This document shows, piece by piece, positions 1 to 64,000 of a DNA stretch of 64,000 bases. The DNA is from Bradyrhizobium symbiodeficiens (GTDB taxonomy: Bacteria; Pseudomonadota; Alphaproteobacteria; Rhizobiales; Xanthobacteraceae): assembly GCF_002266465.3 (NCBI RefSeq), contig NZ_CP029427.2, positions 4,528,501-4,592,500 on the forward strand, written 5' to 3'. A program made the translations under genes and the position numbers. Below the pieces are notes generated by a model. The model was not told the DNA's origin. It ran no database searches and saw nothing but the letters and a program-made list of their open reading frames with translations. Position 1 is the first letter of the stretch, and each line of letters opens with the position of its first letter.

Positions 1-128
1 TGCGGCAGGATGGTCGAGCGACGGCTCCAGATCTTGATGACGTCGTGACGGCCGGACGCACGGGCGGCATCTGCCTTCTTGAGCAGAGAACCCTCGACGA
101 ACGGGCCTTTCCAGACTGAACGAACCAT
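1..128 (-). CDS. rpsS: 30S ribosomal protein S19, N-terminal part (cut by window edge)
   Basis: The reverse strand reads [20 protein letters not shown] from the ATG at 128, the conserved start of S19, which binds 16S rRNA in the head of the small subunit. Only the first 42 codons are in the window; the rest lies to the left. It follows rplB by 12 nt, the normal S10-operon order (rplB-rpsS), so it is co-translated with its neighbours. Identification is secure despite the truncation. Confidence 0.95.
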
Positions 129-140
129 GTCCGGCGTTCC

Positions 141-974
141 TTACTTCTTCCGCTTGTGGCGGCTTAGGAGAATGAATTTGTTGGTCGACTTGTTGGTGCG
201 GGTCTTCTTGCCCTTGGTCGGCTTGCCCCACGGGGTAACCGGGTGGCGGCCGCCCGAGGTACGACCTTCACCACCGCCGTGCGGATGGTCGATCGGGTTC
301 ATCGAAACACCGCGGTTATGCGGCTTGCGGCCCAGCCAACGGTTGCGGCCGGCCTTGCCGATCGAGGTGTTCATGTGATCCGGGTTCGACACCGCGCCGA
401 TCGTGCCGCGGCAACGGCCATGCACCAGGCGCTGCTCGCCCGAATTCAGGCGGATGATCACGTAGTCCTGGTCGCGACCGACGAGCTGGGCATAGGTGCC
501 CGCGGAACGGGCGAGCTGGCCGCCCTTCCCGATCTTGAGCTCGATGTTGTGGATGATCGTGCCGACCGGCATGTTGCCGAGCGGCATGACGTTGCCCGGC
601 TTCACGTCGACGTAGTTGCCGGCGATGATGGTATCACCAACCGCCAGGCGCTGCGGCGCCAGGATGTAGGCCTGCTCGCCGTCCTGATACTTGATCAGCG
701 CGATGAAGCCGCTGCGGTTCGGATCGTATTCCAGCCGCTCGACGGTCGCGGGAACGTCGATCTTCTCACGCTTGAAATCGACGGTGCGCAGCGTCCGCTT
801 GTGACCACCGCCGCGGAAGCGCACGGTAATGCGACCCGTGCTGTTGCGACCGCCCGAGGAGTGCTTGCCTTCGGTGAGCGCCTTGACCGGCTTGCCCTTG
901 TAGAGGGCCGAACGATCGACCATGACCAGCTGGCGCTGGCCCGGCGTCGTGGGATTGAATGTCTTCAGTGCCAT
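141..974 (-). CDS. rplB: 50S ribosomal protein L2
   Basis: Full-length L2 (277 aa; the family is about 270-280). L2 is a primary 23S rRNA binder needed for subunit joining and peptidyl transfer. Visible landmarks are [15 protein letters not shown] in the N-terminal OB-like domain and the C-terminal [13 protein letters not shown] loop carrying the conserved histidine near the peptidyl transferase centre, followed by a basic tail ending SRHKRKK. It lies 12 nt after rplW and 12 nt before rpsS, in one transcriptional unit. Confidence 0.98.
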
Positions 975-986
975 CGTCGTGCGACC

Positions 987-1289
987 TTACAGACCGGTGG
1001 TCACGTCGATCCGGTGACCCTCTTCGAGAGTCACGATCGCGCGCTTGGAGTTCGACTGCGAGCCGAGATTGCCGCGGAAGATCTTGGTCTTGCCCTTGCG
1101 GACCAGCGTGTTGACGCTCTTGACCTTGACGTCGAACAGCTTCTCGATCGCTTCCTTGATCTGCGGCTTGGTCGCCTTGGCGGCCACCTTGAACAGCACC
1201 TTGTTGTGCTCCGAGGCAATCGTGGCCTTTTCGGTCACGACCGGCGACAGGATCACGTCGTAGTGGCGGGCCTCGATGTTCTTCGTCAT
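987..1289 (-). CDS. rplW: 50S ribosomal protein L23
   Basis: L23 (100 aa) sits at the ribosome exit tunnel, where trigger factor and SRP dock. The protein begins [21 protein letters not shown], and the VTEK segment is typical of the family. The ATG at 1289 overlaps the rplD stop by 4 nt, which fixes the start and implies translational coupling. An open frame continues upstream inside rplD but is only a shadow. Confidence 0.96.
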
Positions 1290-1906
1290 TTGAAGCGCGC
1301 CTCCAGCGCATCGATGGCGGCCTTGGTCAGAACGAGCTTCTGACGGCGCAGGATGTCGTACACGTTGATGCCCTGGATCGGCAGCACGTCCATGTTCGGG
1401 ATGTTGCGGGCCGCAGCGGCGAAGCCGTTGTTGAGCTCTGCGCCGTCGATGATCAGCGCGTTGGTCAGACCCAGACCCGAGAAGTGACCGAGCAGCGCCT
1501 TTGTCTTGGCGGCTTCCAGCGCGGCCTTGTCGATCACGACGAGATCGCCGTCCTTGGCCTTGGCCGAGAGCGCATGCTTCAGCGCCAGCGCGCGGACCTT
1601 CTTCGGCAGGTCGGTGGCGTGCGAACGCACCACCGGACCGAAGGCACGACCGCCGCCGCGGAACTGCGGCACGCGGGCCGAGCCGTGACGAGCACCGCCG
1701 GTGCCCTTCTGCTTGTACATCTTCTTGCCGGTGCGCCAGATCTCGGCGCGACCCTTGGCCTTGTGGGTACCGGCCTGGCGCTTGTTGAGCTGCCACTGCA
1801 CGCAACGTGCAATGATGTCCTGGCGCGGCTCGAGACCGAAAATGGTGTCGGAGAGCTGGACCGAGCCGGCTTCCTTACCTTCGAGGGTGGTGACCTTCAA
1901 TTCCAT
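1286..1906 (-). CDS. rplD: 50S ribosomal protein L4
   Basis: L4 (206 aa) is an early 23S rRNA binder whose long loop lines the exit tunnel; in enterobacteria it also represses its own operon. The start chosen is the ATG at 1906 ([18 protein letters not shown]), 1 nt from the rplC stop. A longer open frame exists upstream but lies inside rplC. The tunnel-loop region [17 protein letters not shown] is present and looks normal. The end overlaps rplW by 4 nt. Confidence 0.96.
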
Positions 1907-1907
1907 C

Positions 1908-2624
1908 TCACGCACCCTCTTGCTGGGCCGCAGCCTCGGCTTCGCCGCCCGCAACCTTGAACTTGCCGGGCTTCGGAGCTTCCTTCGGCAACGGCTTCTT
2001 GACCGCGTCGCGCACGCGAATCCAGCCGCCCTTGGAGCCGGGAACGGCACCTTCGACGAGGATCAGGCCGCGCTCGACATCGAGCTGAACGACGCGAAGG
2101 TTGAGCGTGGTGATGCGGTCGACACCCATGTGGCCGGGCATCTTCTTGTTCTTCCAGGTCTTGCCGGGGTCCTGACGGCCACCGGTCGAACCGATCGAGC
2201 GGTGCGAGACGGACACACCGTGGGTGGCACGCAGACCGCCGAAGTTCCAGCGCTTCATGCCGCCGGCGAAGCCCTTACCGACCGAGGTGCCGGTGACGTC
2301 GACGAACTGGCCGACGACGAAGTGGTCGGCAAGGATCTCGGCGCCGACCGGGATCATGGCATCCGCGGTGACGCGGAACTCCTCGACCCGGCGCTTCGGC
2401 TCGACCTTGGCGACCGCGAACTGGCCGCGCTCAGCCTTGGGCATGTAAACGGTCTTGCGGGCGCCAGAACCAAGCTGGAGCGCGACGTAACCGTTCTTCT
2501 CTTCAGTGCGGTGGCCTACGACCTGGCAATTGCCGAGCTTCAGCACGGTCACGGGGATATGTTCGCCGGCCTCTGTAAAGACCCGCGTCATCCCGACCTT
2601 TTGTGCGATCACTCCGGAGCGCAT
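1908..2624 (-). CDS. rplC: 50S ribosomal protein L3
   Basis: L3 (238 aa) nucleates large-subunit assembly and reaches the peptidyl transferase centre. It starts [20 protein letters not shown]. The central loop contains [22 protein letters not shown]-type sequence, with the glutamine that PrmB methylates in other bacteria. The C-terminal tail ([12 protein letters not shown]) is a short, low-complexity, Ala/Glu-rich extension. It is 55 nt downstream of rpsJ and 1 nt upstream of rplD. Confidence 0.97.
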
Positions 2625-2679
2625 CGGCGTGCTTCCTGTTCTTTCTGTCCGCTATAGTCGCGAACGTGATCCAAAAATC

Positions 2680-2988
2680 TTAGAGCTTGATCTCGACGTC
2701 GACACCGGCGGCCAGATCGAGCTTCATCAAAGCATCGACGGTCTGCGGGGTCGGATCGACGATGTCGAGCAGGCGCTTGTGAGTGCGCATCTCGAACTGC
2801 TCGCGGCTCTTCTTGTCGACGTGGGGCGAACGGTTGACGGTGAACTTCTCGATGCGGGTGGGCAGCGGAATGGGTCCGCGGACCTGCGCGCCGGTGCGCT
2901 TCGCCGTGTTCACGATCTCGCGGGTCGACGTATCGAGGATACGATGGTCGAACGCCTTGAGACGGATACGAATGTTTTGGCCGTTCAT
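2680..2988 (-). CDS. rpsJ: 30S ribosomal protein S10 (NusE)
   Basis: S10 (102 aa) is a small-subunit protein that also acts as NusE in transcription antitermination. It starts [19 protein letters not shown] and carries the conserved segment [20 protein letters not shown]. It is the first gene of the S10 operon, here directly after tuf with an 81-nt gap that contains a hairpin, so part of its expression probably comes from read-through of the str operon. Confidence 0.97.
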
Positions 2989-3012
2989 TGCCGTGTCTTT
3001 CTTCAGTGGGGT

Positions 3013-3053
3013 GGCGAATAGCGAATAGCGAATGTCACCATTCGCTACTCGCC
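3013..3053 (-). promoter_or_regulatory. tuf-rpsJ intergenic hairpin with 7-nt tandem repeat
   Basis: The gap between tuf and rpsJ has three tandem copies of a 7-mer (gcgaata, gcgaata, gcgaatg) at 3014-3034. They face a complementary arm, attcgctactcgcc, at 3040-3053. Either of two registers gives a 12-13 bp stem. There is no clear U-run, so this is more likely an RNA processing or partial attenuation structure between the str and S10 units than a full terminator. Inference only. Confidence 0.45.
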
Positions 3054-3069
3054 GATCCCTGTTCTCGTA

Positions 3070-4260
<1,191 letters not shown>

Positions 4261-4300
4261 TTGACTCTCCGTTCAATCGTCAGTTCGTGACCGACGACAA

Positions 4301-6373
<2,073 letters not shown>

Positions 6374-6403
6374 TGAGTGTTCCTTAGATTCCGTGTTTCG
6401 CCG

Positions 6404-6889
<486 letters not shown>

Positions 6890-7261
6890 TTACTTCGGAC
6901 GCTTCGCGCCGTACTTCGAACGACGCTGCTTACGGTTCTTGACGCCCTGGGTATCCAGGACGCCGCGGAGGATGTGGTAGCGCACGCCGGGCAAGTCCTT
7001 GACGCGACCGCCGCGGATCATGACCACCGAGTGCTCCTGGAGGTTATGGCCTTCACCCGGGATGTAGCCGATCACCTCGAAGCCGTTGGTCAGGCGCACC
7101 TTGGCGACCTTACGAAGCGCCGAGTTCGGCTTCTTCGGGGTCGTGGTGTAGACGCGGGTGCAAACACCACGCTTCTGCGGCGACTGCTGCAGCGCCGGCA
7201 CCTTCTTGCGCGACTTCTGCACTTCACGCGGTTGAGCGATCAGCTGGTTGATCGTCGGCAT
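6890..7261 (-). CDS. rpsL: 30S ribosomal protein S12
   Basis: S12 (123 aa) is part of the decoding centre. The start is the ATG at 7261 ([20 protein letters not shown]), which gives the family length; a longer frame starts upstream at 7321 but adds non-family sequence. The two segments where streptomycin-resistance changes usually occur, [12 protein letters not shown] (K43) and [10 protein letters not shown] (K88, P91), are wild type. It is the first gene of the str operon. Confidence 0.98.
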
Positions 7262-7934
7262 CCTGGCCTTACCCTTTGTTATCGCGGCTCCTTGCGGATC
7301 CGCTGTCTTGCCGCGGTCCATTGAAGGGACCGCAAATTCTTTCGAGCACCCCGCCCGACCGGGTCACCCTGCGCGGAACAATCCGCACAAAGCGAAATCG
7401 CGCCAACCGCCCCATCAACGGGCGGAAAGCGCTTCGACGCCACAGAGGACCGCAGTATCAAGGCCGGTCAGCATAAAGCCGCGGCCCGCGCACTGAGGTC
7501 ATGCATCCGAATTCGATCTCAAGAGAACGTGCTCAAGAGACCTAAAGTCGCACTGGCATTGCCTAGCTATGATCGACAGCGTTTGAGCGGCATTCGTCGA
7601 GGTTGGTGCCCGTCTTGAGCGATCCCTTGAGGCTTTAGTCCTTGGGGATCTAACGGGTGGCCCGTTCCGACGCTGGCGATGCTCACCGCCTGTCGTTAAG
7701 TGAGGCGCTTTCTATAAGTGGGAATCGATCAAGTCAAGGCGAAACGACAGTCAGAAGCGCTTCAGGCGCCTGTCAAAATCGCTGTTTGCCGCGCTCGCCA
7801 CCTCCTTCCGATATGGGAACGTCGTCACCGTTTCGCCAGCCTGAAAATAATTATACCCGGGCGAAAAATACTATTATAATCAAAGCTAAGGCTTTTTTTC
7901 CTGTTGAGGCCTCAATCTGGGGCCTTCGGCGGGG
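7262..7934. other. Intergenic region upstream of the str operon
   Basis: About 670 nt without a credible gene. It holds the presumed leader of rpsL, a 6-bp hairpin (aacggg-tgg-cccgtt, 7652-7666), a candidate minus-strand promoter (7711-7737), and a strikingly AT-rich stretch around 7845-7903 in an otherwise GC-rich sequence. The AT-rich stretch contains a TATAAT on the plus strand near 7874 and could be the promoter of the broken oxidoreductase gene that follows. An open frame across 7657-8037 has no family character and is rejected. Confidence 0.6.
7711..7737 (-). promoter_or_regulatory. Candidate sigma-70-type promoter of the str operon
   Basis: On the minus strand TTGACT (7737-7732) is followed after 15 nt by TATAGA (7716-7711). 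The hexamers match the consensus well, but the spacing is 2 nt shorter than ideal. Transcription would start near 7704, giving rpsL a leader of roughly 440 nt. No other good promoter was seen before rpsL. Confidence 0.45.
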
Positions 7935-8603
7935 ATGGGCGCCATGCGGTACACCGACATTGCCATTATCGGCGGGGGATTGGCCGGCTCGACCGCCGCC
8001 GCGATGCTCGGCCGGGCCGACATTTCGACGGTCCTGATCGATCCGCATGAGAGCTATCCGGCGGACTTTCGCGTCGAGAAACTCAGTGGCCAGGAGCAGC
8101 TTGGGCGATTCTCGAGGACCGGAATCGCAGAATCAGTGCTGCGCCGGGCGACCTTTGCCGGTGAGAACTGGATCGCCCGCTTCGGCCGCCTGCTCGACAA
8201 GGCGCCGAGCCGGCAGTTCAACATCCTCTACGATTCCCTGGTCAACGCCGGCCGCGACGAAATCACCGCTTCCGTCGAGCGCATCTGCGCCAAGGCCATG
8301 AACGGGATGGATGCGGACAAGATCGCCGCCTTCTACGCCGATCCGGTGAAGCGGGATTGTGATCAATGGGCGGCGGCGAAAGCCTTTGACTTCCGCTCGG
8401 TCTCGATCGCGACGAGCCCCTACTGGACGGCGCAGCGCTCGGCGCGCTTCATGGCGTGGTCGAGCCAGGGTTTATTGCGGCGGCTGGGAGGAGCGTTCCA
8501 TCTGGAGCCGAACTTCCTCGGTCACTCCTCGTCGTCCTCGTCCTCATCATCCTCATCGAGGTCGTCCTCGTCGCCTTCCTCATCGTCGCTTCCGTCGGCG
8601 TGA
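7935..8603 (+). pseudogene. FAD-dependent oxidoreductase with large internal deletion
   Basis: Residues 1-120 are the N-terminal Rossmann region of a flavin-dependent monooxygenase/halogenase-like protein (AIIGGGLAGSTAAAMLG, residues 10-26, then TVLIDPHE). From about residue 124 the sequence resembles the extreme C-terminal part of the same family (MDADKIAAFYADPVKRDCD, then AKAFDFRSVS). The roughly 250 residues normally between them (from memory of about 400-aa relatives) are missing, and the frame is kept across the junction near 8295-8305. The frame then runs into the antisense of the acidic tail of the next gene, producing a poly-serine end. An ATG at 7944 is an equally good start. Probably non-functional. 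Confidence 0.65.
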
Positions 8604-10570
8604 GCCGCCGCGGCGTGCGGCTGGTGGATCTGGTCGTTCCACAGCTGGCGATAGGTCCCGTTCCTGGCGAGCAACTGGGCATGCGAACCGCGCTCGATCG
8701 CCCTGCCCCCTGAGATCACGATGATCTCGTCCATCTCCACCACCGAGGTCAGGCGGTGGGTCGACCAGATCATGGTACGGCCCTTGGCGACCTTGAGTAG
8801 CGTGCGGTTGATCGCGGCTTCCGTGGTCTGGTCCAGCGCCGAGGTGGCTTCGTCCAGCAGCAGCACCGAGGGATTGCGAATGATCGCGCGCGCGATCGCG
8901 ATGCGCTGGCGCTGGCCGCCCGACAGCGTATCGCCGCGCTCGCCGACCGGCGTGTCGTAGCGCTGCGGCAGGCTCATGATGTAGCGGTGGATCTCGGCCT
9001 TCTTGGCCGCCTCCGCCACTTCCTCGTCGGTCGCGCCCTCCTTGCCGAGCCGGATGTTCTCACGGATCGACATGTTGAACAGCATGTTCTCCTGGAACAC
9101 CACCGCCATGCTCCGGCGCAGCGAATCCAGCGTCACCTTGCGGACGTCGACGCCATCGATGGTGACGCGGCCCTCGTTGGGCACATAGAGCCGCAGGATC
9201 AGGTTGAGCAACGTGCTCTTGCCGGAGCCGCTCGGGCCGACGATCGCGATGCGCTTGCCCGCATTGAGCTTGAGACTGAGATTATCCAGCACCGGCGTCT
9301 GACTACCCTCGTACTGGAAGGAGACGTGATCGAAGGTGATGTCGTTGGTGATGCGCGGCAGATCGGGGGCGCCGGGGCGATCGGCGGCACGGGTCGGCTC
9401 GTCCAGCAGCTCCTGCATGTGCCGGATCGCGGCAGCCGAGGAGATCGACACCGGGATGAAATGCATGACATGGGCGATGTTGTAGGAGACCTCCCAGAAC
9501 GCGCTCTCGAAGGTGACGAAGGTGCCGATGGTGATCTGGCCCTTGGTGGCGAGATAGGCGCCGATGGCGAGCACCACGAGGTGCAGCATCAGCACCGAGA
9601 TGGTGACCGTCCGCTCCACCATGGTCGAAAGGAACGCGGCCGAGGCGATCTTGTCGCGCGCCTCGTGGTTGCGGAAGGTGAAGAAACCGAACATCTTGCG
9701 CTGAAGGCTGAACGCCTTGATCACGGCCTGCGCCGCCACGTTCTCCTGCACCATGCCGAGCAGCGCGCTCTCGTTGAGCTTCTGTTCGTAATTGGCCTGG
9801 ACCGCCTTCGGCGTCAGGATCCGCGGGCCGATCAGCGTGATCGGGAACACGAGCAGCGCGACCGCCGCGAGCTGCCAGTTCAGGAACACCATCAGGATGA
9901 TGCCGGCGATCAATTCCAGAAACGGCAGCGCCGCACTGTTGGCGAACGTCTTGACCGAGCCTTCGAAGGCCGAGAGGTCGACGGAGAAGCGCGACAGGAT
10001 CTCGCCGCGCTTGGTGCGGCCGAAATACGCCGCCGGCAAGTCCTGAACGTGCTCGAACAGGCGCTCGCGGACGTCGGAGATGATGCAGGCCGCCAATCGC
10101 GCGTCCCAGCGCTCGTACCAGACCGCAACGATCGAGGTGAAGATGCCGGCGACGGCGAGCACGCCGAGGATCTTGTACAGCGCCTGGAAGTCCTCCTCGC
10201 CGAGCGCGTCGTCGATCAGGAACTTGAGGCTGAGCGGCATGATGACGTTGAACAGCGTCTCGACGAAGACGCCAAACGCCACGAATGACAGCATACGTTT
10301 GTAATTGGCCAGGAATGGCTTGACGAACCCGACGATGGTCGCGAGCGCGCCGGCGGCCTCGCGCGCGGTAAAGACGACGAGGTCCTCGTCCTCGTCGTCG
10401 TCATCGAGCTCCAGCTCGTCATCCTCCTCGTCTTCGGCATCCTCGTCGTCTTCGAGATCCGGCTTGGCAGCCGAGGCGAGCTTGTCGTCGAGCTCGCCCG
10501 CCTCTTCGGCGGCGAGTTTCTGTTTGTCGGGCGAAAGAGGCTTGTCGGGCGAGGAAGGCTTGGATGCCAT
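8522..10570 (-). CDS. ABC exporter (fused TM and ATPase) with acidic tails
   Basis: A 682-aa half-transporter of the MsbA/multidrug type that would work as a homodimer in the inner membrane. An acidic, probably disordered N-tail (residues 35-63, nearly all D/E) precedes a six-helix membrane domain (about 85-385) and the ATPase domain. That domain carries Walker A GPSGSGKST (445-453), LSGGQ (549-553), Walker B VLLLDE (569-574) and the H-loop H605. A second acidic tail (661-682) closes the protein. It lies 133 nt downstream of the oxidoreductase-methyltransferase fusion on the same strand, so that enzyme's product is a plausible substrate. The substrate is otherwise unknown. Its 3' end overlaps the broken gene at 7935-8603. 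Confidence 0.9.
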   Translation of the reverse strand: MASKPSSPDKPLSPDKQKLAAEEAGELDDKLASAAKPDLEDDEDAEDEEDDELELDDDDEDEDLVVFTAREAAGALATIVGFVKPFLANYKRMLSFVAFGVFVETLFNVIMPLSLKFLIDDALGEEDFQALYKILGVLAVAGIFTSIVAVWYERWDARLAACIISDVRERLFEHVQDLPAAYFGRTKRGEILSRFSVDLSAFEGSVKTFANSAALPFLELIAGIILMVFLNWQLAAVALLVFPITLIGPRILTPKAVQANYEQKLNESALLGMVQENVAAQAVIKAFSLQRKMFGFFTFRNHEARDKIASAAFLSTMVERTVTISVLMLHLVVLAIGAYLATKGQITIGTFVTFESAFWEVSYNIAHVMHFIPVSISSAAAIRHMQELLDEPTRAADRPGAPDLPRITNDITFDHVSFQYEGSQTPVLDNLSLKLNAGKRIAIVGPSGSGKSTLLNLILRLYVPNEGRVTIDGVDVRKVTLDSLRRSMAVVFQENMLFNMSIRENIRLGKEGATDEEVAEAAKKAEIHRYIMSLPQRYDTPVGERGDTLSGGQRQRIAIARAIIRNPSVLLLDEATSALDQTTEAAINRTLLKVAKGRTMIWSTHRLTSVVEMDEIIVISGGRAIERGSHAQLLARNGTYRQLWNDQIHQPHAAAAHADGSDDEEGDEDDLDEDDEDEDDEE

Positions 10571-10703
10571 GAAACCAACGGATGCTGACGGCCGGCATGA
10601 TCGCAGAGAAAGCAGGACATAGCGGAAGGCCGATATCGCACCGATTCTATGCGATCAGGATGAATTCGGCAAAACAATTGGCGAATTCAAGCGTGCCACG
10701 CGG

Positions 10704-12764
10704 CTAGTCCGCGTCGTCGTCCTCGACCTTGTCGAAGAAGGAATAGCGCAGGCTGTCGGCGTCGGCGTACCACTGCCCCGGCCCCTTGTTGGCGGCGAGC
10801 GTCGCCTCCCAGAGCGCATCGGTGCAATCCTTGCGGTGCATCGAGAGGTCGAAACCATTGCCGAAGAACAGTTCGGACCATTCCCACCAGGTGCCGAGTT
10901 TCTTGACTCCACGCAGGAGGTCGTAGCGGTCGATCAGCGCCGGCGCCATGTCCGAGGTGACAGAGCCGAACACGAGGCCGGTCTTGACCACGCGGTTCAG
11001 TTCCTTGATCGCGCGGACCACCTGCTTCGGGGAAACATGGCAAAGGCTGGTCTCGAACACGAAGTCGAACGCGCCGTCCTTGAACGGCATGTCGGTGATC
11101 GAGCCGAGCTTGTTGTACTTCTTCAGCGCCTTCGGGGTCCTGGCGTGGATGGCGCGGTTGTTCTCGATGCCGAAGGCATCGATGCCGCGGTCGCGCAGCG
11201 CGCCGACCAATTCGCCGCTGGCCGAGCCCGCGACGAGCAGCCTGGTGCCCTTCGTCTTGCCCCAGACGATGCCGAGCAGCCGGGTGAGGTAATCGGGATC
11301 GGTGAAGTGCCGCCAGGCCTCGTGATAGGGACCGAGGCCGCGATAATTCTCGAAATAGTCACGGTCGATCTTGTCGGAGAGCGGCTTGTCGTCCTGCGCG
11401 CGCGCGCGGCGCAGGCGCATCATCTCGGTCAGGATGATGTCGGTCGCGGCATCCGAGGAGTCGAGCAGGCCGTTCAGCGTCGAGTCGAACAGATAGTCGC
11501 CGACCACCACGATGCCGGGATGCTCCTTCGGCTCGGGCCGGTGATTGGTCATGACGTCGCGCACCGGCAGGCCGCCCGGTATAGCGTTCACGGACGACAG
11601 CCAGCGATGGATCTTGCCTTCCATGAAATGCGACCGCGCATCGCCGAGCGACGCCGGCAGCGATTTCAGCGCGGCATCGATCAGCTCCTGGTCCGACAGA
11701 TTGGCGAAGGCCAGCGCGTCGGAGCCGGGAATCAGCCAGTTCAGCACGCCGTGCTTGCCGACATCGTGGCGCGCGCCCTCGTTGTAGACGCAGCAGCCGC
11801 CGAAGGCTTCCGACATGAACCAGGCGCCGGAAATCTTCTCGCCCCAGAACGGCGTGTCGAACAGGATCGAGACGCGCAAATAATGCGCCGGACGGTCGAA
11901 GTAAGAGACGTGCTTGACCATCGACTTGCGGAGCTGTTCGCCCTCCCACCCCATGGTGGCGAGCCAGGAATGCGGCAGGCAGACCAGCACGAGATCGAAG
12001 TCGCGCGTCTCCGGTCCCTTGCCGTTCATCATCTTGAGCTGGTAGCGGCCGGTCGGCTCCTTGCCGACGGCAAGCACGCGGTGATTGAGCTGGATGTCGG
12101 CGTTGACCTCTGACTGCAGGCACTCGATCAGCTGCTCGTTGCCGTTCTGGATGGAATAGAGGCCGATATAGCCGTCGACATCCATCAGATAGTTCTTGAG
12201 CGCGTTGAGGCCGTTGGTGTTGTGGCTCTCCGTCGCGATGTCGGAGCGCGCCATCACCTTGAAGAAGCGCTTTGCGGTTTCGTCCTCGACCTCCTCGTCG
12301 AGCACCTGCTCGGCGGTCTTGTAGGCCCAGGGGTTCTCGTTGTCGTGCGCGCCGACGCCTTCGTAATATTCCATCGGCGTCATCGCATCGGCGCAGCGCT
12401 TGCGGAACGCTTCGATCGCGGCGGCGGTCTTGGCGCCGTATCTGCGGCGCATGCCCGGCACGTCGTTGAGGAATTCGCCGCCGAACTGCACCTGCTCGGC
12501 ATCCATCGGAATCGTCTGCAGCCCGAAATGCTGGATCAGCTCGCGCAGCGGATCCGGCCCGGTCATCGAGTAGTCATAGATCTCGGCTACGCCGGCCTCG
12601 TACATCGCGGGCGCGGAATCGAACTTGCGCGTGACGATCTTGCCGCCGAGCCGATCGGAGGCCTCGTAGATGGTGACGCGACAGAGATCGCCAAGCTTGC
12701 GCTTCAGATACCAAGCGCTCATCAGCCCGCCGGGGCCGCCACCTACGATTGCGAGATCAAGCAT
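10704..12764 (-). CDS. Amine-oxidase-like flavoprotein fused to SAM methyltransferase
   Basis: A 686-aa two-domain enzyme. Residues 1-450 are an FAD-binding amine oxidase/desaturase-type fold: GGGPGGL at 8-14, the ribose-binding acidic residue in YEAS (E34), and the C-terminal flavin motif VVVGDYLFDSTLNG at 419-432. After a linker with RRARAQDD, residues 475-660 look like a class I methyltransferase: motif I LLVAGSASGELVGAL (509-523), SITDMPFKDGAFDFVF (555-570). Motif I is unusual, with AGSASG instead of DxGxGxG. It is probably the first gene of a two-gene unit with the ABC exporter downstream. The substrate cannot be named; a lipid, isoprenoid or polyketide is possible. The intrinsic terminator after rpoC isolates it from rpoBC. 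Confidence 0.8.
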   Translation of the reverse strand: MLDLAIVGGGPGGLMSAWYLKRKLGDLCRVTIYEASDRLGGKIVTRKFDSAPAMYEAGVAEIYDYSMTGPDPLRELIQHFGLQTIPMDAEQVQFGGEFLNDVPGMRRRYGAKTAAAIEAFRKRCADAMTPMEYYEGVGAHDNENPWAYKTAEQVLDEEVEDETAKRFFKVMARSDIATESHNTNGLNALKNYLMDVDGYIGLYSIQNGNEQLIECLQSEVNADIQLNHRVLAVGKEPTGRYQLKMMNGKGPETRDFDLVLVCLPHSWLATMGWEGEQLRKSMVKHVSYFDRPAHYLRVSILFDTPFWGEKISGAWFMSEAFGGCCVYNEGARHDVGKHGVLNWLIPGSDALAFANLSDQELIDAALKSLPASLGDARSHFMEGKIHRWLSSVNAIPGGLPVRDVMTNHRPEPKEHPGIVVVGDYLFDSTLNGLLDSSDAATDIILTEMMRLRRARAQDDKPLSDKIDRDYFENYRGLGPYHEAWRHFTDPDYLTRLLGIVWGKTKGTRLLVAGSASGELVGALRDRGIDAFGIENNRAIHARTPKALKKYNKLGSITDMPFKDGAFDFVFETSLCHVSPKQVVRAIKELNRVVKTGLVFGSVTSDMAPALIDRYDLLRGVKKLGTWWEWSELFFGNGFDLSMHRKDCTDALWEATLAANKGPGQWYADADSLRYSFFDKVEDDDAD

Positions 12765-12900
12765 GTGAGTTCCGAGGTCTCCGGCGCGCCCCCCGTCACG
12801 GGATCCACCAGTCTAAATTCCCTTAGCACAAGCGCTTTTGCGCCTGAAGGAAAGATGAACAAAGGTTGATCCCGCATCGCAACAGGCAAACAAAGCAGCA

Positions 12901-12926
12901 AAAAGGCCGGCTTTCGCCGGCCTTTT
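12901..12926 (-). terminator. Intrinsic terminator after rpoC
   Basis: The sequence aaaaggccggctttcgccgg plus ccttttc forms a perfect 7-bp GGCCGGC/GCCGGCC stem with a short loop, flanked by A-runs and T-runs on both sides. It lies 32 nt downstream of the rpoC stop on the minus strand and ends the rpoBC transcript. The T-run on the plus side would also let it work in the other direction, but no plus-strand gene needs it. Confidence 0.9.
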
Positions 12927-12957
12927 CATTGTCCTCGGTAGTCCTACGGATGAACGA

Positions 12958-17154
<4,197 letters not shown>

Positions 17155-17247
17155 CGTCTTCTCCTCGCATGCCGGTCGCCTCCGGCAGCAAATTCGAAAA
17201 TCACTCGAGCGGGGCGCCCTGCCCTCAAGGCCTCGGACGGGGCGCCG

Positions 17248-17272
17248 ATGCCCGGCCGTGAAGGCCGGGCAT
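17248..17272 (-). repeat. Perfect hairpin between rpoB and rpoC
   Basis: A perfect 10-bp inverted repeat (atgcccggcc, loop gtgaa, ggccgggcat) starts 11 nt downstream of the rpoB stop. It has no T-run on the minus strand, so it should not terminate rpoBC. It resembles short GC-rich palindromes scattered through Bradyrhizobium-type genomes and may protect or mark a processing site in the mRNA. Confidence 0.6.
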
Positions 17273-17283
17273 GATAGATCGTG

Positions 17284-21399
<4,116 letters not shown>

Positions 21400-21882
21400 C
21401 GTGGCCTCTCATTTTCGTCGCCCGATCTGGGCGCGCCCTCCGGAACGCGGCTGCCACCGCTCCCCGGGTTGAATTTTTTCGAACCCGCTTTGGGGGCCGG
21501 AGACTCAAATTCAGGCCGGAATGTCCTGAATCTGTTCTTCAGACCTTCAAAACGCAAAACGACGCGCGGGGCGCTGGTGCGCGCCCGCCCGTCACAACGA
21601 CCGCCTTCACGGACTGAAAAAGCCCGAAATAGCTTGCTCTCCCAACGGCTTACAGGGGTCCGGTATCCCTGCCCACCGCGCTTTCGTGCTGCCGAATCGA
21701 TATGGGGCGACAATAGTGGAGATTCGAGGGGTGAACCCGCAAATCCCCACACTTTTTCGTGTTTGGCCTGCGTCGGGACGTCCCGTCGCACGCCTTTTGC
21801 ATCTGGCCCACCCCTTGTTGAGGGGAAAGCTGAGATCTCGGGCCCGCTGACGCTCGCCCGAGACCTCGCCAGTAAGCGGTGC
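21400..21882. other. rplL-rpoB intergenic spacer
   Basis: 483 nt without a gene. It contains the attenuator-like hairpin at 21832-21867 and a 7-bp hairpin (attcagg/cctgaat) at 21509-21531. A spacer of this kind is known in enterobacteria, where it holds a partial terminator and an RNase III site that set the rpoBC to rplL ratio. Several open frames cross it but none has family character. No convincing separate rpoB promoter was found. Confidence 0.6.
21832..21867 (-). promoter_or_regulatory. Candidate transcription attenuator between rplL and rpoB
   Basis: A 12-bp stem (gagatctcgggc at 21832-21843 pairing with gcccgagacctc at 21856-21867, one G-U position) begins 15 nt after the rplL stop. 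On the minus strand it is followed by AGCTTTCCCC, a weak U-tract, which fits a partial terminator that lets some polymerases continue into rpoBC. Confidence 0.6.
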
Positions 21883-22260
21883 TTACTTGAGCTCGACCTT
21901 CGCGCCAGCCTTCTCGAGCTGGACCTTGAGCTTCTCGGCCTCGTCCTTGTTCACGCCTTCCTTGACAGGCTTCGGCGCGCCCTCGACGAGGTCCTTTGCT
22001 TCCTTCAGGCCCAGGCCGGTGATGGCGCGGACTTCCTTGATGACCTCGATCTTCTTGTCGCCGGCGGCGGCAAGGACGACCGTGAACTCGGTCTTCTCTT
22101 CGGCCGGAGCGGCGGCAGCGCCACCACCAGCCGGGCCGGCCACGGCGACAGCCGCGGCAGCCGAAACGCCCCACTTTTCTTCGAGGAGCTTCGCCAGTTC
22201 GGCAGCTTCGAGCACGGTGAGGCTCGAGAGGTCGTCAACGATCTTCTGCAAGTCAGCCAT
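21883..22260 (-). CDS. rplL: 50S ribosomal protein L7/L12
   Basis: L7/L12 (125 aa) forms the flexible stalk that recruits translational GTPases and is present in several copies per ribosome. The N-terminal dimerisation domain ([20 protein letters not shown]) is followed by an Ala/Gly/Pro-rich hinge (residues about 38-55) and the C-terminal domain with [15 protein letters not shown] and [12 protein letters not shown]. It lies 54 nt after rplJ. The hairpin downstream probably lowers transcription into rpoB. Confidence 0.98.
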
Positions 22261-22314
22261 TGTTCAGTTTCCTTAGATGTAAGTCTGGTTCGGGTTTGAG
22301 TTTTGCGAAGGGCG

Positions 22315-22833
22315 TCAGGCCGCTTCGCCCTTTGAGGCATGAGCCTGGATGACGCGCGCGAGCTTGCCCGCGGGCGCATTGGCGAGCTGAGCGATCTTGG
22401 TCGCCGGAGCCACAAGAAGGCCGACGAGCTTGGCGCGCAGTTCATCAAGCGACGGCAGCGAGGCAAGAGCCTTCACGCCGTCGACATTCAGGACGGTCGT
22501 TCCCATCGAACCACCAATGATGACGAACTTTTCGTTCGCCTTGGCGAATTCGACGGCGACCTTCGGCGCCGCTACCGGATCGTTCGAGGTGGCGATCACG
22601 GTCGGCCCCTTCAGCATGGGACCGATGGCAACGACGTCAGTGCCTTCAAGAGCAATTTTGGCGAGACGGTTCTTCGAGACCTTCACCGAGGCGCCAGCCT
22701 GCTTCATCTGCGTCCGCAGCTTCTGCATCTGGGCAACGGTCAGGCCGGAATATTGGGCAACGACCGCAACGCTCGTGGTCTTGAAGACCCCATTGAGCTG
22801 TTCGACCGCTTCCTTTTTTGCCGCTCGTTCCAC
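22315..22833 (-). CDS. rplJ: 50S ribosomal protein L10
   Basis: L10 anchors the L7/L12 dimers to 23S rRNA at the stalk base. I place the start at the GTG at 22833 ([14 protein letters not shown], 172 aa). It has a good ribosome-binding site, GGAAAGAG, six nt upstream and gives the usual family length. An in-frame ATG at 22860 would add nine residues (MAANRKELA) but has no visible ribosome-binding site. The L7/L12-binding C-terminus ends [20 protein letters not shown]. It is followed by rplL and is probably autoregulated through its leader, as in other bacteria. Confidence 0.95.
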
Positions 22834-23415
22834 AGCAAGCTCTTTCCGGTTGGCGGCCATCGCGAGAAGCGGGACCGCCGGGTTGCACCCATCGCCCCAC
22901 CCAAAACCTGAACCTCCGGGTCAAAACCCATCGGACACGCGCCGGGCGAGACGACAATTCAAAGCCTGCCCTCCGGGAGCTCGTGAGAGCCCACGGCGTG
23001 TCGAGGTCCGAACCAAACCCATTCCGCGACCACCTTAAGGCGGAACGCGAAGTGAAATCCGGTCTTCACCCGTCTATGCAGGCCATGCGATTAAGCCGTT
23101 GAGAAATCGAAATCTCCCGCAGGCGCCTGCAGTCTTGGACAGGACAAGGTCAGCCGGCGAACCGCCCGACCCCTGCCCGCACTCCACCAACCGACGGGTT
23201 TTCCTTCCTCTTCGGGCAAATCCTCACGGACGTCCTGAAAAGGAATGATCTCCTGTCTTGTCGGGTTTTCGGAATGCGTGCACGAACGCGCCAGCCGAGG
23301 CCGGTACGTCCGGAAGCGGTTCTTTAACCGCTCGCAGCCTGCTTGCCAAGAGCAAAATTCACACCAGTTCCAATCCGTTGCCCTGGGTGCTTGATCCGGG
23401 CCGATAAGGACCGAT
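22834..23415. other. rplJ upstream leader region
   Basis: About 580 nt without a credible gene between the dehydrogenase stop and rplJ. Structural elements seen: a 6-bp stem (ttccgc/gcggaa) around 23022-23045, a 12-nt perfect palindrome gcaggcgcctgc at 23119-23130, and a 7-bp hairpin agcggtt-cttt-aaccgct at 23315-23332 that may end the dehydrogenase transcript. Long structured leaders before rplJ often bind L10-(L7/L12)4. I could not assign the kink-turn, and no strong promoter hexamers were found. Confidence 0.5.
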
Positions 23416-24369
23416 TCAGGCCGATTTGACCCCATAAGGCAGCGGCTTGTCCTCGAAGAACGCGGTCAGGTTGGCCAGGACGCAGTTCTGCATGGCGACG
23501 TGCGATTCGAGGGTGTGGCCGCCGATATGGGGGGCGAACACAACGTTGGGGAGCGCCGTCAGGGCGTCGGGGGCGTGCGGTTCCTTCTCGAAGACGTCGA
23601 GGCCGGCCCCCGCAATGGTCTTGTCGGTCAGCGCCTTGACCAGCGCCTGCTCGTCGATCACCGATCCGCGGGAGATGTTGACGACATAGCCGTCCACCCC
23701 GAGTCGCCTCAGGATGTCGGCATTGACGACGTGCTGGGTGTCGGTTCCTGCCCGGACCGCGATCATCAGCACGCTGCACCAATCGGCCAGCGCCTCCAGC
23801 GTCGGGAAATATTGATAGGGCAGATCGTACTCAGTCCGGCTGAAATAGCCGATTTCGCTCTCGAAGGCGGCGCAGCGCGCGGCGATCTTGCGGCCGATCT
23901 CGCCCATGCCGTAGATGCCGATGCGGCGGCCGGGCATGCCCGCCTGCGGGCGCATCATCGGCGATTGCTTCGACCCCGCCCAGTCGCCGCTGCGGACATA
24001 TTGGTCGGCGACCAGGATCCGCCGCGTCGTTGCCAGCATCAGGGTCATCGCGATGTCGGCGACCGAGGCGGCATTGGCGCCCGGGCTGTGGCCGACAGCG
24101 ATGTTGCGGGCGGCTGCGGCCGTCAGGTCGACACCGTCATAGCCGGTGCCGTAGCAAACGATGGCGCCGAGTTTTGGAAACAGGTCCATCGCTTCCGCGC
24201 CGAGCGGGGAGCCGCCTGCCGTCAGCATCGCGCGGATGCCACTGAGTTCCTCCGCAGAAAACACCTCGCCTGCGGGCTTGCCGCCGGTGTCGAGCAGTTC
24301 GAACCGCTCGGCGAAACGCGCCATCATCGTCTTGGGAAAGCGCGAATAGATCAGGACCTTGTCAGCCAT
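23416..24369 (-). CDS. D-2-hydroxyacid dehydrogenase, NAD(P)-binding
   Basis: A 317-aa enzyme of the D-isomer-specific 2-hydroxyacid dehydrogenase family, which interconverts 2-hydroxy and 2-oxo acids such as glycerate/hydroxypyruvate. The nucleotide motif GIYGMGEIG is at 151-159. The catalytic set is R234 (NISRGSVID), E263 (FEKEP) and H281 (APHIGGH). The start is taken at the ATG 24369 (MADKVLIYSR); ten extra residues upstream are open but not family-like. It is a metabolic gene inserted between rplA and rplJ, separated from rplA by a strong hairpin. Exact substrate unknown. Confidence 0.88.
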   Translation of the reverse strand: MADKVLIYSRFPKTMMARFAERFELLDTGGKPAGEVFSAEELSGIRAMLTAGGSPLGAEAMDLFPKLGAIVCYGTGYDGVDLTAAAARNIAVGHSPGANAASVADIAMTLMLATTRRILVADQYVRSGDWAGSKQSPMMRPQAGMPGRRIGIYGMGEIGRKIAARCAAFESEIGYFSRTEYDLPYQYFPTLEALADWCSVLMIAVRAGTDTQHVVNADILRRLGVDGYVVNISRGSVIDEQALVKALTDKTIAGAGLDVFEKEPHAPDALTALPNVVFAPHIGGHTLESHVAMQNCVLANLTAFFEDKPLPYGVKSA

Positions 24370-24403
24370 TGTTCTTGTTTCCGTTGAGCCCTGCCACAAA
24401 CGA

Positions 24404-24439
24404 CGAGGGGCGGAATCGGTTGCCCAATTCCGCCCCTCG
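24404..24439 (-). terminator. Strong hairpin downstream of rplA
   Basis: A perfect 13-bp stem (cgaggggcggaat at 24404-24416 with attccgcccctcg at 24427-24439, 10-nt loop) lies 37 nt after the rplA stop. On the minus strand it is followed by TCGTTTGTGG, a poor U-tract. It is probably a terminator or strong attenuator that separates rplKA from the dehydrogenase and from rplJL-rpoBC. Confidence 0.75.
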
Positions 24440-24476
24440 CCTCATGCAATTTCCGAACCTCTAGCCGAGGCCGACC

Positions 24477-25169
24477 TTAGCCGAGAATCGTGTTCGGCTC
24501 GACCTTCACGCCGGGTCCCATGGTCGAGGACACCGCAACGCGCTGGATGTAGGTGCCCTTGGAACCGGCCGGCTTCGCCTTCGAGACAGCATCGGCGAGA
24601 GCCTTGATGTTCTCGACCAGCTTCTCCTCGGAGAACGAGGCCTTGCCGACGCCGGCCTGCAGAATGCCGGCCTTCTCGACGCGGAACTCGACCGAGCCGC
24701 CCTTGGCACCCTTCACCGCCCCGGTGACGTCCATCGTCACGGTGCCGATCTTCGGGTTCGGCATCAGGCCGCGCGGGCCGAGCACCTTACCCAACCGGCC
24801 GACCAGCGGCATCATGTCGGGGGTGGCGATGCAGCGGTCGAAGTCGATCGAGCCGTTCTGCACCTTCTCGACCAGGTCTTCGGCGCCGACGACGTCGGCA
24901 CCCGCAGCCTTGGCTTCGTCAGCCTTGGCGCCACGGGCGAACACGCCGACGCGGAGCGTACGGCCGGTGCCGTTCGGCAGGGTCACAACGCCACGGACCA
25001 TCTGGTCGGCGTGACGCGGATCGACGCCGAGATTGATCGCGACCTCGATGGTCTCGTCGAACTTCGCTTTCGCGCGTTCTTTGACCATCTTGATGGCGTC
25101 CGCGAGCGGGTAAAGCTTTTCGCGATCAACACCTTCGCGGGCTTTGTTCAAACGCTTTCCGATTGCCAT
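24477..25169 (-). CDS. rplA: 50S ribosomal protein L1
   Basis: L1 (230 aa) forms the mobile stalk at the E site and represses its own operon in other bacteria. It starts [20 protein letters not shown]. Conserved RNA-binding segments include [21 protein letters not shown]-like sequence ([14 protein letters not shown]) and [11 protein letters not shown]. It lies 6 nt after rplK. The C-terminus ends [11 protein letters not shown]. Confidence 0.98.
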
Positions 25170-25175
25170 AGCCGC

Positions 25176-25604
25176 TTACCCCGCCACTTCCAGACCCATC
25201 GAACGGGCAGAGCCCTCGACCATCTTCATGGCCGACTCGATCGAGTCGCAATTCAGGTCCTTCATCTTCTTCTCGGCGATCTCGCGCACCTGCGCCTTGG
25301 TCACCGCGCCGGCCTTGTCACGGCCCGGCGCCTTCGAGCCGGACTGGATCTTGGCGGCCTGCTTGAGGAAGAACGACATCGGGGGCGTCTTCATCTCGAA
25401 CGTGAACGAACGATCGGCGTAGATCGTGATCACGACGGGAATCGGGGTGTTCTTCTCTTCCTTCTGGGTCTGCGCGTTGAACGCCTTGCAGAACTCCATG
25501 ATGTTGAGACCGCGCTGACCAAGCGCGGGACCGATCGGGGGCGAGGGATTCGCCGCACCGGCCGGGACCTGAAGCTTCAGGTATCCGGTCACTTTCTTTG
25601 CCAT
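25176..25604 (-). CDS. rplK: 50S ribosomal protein L11
   Basis: L11 (142 aa) binds the GTPase-associated centre of 23S rRNA and is needed for RelA activation. It starts [20 protein letters not shown]. The proline-containing [19 protein letters not shown] segment, the thiostrepton-binding region, is intact. The C-terminal RNA-binding domain ends [12 protein letters not shown]. It follows nusG after 132 nt. Confidence 0.98.
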
Positions 25605-25736
25605 CTATCACTCCTGTTGTGCCGGCCATCGCCGGCGGTTCAGGTTCGTGGTCTGGGTCGGATGCGGCTGGCAACCGCCCTCTCCCTCCCACGGCCTCTC
25701 TTTGCGCGAAGCTTTTCGGCTTCACGCGCTACCCGG

Positions 25737-26294
25737 TCAGACCTTCTCGACCTGCCCGAATTCCAGCTCGACCGGCGTGGCGCGGCCGAAGATCGACACC
25801 GCAACCTTCACGCGCGAGCGCGCCTCGTCGATTTCCTCGACCACACCCGAGAACGAGGCGAACGGGCCATCGGCCACGCGCACGTTCTCGCCGATCTCGA
25901 ACGACACCGACGCCTTCGGCCGTTCCACGCCCTCCTGCACCTGGTGCAGGATGCGCATCGCTTCCGATTCAGAAATCGGCATCGGCTTGTTTTCCGCGCC
26001 GAGGAAGCCCGTGACCTTCGGCGTGTTCTTGATCAGGTGAAACGCTTCGTCGGTCAGCTTCATCTTCACCAGCACGTAGCCTGGGAAGAACTTGCGCTCG
26101 GCGTCGATCTTGCGGCCGCGGCGCACTTCCGTGACCTTCTCGGTCGGGACCAGTATCTGCTCGAAGAGATCCTCAAGCCCACGCTGCTTGGCCTGTTCGC
26201 GGATCGATTCCTGAACCTTCTTCTCGAAGTTCGAATAGGCGTGGACGATATACCAGCGCTTGTCGGACGATTGGGTTGCAGCGGCTGTAGCCAT
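25737..26294 (-). CDS. nusG: Transcription termination/antitermination protein NusG
   Basis: NusG (185 aa) binds RNA polymerase through its NGN domain and links it to Rho or to the ribosome (S10) through its KOW domain. The N-terminus has a short Ala/Thr-rich extension, then KRWYIVHAYSNFEKKVQESI. The KOW motif is in the segment ADGPFASFSGVVEEIDEARS. It ends ELEFGQVEKV. It shares one nucleotide with the secE stop region, so the two genes are coupled. Confidence 0.97.
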   Translation of the reverse strand: MATAAATQSSDKRWYIVHAYSNFEKKVQESIREQAKQRGLEDLFEQILVPTEKVTEVRRGRKIDAERKFFPGYVLVKMKLTDEAFHLIKNTPKVTGFLGAENKPMPISESEAMRILHQVQEGVERPKASVSFEIGENVRVADGPFASFSGVVEEIDEARSRVKVAVSIFGRATPVELEFGQVEKV

Positions 26295-26485
26295 CAGTGA
26301 ATGCCCAAAAGGAAGGTGATGAGGACGCGGATGATCTGGTCGGCGGCGAAGAAGAAGATCGAGGCCACCGCGACCATGACGAACACCATGATGGTGGTGA
26401 TCGTGGTCTCACGACGGGTCGGCCAGGTGACCTTGGCGGTCTCCGAGCGCACTTCCTGCAAGAACTTGAAGGGGCTGACTGCCAT
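26294..26485 (-). CDS. secE: Preprotein translocase subunit SecE
   Basis: SecE (63 aa) is the short, one-helix form typical of non-enteric bacteria; it braces SecY in the translocon. It starts MAVSPFKFLQEVRSETAKVT, the conserved cytoplasmic amphipathic helix (WPTRRET follows), and then has a single membrane segment at about residues 30-56. The ATG at 26485 is preferred; the longer upstream frame is not family-like. It is the first gene of the secE-nusG unit, driven by the promoter at 26660-26688. Confidence 0.96.
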   Translation of the reverse strand: MAVSPFKFLQEVRSETAKVTWPTRRETTITTIMVFVMVAVASIFFFAADQIIRVLITFLLGIH

Positions 26486-26659
26486 CGTTTGATGTCCAAC
26501 GTCTGTCGACAGACGCGAATGAATTTCAGGGATCCGAACAGCCGCCGTTGGCCCAGCCCTCTGTCTCGAAGGATGAGCCGGAAATCGGGCTCGATTGTTC
26601 GGGGATTTCAAAGCCGCGCCGGATATCCGCATCTCAGCGGGCCGGCAGCGAGTGCGGGG

Positions 26660-26688
26660 TATCTACTGCGGATGGGGCCAAACGTCAA
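26660..26688 (-). promoter_or_regulatory. Promoter of secE-nusG
   Basis: On the minus strand TTGACG (26688-26683), a 17-nt spacer and TAGATA (26665-26660) form a well-spaced sigma-70-type promoter. Transcription would start near 26653, leaving a leader of about 170 nt before secE. The rest of the gap between secE and the gene at 26841 shows nothing else recognisable. Confidence 0.75.
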
Positions 26689-26840
26689 GGTCACGCCGCG
26701 CCCGCCGAGCCACCCCTGATGCCTGGACGCCCCCAACAGAGCCGATCCGAATCAACGGGTTACCCGGCCACGCCGCGCGCCCCTCTGCCGTTCGGGCCGT
26801 CCCAACCGCCCTCCTCGCTGGCGGCAGCCGCGGAACACCA

Positions 26841-28109
26841 TCAGTCGGCCCGGTCGACCATGGAAATGCCCGGCAGCGGCACCACGAACTTTCCGCCCTC
26901 GGCGAAATAGCGGGCGTGCTTGGCCCGGATCGGGTCGACGTAGCGCCAGGCGAACACGACGACGAACGCCGGCTTGCGCTCGTAGAGGGCGGCCGGCGGC
27001 AGGATCGGGATGTCATAACCCGGGCCGGCCATCACATTGCCCTTCTTGGGGTCGTCGTCCACCAGGAAGTCGATCTTGTTCTCCAGGCCGAACTGCGGCA
27101 GCAGCGTCGTGGTGCCGACCGAGACGCCGTAGCCGGCAACGAGCTGCCCGCGCGCATGGGCGGCATCGGCCATCGCAACCAGCTCGTCGCGGATCGCAGC
27201 GATCCGCTTCACATAGGGCCCATAATAGGCCGGCTGATCGACGCCGAGCCGCTCTTCCTCTGCGACGAACCGCGCGACCTCGGCCGACGGTTTCTTGGCG
27301 CCACCGGCACGCTGCACGGTGACGCGGATCGAGCCACCCTTGGTCCAGATGTGCTGGACGTCGATCAGCTCCATGCCGAGCCGGGCAAAGAACCGGATCA
27401 GCGGCTTAATGTTAAAATACGACAGATGCTCGTGATAGACCGTGTCGAGCAGGTTCTTCTCGGTGACGTCGACGCCGTATTGCGTTTCGAAGACGAACAA
27501 CCCGTCCGGCGCAAGCACGTCGCGAACCCCGATCACCAGCGGATCGAGATTGTCGACATTGGCGATCATGTTGTTGGCGATCACGACGCTCGCCGCGCCG
27601 TGGCTCTGCAGGATGCGGTGACCAATGGCATCGGTGAAGAAATCACCGATGGTCTCGATCCCCGCCTCGGTCGCGCGCTTGGCGATGTCGACGGCGGGAT
27701 CGACACCCAGCACCCGCATGCCGCGCTCTTTGAAGTAGCCGAGCAGCGATCCGTCGTTGCTGCCGAGCTCGACGACCAGGGAGCCCGGCGCGATGCCGAA
27801 GCGGCTGACGACGTCGTTGGCATAGCCGGCGAAGTGCTCGCGCAGCCCGAGCGAGAGCGAGGTTGTGTAGACGTAGTTGCGGTACTGGATCTCGGGATTG
27901 CCGACGTGGAGAATCTGCAGATGGCCGCAATCCCTGCACAGATGCAGCGCCATCGGCACCGCGGCCCGGAACACCGGATCGTCGACGCTGGCATCGGGGA
28001 CCTGGAAGTTCGGCGTGCCGATCGGCATCCCTGCCATCGGGACGACCAGCTCCTGCTTGTCCGAATGACAGAGGCGGCAGGTGTGGCGGACGTAGAACAG
28101 ATTTTTCAT
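26841..28109 (-). CDS. NovU/TylC3-type sugar C-methyltransferase
   Basis: A 422-aa protein of the zinc-binding C-methyltransferase family that methylates carbon atoms of nucleotide-linked keto sugars. The N-terminal zinc site is C11, C14, C58 and C61 (CRLC and CRDC). The SAM fold has VVELGSNDGSLLGYF (112-126). The family residues TVYHEHLSYF follow, and the C-terminal domain starts near GQLVAGYGVSVG. It is transcribed away from the island toward secE. It may share a transcript with the upstream flippase-like and SIS genes (85-nt and 12-nt gaps). Confidence 0.88.
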   Translation of the reverse strand: MKNLFYVRHTCRLCHSDKQELVVPMAGMPIGTPNFQVPDASVDDPVFRAAVPMALHLCRDCGHLQILHVGNPEIQYRNYVYTTSLSLGLREHFAGYANDVVSRFGIAPGSLVVELGSNDGSLLGYFKERGMRVLGVDPAVDIAKRATEAGIETIGDFFTDAIGHRILQSHGAASVVIANNMIANVDNLDPLVIGVRDVLAPDGLFVFETQYGVDVTEKNLLDTVYHEHLSYFNIKPLIRFFARLGMELIDVQHIWTKGGSIRVTVQRAGGAKKPSAEVARFVAEEERLGVDQPAYYGPYVKRIAAIRDELVAMADAAHARGQLVAGYGVSVGTTTLLPQFGLENKIDFLVDDDPKKGNVMAGPGYDIPILPPAALYERKPAFVVVFAWRYVDPIRAKHARYFAEGGKFVVPLPGISMVDRAD

Positions 28110-28194
28110 CGTGGAACCGAAAAATGAGATACGCGATCGGGTGAGGCAATCCCACCCCGTGAAGACCAGACCGCCAGCAACGGGCTCAAGCGGG

Positions 28195-29214
28195 TCATGG
28201 GTGGCTCGAGACTTCCTTGCCCAGCCCGTCGTAGCCGGGAGCTTCCTTCGCCGCCTTGGCGGCCTTGTCTGCTGAATACGATCCGCGCTCCGGACTTGCC
28301 AGCCAGATCGCGCCGCCGACGAGCCCGATGATCACGCTGATGGCACCCAGCAGCAGCGAAACCGACAGGGCCTCCTCGGAGGGGACCCCCGCCAGACCGA
28401 GGCAGGCGACCATCGCCCCCTCGCGAACACCCCAGCCGCTGATCGAGATCGGGACCGCCGTCAACAGCACCACGGGCGGAATCAGGATGCCGGCGTCCAC
28501 CACCGAGAGCTGTGCTCCGACACCGCGCGCCAAGGCGAAGCAGGCCGCCGCGGTCACGACATGGATGAGCAGCGCCGACCCGAACAGCAAAGCGCGGCGC
28601 TCCGACTGCAGGAGAAGAAACCTGACCAGCGCTCCGAACCGGACGAAGCTTGCGATCGCCCGATGGGCGATCAGGCGCTTGGGCAGCCGGTCGAGCGTCA
28701 ACAGAATCACGGTGCCGGCGACGCCGGCCAGCGTCAGCCCGCCGATGGCCAGAATCGCGGCATGATCGGACACGCGAGACAACAGGAACGGCAATCCGGC
28801 CACCATCAGCGCGATCAGCCCGATCAACGCGGTGAAACGGTCGGCCGCAACGCCCTTGACCGCCTCCGGCCACTGCACGCCGCGCTGGCGCAGCAGCCAC
28901 ATCCGCACCGCATCACCGCCGACCGAGGACGGCAACACCTGATTGAACCAGAGGCTGATCATCAGGATCCGCCAGCCCGCCAGCCAGTCCAGCGACACGC
29001 CGAGCGCGCGCATGATCAGCTCCCACCGGCCGTTGAGCACGAAGGTCTGGAAGAAAATCAACGACAGCGCCAGGACGAACAGCAAAGGATCGACCGAGAC
29101 GAGATGGTTGCGCAACCGCTGCAGATCGAGGCCGCGCGCGATGTAGACCAGCACCGCGATCGACAGCAGCAGCTTTATCGAAAACAGGGCCGCCTGTTTG
29201 AACCGCGACTGCAT
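28195..29214 (-). CDS. Flippase-like membrane protein (LPG-synthase TM family)
   Basis: A 339-aa polytopic inner-membrane protein of the UPF0104/lysylphosphatidylglycerol-synthase transmembrane family; relatives such as AglD take part in glycolipid transfer. About eight hydrophobic segments are visible. Conserved motifs are NQVLPSSVGGDAVRMWLLR and, near the C-terminus, ISGWGVREGAMV. It is a clear paralogue of the protein at 41831-42811. It probably helps move or transfer lipid-linked sugar; the actual role is not shown by sequence. Confidence 0.8.
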   Translation of the reverse strand: MQSRFKQAALFSIKLLLSIAVLVYIARGLDLQRLRNHLVSVDPLLFVLALSLIFFQTFVLNGRWELIMRALGVSLDWLAGWRILMISLWFNQVLPSSVGGDAVRMWLLRQRGVQWPEAVKGVAADRFTALIGLIALMVAGLPFLLSRVSDHAAILAIGGLTLAGVAGTVILLTLDRLPKRLIAHRAIASFVRFGALVRFLLLQSERRALLFGSALLIHVVTAAACFALARGVGAQLSVVDAGILIPPVVLLTAVPISISGWGVREGAMVACLGLAGVPSEEALSVSLLLGAISVIIGLVGGAIWLASPERGSYSADKAAKAAKEAPGYDGLGKEVSSHP

Positions 29215-29226
29215 CGGATGCCCGCC

Positions 29227-29838
29227 TCAGGATGCCGGATATTCCGCGCGACCGATCACGAGGTCGATCGCGGCCATCATCCAGAACTGGTGCGTGGTCT
29301 CGACAATGTTGTAGCTGCGGCTGTCGACGAAGAAGTTGACGTCGCCGAGATTGCGCAGCGGATTGTCCGCGTTCATGCCCGACAGCGTGATCACGTCGAG
29401 CTTCATCGTCCGCGCCTGCGCAACCGCGTTGAGGATGTTCTTCGAGCGCCCCGACGAGCTGATCGCGACGAGGCAGTCGCCGGCACGGGCGCTCAACCGC
29501 ACCGCGTGCGCGATCCAGTCCTCGAACCCGTAGTCGTTGGCAAGGCACGACATCATGCTCGCGTCGCTGAAGCAGAGCGCAGGCACCGACGCGTTCTTCG
29601 CGAGATCGATCGCCAGGTGCGAGGCGATGCCGGCCGAGCCGCCGTTACCAATGAAGATGACGCGGCCGCCCTGCTCGCGCGCGCGCAACCAGAGGGCGCG
29701 GGTGGCGGAGATCGCGGCGAAAACGCCGTCGTCGACCGCTGTCGCGCGATGGAGGCGTCCCACGTAATCGTCGAGGAAAGCCTTGTGATCGGGATCGACG
29801 GACACGGCGGGCATGGGCTGGCGGCTCGATTGCAACAT
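29227..29838 (-). CDS. SIS-domain sugar-phosphate isomerase (GmhA-like)
   Basis: A 203-aa SIS protein resembling sedoheptulose-7-phosphate isomerase (GmhA), which makes D-glycero-manno-heptose 7-phosphate, the first step to nucleotide-activated heptose. The phosphate-binding loops are GNGGSAG (64-70) and SSSGRSKN (127-134), with NDYGFEDWI between them. It is divergent from the epimerase at 29980, and the shared gap has a repeat-flanked TATAAT. With the kinase/nucleotidyltransferase at 31076 it suggests a heptose or related higher sugar. Confidence 0.8.
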   Translation of the reverse strand: MLQSSRQPMPAVSVDPDHKAFLDDYVGRLHRATAVDDGVFAAISATRALWLRAREQGGRVIFIGNGGSAGIASHLAIDLAKNASVPALCFSDASMMSCLANDYGFEDWIAHAVRLSARAGDCLVAISSSGRSKNILNAVAQARTMKLDVITLSGMNADNPLRNLGDVNFFVDSRSYNIVETTHQFWMMAAIDLVIGRAEYPAS

Positions 29839-29867
29839 GTCCGGGTGATACCGGCTATTACCAAGGA

Positions 29868-29892
29868 TTGCAAAGGTATAATACTTGCAAAG
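29868..29892. promoter_or_regulatory. Direct repeats flanking TATAAT between divergent sugar genes
   Basis: Two copies of TTGCAAAG (29868-29875 and 29885-29892), 17 bp apart centre to centre, flank GTATAATAC, a near-palindrome that holds a perfect -10 hexamer (29877-29882). The site is 30 nt upstream of the SIS gene start and 88 nt upstream of the epimerase start. It may be a promoter covered by a regulator binding the repeats. No good -35 element was seen. Confidence 0.45.
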
Positions 29893-29979
29893 TCAGCGAG
29901 CGGCTGGTAGTCGGCTTTCGGGTTTCACTCACCATTGGCGGGCCTGTTTCGCTGGGCATTCGCGTCACGGATGTTCCTC

Positions 29980-30993
29980 ATGAAATGCATCGTTACTGGC
30001 GGCGCCGGATTCATTGGAAGTCACCTCGTCGACCGTCTCCTCGACGACGGCCACGAGGTCATCGCGCTCGACAATTTCGTCATCGGGCGTCCCGAAAATC
30101 TGGCCGCACGCGCCGGTTCGAGCCGGTTAAAGGTCGTGCGGGCCGACGTCACCGACCTCGAGCAGATCAAGCCGTATTTCCACGGTATCGACTGGGTCTT
30201 CCATCTGGCGGCGCTGGCCGACATCGTTCCATCGATCGAGTCCCCGATCCCCTATCACCGCGCCAATGTCGACGGCACGGTCAACGTTCTCGAAGCGGCG
30301 CGGCACGCCGGCGCCAAGCGCTTCGTCTACGCCGCCTCGTCGTCCTGCTACGGTATTCCCGACGTCTATCCGACGCCCGAGAGCGCCGAGATCCGGCCGA
30401 TGTATCCCTACGCGCTCACCAAGAATCTCGGTGAGCAGTGCGTCATGCACTGGTGCCAAGTCTACAAGCTTCCCGCGGTGGCGCTGCGCCTGTTCAACGT
30501 GTACGGGCCGCGGCATCGCACCACGGGCACCTACGGCGCCGTGTTTGGTGTCTTCATGGCGCAGAAGCTCGCCGGCAAGCCCTTCACGGTGGTCGGCGAC
30601 GGCGAGCAGACGCGCGATTTTACCTTCGTCAGCGACGTCGCGGACGCCTTCGTCACCGCCGCGCGCTCCGATATCTCGCACCAGGTATTCAACGTCGGCT
30701 CGGACAACACCTACAGCGTCAACCGGCTGGTCGAGCTTCTCGGCGGCGACAAGGTCCATATTCCCAAGCGTCCGGGCGAGCCCGATTGCACCTACGCCGA
30801 CATCACTGAGATCAAGCGGGTCCTGAACTGGACGCCGAAAGTGAAATTCGAGGACGGCGTCGCGACGATGCTGAAGTCGATGGATCAATACAAGGATGCG
30901 CCCTTGTGGACGGTCGACAAGATCGCCGACGCCACCAAGGATTGGTTCAAATATCTCGGTGACGACGGCTCACCGCAAAAGGCAAGCTCTTGA
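29980..30993 (+). CDS. NAD-dependent nucleotide-sugar epimerase (extended SDR)
   Basis: A 337-aa extended short-chain dehydrogenase of the UDP-glucose 4-epimerase/dehydratase group. It has GGAGFIG (7-13) for NAD, the catalytic Ser in ASSSCYG, and Y144-x3-K148 (YALTK). The start is taken at the ATG 29980 (MKCIVTGG); an ATG three codons upstream (29971) is possible. It is the first gene of the main plus-strand sugar operon. The nucleotide and sugar are not determined. Confidence 0.88.
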   Translation: MKCIVTGGAGFIGSHLVDRLLDDGHEVIALDNFVIGRPENLAARAGSSRLKVVRADVTDLEQIKPYFHGIDWVFHLAALADIVPSIESPIPYHRANVDGTVNVLEAARHAGAKRFVYAASSSCYGIPDVYPTPESAEIRPMYPYALTKNLGEQCVMHWCQVYKLPAVALRLFNVYGPRHRTTGTYGAVFGVFMAQKLAGKPFTVVGDGEQTRDFTFVSDVADAFVTAARSDISHQVFNVGSDNTYSVNRLVELLGGDKVHIPKRPGEPDCTYADITEIKRVLNWTPKVKFEDGVATMLKSMDQYKDAPLWTVDKIADATKDWFKYLGDDGSPQKASS

Positions 30994-31075
30994 ACAGGCT
31001 CGCCGGATATCGTTGCTGCGAGTCGATCATTTCGGTCCGGCCATCTGAGAGCTGCCGGCGCTTTAGGTAATTCAC

Positions 31076-32641
31076 ATGGGTAATGCTGCGACAGACAAGT
31101 CGACCGGCCATCCGGCACCGCACGACAAGATCAAGACGATCGAGGAGCTGGGCGAGATTGCGCGCGCCGCGCAGGCCAAGGGCCTGACCGTCGCGCTCTG
31201 CCACGGCGTGTTCGATCTGGTGCATCTCGGCCACGTCCGGCACATCCTGGCGGCGCGCAACGAGGCCGACGTGGTCATCGTGACCATCACCGCCGACCGT
31301 TTCGTCAACAAGGGGCCGGGGCGGCCGATCTTCCCGGAGAACATGCGCGCCGAGATGCTGGCCGCGCTCGGCACGGTCGACTGGGTCGGCATCAACCGGA
31401 CTTCCAGCGCCGAGCCCGTCCTCGACACCGTGCGCCCCGACACCTACGTGAAGGGCTCGGACTACGAGAACCCCGAGGACGACGTCACCGGCAAGATCGC
31501 CACCGAGCGCGAGGTCGTCGAACGTCATGGCGGGCGAATCGTCTTCACGCGCGACGTCACCTTCAGCTCGTCGTCACTGCTGAACCGCTATTTCGACATC
31601 TACGATCCCCCGCTGCGCGACTACCTCCAGAAGGTGCGCGAAGGCGGCGGCGCCGAACGCCTGCTGAAGCTGATCGACAAGATCCAGGACATGCACGTCG
31701 TGCTGGTCGGCGATACCATCATCGACGAATACCAGTACGTCACGGCGCTCGGGAAGGCTTCGAAGGAGAACATCGTCGCCACCCTGCTCAAGAACGGCGA
31801 GCAATTTGCTGGCGGCGTCATTGCCGCGGCCAATCACGTCGCGAGCTTCTGCAAGTCGGTGGAGATCGTCACGACGCTGGGTGGCAACGACTACCCCGAG
31901 GAGTTCATTCGCGCGCATGTCCGCCCGAACGTCACGCTGACGCCGATCCGCATTCAGGGCCGTCCGACGACCCGCAAATTGCGGTACGTCGAGATGGGCT
32001 ATCTGCACAAGCTCTTCGAAGTCTACACCATGGACGACACGCCGCTCGACGAGGCCGAGCGCAAGGAGATCGACCGGGTCACCGCCGAGCGCGTTCGTGG
32101 CGGGGACGTGGTGATCGTCACCGATTTCGGTCACGGCATGATCGCGTCCAGCACCATCGACACGCTGATCGCGAACTCCAAGTTCCTGGCGGTCAACGCC
32201 CAGAGCAACAGCGGAAACCACGGCTACAACCTGATCACGAAGTATCCGAAAGCCGACTACGTCTGCATCGACGCGCCGGAAGCGCGGCTGGCCGCCACCG
32301 ACAAGTTCAACGACATCGCGTCGGTGATCGAGGACGGCCTGCACCGCAAGATCGATTGCGACAACATGATCATCACGCACGGCTCCTTTGGCTGCTATCC
32401 CTTCTCGTCGAAGACCGGCGTCGCGCGCGTGCCCGCTTTCACCAAGACCGTGGTCGACACGGTCGGCGCCGGCGATGCCTTCCTGACGATCACGGCGCCG
32501 CTGGTGGCGGCCGGCGGCAATATCGAGGACGTCGCCTTCATCGGCAACGCGGCGGGCGCGATCAAGGTCGGCATCGTCGGTCACCGCAACTCAGTCGAAA
32601 AGGCGCCCCTGGTCAAATTCGTCACCGCGTTGTTGAAGTGA
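31076..32641 (+). CDS. Bifunctional nucleotidyltransferase - PfkB-type sugar kinase
   Basis: A 521-aa fusion of the two activities of HldE (heptose-7-phosphate kinase and heptose-1-phosphate adenylyltransferase), but with the domains in reverse order. The nucleotidyltransferase comes first: CHGVFDLVHLGH with HxGH at 50-53, and FSSSSLLN near 163-170. The PfkB kinase follows at about 205-521 (VVLVGDTIIDEY; DTVGAGDAFL at 461-470 with catalytic D467). It likely phosphorylates a sugar phosphate at C1 and activates it with a nucleotide. Whether the sugar is a heptose, and whether ATP or CTP is used, cannot be read from sequence. Confidence 0.85.
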   Translation: MGNAATDKSTGHPAPHDKIKTIEELGEIARAAQAKGLTVALCHGVFDLVHLGHVRHILAARNEADVVIVTITADRFVNKGPGRPIFPENMRAEMLAALGTVDWVGINRTSSAEPVLDTVRPDTYVKGSDYENPEDDVTGKIATEREVVERHGGRIVFTRDVTFSSSSLLNRYFDIYDPPLRDYLQKVREGGGAERLLKLIDKIQDMHVVLVGDTIIDEYQYVTALGKASKENIVATLLKNGEQFAGGVIAAANHVASFCKSVEIVTTLGGNDYPEEFIRAHVRPNVTLTPIRIQGRPTTRKLRYVEMGYLHKLFEVYTMDDTPLDEAERKEIDRVTAERVRGGDVVIVTDFGHGMIASSTIDTLIANSKFLAVNAQSNSGNHGYNLITKYPKADYVCIDAPEARLAATDKFNDIASVIEDGLHRKIDCDNMIITHGSFGCYPFSSKTGVARVPAFTKTVVDTVGAGDAFLTITAPLVAAGGNIEDVAFIGNAAGAIKVGIVGHRNSVEKAPLVKFVTALLK

Positions 32642-32668
32642 CGCGAACCGGAAATCTGGAGAACGACA

Positions 32669-33670
32669 GTGATTGATCAGAAATGGAACGTGATGGTCAC
32701 CGGTGGCGCCGGCTATGTCGGCAGCGTGCTGGTTCCCCAGTTGCTGGCAGCGGGCCACAAGGTCACGGTGCTCGACCTGTTCATGTATGGCGAATCCGTC
32801 TTCGACGCGGTTCGCAACAATCCGAACCTTCGCCTGATCAAGGGCGACATCCGCGATGAGGCCGCGATCAACGAGGCCCTGCGCGGCAACAACGCGGTGA
32901 TCCACCTCGCCTGCATCTCCAACGACCCCTCGTTCGAGTTGGATCCGGGGCTCGGCAAGTCCATCAACTACGACTGCTTCCGTCCGATGGTGCGCGCCGC
33001 CAAGAAGGCCGGTATCAAGCGCTTCATCTACGCCTCCTCGTCGAGCGTCTACGGCATCAAGGACGAGGCCGAGGTGACCGAGGAACTGTCCTGCGAGCCG
33101 CTCACCGACTACTCCAAGTTCAAGGCGATGTGCGAGACCGACCTCGCCGAAGAGGCCGCTTCCGGCTTCGTCGCCTGCACGGTTCGACCCGCCACCGTCT
33201 GCGGCTACGCACCGCGGCAGCGGCTCGACGTCGTCGTCAACATCCTGACCAACCTCGCGGTCAACACCGGCCGCATCCGGGTGTTCGGCGGAACGCAGAA
33301 GCGGCCCAACCTGCACATCCAGGACATGTCGGCGGCCTATCTGTTCCTGCTGCAGCAGGATGACGCGAAGATCGACGGCAAGACCTACAACATCGGCTAC
33401 GAGAACCACTCGCTGATGAAGATCGCCGACATCGTCAAATCGGTGGTCGGAAACAACGTCGAAGTGGCCGTCGAGCCGACCGACGACCTGCGCTCCTATC
33501 ACGTCTCCTCGGAGAAGATCCGCCGCGAGCTCGGATTTGCGCCGACGCACACGATCGAGCAGGCCGTGTCCGGCCTGGTGGACGCCTTCAGGTCCGGCCG
33601 CCTGCCGAACTCGCTCAACGACCCCCGGTACTTCAACATCAAGATGATGCAGAACATCAGCCTGAAGTGA
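32669..33670 (+). CDS. NAD-dependent epimerase/dehydratase (extended SDR)
   Basis: A 333-aa extended SDR. NAD motif GGAGYVG at 12-18, serines in YASSSSVYG, and catalytic Y148-x3-K152 (YSKFK). The start is GTG at 32669, preceded by a purine-rich site (tctggagaacgaca). The end overlaps the next gene by 4 nt (GTGA). It is related to, but clearly different from, the epimerase at 29980, so two separate sugar modifications are likely. It probably acts after activation by the protein encoded just upstream. Confidence 0.87.
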   Translation: MIDQKWNVMVTGGAGYVGSVLVPQLLAAGHKVTVLDLFMYGESVFDAVRNNPNLRLIKGDIRDEAAINEALRGNNAVIHLACISNDPSFELDPGLGKSINYDCFRPMVRAAKKAGIKRFIYASSSSVYGIKDEAEVTEELSCEPLTDYSKFKAMCETDLAEEAASGFVACTVRPATVCGYAPRQRLDVVVNILTNLAVNTGRIRVFGGTQKRPNLHIQDMSAAYLFLLQQDDAKIDGKTYNIGYENHSLMKIADIVKSVVGNNVEVAVEPTDDLRSYHVSSEKIRRELGFAPTHTIEQAVSGLVDAFRSGRLPNSLNDPRYFNIKMMQNISLK

Positions 33671-34287
33671 GCGGCGTGCGGATCGGCATCGATTTCGACA
33701 ACACGATCATCTGCTACGACAAGGTCTTTGCCGCCGCGGCGCGTCAGCGCGACCTGGTGCCGGAGGGCTGGGAGGGGCTGAAGAACGATGTGCGGGATCT
33801 CTTGCGATCCCGCACGGGCGGCGAGTTCGCCTGGCAAGGCCTGCAAGGCTTCGTTTATGGCAAGGGCATTGGCGGCGCCGAGATCTATCCGGGCGTTCGC
33901 GAATTCCTCGTGGCGTGCAGACAGACCGGCGCCAAGGTGTACATCGTCAGCCACAAGACCCGATTCGGTCATCAGGACCCCGACCATACCGACCTGCGCG
34001 AGGCCGCACGCGGCTGGCTCCGTGGCGCCGGCCTCATCGACGCTGCGGACGCGGCGGTGGCCAGCGGCGATGTTTATTTCGAGGATACGATGGCCGCCAA
34101 GGTCGACAGGCTCTCGAGCCTGGAGCTGGACATCTTCATCGACGATCTCGTCGAGGTCTTCGAGCAGCCGCATTTCCCGAAGGGCACGCGAGCGATCCTG
34201 TTCACGCGTTCGCGGTCCCTGCACCCCGAACATTGCAAGCCGATCGCGACATGGGCCGGCATCCATGACGAGGTGTTTGCGGCATGA
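33667..34287 (+). CDS. HAD-superfamily phosphatase
   Basis: A 206-aa HAD hydrolase with the N-terminal nucleophile motif IDFDNTI (D9, D11), the motif II region VYIVSHKT, and acidic IDDLVEVFE late in the protein. GTG start at 33667, overlapping the previous stop by 4 nt; its own end overlaps the next start by 4 nt. In a heptose-type pathway this is the position for a bisphosphate phosphatase such as GmhB, but the sequence is not a typical GmhB. Assignment to a step is inference. Confidence 0.75.
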   Translation: MSGVRIGIDFDNTIICYDKVFAAAARQRDLVPEGWEGLKNDVRDLLRSRTGGEFAWQGLQGFVYGKGIGGAEIYPGVREFLVACRQTGAKVYIVSHKTRFGHQDPDHTDLREAARGWLRGAGLIDAADAAVASGDVYFEDTMAAKVDRLSSLELDIFIDDLVEVFEQPHFPKGTRAILFTRSRSLHPEHCKPIATWAGIHDEVFAA

Positions 34288-35321
34288 GCGAGCCCGACAT
34301 CGGCGCAGCGGATGCAGTGGAGATCGGCAGTCGTCTGGCGGGGGCCCGGGTCGCGGCCGCGCTGCCGGCGCGATCCGGCGGCAACAACAGGGTGTTTCGG
34401 CTGGAAATGGCGGAGGGACCGCCCCTCGCCCTCAAGCATTATCCGTCCGACGGACGCGACCGCCTGGGACAGGAATATGACGCGCTCACATTTCTGTCGC
34501 GCCACGGCATCGCCTCGACGCCGCGGCCGATCGCAAAGGACGCCGATGCGTTCTGCGCGCTGTATCAATGGTTCGACGGCGACGCCGCGGTGCTGCATCC
34601 CCAGGACGACGATGCCGACCAGCTGGCCGATTTCCTGATCGAATTGCAGAAGCTGCGCGACGCCGTAGGTGCGCGCACCTTGCGGAACGCGTCAGCCAGC
34701 ATCTTTTCACCCGAAGAAGCCATCGCTCAGTACGAGCAGCGCCTGGACGGACTGAGGCGGGCCTCCGACAATCATCCGGACTTGCGCGCCTTCGTCGACG
34801 GCAGCCTGGTTCCCAGCACTGCCGCCGCCATTCAGCGGCTCCGCCGGCGCTATGCGGAACTGGGGCGCGATCCTGCAGCGGACCTTTTGCCCGCGCATCG
34901 CGCATTGAGCCCGTCGGATTTCGGATTGCACAATGCGCTGCGCGGCCAAGACGGCAGGCTGCGCTTCATCGACTTCGAATATTTCGGCTGGGACGATCCG
35001 GTCAAACTCGTGTCCGACACCGCGATTCACCCCGGCAGCGATCTGCCCGAGGCTAGCGCGAATCGCTTGATCGAACGGCTCTCGCGCGCCTTCGAGGCTG
35101 GGGATGACGCGTTTGCGATCCGCCGTGACGTACTGTATCCTGTGTTCGGGGCGATCTGGTGCCTGATTGTCCTGAATGCTTATTTGCCCGAAAGCCGCTC
35201 CCGGCGCGCCTTGGCTGCGCAAGGTGGCGATCTGACGGTCCGCCTTGCCGGTCAGCTCGACAAAGCCCGCCGGCTTCATCAAATGATTTGCAAACGTGAT
35301 CCAGATCTCACCCCACGCTGA
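34284..35321 (+). CDS. APH/choline-kinase-type phosphotransferase
   Basis: A 345-aa small-molecule kinase of the aminoglycoside/choline kinase fold. The ATP lysine is in LALKHY (K51). The catalytic loop is SPSDFGLHN (D212, N217) and the Mg-binding motif is FIDFEYFGWDDP (D230). In this operon the substrate is probably a sugar or sugar-linked alcohol, but nothing fixes it. It overlaps the HAD gene by 4 nt and the transketolase N-subunit gene by 26 nt, so all three are translated together. Confidence 0.78.
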   Translation: MSEPDIGAADAVEIGSRLAGARVAAALPARSGGNNRVFRLEMAEGPPLALKHYPSDGRDRLGQEYDALTFLSRHGIASTPRPIAKDADAFCALYQWFDGDAAVLHPQDDDADQLADFLIELQKLRDAVGARTLRNASASIFSPEEAIAQYEQRLDGLRRASDNHPDLRAFVDGSLVPSTAAAIQRLRRRYAELGRDPAADLLPAHRALSPSDFGLHNALRGQDGRLRFIDFEYFGWDDPVKLVSDTAIHPGSDLPEASANRLIERLSRAFEAGDDAFAIRRDVLYPVFGAIWCLIVLNAYLPESRSRRALAAQGGDLTVRLAGQLDKARRLHQMICKRDPDLTPR

Positions 35322-36144
35322 AGCCGCCCTCACCTGCACGCTGGACGAGCGCAGTCTCTATTTGCGCCGCCTGGTCCTCGGTTCTGTCCGCTCCGCCGGA
35401 CGCGGCCATGTCGGTCCAGCCCTGTCGCTGATCGAGATGGTCCGCGTGCTCTACGACGACGTGCTGCGGATCGACCCGCAGAACCCGCGCGATCCCGAAC
35501 GCGACCGCGCCATCCTCAGCAAGGGACACGGTTGTCTGGCGCTCTACGCGCTGCTCGCCGACCGCGGCTTCTTCCCGCTGTCGGAGCTGGACGGCTTTTG
35601 CGGCTCCGACAGTATTTTGGGCGGACATCCCGAATACGGCATGGTGCCCGGGGTCGAGGCCTCGACCGGGGCACTCGGACACGGCCTGTCGATCGGCGTC
35701 GGCCTCGCGCTCGCCGCCCGCATGCGCGAGCGCAGCTACCGGACCTTCGTGCTGCTCGGCGACGGCGAGATCAACGAGGGATCGGTGTGGGAGGCCGCCA
35801 TGGGCGCGGCCAAGCACGGGCTCGACAACCTCGTCGCGATGATCGACTACAACAAGCTCCAGAGCTACGGGCCCACCGACTACGTCCTGCCGCTGGAGCC
35901 GCTCGCAGACAAATGGCGCAGCTTCGGCTTTGCCGTGCAGGAGCTCAACGGCCACGACGTCGGCGCCCTGCGCACCGTCCTGAAGCAGGTCCCGGCCGTT
36001 CCGGGCAAACCCACCGCGGTGATCTGCCATACCGTCAAAGGCAAGGGTCTGCCGCCCGCGGAATCCAACGCCGACTGGCATCACAAGAACAAGCTGTCCG
36101 ACACCGAGCTCGACGCCATCCGCGTCGCCGTCGGCGATTTTTGA
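35296..36144 (+). CDS. Transketolase, N-terminal (TPP-binding) subunit
   Basis: A 282-aa protein equal to the N-terminal third of transketolase. The TPP motif is GDGEINEG (155-162) through N186. Also present are SKGHGCLALYA (76-86) and TGALGHGLSIG. GTG start at 35296, inside the previous gene. The partner subunit follows 10 nt later. Split transketolases occur in archaea and in biosynthetic clusters. Here it probably transfers a C2 ketol unit onto a sugar, giving a longer or branched chain, rather than serving the pentose phosphate pathway. Confidence 0.88.
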   Translation: MIQISPHAEAALTCTLDERSLYLRRLVLGSVRSAGRGHVGPALSLIEMVRVLYDDVLRIDPQNPRDPERDRAILSKGHGCLALYALLADRGFFPLSELDGFCGSDSILGGHPEYGMVPGVEASTGALGHGLSIGVGLALAARMRERSYRTFVLLGDGEINEGSVWEAAMGAAKHGLDNLVAMIDYNKLQSYGPTDYVLPLEPLADKWRSFGFAVQELNGHDVGALRTVLKQVPAVPGKPTAVICHTVKGKGLPPAESNADWHHKNKLSDTELDAIRVAVGDF

Positions 36145-36154
36145 TCGGCTCCCC

Positions 36155-37114
36155 ATGCGCAACACCGCGATGAACATGGTCCACAAGCTCGCCGCGCGCG
36201 ACGAGCGTGTGCTCTACATCGGCTCCGATCCGGGCGCCGGCACCTTGCGTGCGATGAGCAAGGAGTTTCCGAAGCGCCATCTGATCGAGGGCATTTCGGA
36301 AGCGCACATCATCGGCATGTCGGCCGGTCTCGCGATGGAAGGCTTCGTGCCTTACGTCAATACCATCGCGACCTTCCTCACCCGCCGCTGCTACGAGCAA
36401 GTCGCCGTCGATCTCTGTCTGCACAATCTGCCGGTGCGCCTGATCGCCAATGGCGGCGGGCTGGTCTACGCACCGCTCGGCCCCACCCACCAGGCGATCG
36501 AAGACATCGCCATCATGCGGGCGCTGCCGAACATGACGGTGATCTGCCCGTGCGATGCCGACGAGGCCGCGCGCATGATGGACAAGACGCTCGACTGGAC
36601 CGGACCGATCTACATCCGGCTCGGCAAGGGCGGCGACGCCATCGTCTCCAAGGCCGAGCACGGCTTCGAGATCGGCAAGGCCATCCTGATGCGCCCGCCG
36701 GGCGACGTCCTCATGGTGACCACCGGCATCATGCTCCAGCGTGCCATCGCCGCAGCCGACCTGCTGGCCGCGCAGGGTGTCCGCGCCGGCATCCTGCACA
36801 TGCATACGGTGAAGCCGCTCGACACCGAAGCGCTGCTGCAGGCCATCCGCGGCATCAAGCTCCTGGTAACGCTGGAGGAGCACGTGCCCTCCGGCGGCCT
36901 CGGCAGCGCAGTCGCGGAGACGCTGATCGACAAGCTTGGTTCGGGCCTGCCCGCGATGCTGCGGCTGTCGCTGCCGGACCGCTTCATGCACAATTACGGC
37001 TCGCAGGACTCGCTGCTGAAGAAGCACGGCCTCGCGCCCAATGCCATCGCGACTTCGATCGAGCACGCGCTCGCGGCGTCGCGCACATCCTCCCCTCAAC
37101 TCCATTCCACCTGA
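36155..37114 (+). CDS. Transketolase, C-terminal (pyrimidine-binding) subunit
   Basis: A 319-aa protein matching the pyrimidine-binding and C-terminal domains of transketolase. The catalytic glutamate is in EGISEAHIIG (E49). GPTHQAIEDIA (109-119) is the conserved phosphate-side segment, and the C-terminal domain begins near VLMVTTGIM. It forms the active site with the protein encoded just upstream. It ends 8 nt before the first aminotransferase, which supports a ketose product being aminated next. Confidence 0.88.
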   Translation: MRNTAMNMVHKLAARDERVLYIGSDPGAGTLRAMSKEFPKRHLIEGISEAHIIGMSAGLAMEGFVPYVNTIATFLTRRCYEQVAVDLCLHNLPVRLIANGGGLVYAPLGPTHQAIEDIAIMRALPNMTVICPCDADEAARMMDKTLDWTGPIYIRLGKGGDAIVSKAEHGFEIGKAILMRPPGDVLMVTTGIMLQRAIAAADLLAAQGVRAGILHMHTVKPLDTEALLQAIRGIKLLVTLEEHVPSGGLGSAVAETLIDKLGSGLPAMLRLSLPDRFMHNYGSQDSLLKKHGLAPNAIATSIEHALAASRTSSPQLHST

Positions 37115-37122
37115 CGGGTCAC

Positions 37123-38229
37123 ATGTACGACGTTCGATATTCCTATCTGCTCGAGCAATTCTCCGACCCCGCCCCCATTCTGGCCGAGATCGGCCGGCTG
37201 GTTGCGACCGGTGACTTCACCCTTGGCAAGCCCGTCGCCGAATTCGAGAAGCGCTTCGCCGAGCTGATCGGCGTGCGCCACGCCATCGGCGTCGGATCCG
37301 GCACCGACGCGCTCAAGCTGCCGCTCAAGGCGCTCGGCGTCGGCCACGGCGACGAGGTCATCACCGCCGCCAACACCTTCATCGCCACCGTCGGCGCGAT
37401 CGCGGAAACCGGCGCCACGCCGGTGCTGGTCGACTGCGACGATTCCTTCTGCATGAACGTCGACCAGGTCGAAGCCGCCATCACCAAAAGGACCAAGGCG
37501 ATCATGCCGGTCCAGCTGACCGGCGAGGTCACCGACATGGGCAAGCTGATGCCGATCGCGCAGCGCCACAACCTCCCCGTGGTCGAGGACGCCTGCCAGG
37601 GCATCCTGTCGGAGTTCGCGGGAAAGCGCTCCGGCACCCACGGCATCGCCGCCGGCTTCTCGCTGCATCCGCTCAAGAACCTCAACGTCTGGGGCGACGC
37701 CGGCGTCGTCGTCACCAATGACGACGGAATGAACGAGAAGCTCCGCCTGATCCGCAACCACGGCATGAAGAACCGCGACGAGATCTCGATCCTCGGCTGC
37801 AACTCGCGGCTCGATTCCCTGCAGGCCGTCGTCGGCAACTGGCTGATCGGCCAGACCGGCGAGATCACGCGCCGCCGGATCGAGAACGCGGCGTATTACG
37901 ACGCCGGCCTTGCCGGCCTGCCCGGCTTGCGCGTTCCGCAGCGCCGGCCCAACGTGAAGCACGTCTACCATCTCTACATGGTGTTCGCCGAGCGCCGCGA
38001 TGAGCTCTACCAATACTGCCTGGACAACGGCATCGAGGCCAAGATCCACTATCCGATCCCGCTGTATCAGCAGGAAGGCCTGAAGCATCTCGGCTACGCG
38101 CCCGGCACCTTCCCGGTCACCGATCGCCACGCCAAGGAAGTCATCAGCTTCCCCGTCGACCAGCATCTGACCCGCGCCCAGCAGGATCGCGTCATCGAGA
38201 CCGTCAGGAAGTTCTGCCATGGACGCTGA
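37123..38229 (+). CDS. DegT/DnrJ/EryC1-family sugar aminotransferase (first)
   Basis: A 368-aa PLP-dependent sugar aminotransferase that converts a keto sugar to an amino sugar. The PLP lysine is K185 (HPLKNLNVWG), with D156 and Q159 in EDACQG and the phosphate-binding GSGTDAL (58-64). The ATG at 37123 (MYDVRYSYLLEQF) is preferred although the frame stays open upstream inside the transketolase gene. It overlaps the second aminotransferase by 11 nt. Glutamate is the likely amino donor, as in the family. Confidence 0.9.
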   Translation: MYDVRYSYLLEQFSDPAPILAEIGRLVATGDFTLGKPVAEFEKRFAELIGVRHAIGVGSGTDALKLPLKALGVGHGDEVITAANTFIATVGAIAETGATPVLVDCDDSFCMNVDQVEAAITKRTKAIMPVQLTGEVTDMGKLMPIAQRHNLPVVEDACQGILSEFAGKRSGTHGIAAGFSLHPLKNLNVWGDAGVVVTNDDGMNEKLRLIRNHGMKNRDEISILGCNSRLDSLQAVVGNWLIGQTGEITRRRIENAAYYDAGLAGLPGLRVPQRRPNVKHVYHLYMVFAERRDELYQYCLDNGIEAKIHYPIPLYQQEGLKHLGYAPGTFPVTDRHAKEVISFPVDQHLTRAQQDRVIETVRKFCHGR

Positions 38230-39337
38230 CACCGGCCGCCGGCGCATCGGTTACGTCAATCTTCCCGCCCAGTTCGAGGAAGAGCGCACCGAGATCATGC
38301 AGGCGGTGGAAGGCGTATTCCAGCGCGGCGACTTCATCGGCGGCGCGGCGGTCGGAAAGCTCGAGGAGGAATTGTCCGCCTATCTCGGCTCGCCCCATGT
38401 GGTGACGCTGAACTCCGGCACCGACGCGCTGATCCTCGCCCTGCGGGCGCTCGACATCGGTCCCGGCGACGAGGTGATCACCCCGCCGAATTCGTTCGTG
38501 GCATCGACCGCCGCGATCGTCGCGGTCGGCGCCACGCCCGTGTTTGCGGACGTGCTCCCGGACCAGAACATCGATCCGGCCGCGGTCGAGGCCGCCGTCA
38601 CGCCCCGCACCAAGGCGATCATGCCGGTGCACCTGACCGGACGCATGGCCGACATGGGCCCGCTGATGGCGATCGCGGACAAGCACGCGCTCGCCGTGAT
38701 CGAGGACAGCGCCCAGGCCGTCGGCTCGACCTATGACGGCCGGATGAGCGGCACCATCGGCACGTTCGGCTGCTTCTCCGCCCATCCGCTGAAGAATCTC
38801 AACGCTGCCGGCGATGCCGGCTTCCTCGTCACCGCCGACGCCGAGATGGCCGCACGCATCCGCCGCCTTCGCAATCACGGCCTGATCAACCGCAGCGACG
38901 TCCAGGAATGGGGCATCGTCTCACGGCTCGACACGCTTCAGGCCGAGGTGCTGCGCATTCGCCTGCGTCATTTGCCCTCGGTGATCGAACGCCGGCGCCG
39001 CAACGCCACGCAATACCGCGCCGAGCTCGCAGGGCTCCCCCTGTTCATTCCGCCCTGCCGCAACATCGAGTTCAACACCTTCCACACCTTCGTGGTGCAG
39101 ACCGACCGCCGCAACGATTTCCAGAAATATCTTGCCGACAAGGGCATCGAGACGGCCATCCACTATCCGGTCCCGATCCATTTGCAGCCGGCGGCGGCGC
39201 ATCTCCGTCAAGGCCGCGGCGCGTTCCCGGTGACGGAACGGCAGGCGGACCAGATCCTCACGCTTCCCATCAACCAGTTCCTGTCGGCCGCCGATATCAG
39301 CTATATCTGTGCGATCGCCCGGGAGTATTTTGCATGA
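38219..39337 (+). CDS. DegT/DnrJ/EryC1-family sugar aminotransferase (second)
   Basis: A 372-aa paralogue of the preceding aminotransferase. PLP lysine K192 (HPLKNLNAAG), D163 and Q166 (EDSAQA), and NSGTDAL at 65-71. Both copies keep all catalytic residues, so two amino groups, or two different keto sugars, are likely. Its stop overlaps the oxygenase start by 4 nt (38219 also lies within the first copy). The two are divergent enough not to be a recent duplication. Confidence 0.9.
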   Translation: MDADTGRRRIGYVNLPAQFEEERTEIMQAVEGVFQRGDFIGGAAVGKLEEELSAYLGSPHVVTLNSGTDALILALRALDIGPGDEVITPPNSFVASTAAIVAVGATPVFADVLPDQNIDPAAVEAAVTPRTKAIMPVHLTGRMADMGPLMAIADKHALAVIEDSAQAVGSTYDGRMSGTIGTFGCFSAHPLKNLNAAGDAGFLVTADAEMAARIRRLRNHGLINRSDVQEWGIVSRLDTLQAEVLRIRLRHLPSVIERRRRNATQYRAELAGLPLFIPPCRNIEFNTFHTFVVQTDRRNDFQKYLADKGIETAIHYPVPIHLQPAAAHLRQGRGAFPVTERQADQILTLPINQFLSAADISYICAIAREYFA

Positions 39338-40140
39338 CGGATACCGACTTCCTTCAGGCCGATGAGCAGGCGTTGGCGCAGCGCTTCATCGACAACGGCT
39401 TCGTCACCACGCCGGCCGATGATCGCGCGGGCCTCGACCGCATCCAGCGGCGCGCCGCCGAGCTCGCGGCCGACTATCTCAAGCTGCCGCACAGCAACGA
39501 CCCCTATGCGATGCTCGACAGCATCCACACCAGGGTGAGCGTGGACGATCTCAACGGCCTGCGGCTGCACGTCTTCAATGGCCTCAACGCCGAAGCCTGG
39601 TTCCGGCCGACTTATTTCCGCCTGGCGCGCTCGACGATCGAGACCATCGTCGGCAACGAGCTCTGCATGCAGCGCCGCGTCAATCTCAGCATCCAGATGC
39701 CCGGCGACAGCTCGTCGCTGCTCGCCACCCATTCCGACGTCTGGTCGGGCGATTCGCCGTTCGAGGTCGTGGTGTGGGTGCCGCTGGTGGACGTCCACCA
39801 CACCAAGGCGATGTATCTGCTGCCGCCATCCCTGAACGGCGACATGCAGGACCGGATGGCCGACCTGCGCAGCGCCGAGGAGCTGTACAAGACGATCAAG
39901 CCGCACGCGACCTTCATCGAGATCCCCTACGGTCACGTGATGCTGTTCAATCAGACCCTGATGCACGGCAATCGCGTCAACGAGGAGCCGGGCACGCGCT
40001 GGAGCATGAATTGCCGGTTCAAGAGCATCATGTCGCCCTACGCGGACAAGCGCTTCGGCGAGTTCTTCGAGCCGATCCTGCTGCGCCCGGCGACGCGGGT
40101 CGGCATGCAATACAAGCTGCCGGGAGGCTTCCATGGCTGA
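39334..40140 (+). CDS. Sporadic carbohydrate cluster 2OG-Fe(II) oxygenase
   Basis: A 268-aa protein resembling the 2-oxoglutarate/Fe(II) oxygenases that accompany LIC12192-type proteins in scattered carbohydrate clusters. The iron ligands are visible as H133-x-D135 (THSDVW) and H211 (LMHGNRVN), with R222 or R228 (TRWSMNCRFK) for 2-oxoglutarate. It would hydroxylate or otherwise oxidise a sugar intermediate using oxygen. It overlaps the genes on both sides (4 and 8 nt). The reaction is unproven for this family, to my knowledge. Confidence 0.78.
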   Translation: MTDTDFLQADEQALAQRFIDNGFVTTPADDRAGLDRIQRRAAELAADYLKLPHSNDPYAMLDSIHTRVSVDDLNGLRLHVFNGLNAEAWFRPTYFRLARSTIETIVGNELCMQRRVNLSIQMPGDSSSLLATHSDVWSGDSPFEVVVWVPLVDVHHTKAMYLLPPSLNGDMQDRMADLRSAEELYKTIKPHATFIEIPYGHVMLFNQTLMHGNRVNEEPGTRWSMNCRFKSIMSPYADKRFGEFFEPILLRPATRVGMQYKLPGGFHG

Positions 40141-40525
40141 GCGAGCCGGCCATCGCGGCTATATCGGTGCCCGGCCCCTGAACGGCAGCCGCACCCCGCA
40201 GCACGTCCAGAACATCGTGATCCGCGACTACGCGCGGCGCAAGAACCTGCAATTCCTCCTCAGTGCCGTCGAGCACATCATGCCCGGCAGCTACATGGTG
40301 CTCGAGGACATCATGGACGAATTGCCCCGCCTGAATGGCCTGATCCTCTACAGCATCTTCATGCTGCCGCCCGACGAGGCACGGCGGCGACAGATCTACG
40401 ACCGCGTGCTGCGCGAAGGCTGCGACCTGCACGCCGCCGTCGAGGAAATCACGCTGTCGTCGCAGAAGGACATCCAGGCCGTCGAGGACATCCTGCTGGT
40501 CAATAAATACGCCACCATCCTGTGA
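40133..40525 (+). CDS. Sporadic carbohydrate cluster protein, LIC12192 family
   Basis: A 130-aa soluble protein with GHRGYIGARPLNGSRTPQHV near the start and NIVIRDYARR just after, the signature I associate with the LIC12192 family named from a Leptospira surface-polysaccharide cluster. The family tracks with sugar biosynthesis loci but has no known reaction. It overlaps the oxygenase by 8 nt, so the two products are made together and may form a complex. Confidence 0.72.
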   Translation: MAERAGHRGYIGARPLNGSRTPQHVQNIVIRDYARRKNLQFLLSAVEHIMPGSYMVLEDIMDELPRLNGLILYSIFMLPPDEARRRQIYDRVLREGCDLHAAVEEITLSSQKDIQAVEDILLVNKYATIL

Positions 40526-40550
40526 CGATGTCGCGGACCGGTTGGCCCCC

Positions 40551-41216
40551 ATGACCGAGATCAACCTGCTCCAGCCGATGCACGCCTCGACCAGGCGGAA
40601 CTACGTTCAGCGCGTGGTCGAGCACGACAAGGCGGAATCCGCCACCGTCGCGCGGAAATGGGGGCGCGACTACTGGGACGGCGAGCGGCGTTACGGCTAT
40701 GGCGGCTATCGCTATGACGGACGCTGGCGCCCACTCGCCCAGACCCTGATCGATCGCTACGGCATCAAGCCCGGCATGAGCGTGCTCGATGTCGGCTGCG
40801 GCAAGGGCTACCTACTGTATGAATTCACCCAGCTCGTCCCCGACCTCACGATCGCCGGCATCGACATCTCCGACTACGGCATCGCCAACGCCAAGGAGGA
40901 GGTGCGGCCGCAGCTCCAGGTCGGCAGCGCCGTCGAGCTCCCCTACCCCGATCACGGCTTCGACCTCGTCGTATCGCTCGGCGTGCTGCACAACCTTCCG
41001 CTCGAGGACGTCTTCCGCGCGGTGCGGGAGATCGAACGCGTCGGACGCGGCGCCTCGAAATATCTGATGGTGGAATCGTTCCGCAACGAGCGCGAGAAGG
41101 CGAACCTGCTCTACTGGCAGCTCACCTGCCTGAGCTTCCACGGCCCGGAAACCTGGGCCTGGATCTACGACAATTGCGGCTATCGGGGCGACCATGGGTT
41201 CATCTTCTTCGAATGA
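40551..41216 (+). CDS. Class I SAM-dependent methyltransferase
   Basis: A 221-aa methyltransferase with motif I VLDVGCGKG (78-86), GIDISDYGI and VSLGVLHNLP. The ATG at 40551 (MTEINLLQPMHAS) is preferred over a TTG three codons upstream. The N-terminal segment is rich in Tyr/Gly/Arg (RRYGYGGYRYDGRW). The substrate is probably a sugar hydroxyl or amino group. It overlaps the cupin gene by 23 nt. Confidence 0.82.
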   Translation: MTEINLLQPMHASTRRNYVQRVVEHDKAESATVARKWGRDYWDGERRYGYGGYRYDGRWRPLAQTLIDRYGIKPGMSVLDVGCGKGYLLYEFTQLVPDLTIAGIDISDYGIANAKEEVRPQLQVGSAVELPYPDHGFDLVVSLGVLHNLPLEDVFRAVREIERVGRGASKYLMVESFRNEREKANLLYWQLTCLSFHGPETWAWIYDNCGYRGDHGFIFFE

Positions 41217-41769
41217 AGCCGGCCTGCGCCGGTCGACATCGCTGCGCGCGCAGAATCCGGAAGTGTACTATTCGGACGACGCCATCGTCACGGCGGACGA
41301 CGCCACGATCGCGGAGCTGAAGCGCATCGCCGCCGGCAACCCACGTCTGCGCAGCCGGCTGTGCACGCACCCGGATCCCTCGTCCGGCCTGCACGAAATG
41401 CTGATCGTGCATCACCGCGAGGCCTATGTCCGGCCGCACAAGCATCTCGGCAAACCTGAATCGTTTCACGTGATCGAGGGCACTGCCCAGGTCGTGATCT
41501 TCGAGGATGACGGCCGCATTCGCGAGGTACTCGAGATGGCGCCCTACGGCCAGGGCAAGCGCTGCTATTACCGAATGCCCGAGAAGGTCTTCCACTCGAT
41601 CCTGATCACCTCGGAATGGCTGGTGTTCCACGAAACCACCGCCGGCCCGTTCGATCCCTCACGCACGGTATTTCCCGACTGGGCCCCCGATGGCGGCGAC
41701 GCCACCGAGGTCCAGGACTACGTCACCCGGACTGGCGCGCTCGCCGCGGAGCATCTGGTGCGACGGTAG
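41194..41769 (+). CDS. WbuC-type cupin metalloprotein
   Basis: A 191-aa single-domain cupin. The metal-binding histidine cluster is in RPHKHLGKPESFHVIEG, and the second half includes KVFHSILIT. WbuC-type cupins sit in O-antigen clusters of many Proteobacteria, but their reaction is unclear. It starts inside the methyltransferase gene and ends 61 nt before the flippase-like gene. Confidence 0.78.
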   Translation: MGSSSSNEAGLRRSTSLRAQNPEVYYSDDAIVTADDATIAELKRIAAGNPRLRSRLCTHPDPSSGLHEMLIVHHREAYVRPHKHLGKPESFHVIEGTAQVVIFEDDGRIREVLEMAPYGQGKRCYYRMPEKVFHSILITSEWLVFHETTAGPFDPSRTVFPDWAPDGGDATEVQDYVTRTGALAAEHLVRR

Positions 41770-41830
41770 ATTCGACCACACGCGCTGCTCGACGATCCCG
41801 CCCGCGAATGATCGAGGACGACACCAGCCG

Positions 41831-42811
41831 ATGAAGCTGCCCGCAAAAGCACTGGTTACCCTGGTCAAGTTCGCGGTGTCGATCGGGATCCTGGTATTGC
41901 TGTTGCGGACCCAGGATTTGTCGTCCCTGCAAGCCGATCTGCTTGCCGTCAAATTGCACATGCTGGCACTCGCGGTGCTGCTGCTGTTCGCCCAGACCTT
42001 CGTTCTCTGCCACCGCTGGATCCTGATCCTCCGCGCCATGAGCGTGCCCATGGGCTGGCTGCCCGGCTGGCGCATTCTCATCATCAGCACCTTTTTCAAT
42101 CAGGTGCTGCCCGCGGGCGGTGACGCGGTCCGGATCTGGATGCTGCGGCGGAATGGCGTGCAATGGTCGCAAACGATCGGCAGCATCGTGGCCGATCGCT
42201 TTCTCGGCCTGTTGGCTCTTGGTTTCATCCTCCTGGCGGGATTGCCGTTCCTGCTGGCGCGCGTCCCCGACAATTCGCTCCTGTTCGCGATCGCAATCAT
42301 TCTGTCGGCCGCATGCCTCGGCGCAATCGCCCTGGTAACGCTGGACTGGTGGCCGCCGCGCGTGATCGCGGCCGTGCCGTCCAGGGTCGTGCAGTTCGCG
42401 ATGCTGGTCCGGGCTCCGTTGCTGGCGGCCGAGGGGCGAGCGATGCTGATTGGGTCCGCCATTGCCGTCCACCTCATCACCGTCGCGACCTGCTATGTCC
42501 TCGCGATCGGACTGCAGGCGCCGCTCTCCGCACTCGACGCCTTCGTCCTGGTCCCGCTTGTGATCCTGTCCTCCGCGATTCCGATCTCGATCGGGGGATG
42601 GGGCGTGCGCGAAGGCGCGATGGTCGCTGCGCTCGGTCTTGCTGGAATCGCAGCCGACAAGGCGCTCGCGATATCGGTCTTGCTGGGTCTCGGCGCCCTG
42701 ATCGTCGGGTTGTTCGGCGGGCTGGTATGGCTGATCGCGCCGGAGCGCGCCAGCTTCAGCCCCGACCAGGCGCGGACCATCACCGAACGAGCCGATGCAG
42801 CGCCGGTCTAG
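41831..42811 (+). CDS. Flippase-like membrane protein (second copy)
   Basis: A 326-aa paralogue of the protein at 28195-29214: NQVLPAGGDAVRIWMLRRNG here against NQVLPSSVGGDAVRMWLLRQ there, and both have ISI/ISGWGVREGAMV near the end. About eight membrane segments. Family relatives act on lipid-linked sugars or phospholipids. The longer open frame upstream (from 41690) is in the cupin gene and is not used. It may be coupled to the next gene, which can start within it. Confidence 0.8.
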   Translation: MKLPAKALVTLVKFAVSIGILVLLLRTQDLSSLQADLLAVKLHMLALAVLLLFAQTFVLCHRWILILRAMSVPMGWLPGWRILIISTFFNQVLPAGGDAVRIWMLRRNGVQWSQTIGSIVADRFLGLLALGFILLAGLPFLLARVPDNSLLFAIAIILSAACLGAIALVTLDWWPPRVIAAVPSRVVQFAMLVRAPLLAAEGRAMLIGSAIAVHLITVATCYVLAIGLQAPLSALDAFVLVPLVILSSAIPISIGGWGVREGAMVAALGLAGIAADKALAISVLLGLGALIVGLFGGLVWLIAPERASFSPDQARTITERADAAPV

Positions 42812-45128
42812 CATGGGCGCCCCCAGACAAGATCCAGCGATGGCAGCCACCGGGCTGCGCCTGCGCGCCAGCGTCGAGACATGGTCGTTGCGTGTCCTCA
42901 TCTTCGTGACTGCCGCACTGTCCATCTGGTTCGTCAACCGAACCGGCACCTACCGCACCCTGCTCTTCGATGGCGGCTGGACGACTCGATTTTACGTCCT
43001 CGCCTGGATCGTCCTGACGCCGTATCTCGGCTGGCTCATCATGGCGACCGGACGCCTGGTCTTCTCGCTCATCAGGCGCGAGCCCACTCAGCGCGTCGAC
43101 GAGTTCTTCGTCGGCGCGGCCGCGCTCATCTTGACGGGATTTGGACTCGGCGCACTTTCCATCCTGTACCCCCCAATCGTTCTCGGATTTGCGGCCGCGG
43201 TTCTGCTGTGGGATAGCCGCAGCTTCAAAAAGCCGCGGAAATTTGCGCTGACCTTGCCGCTGCTCGCAACATCGGTGCTCGGGCTATGGCTGCTGGCGAC
43301 GGTGTTCATCGATCGCGCTCTCATACCTGACGTCATGTCCAGCGACGTCCAGCAGCTCTACGCCCCGTATCTTGCCGAGGTTGCGAGAAATCACAGCATC
43401 TGGCTCGCGGCCGACAATCCCATCTTCTCCGACTTCGAGGTCGGCCACGGAAACGGGCTGCATCTGATGCTGGCGACGTTTCTGCCGCCCCATGTTGCCC
43501 AGATCATCTCGTTTCTCTACTTCGTCGGGATCGGCGCGGTGATCTTCGAGCTCGCCCGCCTCGTTTTGCCGTTGCAGGCACTTGGACGCCGCTGGGAAGA
43601 CGCGACGATACCGATCGCGTTCGCCTTGGCGGTCCTCGGGCTCGCATGGCCGCAGACGACGCCGAACCTCAGGCCTGGCCTCTACGTCATGGAGTTCGGC
43701 AAATACCACCTTCAGACGGCCGCCTTCTTCGTCTACTTCCTGTTGGTCGTCATTCGATCGTCCCAGAGCCGGGATCGGCTTGCCGCCGGCATGTGCGGCC
43801 TTGCCGTTGCCGCGTCTTATCCGCTCTACGCAGCGTTCGTTTTCCTGATCTCGACATTGGGAGCGTTCACCAAGGCGCTTCAGCGCGACCGATCTGGTCT
43901 CAAGACCTGCGTGCTGCTCGGCTTCGGGGCGATTGCCGGATGCGTGCTGGCATTCTCCGTCAACTATTTCTATCTCGGAATTCCGGCAACCAATCCGTAC
44001 TCGCTGTTCCGGCGGGTCGCATCGGTCGAGCGTTTCTCGCAATTCGGCAGCCTCGATATTCTCGATTATTTCGTGCTGGCGCAGTCGCTGGACGTCAGCG
44101 ATTTCCTCAGCAGGGCAGGATTGCTCGCTTTCCTGAAACAGGTGAGATCCGTTCTGCTGGTCGCAATTCTCATCACAATCGCAATGTGTGCCGTCACGTT
44201 CGCGGGTTCGAGGCTGTTCCCCGATCGCTCCGATGTCTCGAAACCGGGGACATCGTCCAATCCCGTCGGGCTCTTCATTGTCGTCGCCTACTTGGCCAGC
44301 GTCCGACTTCTGGATCTGACGCTGAATATTCCGAGTCTGATGAGGTTATCCGTCCATATCAACGCATTATTCCCGCTTGCGACCGTCGGGATGGTCTGTT
44401 GGGGACTGGTCCTCGTGCGGCGCGTCAAGCCTGCCTGGTTCGCCGATCGCTTCGCGCCCCCAGTCGCCTTCGTGTCACTCCTCGTGGCCTGCGCCTGGGC
44501 GACCAATGCACATCCCTGGAAGAGCTTCCAGAATGACGAGGCCATCACCTTTGTACAGGGGGCGGCACTCGATCGAATGCCCAACGTCAAACTGAACTGG
44601 CAGCGCTGTGACGAGCTGCAGCAATCGACCGGCTCGGATCGCATCCTCGCCCTCAATGGTTACCGCGCAATGGTGCCCTGCTATTTCTCGCCGCTGCTCA
44701 CGCGGGGCAAGATCATCCACACCTATCAGAGTGACGTTGCGCGCGACTTCAGGAAGATCGCACTGGGAAGCGCCGACACGGCAGAGGCCACCCTTCGATC
44801 CCTTGGCGTAAAGTTCTTCTATGTCCAGAAACAGAATTGCGATTTCTGGCTCAATGGATTCTCCGACCTGTTCGAACGAGGCGAGCTGGCGCGGCGGTTC
44901 ACCGTCTATCGCGATACTGCAGGTTATTGGATCTTGACCTGGAAGAATCGCGATCAAGCATTGAGTCCCGAGATCGAAGCCGCCATTTCGGCTTTGAGGA
45001 CGAGATCGAAAGACATCTACCGGGAAGGCTACGGCACCGATCCGTTCGAGGTGATGAAGCACGGTTCGGCCCGTCGCGGCGAACGCGGGAATATCGCCGT
45101 ACTCGATCAGCTCTTCACCTGCCAGTGA
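42795..45128 (+). CDS. Large polytopic membrane protein, GT-C or polymerase candidate
   Basis: A 777-aa protein of no family I can name with confidence. It has about 11-13 hydrophobic segments between residues 35 and 600, then a roughly 170-aa non-membrane tail with three Cys (RCDELQQ, VPCYFS, KQNCDFW). A large periplasmic-type loop with DVMSSDVQQLYAPYL and GHGNGLHLM follows the fourth or fifth helix. This layout fits GT-C glycosyltransferases. The start could be ATG 42795 (overlapping the previous stop) or 42813 (MGAPRQDPAM). Confidence 0.6.
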   Translation: MQRRSSMGAPRQDPAMAATGLRLRASVETWSLRVLIFVTAALSIWFVNRTGTYRTLLFDGGWTTRFYVLAWIVLTPYLGWLIMATGRLVFSLIRREPTQRVDEFFVGAAALILTGFGLGALSILYPPIVLGFAAAVLLWDSRSFKKPRKFALTLPLLATSVLGLWLLATVFIDRALIPDVMSSDVQQLYAPYLAEVARNHSIWLAADNPIFSDFEVGHGNGLHLMLATFLPPHVAQIISFLYFVGIGAVIFELARLVLPLQALGRRWEDATIPIAFALAVLGLAWPQTTPNLRPGLYVMEFGKYHLQTAAFFVYFLLVVIRSSQSRDRLAAGMCGLAVAASYPLYAAFVFLISTLGAFTKALQRDRSGLKTCVLLGFGAIAGCVLAFSVNYFYLGIPATNPYSLFRRVASVERFSQFGSLDILDYFVLAQSLDVSDFLSRAGLLAFLKQVRSVLLVAILITIAMCAVTFAGSRLFPDRSDVSKPGTSSNPVGLFIVVAYLASVRLLDLTLNIPSLMRLSVHINALFPLATVGMVCWGLVLVRRVKPAWFADRFAPPVAFVSLLVACAWATNAHPWKSFQNDEAITFVQGAALDRMPNVKLNWQRCDELQQSTGSDRILALNGYRAMVPCYFSPLLTRGKIIHTYQSDVARDFRKIALGSADTAEATLRSLGVKFFYVQKQNCDFWLNGFSDLFERGELARRFTVYRDTAGYWILTWKNRDQALSPEIEAAISALRTRSKDIYREGYGTDPFEVMKHGSARRGERGNIAVLDQLFTCQ

Positions 45129-45337
45129 GCTCTGTTCCCGGGGAGTTCGAACATCGGATGGCGAGTATCGACCACAGTCCTGCTGGATTGTTTGAGCGAG
45201 GCCGTGGTGATAAAGGCGCAACACAGGACCTGACTTGAAGACGATTGGAGATTGGTCGTGATTTCGGAGAGCCCGAGTTTTGCTGCCGCCGTTGACGTCT
45301 CTTCCTGCACGATCGCTGCCGGCGTCGAGTTATCCTA

Positions 45338-47308
45338 GTGGACCGCGCGAGGGAATGCTCGATCGCCGCCAGGGCAGTGGTCGCCGCGCTGCTCGGGTGT
45401 GCCGCGGTCTACCTGGCACTGCTGCTGCTGAAAGATCACCTTCCGGCATTTCAATGGAATTTCGACGATGGCTTTGATCTGACTGCAGCCCAAAAGAATT
45501 GCGACCTCTGCAAGAAGGCATTCTACGGATCGTTCTTTCTATCGGCGCCGATTGCGGCTGCGGCCGCGTTGTATGCGTCGCATCGATCATCGGGCTCACT
45601 GCTGCTGAGCGCGCTCACTGCGTTTCTGGTCTATCTCGCAATCGATTTCGCCAACGATCGTGGCAACTTCCCGTTCGCGGTGGTCATTCTGGGGATCGCG
45701 GCCGTCACGGTCGAACTCAACCGGCGGGCCAATCCCTCCTTCTCGCCCGCCAGATCTTCCGCGGGCTTTCCGTTCCGCGTCGGGCTGATCGATCTGCTTC
45801 CGATCGCTTTTCTCGCCCTGTTGTTGATACCGTCCGATCTGGAACGTGTGACGTCCGTCGTGCGGGACGAGGCGCATAAGGTCAGTTACTTCATCGGACC
45901 CGCGCTCTACGGCTACGCGCCCGGCCTTGTTCCGGGATTGGACTACCATTCGCATTATGGCCCGGCGCTCGGCTGGTTCTTCCATCTCATCATGGGAGAT
46001 GGCTGGAAATCGGCGGCCATGCGGGTGGTCGGATTGAACATTGCGATCACGCTGGCGACCTATATTCAGGCCTATTTCTTACTGACCTATTTGGTCAGGT
46101 CGAGGCTCGCCGCGATCGGTATCGTCTCGGCTCTGGCGGTGCTGGCCTTCTCCACCGCCAACCACTTCTACTCTCCGTCCGCCTATCCGACCCGGTTTCC
46201 TCTGCTGATCGTCTTCGTGCTCGCGATCGGCCTGCACTGTGTCGCCCCCAGGCGTCCGGGATGGCTGATCGTGTCCGCTGTCTTCTGCGCGCTCTCGCTG
46301 CTCTGGCAAACCGAGATCGGGCTGTTCTTCCTCGTCACAGGCACATTCGTCGCCGCGGTCGCCAGCGGCTTCCCGGACTACCGCAACGTGGCCGTATTCG
46401 TCGGCACCTCGATTGCGACCGCAATGTTGATATGCCTGCTGCTGTTCGGATCGAGAGCGCTTTCCCTGACGTTCCTGATCGAGTGCTTCCGTCCGCTCGT
46501 GCTCTACGGCACGGGGTGGGGAAGCGCACCCATCAAATGGTTTCTGCGCTGGAGCATGATCTATAATCTTCCGCTCCAGATCGTTGGCTGCGTCACGATC
46601 GGCTGGGCCACGATACGGCTGTCACGGCCGTCAGACTCCGCACGCGACCGGTTCGTGACTGGAGTGCTGCTGGCACTATCGATGATCGGCGTTGCGCTGA
46701 TGATCAAATGGGTCAACAGGACGCTCGACGCAGTCTGGCACCAGAATGCCTTGCCTCTGGTCATTGTTGCCGCCTGGTGGGCCAATCAGCTCACCATCGA
46801 ATGGCGACCCACGTTTCGGCGTGCGCTCGGCGCCCTGTCGGCCGTTGCTGCGGTTCTGGCGCTGCTCTTCGTGCAGGACATTTACAATCCGCACCTCTAC
46901 GGCCTGCGATCCTACGCAAACTATCCGAGCCTTCTGAACTGGCCGTTCGTTTCGACGACCCCCGGCACGTGGCAAGAGGATTTTGGCCGGATCACCGAGA
47001 CAGAAACCAAATTCATCCAGGACAATACGAAGTCAGACGAACGTGTCCTGGTCATCGCGATGATGGATTGGGCTTATCTGGCGCAAGCGCATCGCGCCCC
47101 CCAAGCCTATTTCATGCCGCTCCTCGTCGCCTTTGATGCGCAGTTCATGGATCGCACGATGAGTAACGCGAATCGGCTGTTTTACGACGACATCGTCGCG
47201 CGCCGGTCCGACAATCCCCGCATTCGCGAAGCCATGGCGTGGATCAATCGCGATTTCGTGGCTGTGGAGACCCGGGGAAATCTGACGCTCTACGAGAGGC
47301 GGAAGTGA
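45338..47308 (+). CDS. Large polytopic membrane protein, GT-C-like
   Basis: A 656-aa polytopic protein with about 11 hydrophobic segments up to residue 530 and a C-terminal soluble part (ETETKFIQDNTKSDERVLVI onward). The first outside loop has FQWNFDDGFDL, a paired-Asp feature seen in many GT-C glycosyltransferases, and GLDYHSHYGPALG lies in a later loop. GTG start at 45338. It lies 209 nt after the previous membrane protein. Probably transfers sugar from a polyprenyl-phosphate donor; the specific role is unknown. Confidence 0.58.
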   Translation: MDRARECSIAARAVVAALLGCAAVYLALLLLKDHLPAFQWNFDDGFDLTAAQKNCDLCKKAFYGSFFLSAPIAAAAALYASHRSSGSLLLSALTAFLVYLAIDFANDRGNFPFAVVILGIAAVTVELNRRANPSFSPARSSAGFPFRVGLIDLLPIAFLALLLIPSDLERVTSVVRDEAHKVSYFIGPALYGYAPGLVPGLDYHSHYGPALGWFFHLIMGDGWKSAAMRVVGLNIAITLATYIQAYFLLTYLVRSRLAAIGIVSALAVLAFSTANHFYSPSAYPTRFPLLIVFVLAIGLHCVAPRRPGWLIVSAVFCALSLLWQTEIGLFFLVTGTFVAAVASGFPDYRNVAVFVGTSIATAMLICLLLFGSRALSLTFLIECFRPLVLYGTGWGSAPIKWFLRWSMIYNLPLQIVGCVTIGWATIRLSRPSDSARDRFVTGVLLALSMIGVALMIKWVNRTLDAVWHQNALPLVIVAAWWANQLTIEWRPTFRRALGALSAVAAVLALLFVQDIYNPHLYGLRSYANYPSLLNWPFVSTTPGTWQEDFGRITETETKFIQDNTKSDERVLVIAMMDWAYLAQAHRAPQAYFMPLLVAFDAQFMDRTMSNANRLFYDDIVARRSDNPRIREAMAWINRDFVAVETRGNLTLYERRK

Positions 47309-47719
47309 TCCTGCCCCGCTTCCGGGCCGTGTAGACCGCATCCGTCGGCGCCCTCACATCCTCAGCAGTCCCGTCTTGCAGGTGCGATGTGAATGCCTTT
47401 TACATCGAACGACATGTCGAACTTTTGGGCGCCAGGACGACTCCGCGGAACCGCGATGACATGACCAGGGAATTCGAACGAATATCGGATGGTATCGCAG
47501 CACTAGCCGAGCGGCGCCGTGTCGCCAAGATTCAATCCCGAAGTCGGCCGATGCAGTTTTTGCGCGGCCACCTCTGAGATGCCCGCAGACGGTGTGCAAC
47601 CCAACTTATCAATTGAGGTGCACGCTGTGGCCCTATATAGCCCTATATCGGCTGCCAGCCGCGGGCCGTAGTCGCCCGGGACGCCGATTTCAGACCTGCT
47701 CCTGCAAAGAGTTAAAGCC
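47309..47719 (+). promoter_or_regulatory. Intergenic region with candidate promoter and 10-bp tandem repeat
   Basis: About 410 nt without a credible gene. On the plus strand TTGAGG (47613-47618) and TATATA (47634-47639) form a candidate promoter, with short 15-nt spacing. The -10 lies inside a 10-bp tandem repeat (gccctatata at 47630-47639, gccctatatc at 47640-47649). Transcription would serve the methyltransferase at 47720. A 62-codon frame at 47389-47577 has no family character. Confidence 0.45.
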
Positions 47720-48937
47720 GTGACCGATCATTGCCGCCTTTGCCATTCGACCAACCTGCGTCCGGTCATCGACCTCGGATTGATGCCGATCGCGCATCGG
47801 CTTCGGCACAGCCGAAACGAGCAGGATGAACGATATCCGTTCGAGGTGCTGGCCTGCGGCGATTGCGGACTGCCGCAAATCGTCAAGCCGATCGATCCCG
47901 ACATTCTGTACCGGCAGTTCAACTACAATTTCAGCAGTTGGAAGCCGGAGCCGCATCAGGCGGACGAGCTCGACACCATCGCGAAATTCTCGAAGCATCA
48001 GTCTGTGTTCGAGATCGGATGCAACGACGGCCTGTTTATGGACAAGCTTCGCGAGCGCGGCACCAAGGTCATGGTCGGCGTCGAGCCCAATCCGGTGTCG
48101 GGCAAGATCGCCCGCGAGCGCGGCATCAAGGTCTATGCCGACATGCTCAGCCCGGAGATGGCCCACGACGCCGTCGCTCAGTCCGGCAAGTTCGATCTCG
48201 TCATATCGCGCCAGGTGCTGGAGCACATCGTCGATTTCGAGAACTTCTTCGACTGCGTGAAGATCGCGCTCAGCGACGACGGTCTGCTGTTCATCGACGT
48301 GCCCGATTTCGCTCCCGGCTCGGCGCAGGGAGACCTCTCGGTTCTCTGGGAGGAGCACGTGAGCTATTTCACCGAACCGACCCTGCTCGCGCTGCTGGCG
48401 CGCCACGGCTTCGAGGCGGTGTCGGTGAAGAAATACAATTTCAGCGGCGGCAGCCTCGCGATCGCCGCCCGCCGCGCCAAGAACCTCGTGACGCCTCCGC
48501 CCGCGCCATCCGGCGTCGGCGAGAGATTCGGTCAGCGCGCACGGGAGTACGGCGCACGTCTCCGCCCGATTCTCGCGAAAGCCCGCGCCGACGGCGCCGA
48601 GATCGCCATCTACGGCGCCGGCTGCCGCGCCTGCACTTTCACCAACGCCCACGAGCTGGCGGATCTCGTCGACCTCTCGGTCGACGACCAGAAAGAGCGC
48701 CAGGGGCTGTTCCTGCCCGGCACCGGCATTCCGATCCGCTCGCCCGAGGATCTCGCCGGCAAGTCGGGTCCCCTCATCTGTCTCCTCGCCGTGAACGAGG
48801 AGAACGAGGCCAAGGTCAGCAGCCGGCTGCGCGACAGCGTGAAGCGTCCGCTCGAGATCGTTTCGATCTTCGCGCCGAACGACATCTGGAGCGGGCTCGA
48901 TCGTCTCGAAGCGGCGCTAAGGTCGCAGCATGGCTGA
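47720..48937 (+). CDS. NovU-type sugar C-methyltransferase (second)
   Basis: A 405-aa relative of the protein at 26841-28109: zinc ligands C5, C8, C46 and C49 (CRLC, CGDC), SAM motif VFEIGCNDGLF (96-106), LEHIVDFENFF, WEEHVSYF, and a C-terminal domain starting at AIYGAGCRA. GTG start at 47720 with a weak site upstream (gcaaagag). It ends 8 nt inside the next methyltransferase. It likely adds a methyl branch to a keto sugar nucleotide. Confidence 0.87.
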   Translation: MTDHCRLCHSTNLRPVIDLGLMPIAHRLRHSRNEQDERYPFEVLACGDCGLPQIVKPIDPDILYRQFNYNFSSWKPEPHQADELDTIAKFSKHQSVFEIGCNDGLFMDKLRERGTKVMVGVEPNPVSGKIARERGIKVYADMLSPEMAHDAVAQSGKFDLVISRQVLEHIVDFENFFDCVKIALSDDGLLFIDVPDFAPGSAQGDLSVLWEEHVSYFTEPTLLALLARHGFEAVSVKKYNFSGGSLAIAARRAKNLVTPPPAPSGVGERFGQRAREYGARLRPILAKARADGAEIAIYGAGCRACTFTNAHELADLVDLSVDDQKERQGLFLPGTGIPIRSPEDLAGKSGPLICLLAVNEENEAKVSSRLRDSVKRPLEIVSIFAPNDIWSGLDRLEAALRSQHG

Positions 48938-50123
48938 GGACAAGCTCTTCAACTATTACGAACGTCAGGATGTTCTGCCGACATTCGGGAATTTCAAATC
49001 GTCAACGGAGCTAGAGGCCTACGCCAGCCAGCGGCGCGAGCTGTTTTCGGACAAGCTGGTGCTGCCGCCGCGGCTGTTCCGCGATGCCGATGTGCTCGAG
49101 TTCGGCCCCGATTCCGGCGAGAACGCGCTGGTGTTCGCCGGTTGGGGCGCGAACATGACGCTCGCCGAGCCGAACCGGCACGCACACCCGAAAATCGAAG
49201 CCTACTTCGCGCATTTCGGCCTGAACCAACGTCTCCGCGAACTCGCACTCGCCGACGTCGAGGGCTTCGGCAGCGATCGCCGCTTCGACATCATCGACGC
49301 CGAGGGCTTCATCTACACGGTACAGCCGAGCGAAAAATGGCTCGGCATCTTCCATCGGCTGCTCAATCCGGACGGTTATGCCGTCGTGTCCTATTACGAG
49401 CGCTATGGCGGCTTCTTCGAGCTCGCGCTCAAGGCGATCCATGCGGCCGGCAAGGCGTTGAGCGGTCGCGCCGCGCTCGATACGGCGAAGATGCTGTTCG
49501 AGGCGAAGTGGGACAGCATTCCGCACACCCGCAGCTTCGAATCCTGGCTGATGGACGTGTTGGAAAATCCGTTCGTCCGGCATCGCTACTTCCTCGACGC
49601 GGCCAGCTTGTGCGCGGCGGCGGATCAGCAGGGGTTCGACGTCCATTCGGCATGGCCGGCCTATCGCGACAGCCTGGACATCTACTGGCACAAGAAGGTG
49701 CTGTCCGGCGACGACAAGCTGCATCGCGCCAGACGCCATCTCGACCGAAGCCGCCTGAGCTTCCTCGGCGGACGAAAGCTCTATCTGGTCGGCAAGACCG
49801 ATGCCGTGCAGGCAATCTCGGCATCGATCGAGGCGCTGGTTCTCGACGTCGATGGCATGATCGACGATCCCTTCGGCGCCAATCTGCCGCGCGTCATCTC
49901 GGGCCTTGCGGCCCTGCGCGAGACGATCCGCACCGCGGACATCCTCGCCGACGATACCGCCGACATCGAAGCCATCATGGCGACACTCGACAGCTTCCAT
50001 CGCATCTTTGGCGCGATCGGGCGACGGGATGCGGCCGCGGTCGCCGCCCTCACCCAGGCGGATCCGGCGTTCATCAACATTTGGGGACAGCCGGCGCATT
50101 TCCTCGTGGTCCGGAAGCGCTAA
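48930..50123 (+). CDS. SAM-dependent methyltransferase with C-terminal helical region
   Basis: A 397-aa protein. The N-terminal 200 residues are methyltransferase-like (VLEFGPDSGENALVF at 55-69, FDIIDAEGFIY), and the C-terminal 130 residues are helix-rich with no named domain. No specific substrate can be proposed. It overlaps the upstream NovU-type gene by 8 nt and precedes the oxidoreductase by 13 nt, so the three probably work on one sugar. Confidence 0.72.
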   Translation: MAEDKLFNYYERQDVLPTFGNFKSSTELEAYASQRRELFSDKLVLPPRLFRDADVLEFGPDSGENALVFAGWGANMTLAEPNRHAHPKIEAYFAHFGLNQRLRELALADVEGFGSDRRFDIIDAEGFIYTVQPSEKWLGIFHRLLNPDGYAVVSYYERYGGFFELALKAIHAAGKALSGRAALDTAKMLFEAKWDSIPHTRSFESWLMDVLENPFVRHRYFLDAASLCAAADQQGFDVHSAWPAYRDSLDIYWHKKVLSGDDKLHRARRHLDRSRLSFLGGRKLYLVGKTDAVQAISASIEALVLDVDGMIDDPFGANLPRVISGLAALRETIRTADILADDTADIEAIMATLDSFHRIFGAIGRRDAAAVAALTQADPAFINIWGQPAHFLVVRKR

Positions 50124-50136
50124 GGGATCGTAGCCA

Positions 50137-51171
50137 GTGAAGCCAGGCATTGGCATCATCGGAACGGGCATGGTCGGCCAGATGTGCCACCTCGCCAATT
50201 TCGCTGCCAATCCCGCCTGCCGCGTCGTGGCGATTGCCGATCTCCGGCCCGACCTCGCTGCCGCCGCGGCGCAGAAATTCGGCATCCCCCGGGTTTACGG
50301 CACGCACCGCGAGTTGCTCGCGGACAGCGCGGTGTCCGCCGTCGTGGTCGTGACCAAGCGTCGCGCCACGGGCCCGATCGTGCTGGACGCGTTGAACAGC
50401 GGGCGGCACGTGCTGTCGGAAAAGCCGATGGCCTACACGACGGCCCAGGCCATTTCGCTGGTCGAAGCTGCGCGGCGGCAAGACCTCGTCTACAGTATCG
50501 GCTACATGAAGCGTCACGATGCCGGCGTGGCACGGGCGCTGCAGGTTTTGGCGCGCTTGCGCAACGACCAGTCGCTCGGTCGCATCGTCCGGGCAAAAGG
50601 CTGGTGCTTCGGCGGCGACACCGGCCGCTCGCACGACAATTTCGTGATGACCGGCGAAGCGCGACCGGACGGGATCGAACTCTGGCAGGATGGTCCCGAC
50701 TGGATGCCGCGCGCGATGCGTCCCGGCTACGACAATTTTCTGAACGTCTTCAGCCATGTCATCAATCTGGCGCGCTACCTGCTCGGATCGTCGCCGACGG
50801 TTGCCGAAAGCGCGATCGAGGCTTCGGGTGCCGGGCGCATCATCCTCGATTTCGACGGCACCGAATGCACGCTGGATCTCGTGAACGGATCAGACGGTGC
50901 CTGGCGCGAAGGACTGACGATCGACTTCGAGCGCGGCGCAGTGACCCTGGAATTACCTCCACCCTTTGCCGAGCAAGAGGCGGAGGTCATCGTCGAGCAC
51001 GATGGTCAGAGCACGCACCTGACGGGTGAAACGAGCTGGGCATTCCGGCGCCAGGCCGACGCCTTCGTGTTCGATGTCGCCGCACGAGGCGTGCCCTTGG
51101 CCTCCGGCGCGGATTCAGTGACCGACATCGCGCTTGCGGAGACCGTTTGGAAACAGCGCTCTAGCGGCTAG
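50137..51171 (+). CDS. Gfo/Idh/MocA-family oxidoreductase
   Basis: A 344-aa NAD(P)-dependent sugar or polyol dehydrogenase. Rossmann motif GIIGTGMVG (6-14) and the EKPMAY motif (95-100) with the family lysine; the C-terminal domain has FSHVINLARYLLG. GTG start at 50137 (a well-placed taaggg element lies 11 nt upstream). It is last in the 47720-51171 unit. Its 3' end overlaps the convergent membrane gene by 11 nt. Confidence 0.87.
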   Translation: MKPGIGIIGTGMVGQMCHLANFAANPACRVVAIADLRPDLAAAAAQKFGIPRVYGTHRELLADSAVSAVVVVTKRRATGPIVLDALNSGRHVLSEKPMAYTTAQAISLVEAARRQDLVYSIGYMKRHDAGVARALQVLARLRNDQSLGRIVRAKGWCFGGDTGRSHDNFVMTGEARPDGIELWQDGPDWMPRAMRPGYDNFLNVFSHVINLARYLLGSSPTVAESAIEASGAGRIILDFDGTECTLDLVNGSDGAWREGLTIDFERGAVTLELPPPFAEQEAEVIVEHDGQSTHLTGETSWAFRRQADAFVFDVAARGVPLASGADSVTDIALAETVWKQRSSG

Positions 51172-52858
51172 GCGCGACATCCTTCTCGAGCGGCAGGATG
51201 CCCGGGATGGGTCCAAGCTTGATGGTGACCTGCGCCAGCTGCGCCAGGAACTCCGCTACATCGCACCGCGCCAGCAGCCTGCACGCATAGTATTTCCGCA
51301 CCAGAGTCTGGTTCGGCGCCGCTCCAGGGCCCGGCTGGAACGAGATCGTCGCCTGCGGCCCCGTCGGATCGAAATGATGGAATGCGCTTCCCGGAGCCGT
51401 CCGCGCCTCGTCCATGCCCCGCAGGATGTCGGGTCGTTCGGCGCGCAGTGCAAATCCGAAGAAGGGCTGATTGCCCCAGGCGAGGCGCAGCATGCCCGTG
51501 ACCTCGGCGAGGCCGAACGGGACGTGCCGTGACGGGTAGTCGACAAAGCCGTCATCGAGCGCATAGACCGTCGCCGCGGGCTGGGGCCGGCCGGCAAGGT
51601 CGCGCGTCAGGGCCTCCTGCTTCAGCGTTCTCGCCTGCATGAAGACGTAGTCGCTCCACAGCATGCCGATCGACAGGATCAGGCCCGATCCGAACATGAT
51701 CGCAAAGGCGACGCTGGGCGTGATCCAACGTTCGGCCAGCCGCTTGAATGCGAGAAACACCAGCGCCGACGGCACACCGAACATCAGCAGATGACGGCTC
51801 TCGTAGAAATGCGTGGACGACGGCCGCAGGCCGGCGATCAGATAGGGCGACGATAATGCGAGGAACAGGACCACTGCGAGTGCGAGCGGCAAGGCGATCG
51901 CGAGTCTGGACGTGGTCGGCTTCGTGTCGGCACGCAGCAGCAGGACAATGACGACGAGCATCGCCGCCAGGATGAACAGCGCCGGGACCGCGATCGCCGC
52001 GCGCAACGCGTGAACCACGACGTCCCTGTAGCCGGTGATGAAGAATGCCAACCATCCTCCAGCCAATTCGCGCAAGCTCGGGAGATGGGCGTCATAGTGC
52101 TGCGTGTAGACGCCGATCCGCTTGAACCAGATATTGAGCGTGCCCCAGTAGATCAGGGGCAGCACCATCAATTCCGGATAGAACAGGGCGCAGCGCCAGG
52201 ATGCGAGCCATGTGCGGCGGACCAAGCCGTCAGCCGCCTTGCCGCCCCGCCATATCGCAACGAAGAGACCAAGCACGACGAAGGCATAGAGCACGATCGT
52301 CGAGTTGAGCGCGAAGCTCAGCAGGAACACGAGCGAACAGGCCACGCGAAGCAGCACGCGCCGCAGGCCGCGGGCGCTGAACGCCAGTGTCAACAGCCAT
52401 GCGCCGATCAACAGCAGTCCGAAGCTGAAGACGTAGACCGCGTTCGCCTTGCCCGCCCACAGCTGATAGCCGGGATAGGTCCAGACGATCAGCGCGAAAC
52501 CGACCGCCTCGGCGCGGTCGAGCAGACCGAGACGCGTTGCGGTCAGCACGAGCGACATTGCGCCAAAGACGATCCCGGCGAACGCCAGCGAGACCATCAC
52601 GGCGACAGGGGCGCCCGTCCAGTTCGCGAATTTGTCGTAGCTGTAAAAGATCGGATGACCGGCGCCGTTCAGCAGGAAATCGATGTCGATGAAATAGTCC
52701 GGACGCGGCTTGAGCACCAGCCAGTCGTCCATGAAGGGACCGTCGTTCAGGAGCATCGGCGCATGCGCAGCCAGCAGCACGACGAGGAGGACGACTATCG
52801 CACGCAGCAATGGGGGTATCTCGGACGGAGGAACGGCATCGCCGGCAAGGAGTCGCAC
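51161..52858 (-). CDS. Polytopic membrane protein, GT-C glycosyltransferase candidate
   Basis: A 565-aa protein with about 11 hydrophobic segments and a C-terminal soluble portion with Cys at YYACRLLARCDV. The first periplasmic loop reads NDGPFMDDWLVLK, and the paired Asp there resembles the donor/metal motif of GT-C transferases. GTG start at 52858, with no strong ribosome-binding site; an internal TTG start is possible. It is convergent with the oxidoreductase and divergent from the small membrane genes at 52985. With the GT2 at 54148 it could form a polyprenyl-phosphate-sugar glycosylation pair. Confidence 0.6.
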   Translation of the reverse strand: MRLLAGDAVPPSEIPPLLRAIVVLLVVLLAAHAPMLLNDGPFMDDWLVLKPRPDYFIDIDFLLNGAGHPIFYSYDKFANWTGAPVAVMVSLAFAGIVFGAMSLVLTATRLGLLDRAEAVGFALIVWTYPGYQLWAGKANAVYVFSFGLLLIGAWLLTLAFSARGLRRVLLRVACSLVFLLSFALNSTIVLYAFVVLGLFVAIWRGGKAADGLVRRTWLASWRCALFYPELMVLPLIYWGTLNIWFKRIGVYTQHYDAHLPSLRELAGGWLAFFITGYRDVVVHALRAAIAVPALFILAAMLVVIVLLLRADTKPTTSRLAIALPLALAVVLFLALSSPYLIAGLRPSSTHFYESRHLLMFGVPSALVFLAFKRLAERWITPSVAFAIMFGSGLILSIGMLWSDYVFMQARTLKQEALTRDLAGRPQPAATVYALDDGFVDYPSRHVPFGLAEVTGMLRLAWGNQPFFGFALRAERPDILRGMDEARTAPGSAFHHFDPTGPQATISFQPGPGAAPNQTLVRKYYACRLLARCDVAEFLAQLAQVTIKLGPIPGILPLEKDVAPSR

Positions 52859-52909
52859 GCCTGCGCGACGTCCGCAAGGCGGGATGCAGGGCGGGACGAT
52901 GGGCTCCCT

Positions 52910-52938
52910 TGACCGGAAAAATTCGACCTTTTATAGAC
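52910..52938 (+). promoter_or_regulatory. Promoter of the small-membrane-protein/GT2 unit
   Basis: TTGACC (52910-52915), a 17-nt spacer and TATAGA (52933-52938) form a very good sigma-70-type promoter on the plus strand. Transcription would begin near 52945, about 40 nt before the ATG at 52985. It is the best promoter seen inside the carbohydrate locus. Confidence 0.8.
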
Positions 52939-52984
52939 TTTCGCTCTGGCTGGGCCTGAGCGACCTCCGGGGCGATTTTCCGCA

Positions 52985-53491
52985 ATGAACATGCTACCGG
53001 GCCCGGCGCAAGCCGCTGCGATTGGTCTCAGCGTCGCGCTGCCGCTGCTGTTGCTGTGCTATGCGCGCATCGCCGCCACCGGCGGATCCGGCCGCCGCTT
53101 CCGGCTCGGCTCCGTCAGCATCCTGGCCCTCTACGCGATCGCCTGTATCGCGCTTCCCGGTCAACGCCAGTTCGACGACGTGCTTGGCGGCCTGTTCCTG
53201 CTCGCGACCGCGATGATGTTTTGCTACATCCTGTTCAGCCTGCTGGCCTGGGGCTTCACGCTGACGCTGCTCACGGCACTCGTTAAGGCCGAACGTCCCC
53301 TCACCCTGGAGCAATGGGCCGTAGCCTACATGCAGGGCGGCGATCTCGGTTCTTTCACGCACAACCGCCTGAAACTCCTGGTCGGCGCGGGGATGGTGAT
53401 CGCGGCAGACGGCAGGCTGGCTCCGACGGCGAAGGGGGTGGCGATCGCGCGCCTCGTCAAACTCGTTCGTCTGTCGACGGGCCTTGGGTGA
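52985..53491 (+). CDS. Small membrane protein with winged-helix-like tail (first of tandem pair)
   Basis: A 168-aa protein of unknown family. Three hydrophobic segments (about residues 10-27, 42-55 and 65-98) are followed by a roughly 70-residue soluble tail: LTLEQWAVAYMQGGDL, then NRLKLLVGAGMV, DGRLAPTAKG. The tail looks like a small winged-helix domain. The same layout and consensus (RxxxLVxxGxVxxxDxRxAxTAxG) occur in the next gene, so they are paralogues. It has its own promoter. Function unknown; a membrane-bound sensor or regulator for the adjacent glycosyltransferase is one idea. Confidence 0.7.
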   Translation: MNMLPGPAQAAAIGLSVALPLLLLCYARIAATGGSGRRFRLGSVSILALYAIACIALPGQRQFDDVLGGLFLLATAMMFCYILFSLLAWGFTLTLLTALVKAERPLTLEQWAVAYMQGGDLGSFTHNRLKLLVGAGMVIAADGRLAPTAKGVAIARLVKLVRLSTGLG

Positions 53492-53497
53492 GAGGCC

Positions 53498-54007
53498 ATG
53501 ATGTCCTTCGTTGTCGGATTCCTCGCCGCCGTCACCTTCGCCCTGCTGTCGCCTGCCTTGCAGCTCATGGCCCGCACACGCGGATGGTCGGTTGGAGCCG
53601 TCACCCTGCTCGCGATCGCCGCGATCCTCACCCATGGTCTCGGCGTGCTGCTCGGAATCCTCGTTGTCCCGCAATTTCAGTACTGGGACGCCGCGTCGAT
53701 TTTCGGTTTTTGCGTGATGGGTTACGTCTTCGCTTTTGGCGCAGTGTACAAATCGGTTTCCCTGGAGATTCTGCTCGGCGTGGTCGACCGGCCCGAGCGG
53801 AGGGCTTCGCTGTCCGAGATCATCGAACGGCAGGTTCCAGATCTGTTCCAGGGACGAATTAGGAACCTGGTCGACGGCGGCCTGGTCGAACCGGTGGATT
53901 CACGCTTCGCGGCGACGGCGGCGGGCCGCAAGATGGCAGGCCGCGTCGGACAGCTGCGCCGGGCCTTCGGCATCGGCGATACCAGTCTCTATGATTTTTC
54001 CGAATAG
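53498..54007 (+). CDS. Small membrane protein with winged-helix-like tail (second of tandem pair)
   Basis: A 169-aa paralogue of the preceding protein, starting 6 nt after its stop. Three hydrophobic segments (about residues 3-24, 32-57 and 66-92), then a soluble tail with RASLSEIIERQVPDLFQGRI, NLVDGGLVEPVDSRFAATAAG and GRKMAG. Overall identity is low but the helix/tail arrangement and tail consensus match. It ends 140 nt before the GT2 gene. Function unknown. Confidence 0.7.
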   Translation: MMSFVVGFLAAVTFALLSPALQLMARTRGWSVGAVTLLAIAAILTHGLGVLLGILVVPQFQYWDAASIFGFCVMGYVFAFGAVYKSVSLEILLGVVDRPERRASLSEIIERQVPDLFQGRIRNLVDGGLVEPVDSRFAATAAGRKMAGRVGQLRRAFGIGDTSLYDFSE

Positions 54008-54147
54008 TTGCCGGGAACACACACATCGGCGGCTTCGTGCCGGTTCTGCAGGGCATATCTGCGCCCCCTTATTGTTCGCTCGGCCCAGATGACCTAGAGT
54101 TGCGGTGGGGTTCCACCAGTAGAGTGGCCGGCAACAGGCGGCATGAG

Positions 54148-54909
54148 ATGACACCTTCCAGGGCGGCCAAGAAACTTACCATCGTCATCCCTGCACTGAA
54201 CGAGCAGGACAAGATCGCCGACACCATTGACGGCGTGTTGCCGCTCGCCCGCGAGCTGCTCGACGATTTCGAGATTTTCCTGATCGACGACGGCAGCACC
54301 GACTCCACCGGTGCGATCATGGACGAGTTCGCGGCCGGCGAGCCGCGCATCGTCGTGCAGCATAACGCCGAGCCGCGCGGTGTCGGGGCCGGCTTCGAAT
54401 ACGCCCTGTCGCGCGCGAAATTCGATGCCATCACGCTCATTCCCGGCGATCACGCCTTCCAGAACGAGGGGATTGCGCAGATGTTCAAGGCGGCGGGCGC
54501 CGCCGACCTCGTCATCACCTATCGCGACAACCAGTCGGACCGCTCCGTCAACCGCTCGCTGCAGTCGCACTCGCTTCGGTTCATCCTGAACTGCCTGTTC
54601 GGCTTCTGGCTGTCCGACTACCACAGCATGATCGTCTACCCCGTGAAATGGCTGCGCCAGATCGCGGTCAAGGCCGACGGCTACGGCTACCAGATCTGCG
54701 CCCTGATCTCGCTGCTCCAGCTCGGCCTCACTTACGTCCAGGTGCCCGTGAGCCTGAATGCGGAGCTGAAGGGCTCGTCCCGCGCGCTGCGGCTGCGCAC
54801 CTATCTCGAGCTCGGCGGCACCATCGTGTCGCTACTGCGCCGCGTTCCCATCCGGCACGTCGATCTCAGCCAAATTCCCGATGACGCGGAGCGGGCCCCG
54901 GCGCGCTAG
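54148..54909 (+). CDS. Family 2 glycosyltransferase (polyprenyl-phosphate sugar synthase type)
   Basis: A 253-aa GT-A-fold enzyme with PALNEQDKI (15-23) and the nucleotide-sugar motif IDDGSTDSTG (46-55), similar to dolichyl/undecaprenyl-phosphate sugar synthases but without C-terminal membrane helices. The start is the ATG 54148 (MTPSRAAKKLTIVIPALN); a longer upstream frame is not family-like. It probably loads a sugar onto a lipid carrier for the GT-C-like proteins of this locus. It is the last gene before the repeats and tRNA-Trp. Confidence 0.82.
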   Translation: MTPSRAAKKLTIVIPALNEQDKIADTIDGVLPLARELLDDFEIFLIDDGSTDSTGAIMDEFAAGEPRIVVQHNAEPRGVGAGFEYALSRAKFDAITLIPGDHAFQNEGIAQMFKAAGAADLVITYRDNQSDRSVNRSLQSHSLRFILNCLFGFWLSDYHSMIVYPVKWLRQIAVKADGYGYQICALISLLQLGLTYVQVPVSLNAELKGSSRALRLRTYLELGGTIVSLLRRVPIRHVDLSQIPDDAERAPAR

Positions 54910-54948
54910 GCTCCGCTTGGCCTGCCGACCCCGGACGTCAAGCGGATA

Positions 54949-55007
54949 GGCACGCGCGTGGTGAATAGGCTCGCGCATGATGAGATGGGCTCACGCGTGG
55001 CGATTCG
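54949..55007. repeat. Three imperfect 19-20 bp tandem repeats with CACGCG core
   Basis: Units begin with GGC at 54949, 54968 and 54988: ggcacgcgcgtggtgaata, ggctcgcgcatgatgagatg, ggctcacgcgtggcgattc. Units 1 and 3 contain perfect palindromes (cacgcgcgtg, cacgcgtg). They lie between the GT2 gene and the 3' end of tRNA-Trp. The regular spacing of about two helical turns suggests a multi-site protein-binding region. Function unknown. Confidence 0.6.
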
Positions 55008-55064
55008 CCCGCGGGACGCCTCGTCCCTATCCTGCCAGCAGCTGACTTAAGTGGTTGATTTGAC

Positions 55065-55140
55065 TGGCAGGAGTGGCAGGGCTCGAACCTGCGACCCCCG
55101 GTTTTGGAGACCGGTGCTCTACCAATTGAGCTACACTCCT
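55065..55140 (-). tRNA. tRNA-Trp (anticodon CCA)
   Basis: The minus strand folds into a standard cloverleaf: acceptor AGGAGTG/CACTCCT, D-arm GCTC...GAGC, anticodon stem CCGGT/ACCGG with loop CTCCAAA (anticodon CCA), T-arm GCAGG TTCGAGC CCTGC, discriminator G and an encoded CCA end (55067-55065). Its 3' end points toward the carbohydrate locus. In many alphaproteobacteria tRNA-Trp lies just upstream of secE; here they are 28.5 kb apart. Confidence 0.97.
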
Positions 55141-55291
55141 ACAGACCCCGCGTCGCCGCTTCGGATCAGGCCGCTTTCAAGCACAGGCGACGGCCGGTTT
55201 GCAAGGGTGAACCGCGCCGACTTCGCTTGTTTGTACTGGGGTTTCTGGGCCACACTTGTCTCCCGACAATGAAAAACAATTGGGAGCGCCC

Positions 55292-56527
55292 ATGACCGCC
55301 ACAGCGACCGCTACAGCCGCCTCACAGGCCACGATCGGGCCGCACACCCCGCCCTTGCCGGAGGCTCGCCCGGAGACGCTCGGGCTGTCGCGCCCGCGCC
55401 TCCAGGCCATGTCGGATGCCTTCAAGCGCGAGATCGACAAGGGAACTGTCCCCGGGGTCACGGTGCTGGTAGCGCGGCGCGGCCAAATCGGCTGGTTTGA
55501 GGCACTCGGCAGGCAGAGCCCGGCGGCCGCCGCACCAATGACGCGGGATTCGATCTTCCGGATCTTCTCGATGACCAAGCCGATCGTCTCGGTCGCCATC
55601 ATGGCGCTGGTCGAGGACGGCCACCTCCTGCTCGGCGACGCCGTCGCCAAGTTCATCCCGGAGTTTGCCAGCCAGCAGGTCGGCATCGTCAAGGACGGCA
55701 AGCTGGAGTTGGTGCCGCCGGTGCGGCCGATGACCGTGCAGGACCTGCTTCGCCACACCTCGGGCCTGACTTACGAGCATCAGGGCGACGGCCCGGTGCA
55801 CAAGCTCTACCAGGAGTCCCGCGTCCGCAGCCGCAAGATCACCAATGCCGAGCACGCCGCTCTGGTCGCGAGCTTCCCGCTGGTCTGCCAGCCCGGCGCG
55901 GAATTCAACTACAGCCGCTCCACCGACATCCTCGGCCGCATCATCGAGGTCGTCAGCGGCAAGTCGCTCGGTGCGTTCCTCAGCGAGCGCGTGCTCGCGC
56001 CGCTGCAGATGGCCGAGACGGGCTTCTCGACCTCCGAAGCCAATGCGGGCCGGCTTGCCGAGCCGTTCGCGGCCGATCCGTGGACCGGCGACAAGGTCGC
56101 GCTGTTCAACATGCACGAACAGCCGGTGATGGAGTCAGGCGGCGGCGGCCTTGTCTCGACCACGATGGATTATGCCCGCTTCTGCCTGATGCTGCGCAAC
56201 GGCGGCACGCTCGACGGCAACAGGATCATCGGCCGCAAGACGCTGGAGTTGATGGCGTCCGATCACCTCGGTCCGCAGGTTGTAACCAACGGCACCCTGC
56301 TCTCGCCCGGCCATGGTTTCGGCCTCGGCTTTGCGGTGCGCCGCGAGGCCGGCATCGCACCGTTCCCCGGCAGCGTCGGCCAGTATTTCTGGAGCGGCAT
56401 TGCGGGGACGTTCTTCTGGATCGATCCGCAGGAGGATCTGTTCGCGGTGTTCATGAGCCAGGGCCCCGGCCAGCGCGATTTTACGCGGACGCTGGTGCGG
56501 GACCTCGTTTACGCGGCGGTGGAGTAG
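55292..56527 (+). CDS. Beta-lactamase-fold serine hydrolase (class C type)
   Basis: A 411-aa protein of the beta-lactamase/EstB/penicillin-binding-like serine hydrolase family; members are mostly esterases or peptidases. The nucleophile motif is S93-M-T-K96. The YxN-equivalent is in FNYSRSTDI, and the third motif region is SPGHGFGLGF. The start is the ATG 55292 with GGGAG six nt upstream. A Thr/Ala-rich N-terminus (MTATATATAA) is not a typical signal peptide, so it is probably cytoplasmic. Substrate unknown. Confidence 0.85.
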   Translation: MTATATATAASQATIGPHTPPLPEARPETLGLSRPRLQAMSDAFKREIDKGTVPGVTVLVARRGQIGWFEALGRQSPAAAAPMTRDSIFRIFSMTKPIVSVAIMALVEDGHLLLGDAVAKFIPEFASQQVGIVKDGKLELVPPVRPMTVQDLLRHTSGLTYEHQGDGPVHKLYQESRVRSRKITNAEHAALVASFPLVCQPGAEFNYSRSTDILGRIIEVVSGKSLGAFLSERVLAPLQMAETGFSTSEANAGRLAEPFAADPWTGDKVALFNMHEQPVMESGGGGLVSTTMDYARFCLMLRNGGTLDGNRIIGRKTLELMASDHLGPQVVTNGTLLSPGHGFGLGFAVRREAGIAPFPGSVGQYFWSGIAGTFFWIDPQEDLFAVFMSQGPGQRDFTRTLVRDLVYAAVE

Positions 56528-56534
56528 CGCGCGT

Positions 56535-58526
56535 TCAGGCGCTGGCCTGTCGAACGGACGACTCTGGCGAGATAATATGATCGTCGCCCTGCGCCATCGA
56601 GACGATAATCTGCGTCGCTTCGCGCAAAGAGGTGGCGAACAGATCTGCCTTCCCGGTCTCGCGCAACTCGTCGATATTGGTGACCCCTTCGGCCCAGCAT
56701 CCGATCATGATGGCGGCGCCGGGCAGCTTGCGCCGGAGCCGCCGCACCGCATAGCGCAGATGCGCGGGGCTGGTGATGCCGATGTAGCTCAGGCAGACCA
56801 GCGCCACGCCCGACGTCTCGAGGCGGAAGATGTTGGCCGTCGACAGCGCTTCGGGACCTTCGACGCGGCTGCCAACGCCGTGCGCACGGCAGAGCTGCGC
56901 GAGCATGATGGCAGCAGCCTCATCGAGCATGGTCCGGCCGCCGATGCAAAGCACGGCATGTTCGCCGCGGAATCGCTCCGCGACCGCCTCCGGATCTAGC
57001 ACGGGGATGTCCGGCTGATCGCTGGAAGGCGCGACGGCCTCGATCGCATCGACAACCTCGGCATCTGCGACCTGCCCGTTACCGACGGGGTGGCCGTCAT
57101 CCTGATCCGAGAGATCGTCGACGAATTCGATCACCGTGTCGCGGATGCGGGCGAGCCGCGTCTGGTCCAGCGCGGCGCGGTCGAAGTCCGATTGGGCGAG
57201 CTGCATGCCCTTGATCGCCACTTCGTCGTAATAGGCCGAAAGCGACCGCTCCTTCAGAAACAGTTCGGCCTTCTCGGCCGCCTCGGTCGGATCGCCCGCC
57301 AGCATGCGTTGATAGAAGATCTCGGCGGGTGCGAGCGCCGGACGATCGCCGAACATGACGTCGAGGAAGGAGAGCCGTTCGACGTGGCGACCCAGCACGA
57401 CGAGACAGACGGTGAGAGGCGTCGCGAGCACCAGTCCGATTGGTCCCCAAAGCGCGGTCCAGAACGTCGCGGAGACGACCACAGCCACCGGCGACAGCCC
57501 GGTGGTGCGGCCATATAGCAGCGGTTCGACCACATGTCCGACCAAGGGCTCGATGACGAAGAACAGTGCCGCGGTCCACGCCAGCATCCACCAGCCCGGA
57601 TCGACCGCCACTGCGAGCGCCAGCGGGAACGCGGCCGCGATGATCGAACCGATATAGGGCACGAAGCGCAGCACGGCTGCGAGAATGCCCCACAGCGCCG
57701 CGCTGGGAATCCCGATCAGCCACAGGCCGCTGCCGATCAACACGCCAAATCCGGTGTTGAGCATGAGCTGGTTGAGGAACAGCCGGCTCAGTCGTGCCGC
57801 GGCGTCGTCGAGCGCTGCGGTGGTGCGCTGCAGGTCATGAGAGCCGGCCAGCCTGATCAGGCGATTGCGCAGGTCCTCGCGCTGGATCAGGATGAAGATC
57901 ACGAAGATCACGATGATCCCCGTCGTCGCCAGCGGCGATACCAGGGGTGCGATCAGCGAGCGCAGGCTCTCGAGTGCCCCGGGATCGGGCTGCAGCACCT
58001 CGACCGGGACCGGCTTGACGCCGGTCTTGGCAGCTGGGCCTGAGGTCAGCGGATTGGCCGGCGCCACGGATTTGGGCTTGTCCAGCTCCTTGCCGAGGTC
58101 CTGCAGCATCTCTGCGGCTCGCTCCAGCGTGGAACTGCCGCCGGCGACGCCGCGCACCGACTGGATCTTGGAGAGGATTGTGGTCTGGTACTTCGGCAGA
58201 TCTCCAGCCAGCCCGCTGAGCTGCGTTGCGATCACGCTGCCGAGCGCGAAAATCACCGCGAAGGCGAACAGCACGACCCCGACCACCGCCGCCGCGCGCG
58301 GAACATGAAGACGCTGAACCAGCCTGACGGGCGCCGCAAGGACGAAGCTCAGCAGGATGGCGAGCGCGACGGGGACGAAGATCTCCCGTCCCAGGTAAAG
58401 CGCCCCGATGATGATGATGCTCAGGATCGCCACGCCGACCGTGACGACGATTGCCAAGACGTCGTCAGTCGATTGCGGCTTGATCACCGGAGGGATCATC
58501 GGACTCGCTTCTGGTCCTGGCGTCAT
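56535..58526 (-). CDS. AI-2E/PerM-family transporter with C-terminal cytoplasmic domain
   Basis: A 663-aa inner-membrane protein. Residues 20-390 are the AI-2E transporter (PerM) fold with about eight helices, including the conserved region GIPSAALWGILAAVLRFVPY. Residues 390-663 are an added soluble part. Its final 140 residues (HAVLCIGGRTMLDEAAAIML from 523, then VCLSYIG and AIMIGCWAEG) look like a B12-binding/Rossmann-type domain without the cobalamin histidine motif. Members export or exchange ions or small molecules. It is convergent with the serine hydrolase, 7 nt apart. Confidence 0.82.
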   Translation of the reverse strand: MTPGPEASPMIPPVIKPQSTDDVLAIVVTVGVAILSIIIIGALYLGREIFVPVALAILLSFVLAAPVRLVQRLHVPRAAAVVGVVLFAFAVIFALGSVIATQLSGLAGDLPKYQTTILSKIQSVRGVAGGSSTLERAAEMLQDLGKELDKPKSVAPANPLTSGPAAKTGVKPVPVEVLQPDPGALESLRSLIAPLVSPLATTGIIVIFVIFILIQREDLRNRLIRLAGSHDLQRTTAALDDAAARLSRLFLNQLMLNTGFGVLIGSGLWLIGIPSAALWGILAAVLRFVPYIGSIIAAAFPLALAVAVDPGWWMLAWTAALFFVIEPLVGHVVEPLLYGRTTGLSPVAVVVSATFWTALWGPIGLVLATPLTVCLVVLGRHVERLSFLDVMFGDRPALAPAEIFYQRMLAGDPTEAAEKAELFLKERSLSAYYDEVAIKGMQLAQSDFDRAALDQTRLARIRDTVIEFVDDLSDQDDGHPVGNGQVADAEVVDAIEAVAPSSDQPDIPVLDPEAVAERFRGEHAVLCIGGRTMLDEAAAIMLAQLCRAHGVGSRVEGPEALSTANIFRLETSGVALVCLSYIGITSPAHLRYAVRRLRRKLPGAAIMIGCWAEGVTNIDELRETGKADLFATSLREATQIIVSMAQGDDHIISPESSVRQASA

Positions 58527-58606
58527 GCCCCAGGACTGCGCGGTCTAACGGCCCGGCATGGGGTTAGTTCCTGCTCACCCATGCCCTGCGCCGTTGCGGG
58601 CCGCCT

Positions 58607-59374
58607 TCAGCTGATCGTCGCGCCGCCGTCGATCACCATGGTCTGGCCGGTCATGAAGTCGCCGGCCTTCGATCCCAGGAACACCGCCGCGCCGGCGATC
58701 TCGTCGGGGATGCCGATGCGCAGCAGCGGTGAGCGTGCGGTCGAGGCTTTCAGGTTCTCCGGGTTGTCCCACAGCGCCTTGGCGAAGTCGGTCTTGATCA
58801 GGCCGGGCGCGATGCAGTTCACGCGGATATTGTCCTTGCCGTATTCGCAGGCGAGGTTGCGCGCGAGCTGCATGTCGGCGGCCTTGGAAATCGCATAGGC
58901 GCCGAGGATGGTCGAGCCTTTCAATCCGCCGATCGAGGAGACGATGATGATGGAGCCGTCCTTGCGTTCGATCATCTGCGGCACCACCATCGAGATCAGC
59001 CAGTTGTTGGCGACGATGTTGTTGTCGAGGATCTTCCTGAACTGATCGTCGGAGATGCCGGCGAGCGGGCCGTAATACGGGTTCGAGGCGGCGTTGCAGA
59101 CCAGCACGTCGATCTTGCCGAAGGCGCGGTTGCTCTCGTCGACGAGGTTTTGCAGATTCTCTTTCGACGAGATGTTGGCGGCGATCGCGACCGCGGTGCC
59201 CTTGCCGTATCTGTCGTTGATGCCCTTGGCCACCTGCTCGCAGACGTCGGCCTTGCGCGAGGAGATCACGACCTTGGCGCCGTGCTCGGCCATGCGCTCG
59301 GCAATCGCAAGCCCGATGCCGCGCGTCGATCCCGTGATAACGGCGACTTTTCCCTTCATGTCGAACAAGGTCAT
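58607..59374 (-). CDS. Short-chain dehydrogenase/reductase
   Basis: A 255-aa classical SDR: cofactor motif TGSTRGIG (14-21), NNA-type segment CNAAS (93-97), and the catalytic S147, Y160 and K164 (YAISK). N119/N120 in LDNNIVANN complete the tetrad. It ends with GGATIS. Preceded by a clear ribosome-binding site (GGGAGAGACAC before ATG). It probably oxidises a hydroxyacyl or alcohol substrate; exact role unknown. Possibly functionally linked to the phosphatase and phosphotransferase genes nearby, but spacing does not prove an operon. Confidence 0.88.
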   Translation of the reverse strand: MTLFDMKGKVAVITGSTRGIGLAIAERMAEHGAKVVISSRKADVCEQVAKGINDRYGKGTAVAIAANISSKENLQNLVDESNRAFGKIDVLVCNAASNPYYGPLAGISDDQFRKILDNNIVANNWLISMVVPQMIERKDGSIIIVSSIGGLKGSTILGAYAISKAADMQLARNLACEYGKDNIRVNCIAPGLIKTDFAKALWDNPENLKASTARSPLLRIGIPDEIAGAAVFLGSKAGDFMTGQTMVIDGGATIS

Positions 59375-59442
59375 GTGTCTCTCCCAGAGTATGATTTGAA
59401 TTGGCCTGAGCTTATGCCGCGGTCGCGCGAGCGGACAACGGC

Positions 59443-60141
59443 TCAGGCGAGCTTCTTGACTTCCGGTCCCGCGAGTTGATGCATCGCCGCATGCGCGTCA
59501 TCCGCGATCCAGGGCTGCTGGTTCACCATCGGCAGGCGCCAGACCGTGCGTTCGGGGCTTGCAAAATGATCGATGCGCGTGATCGAGCAATTGTCGATGT
59601 CGAACGACAGAGCCTTCTCAAGCTGACCCTCGAGTGCAAGTCCGAGCGCCGCCTTGATCGTGCCGCCATGAGCGACCGCGATCACGTCCTGCCCGGCCGC
59701 CTCGGCGTTGATCCGCTCGATGGTGCGGCGCGTGCGGTTGTAGAGGTCCATGAAGCTTTCGCCGCCGGGCGCGGGCTCGTTGATGTCGGCGAACCAGCTC
59801 GAGCCGACGGGGCGGCTCGCGATGAAGGCGGCGCGGTTCATGCCCTGCCACTTCCCGAGATTCTGCTCGGCGAGATCTGCTTCCCATGGCATCGACGCAG
59901 GCTTCGGGTAGCCGGCCGCCCAGATCGCTGCCGCGGTCTGGTGCGTGCGCATCAGATTGCTCGAATACCAGACCGCCTTGCGCGGCAGCACCTTGGCAAC
60001 GGCATTGAACACGTAGGTGTCGCTGGTGTCGCAGGCGAGATCGCTCTGCCCGTAGATATTGCCACCGTCATTGCGTACCGGCGCGTGCCGAACCCACCAC
60101 CACCGTGTCGTGACCACATTGGGCTTGTCTGCGCCTGCCAT
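59443..60141 (-). CDS. Histidine phosphatase family protein
   Basis: A 232-aa member of the phosphoglycerate-mutase-like histidine phosphatase superfamily. The catalytic RHG-type motif is VRHAPVR (R18, H19; Ala replaces the usual Gly). The second histidine is in IAVAHGGTIKAAL, and SNLMRTHQTA is the supporting Arg/His segment. Similar proteins include alpha-ribazole phosphatase, but no cobalamin gene is near. It lies 68 nt upstream of the SDR at 58607 and is divergent from the SDR at 60276. Confidence 0.87.
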   Translation of the reverse strand: MAGADKPNVVTTRWWWVRHAPVRNDGGNIYGQSDLACDTSDTYVFNAVAKVLPRKAVWYSSNLMRTHQTAAAIWAAGYPKPASMPWEADLAEQNLGKWQGMNRAAFIASRPVGSSWFADINEPAPGGESFMDLYNRTRRTIERINAEAAGQDVIAVAHGGTIKAALGLALEGQLEKALSFDIDNCSITRIDHFASPERTVWRLPMVNQQPWIADDAHAAMHQLAGPEVKKLA

Positions 60142-60188
60142 CGAAACCCTTCCATCCCGTGTGATGTCGCTGTACGTCAGGTGTGAAC

Positions 60189-60202
60189 GTGTCTCAAGAC
60201 AC
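60189..60202. promoter_or_regulatory. Palindrome in divergent promoter region
   Basis: gtgtc-tcaa-gacac is a perfect 5-bp inverted repeat between the divergent histidine phosphatase and SDR genes. On the minus strand TTGAGA overlaps it and is followed after 17 nt by TACAGC, a weak promoter for the phosphatase. It could be an operator for a local regulator; no regulator gene is present in the window. Confidence 0.35.
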
Positions 60203-60275
60203 TTTACCGTTTGAAATCTTGTTTGAAATTCCGTCGCGCGGCAAGCGTCGCGCGAGCCACCAGAGGGAGAAACGC

Positions 60276-61061
60276 ATGGGCCGCCTGCAAGGCAAATCCG
60301 TCATCATCACCGGCGCCGGCAGCGGCATCGGCCGCGCCGCCGCGCTGCTGTTCACCCGGGAAGGCGCCAAGCTGATCGCAGTCGATCGCACCGAGGCGGT
60401 GAAGGAGACCGTCGACGAGGTGAAAAAGGCCGGCGGCATCGCGGAAGCCATGATCGCGGACGCAGGTTCCGAAACCGACGTGATGGCCGTGATCGACAAG
60501 GCGGTGAAGACGCATGGCCGGCTCGACGTGATCTGGGCCAATGCCGGCGTCTCCGGCGGGCTCGTTCCGCTCGGCGAGCAGACCGTGGAGCAGTGGCAGG
60601 AGGTGTTGCGCATCAATCTGATCGGGCCGTTCCTCGCCGTGAAGCATGCGATGCCGCACATGGTGAAGCAGCAGTCCGGCGCAATCGTGCTGACAGCCTC
60701 CGTCGCGGGCCTCAAGGCCGGCGCCAGCGGACATCCCTATGCCGCGAGCAAGGCCGGCGTCATCAGCCTGGTGCAGACCACCGCGTATTCGCTCACTGGC
60801 ACCGGCGTGCGCATCAACGCGGTATGCCCGGGCCTGATCGAAACCGGCATGACCAAGCCAATCTTCGACCGCGCCAAGGAGCGCGGCACACAGGACAAGA
60901 TCGGCCAGCTCAATCCGCTCAAGCGTCCCGGCCAGCCGCACGAACTCGCGGCGATGGGCCTGTTCCTGGCCAGCGACGAAGCCTCGTATGTGAACGGCCA
61001 GGCGTTCCCGGTGGACGGCGGCCTCACCGCGTCGATGCCGTATACGGGCAAGCCGGTTTGA
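60276..61061 (+). CDS. Short-chain dehydrogenase/reductase
   Basis: A 261-aa classical SDR with TGAGSGIG (12-19), ANAGV (88-92) and the catalytic S142, Y155 and K159 (YAASK). The end, DGGLTASMPYTGKPV, is typical of glucose/alcohol-dehydrogenase-like SDRs. The start is the ATG 60276, which has a near-ideal ribosome-binding site (gagggagaaacgc); the longer frame from 60183 is ignored. Substrate unknown. Confidence 0.88.
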   Translation: MGRLQGKSVIITGAGSGIGRAAALLFTREGAKLIAVDRTEAVKETVDEVKKAGGIAEAMIADAGSETDVMAVIDKAVKTHGRLDVIWANAGVSGGLVPLGEQTVEQWQEVLRINLIGPFLAVKHAMPHMVKQQSGAIVLTASVAGLKAGASGHPYAASKAGVISLVQTTAYSLTGTGVRINAVCPGLIETGMTKPIFDRAKERGTQDKIGQLNPLKRPGQPHELAAMGLFLASDEASYVNGQAFPVDGGLTASMPYTGKPV

Positions 61062-61067
61062 CACTCG

Positions 61068-61199
61068 CGTGTCCCGGACGCGCTGCAGCGTACTTACGCT
61101 GCTGCGCTCGGCCGGGACCCAGCAGGCCACGGCACCCGCTGATGCATGGGCCCCGGCTCTGCCGCACATCACTTCGTGCAGCGCCGCGTCCGGGGCACG
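61068..61199. repeat. Dispersed intergenic repeat with inverted ends
   Basis: The element is bounded by cgtgtcccggacgcg (61068-61082) and its near-complement cgcgtccggggcacg (61185-61199; 13 of 15 match). Inside, the motif gggacccagcaggc and its surroundings resemble an intergenic repeat I recall from Bradyrhizobium-type genomes. It starts 7 nt after the SDR stop and may end its transcript. Confidence 0.55.
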
Positions 61200-61239
61200 A
61201 GACCTTTGTTCAACGACACACATGATTGATCATCCTCGC

Positions 61240-61790
61240 GGCGCTTTTCGCCCGAGCTTTGCCTGATCGCTTCGCCCTCGATTGGAAAAGGGCGCAGGGA
61301 AGACCGGGCGCCGGCTGGCACCCGCGGTCCACTGTGCGAAGGTTGCGCTACAAGAAGCTGCACAGCGGCATACAGGTGTAGCCAGGACATCCCGGCCTTC
61401 CCTGCGCAGTGGCTTTACGGCTTATGTCGTGATCTCCCCGGGGAGCGTTGCGCTATTGCCCCCGTCGCCTTGCGGATGGCTGACGCACGCATCCGGTTGG
61501 ACGACATACATCACCACAAGACTTGGCGCACAGACCCCGGGCGCCAGGACCACACGATTTTGCCGTACGCCGATTACACCGGTCGTGTGCGCGAGGCGCC
61601 TTGCTCACGGTTGCCCGCCCTGCAAAACCCTTCGCGCCGATGTCATCTGCGTCCACCGCCGCCCGGCCCGCGTTCGTGACGATCGCGATACGCCCCTCTT
61701 CCTTGGGCCGGGTTGAGGCGACACATACGCCCTTTCCGAATTTCGGTAAAGTGGAATATTTTCGGCGTGAGCGTTGACCGATCCATGGCG
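61240..61790. repeat. About 500-bp dispersed non-coding repeat
   Basis: The segment from about 61240 (cgcttttcgcccgagctttg) through agggcgcagggaag, gaagctgcacagcggc, ggccttccctgcgcagtggc and gtggaatattttcgg resembles a long intergenic repeat family I remember from Bradyrhizobium and relatives. Open frames across it in several directions (for example 61282-61716) are Arg/Pro/Thr/Cys-rich, lack ribosome-binding sites and are typical spurious predictions. Boundaries are approximate. Confidence 0.55.
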
Positions 61791-61820
61791 TGTTTTGCCC
61801 GTCGGGCAACGCAAGGGATT

Positions 61821-61898
61821 GTAGCCCGGATGAGCGAAGCGACATCCGGGATTCGCGGCACGAGCGGTCCCGGGTATCGCTCCGCTCACCCGGGCTAC
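61821..61898. repeat. REP-like inverted repeat (gtagcccgg...ccgggctac)
   Basis: gtagcccggatgagcgaagc at 61821 and gctccgctcacccgggctac at 61879-61898 are complementary ends of a palindromic unit of about 78 bp, with a second inner pair (catccggg/cccgggta). Such units are scattered between genes in rhizobia and relatives and can act as terminators or mRNA-end protectors. Confidence 0.75.
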
Positions 61899-61992
61899 TG
61901 GTCTCTGGGCCTATGTTGATTTGCCCGCCCGGCCCTCACGTTGGTATGGTTCCTGCAAGCACTGGGCCTCCATCCCCTGACAGAACGAGACA

Positions 61993-63171
61993 ATGCAGAG
62001 CTCAAGACCCGACCGGATTCGAAAACTCCTCGCCGACCTCGTCGCCTTCGACACCGTCAGCGATCGCACCAACCTGCCGCTGATTGCACACATCGAGAGC
62101 TATCTCGCCGGGTTCGGCATCAAGGGCGAGCGCTTTGTGGACGCAACCGGGCAAAAAGCTTCGCTGTGGGTCACGATCGGCCCCGCGGACCGCCCGGGCC
62201 TGGTGCTGTCGGGCCATACCGACGTCGTGCCGGTGGTGGGCCAGGACTGGAGCCATGATCCGTTCAAGCTGGGCGAGCGCGACGGCAAGCTCTACGGCCG
62301 CGGCACCACCGACATGAAGGGCTTCGTCGCGGTGTGCCTTGCCATGGTGCCGGAGATGGTCGAGGCCAAGCTCACGACGCCGATCCATCTCGCCATCTCC
62401 TATGACGAGGAGATCGGCTGCGTCGGCGTCCGGCCGATGCTCGGCGAGGTCGCGAAGAAACGGATCAAACCGCTCGGCGCCTTCATCGGCGAGCCGACCG
62501 AGATGAAGGTCATCATCGGCCACAAGGGCAAGCACGGCGTGCGCGCGACCTTTCACGGGCTCGCCCGCCATTCCTCGATTGCGCCCGACGGCGTCAACGC
62601 GATCGAATACGCGGCCGAGCTGATCGTCGAGATCCGCCGCCGCGCCGTGGCGCTTGCGGCCGTGCGCGCAACCGACAGCCTCTACGACGTTCCGCACTCG
62701 ACGCTGCTCACCAGCATCGTGCATGGCGGCGCCGCACTGAACATCGTGCCCGATACCTGCACGGTGGATTTCGAATGCCGCGGCATCGGCATCACCGAGT
62801 CGCGGGAGGTGACGGATGCGATCGTGGCCTGGGCCAAGGCCGAGCTTGAGCCGGCGATGAAGGCGCGACATCCGGACTGCGGCATCGATTTCGAGGAGAT
62901 CCTCGACTACCCCGCGCTCGACACCGCGGCCGACGCGGCGATCGTCACGCTCGCCAAGAGCCTCGCGGGGCGCAACGACCACGCCAAGGTCGCGTTCGGC
63001 ACCGAAGCGAGCTTGTTTGCCAGCATGGCCGATGTGCCGTCAGTGGTGATCGGCCCGGGCTCGATCGCGCAGGCGCATACGCCGGATGAGTTCGTGGAGA
63101 TGGCGGAGCTGGAGAAGTGCGCGGGGTTCGTGGAGAAGCTGATCGCGCATTGTGTGAAGACGGCGTCGTAG
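61993..63171 (+). CDS. argE: Acetylornithine deacetylase (ArgE-type M20 hydrolase)
   Basis: A 392-aa zinc-dependent M20 amidohydrolase. Metal ligands are H75-x-D77 (SGHTDVVP) and D107 (GTTDMKG). The catalytic base pair E139/E140 is in SYDEEIG, and the last histidine is in AQAHTPDEF. The closest family is ArgE (N-acetylornithine to ornithine), but M20 enzymes with other N-acyl substrates look alike and many alphaproteobacteria make ornithine through ArgJ, so the name is tentative. Start at ATG 61993. Confidence 0.8.
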   Translation: MQSSRPDRIRKLLADLVAFDTVSDRTNLPLIAHIESYLAGFGIKGERFVDATGQKASLWVTIGPADRPGLVLSGHTDVVPVVGQDWSHDPFKLGERDGKLYGRGTTDMKGFVAVCLAMVPEMVEAKLTTPIHLAISYDEEIGCVGVRPMLGEVAKKRIKPLGAFIGEPTEMKVIIGHKGKHGVRATFHGLARHSSIAPDGVNAIEYAAELIVEIRRRAVALAAVRATDSLYDVPHSTLLTSIVHGGAALNIVPDTCTVDFECRGIGITESREVTDAIVAWAKAELEPAMKARHPDCGIDFEEILDYPALDTAADAAIVTLAKSLAGRNDHAKVAFGTEASLFASMADVPSVVIGPGSIAQAHTPDEFVEMAELEKCAGFVEKLIAHCVKTAS

Positions 63172-63183
63172 GCGATGATGCCG

Positions 63184-63274
63184 GTAGGGTGGGCAAAGCG
63201 AAGCGTGCCCACCGATTGCGCCATAGATCTGGAAAGATGGTGGGCACGGCGCTTCGCGCCTTTGCCCACCCTAC
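63184..63274. repeat. Long inverted repeat between convergent genes
   Basis: gtagggtgggcaaagcgaag at 63184 and the complementary gcttcgcgcctttgcccacc/ctac ending at 63274 form a palindrome of about 91 bp with an inner pair gtgcccacc/ggtgggcac. It occupies almost the whole gap between two convergent genes and so probably serves as a two-way terminator. The unit resembles a repeat common in Bradyrhizobium-type genomes. Confidence 0.78.
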
Positions 63275-63282
63275 AAGAGCAC

Positions 63283-64000
63283 TTACACCGCGCCCGCCTT
63301 TTGCGCGTATTCCCATGACGCCTTCGACAGCGGCACGGTGCGCTTGGCTGACTCCAGCGCCTTGGCGTTCGCCGCGGTGCCGTCACGGACGCGGCCGGCG
63401 ATGCCTTGGGTGATGCCGGCGAGGCGGAACAGATTGTAGGCGAAGTACCAGTTCAGATCGGGCACCGTCATCTTGGTAACGTTGCAATAGATCTGCGCCG
63501 CTTCTTCCACGCTCGGAATGTTGAGCGTCTTGAGGTCGGCACCGTCGAGGCCCGGCATGACCCACTGCATCAGCAGATAGGTGAAGTCGGCCATGGGATC
63601 GCCGAGCGTCGACAGTTCCCAGTCCAGCACGGCCAGCACGCGCGGTTCCGTCGGATGGAAAATCATGTTGTCGAGGCGATAGTCGCCGTGCACCACGGAG
63701 ACGCGGGCCTGCTCCGGCACCGTGCGCGGCAGCCATTCGGCGACCTTCTCGAACTCGGGAATGTGCTGGGTCTCGGACGCCCGATATTGCTTGGTCCAGC
63801 GGTCGATCTGGCGCGCGAAATAATTGCCGGGCTTGCCGAACTCGCCGAGGCCGATCGCCGTGGGGTCGTACATGTGGAGTTTCGCCAGCGTCTCGATCTT
63901 GCTGGTGAAGATCTTGCGGCGATCTTCCGGAGTCTGGCTCGGCAACGTCGGATCCCAGAACACCCGGCCCTCCTCCATCGACATGATGTAGAAGGCAGCG
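63283..64000 (-). CDS. APH-type phosphotransferase family protein (cut by window edge)
   Basis: The C-terminal 239 residues of a phosphotransferase of the aminoglycoside-kinase fold, of the kind often found with acyl-CoA dehydrogenases (ACAD10/11 N-terminal-like). The catalytic loop is VVHGDYRLDNMIF (D and N visible) and the Mg motif is VLDWELSTLGDP. The open frame continues past 63984 to the window edge (AAFYIMSMEEGRVFWDP), so the N-terminal lobe lies to the right. Probably a hydroxyacyl or small-alcohol kinase. Confidence 0.82.
   Translation of the reverse strand, partial: AAFYIMSMEEGRVFWDPTLPSQTPEDRRKIFTSKIETLAKLHMYDPTAIGLGEFGKPGNYFARQIDRWTKQYRASETQHIPEFEKVAEWLPRTVPEQARVSVVHGDYRLDNMIFHPTEPRVLAVLDWELSTLGDPMADFTYLLMQWVMPGLDGADLKTLNIPSVEEAAQIYCNVTKMTVPDLNWYFAYNLFRLAGITQGIAGRVRDGTAANAKALESAKRTVPLSKASWEYAQKAGAV

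Follow-up and report, generated by a model that had tools for sequence, protein, structure and literature searches.

To our knowledge, how soluble GT2 glycosyltransferases are retained at the membrane and matched to flippases has been worked out in detail in only a handful of bacterial systems. In Ara4N transfer, small membrane protein pairs work as flippases (ArnE/ArnF, which match EamA/SMR profiles), and lipid-linked sugars are used outside by GT-C enzymes. GtrA/GtrB systems (GtrA_DPMS_TM, PF04138) combine a GT2, a small membrane protein and GT-C logic on polyprenyl-linked sugars. ToxR and CadC carry an N-terminal OmpR-type winged helix, a single membrane helix and a periplasmic sensor. In type-II dolichol-phosphate mannose synthase, DPM1 is without membrane helices and depends on separate membrane subunits, DPM2 and DPM3 (PMC5526996). 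Proteins of COG0392 (UPF0104) are predicted glycolipid flippases (PMC5898192).

Here, we report a pair of small membrane protein genes, M1 and M2, that stands directly before a GT2 gene in a glycan cluster of Bradyrhizobium symbiodeficiens. The window (the whole stretch of DNA analysed, 64,000 nucleotides) covers base 4,528,501-4,592,500 in a 7.03-Mb single-contig genome. Like DPM2/DPM3, M1 and M2 are two small membrane proteins with a separate GT2 that has no membrane helices; they differ in size and build (168 aa, three helices and a predicted winged helix, against 80-90 aa and two helices each, without a winged helix). This comparison is offered as an analogy of role, with no relationship claimed and with the GT2 named as a putative partner by context. 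The general logic of GtrA/GtrB is also shared, but no GtrA match was obtained for either M1 or M2, which do carry a predicted winged helix; a third, single-gene relative adjoins a GtrA gene. ArnE/ArnF have four helices where M1/M2 have three, and their profile is unmatched. The tails resemble HxlR, MarR and ArsR regulators in predicted fold and in the core motif R...L...G, whereas those regulators are soluble DNA-binding dimers and M1/M2 are membrane proteins that fall below the Pfam cut-off and for which no operator was found. A cytoplasmic winged helix on a membrane protein recalls ToxR/CadC (PMC5430869), but in M1/M2 the winged helix would follow three helices at the C-terminal end, and a periplasmic domain is absent.

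Table 1. Features of the window and loci of distant relatives (positions refer to the window unless a locus is named)
Feature	Position	Strand	Remarks
secE-nusG-rplK-rplA-rplJ-rplL-rpoB-rpoC block	3-26.6 kb	minus	
LPG_synthase_TM flippase-like gene, second of the cluster	28195..29214	-	PF03706, E 5e-47
LPG_synthase_TM (UPF0104/COG0392) flippase-like gene	41690..42811, likely start 41831	+	PF03706, E 7e-41
GT-C-like polytopic protein, 565 aa	51161..52858	-	Divergent from M1
Promoter	-35 TTGACC 52909-52914; -10 TATAGA 52932-52937	+	17-nt spacer; 9/12 consensus match
M1, 168 aa	52985..53491	+	Membrane helices about 7-30, 36-56, 63-88; predicted winged-helix tail about 90-165
M2, 168 aa	53501..54007	+	Three membrane helices; predicted winged-helix tail about 87-157
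GT2 glycosyltransferase domain protein, 253 aa	54148..54909	+	Pfam PF00535, E 4e-21
tRNA-Trp	55065-55140		
M1-M2 pair, another family of the same order	L045		
M1-M2 pair, another order of the class	L046		
M1-M2 pairs, one other genus of the class	L058, L068-L073 and related loci		Seven species found
Single-gene M1/M2 relatives	L078:11977-12621; L076:1396-2043		Three helices and predicted winged helix; motif DRSLSIYIV

Gene pair and predicted architecture

The original prediction had described two adjacent 168/169-aa open frames with three membrane helices each, and both proved open and conserved. The M1 and M2 frames are stop-free in about 22 distinct Bradyrhizobium loci and show purifying selection, with dN/dS of about 0.17-0.23 (M1) and 0.26-0.42 (M2). 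M1 and M2 are real genes, though less constrained than the GT2 enzyme (dN/dS 0.05-0.12). The M2 frame could start at 53498 (169 aa); the second ATG (53501) is the probable start, since for most relatives the alignment begins only at that point. For the GT2, the ATG at 54148 was preferred because M2-GT2 spacing differs by 1-3 nt between loci. An in-frame M1-M2 fusion, considered for long open frames in L017-L019, was rejected, as these are two genes in different frames with a spacing of 515 nt.

M1 and M2 matched each other by BLASTP at E 3e-5, limited to 74 aa, and by alignment of deep profiles (hhalign) with 96% probability (E 2.8e-9; 90 columns, spanning the entire tail together with helix 3). 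Both proteins satisfy the proposed tail pattern, RxxxLVxxGxVxxxDxRxAxTAxG, at every fixed position, and at the level of sequence profiles M1 and M2 are paralogues, as had been proposed, with homology reaching beyond this pattern. Invariant positions in M2 are found at 12/20 sites in helix 3 and 8/12 at the C-terminal end (conserved as FGIGDTSLYDF), with 0/11 in H2 and 3/13 in the wing. In the M1 tail, the turn and the recognition helix (H3) are well kept.

Three membrane segments were detected in M1 and in M2 by hydropathy. Positive charge in loop 1 and in the tail of both predicts an N-out orientation with a cytoplasmic tail; the end of M1 would thus be cytoplasmic and the start of M2 outside. 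AlphaFold2 models (10-sequence alignments; modest confidence, with a mean pLDDT of 66 for both and 63-84 in the M2 tail) agree with three membrane helices in both proteins. The tails, which had been called winged-helix-like, were modeled with a common element order (H1, H2, H3, two-strand wing, H4), and H1 runs on from membrane helix 3 with no linker in either protein. Foldseek searches against the PDB returned winged-helix regulators for M2 (MarR-type 4b8x, E 5e-3; AF1382, target TM-score 0.73) and for M1 (YodB, target TM-score 0.77; HxlR-type 3df8). Target TM-scores of the winged-helix matches were 0.5-0.77, and the lowest E was 5e-3; the lack of any match below E 1e-3 is expected of a short domain and a medium-quality model. 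Part of the M1 matches were winged-helix regions of O-methyltransferases, which indicates that the fold does not always serve DNA. From these models, a winged-helix C-terminal tail is predicted in M1 and in M2.

No match above cut-off was obtained for M1 or M2 in Pfam, NCBIfam or PHROGs. The best Pfam winged-helix score was to HVO_A0261_N (15.8 bits versus a cut-off of 35), and the HxlR profile reached 0.055 in one alignment member alone, below its curated cut-off. GtrA_DPMS_TM (PF04138) had no match at E<=1 in any M1 or M2 alignment member; as a control, the GtrA gene adjoining the L076 relative matched at 1e-18. EamA/SMR (ArnE/ArnF) profiles gave no match for M1 or M2, and a sequence-profile search of solved structures yielded weak matches only, mostly to winged-helix regulators (best E 0.03-0.5). 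Soluble proteins at L032, L049, L050, L052-L055 and L057 are HxlR-like regulators that match in the tail only, and were rejected as whole-protein relatives; L043 was also rejected. Plasmid searches, whether queried with M2 or with distant M1/M2 sequences, returned no match, and no description of the family was found in the literature. M1-M2 is an undescribed family, in line with the original prediction, which had named unrelated tail structures or a profile match to a known family as outcomes that would count against it; neither occurred.

The pair had further been credited with its own strong promoter, the best in the locus. The promoter is present, and its TTGACC and TATAG are invariant in 18/18 aligned Bradyrhizobium loci with variable flanks; by score it is not uniquely best, as five sites in the 28-55 kb interval, this one included, reach 9/12.

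An inverted repeat (TCGCTCTGGC/GCCTGAGCGA, 52941-52963) overlaps the likely M1 transcription start. It was equalled in 11/1000 shuffles, and is present in the window and its closest relatives. It was rejected as an autoregulatory operator because it decays in the other relatives, and no conserved operator was found at the M1 promoter across relatives.

Gene context and distant relatives

M2 occurs in 12/61 sampled genomes of Bradyrhizobium (window genome counted), and all Bradyrhizobium loci fetched have M1, M2 and the GT2 side by side in that order, which bears out the GT2 neighbor that had been pointed out. The closest solved relatives of this GT2 are ArnC, an undecaprenyl-phosphate sugar transferase (PDB 9hwj, E 7.5e-9), and by hydropathy it lacks the two C-terminal membrane helices seen in ArnC/GtrB. 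A GT2 orthologue (>=80% identity) was found in 11/11 pair-positive genomes tested and in 1/29 pair-negative genomes, where the sole copy is an incomplete gene, apparently at a contig edge. Since the three genes are linked, this co-occurrence reflects a jointly inherited block, not independent co-selection. The divergent GT-C-like gene adjoins M1 in most Bradyrhizobium loci and was not found in L012, L018 and L019.

Profile searches recovered pairs in three further alphaproteobacterial lineages (Table 1), so that the proposed link to glycosyl-transfer genes reaches beyond the genus. The searches together covered about 2000 genome slots, with many genomes entered repeatedly and the first look capped, so that absence from a lineage is weak evidence. 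M1 precedes M2 in 4/4 pair lineages, even where pairwise identity with the window proteins falls to about 15-20%. All distant pairs are set in glycan clusters, where they occupy internal or terminal positions in biosynthetic operons and face no promoter. An LPG_synthase_TM (UPF0104) gene directly precedes M1 in L045, where it matches PF03706, and in L058, L068 and L071-L073 (two lineages in all); in L046, such a gene lies a few kilobases from the pair. In L045 and in the L058 genus, the clusters contain a GT2 (about 250 aa) whose membrane-helix signal is slight or absent, and the nearest GT2 found in L046 belongs to a 477-aa protein at a distance of 8 kb. Epimerases, transketolase halves, an HldE-like kinase/cytidylyltransferase, a 224-aa methyltransferase and a SIS-domain isomerase are likewise shared, in differing combinations, between the window and the clusters of L046 and the L058 genus.

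Single-gene relatives were also identified. The L076 protein (about 215 aa), found at the edge of detection, aligned to M1 at E 2.6e-6 and to M2 at E 1.5e-5 over helix 3 and the tail (hhalign). It adjoins GT2 and GtrA genes, and this GT2, read by eye from its sequence, appears to have membrane helices of its own. A homologue, HBAL_RS16110 (WP_012778257.1), is encoded on Hirschia baltica plasmid pHbal01, where it is annotated as hypothetical and lies directly upstream of a glycosyltransferase (GT2) gene followed by a GtrA family gene. HBAL_RS16110 resembles M1/M2 in architecture and in the helix 3-to-tail motif (DRSLSIYIV, versus KSVSLEILL in M2 and GFTLTLLTA in M1), and its L076 homologue matches both profiles; it differs in length (about 214 aa), in being a single gene instead of a pair, and in adjoining GtrA instead of UPF0104. 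The two contexts indicate that the M-type architecture recurs with a GT2 and a flippase-type gene as neighbors, in gene orders that are unrelated to each other. M1/M2 and the single-gene relatives probably form a larger unrecognized family, which would give hypothetical proteins such as HBAL_RS16110 a name and a context.

Proposed role and competing readings

Given the recurrent context described above, we favor, at about even probability, a reading in which M1-M2 would form a two-subunit membrane unit (platform or regulator) for polyprenyl-phosphate-sugar synthesis and flipping. The complex itself, that is dimerization, docking of the GT2 or the flippase, and the cargo, is what we infer. M1 and M2 would be two halves of one membrane unit, each crossing the membrane three times, with the winged helix placed directly on the cytoplasmic face because its helix 1 continues membrane helix 3. 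The two tails probably pair together, as winged-helix domains often do, and the paired tails would dock the GT2, an enzyme without a membrane anchor of its own. M1-M2 may also couple the GT2 to the UPF0104 flippase-like protein; the lipid-linked sugar would then be made and flipped at one site, supplying the GT-C enzymes outside. As a small, paired, conserved membrane family with a predicted winged-helix head, M1-M2 is a testable candidate for GT2 retention and flippase matching.

Several observations count against such a platform. DNA is the commonest ligand of winged helices, and the closest solved folds to the tails are DNA-binding regulators. In three lineages the GT2 lies kilobases from the pair, with UPF0104 often nearer, and conservation in M1 (a conserved turn and H3) is less clear than in M2. 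In M2, conservation in helix 3 and the C-terminus, not in H2 or the wing, is more readily explained by protein contacts than by a fixed DNA operator, and for the winged helices of M1/M2 protein binding is more likely than DNA binding. The third relative, L076, is at odds with a purely anchoring role, since its adjacent GT2 seemingly has helices of its own; in general, the role would therefore be coupling or control instead of anchoring alone. A broader version, in which M1, M2 and the Hirschia-type singletons are a widespread family that reuses a DNA-binding fold as a membrane docking head, coupling a soluble GT2 (polyprenyl-phosphate sugar) to a flippase (UPF0104/GtrA), is put forward tentatively, as possible but doubtful.

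The main rival to the M1-M2 platform is that the two proteins are membrane-tethered transcription regulators, whose transmembrane part would sense a lipid-linked intermediate or the membrane state while the winged helices control glycan genes via the divergent promoter region. This we consider unlikely. The tail folds do match MarR-, HxlR- and ArsR-type DNA-binding regulators, the M2 profile weakly matches soluble HxlR-like proteins, a conserved promoter adjoins the pair, and in the window the inverted repeat lies over the likely start site; but that repeat decays in relatives, hence there is no conserved operator, and the helical tail joins membrane helix 3 without a linker. Furthermore, the M2 recognition helix and wing are conserved less than helix 3 and the C-terminus, and the pairs of other lineages do not face a promoter. 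Should the tails bind DNA instead, they would represent a new layout of membrane-tethered regulator, so that the family would be new either way.

Less probable again, and in our judgment quite unlikely, is a direct part in flipping, with M1/M2 as a small heteromeric flippase (a role like that of ArnE/ArnF) or as obligate subunits of UPF0104, and with regulatory tails. The precedent of Ara4N transfer, the contiguous UPF0104-M1-M2 order in two lineages and the GtrA gene beside the third relative speak for it; against it, M1 and M2 match neither EamA/SMR nor GtrA profiles and have three helices per subunit instead of four, and a second flippase would be redundant in clusters that already hold UPF0104 or GtrA. 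Slightly less likely still, the association with GT2 and flippase genes could be mere co-inheritance in surface-glycan islands, with the pair doing another membrane job (e.g., stress sensing or assembly of another cluster enzyme), since linkage alone makes genes of one island co-occur and many other cluster genes are shared (transketolase halves, HldE-like kinase/cytidylyltransferase, 224-aa methyltransferase), but GT2 or flippase genes turn up as immediate neighbors across unrelated gene orders, and beside the separate third relative as well.

Glycan cluster and chromosomal setting

The glycan cluster (26841-54909, roughly 28 kb) is flanked by the ribosomal/rpo block and tRNA-Trp. These two are usually neighbors, which suggests that the glycan island was inserted between tRNA-Trp and secE; copies at L074 and L075 occupy other chromosomal sites. 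LPG_synthase_TM has only 5 copies in the 7.0 Mb genome, 2/5 of them in this cluster. The region at 30-41 kb encodes an HldE-like kinase/cytidylyltransferase, a SIS-domain isomerase, an APH-type phosphotransferase and the N and C halves of a transketolase, a gene set hinting at a heptose-derived or branched-chain sugar as the cluster product.

The 565-aa GT-C-like protein divergent from M1 had no Pfam match (E 1) and no NCBIfam match. Two further large polytopic GT-C-like proteins are encoded in the cluster at 42795-45128 (+) and 45338-47308 (+), with no Pfam match at E 0.01, and large unmatched membrane proteins like these three are also present in the distant clusters. Within the ribosomal protein block, rplA and rplJ are separated by a co-directional gene that resembles a 2-hydroxyacid dehydrogenase (23416-24399, minus strand).
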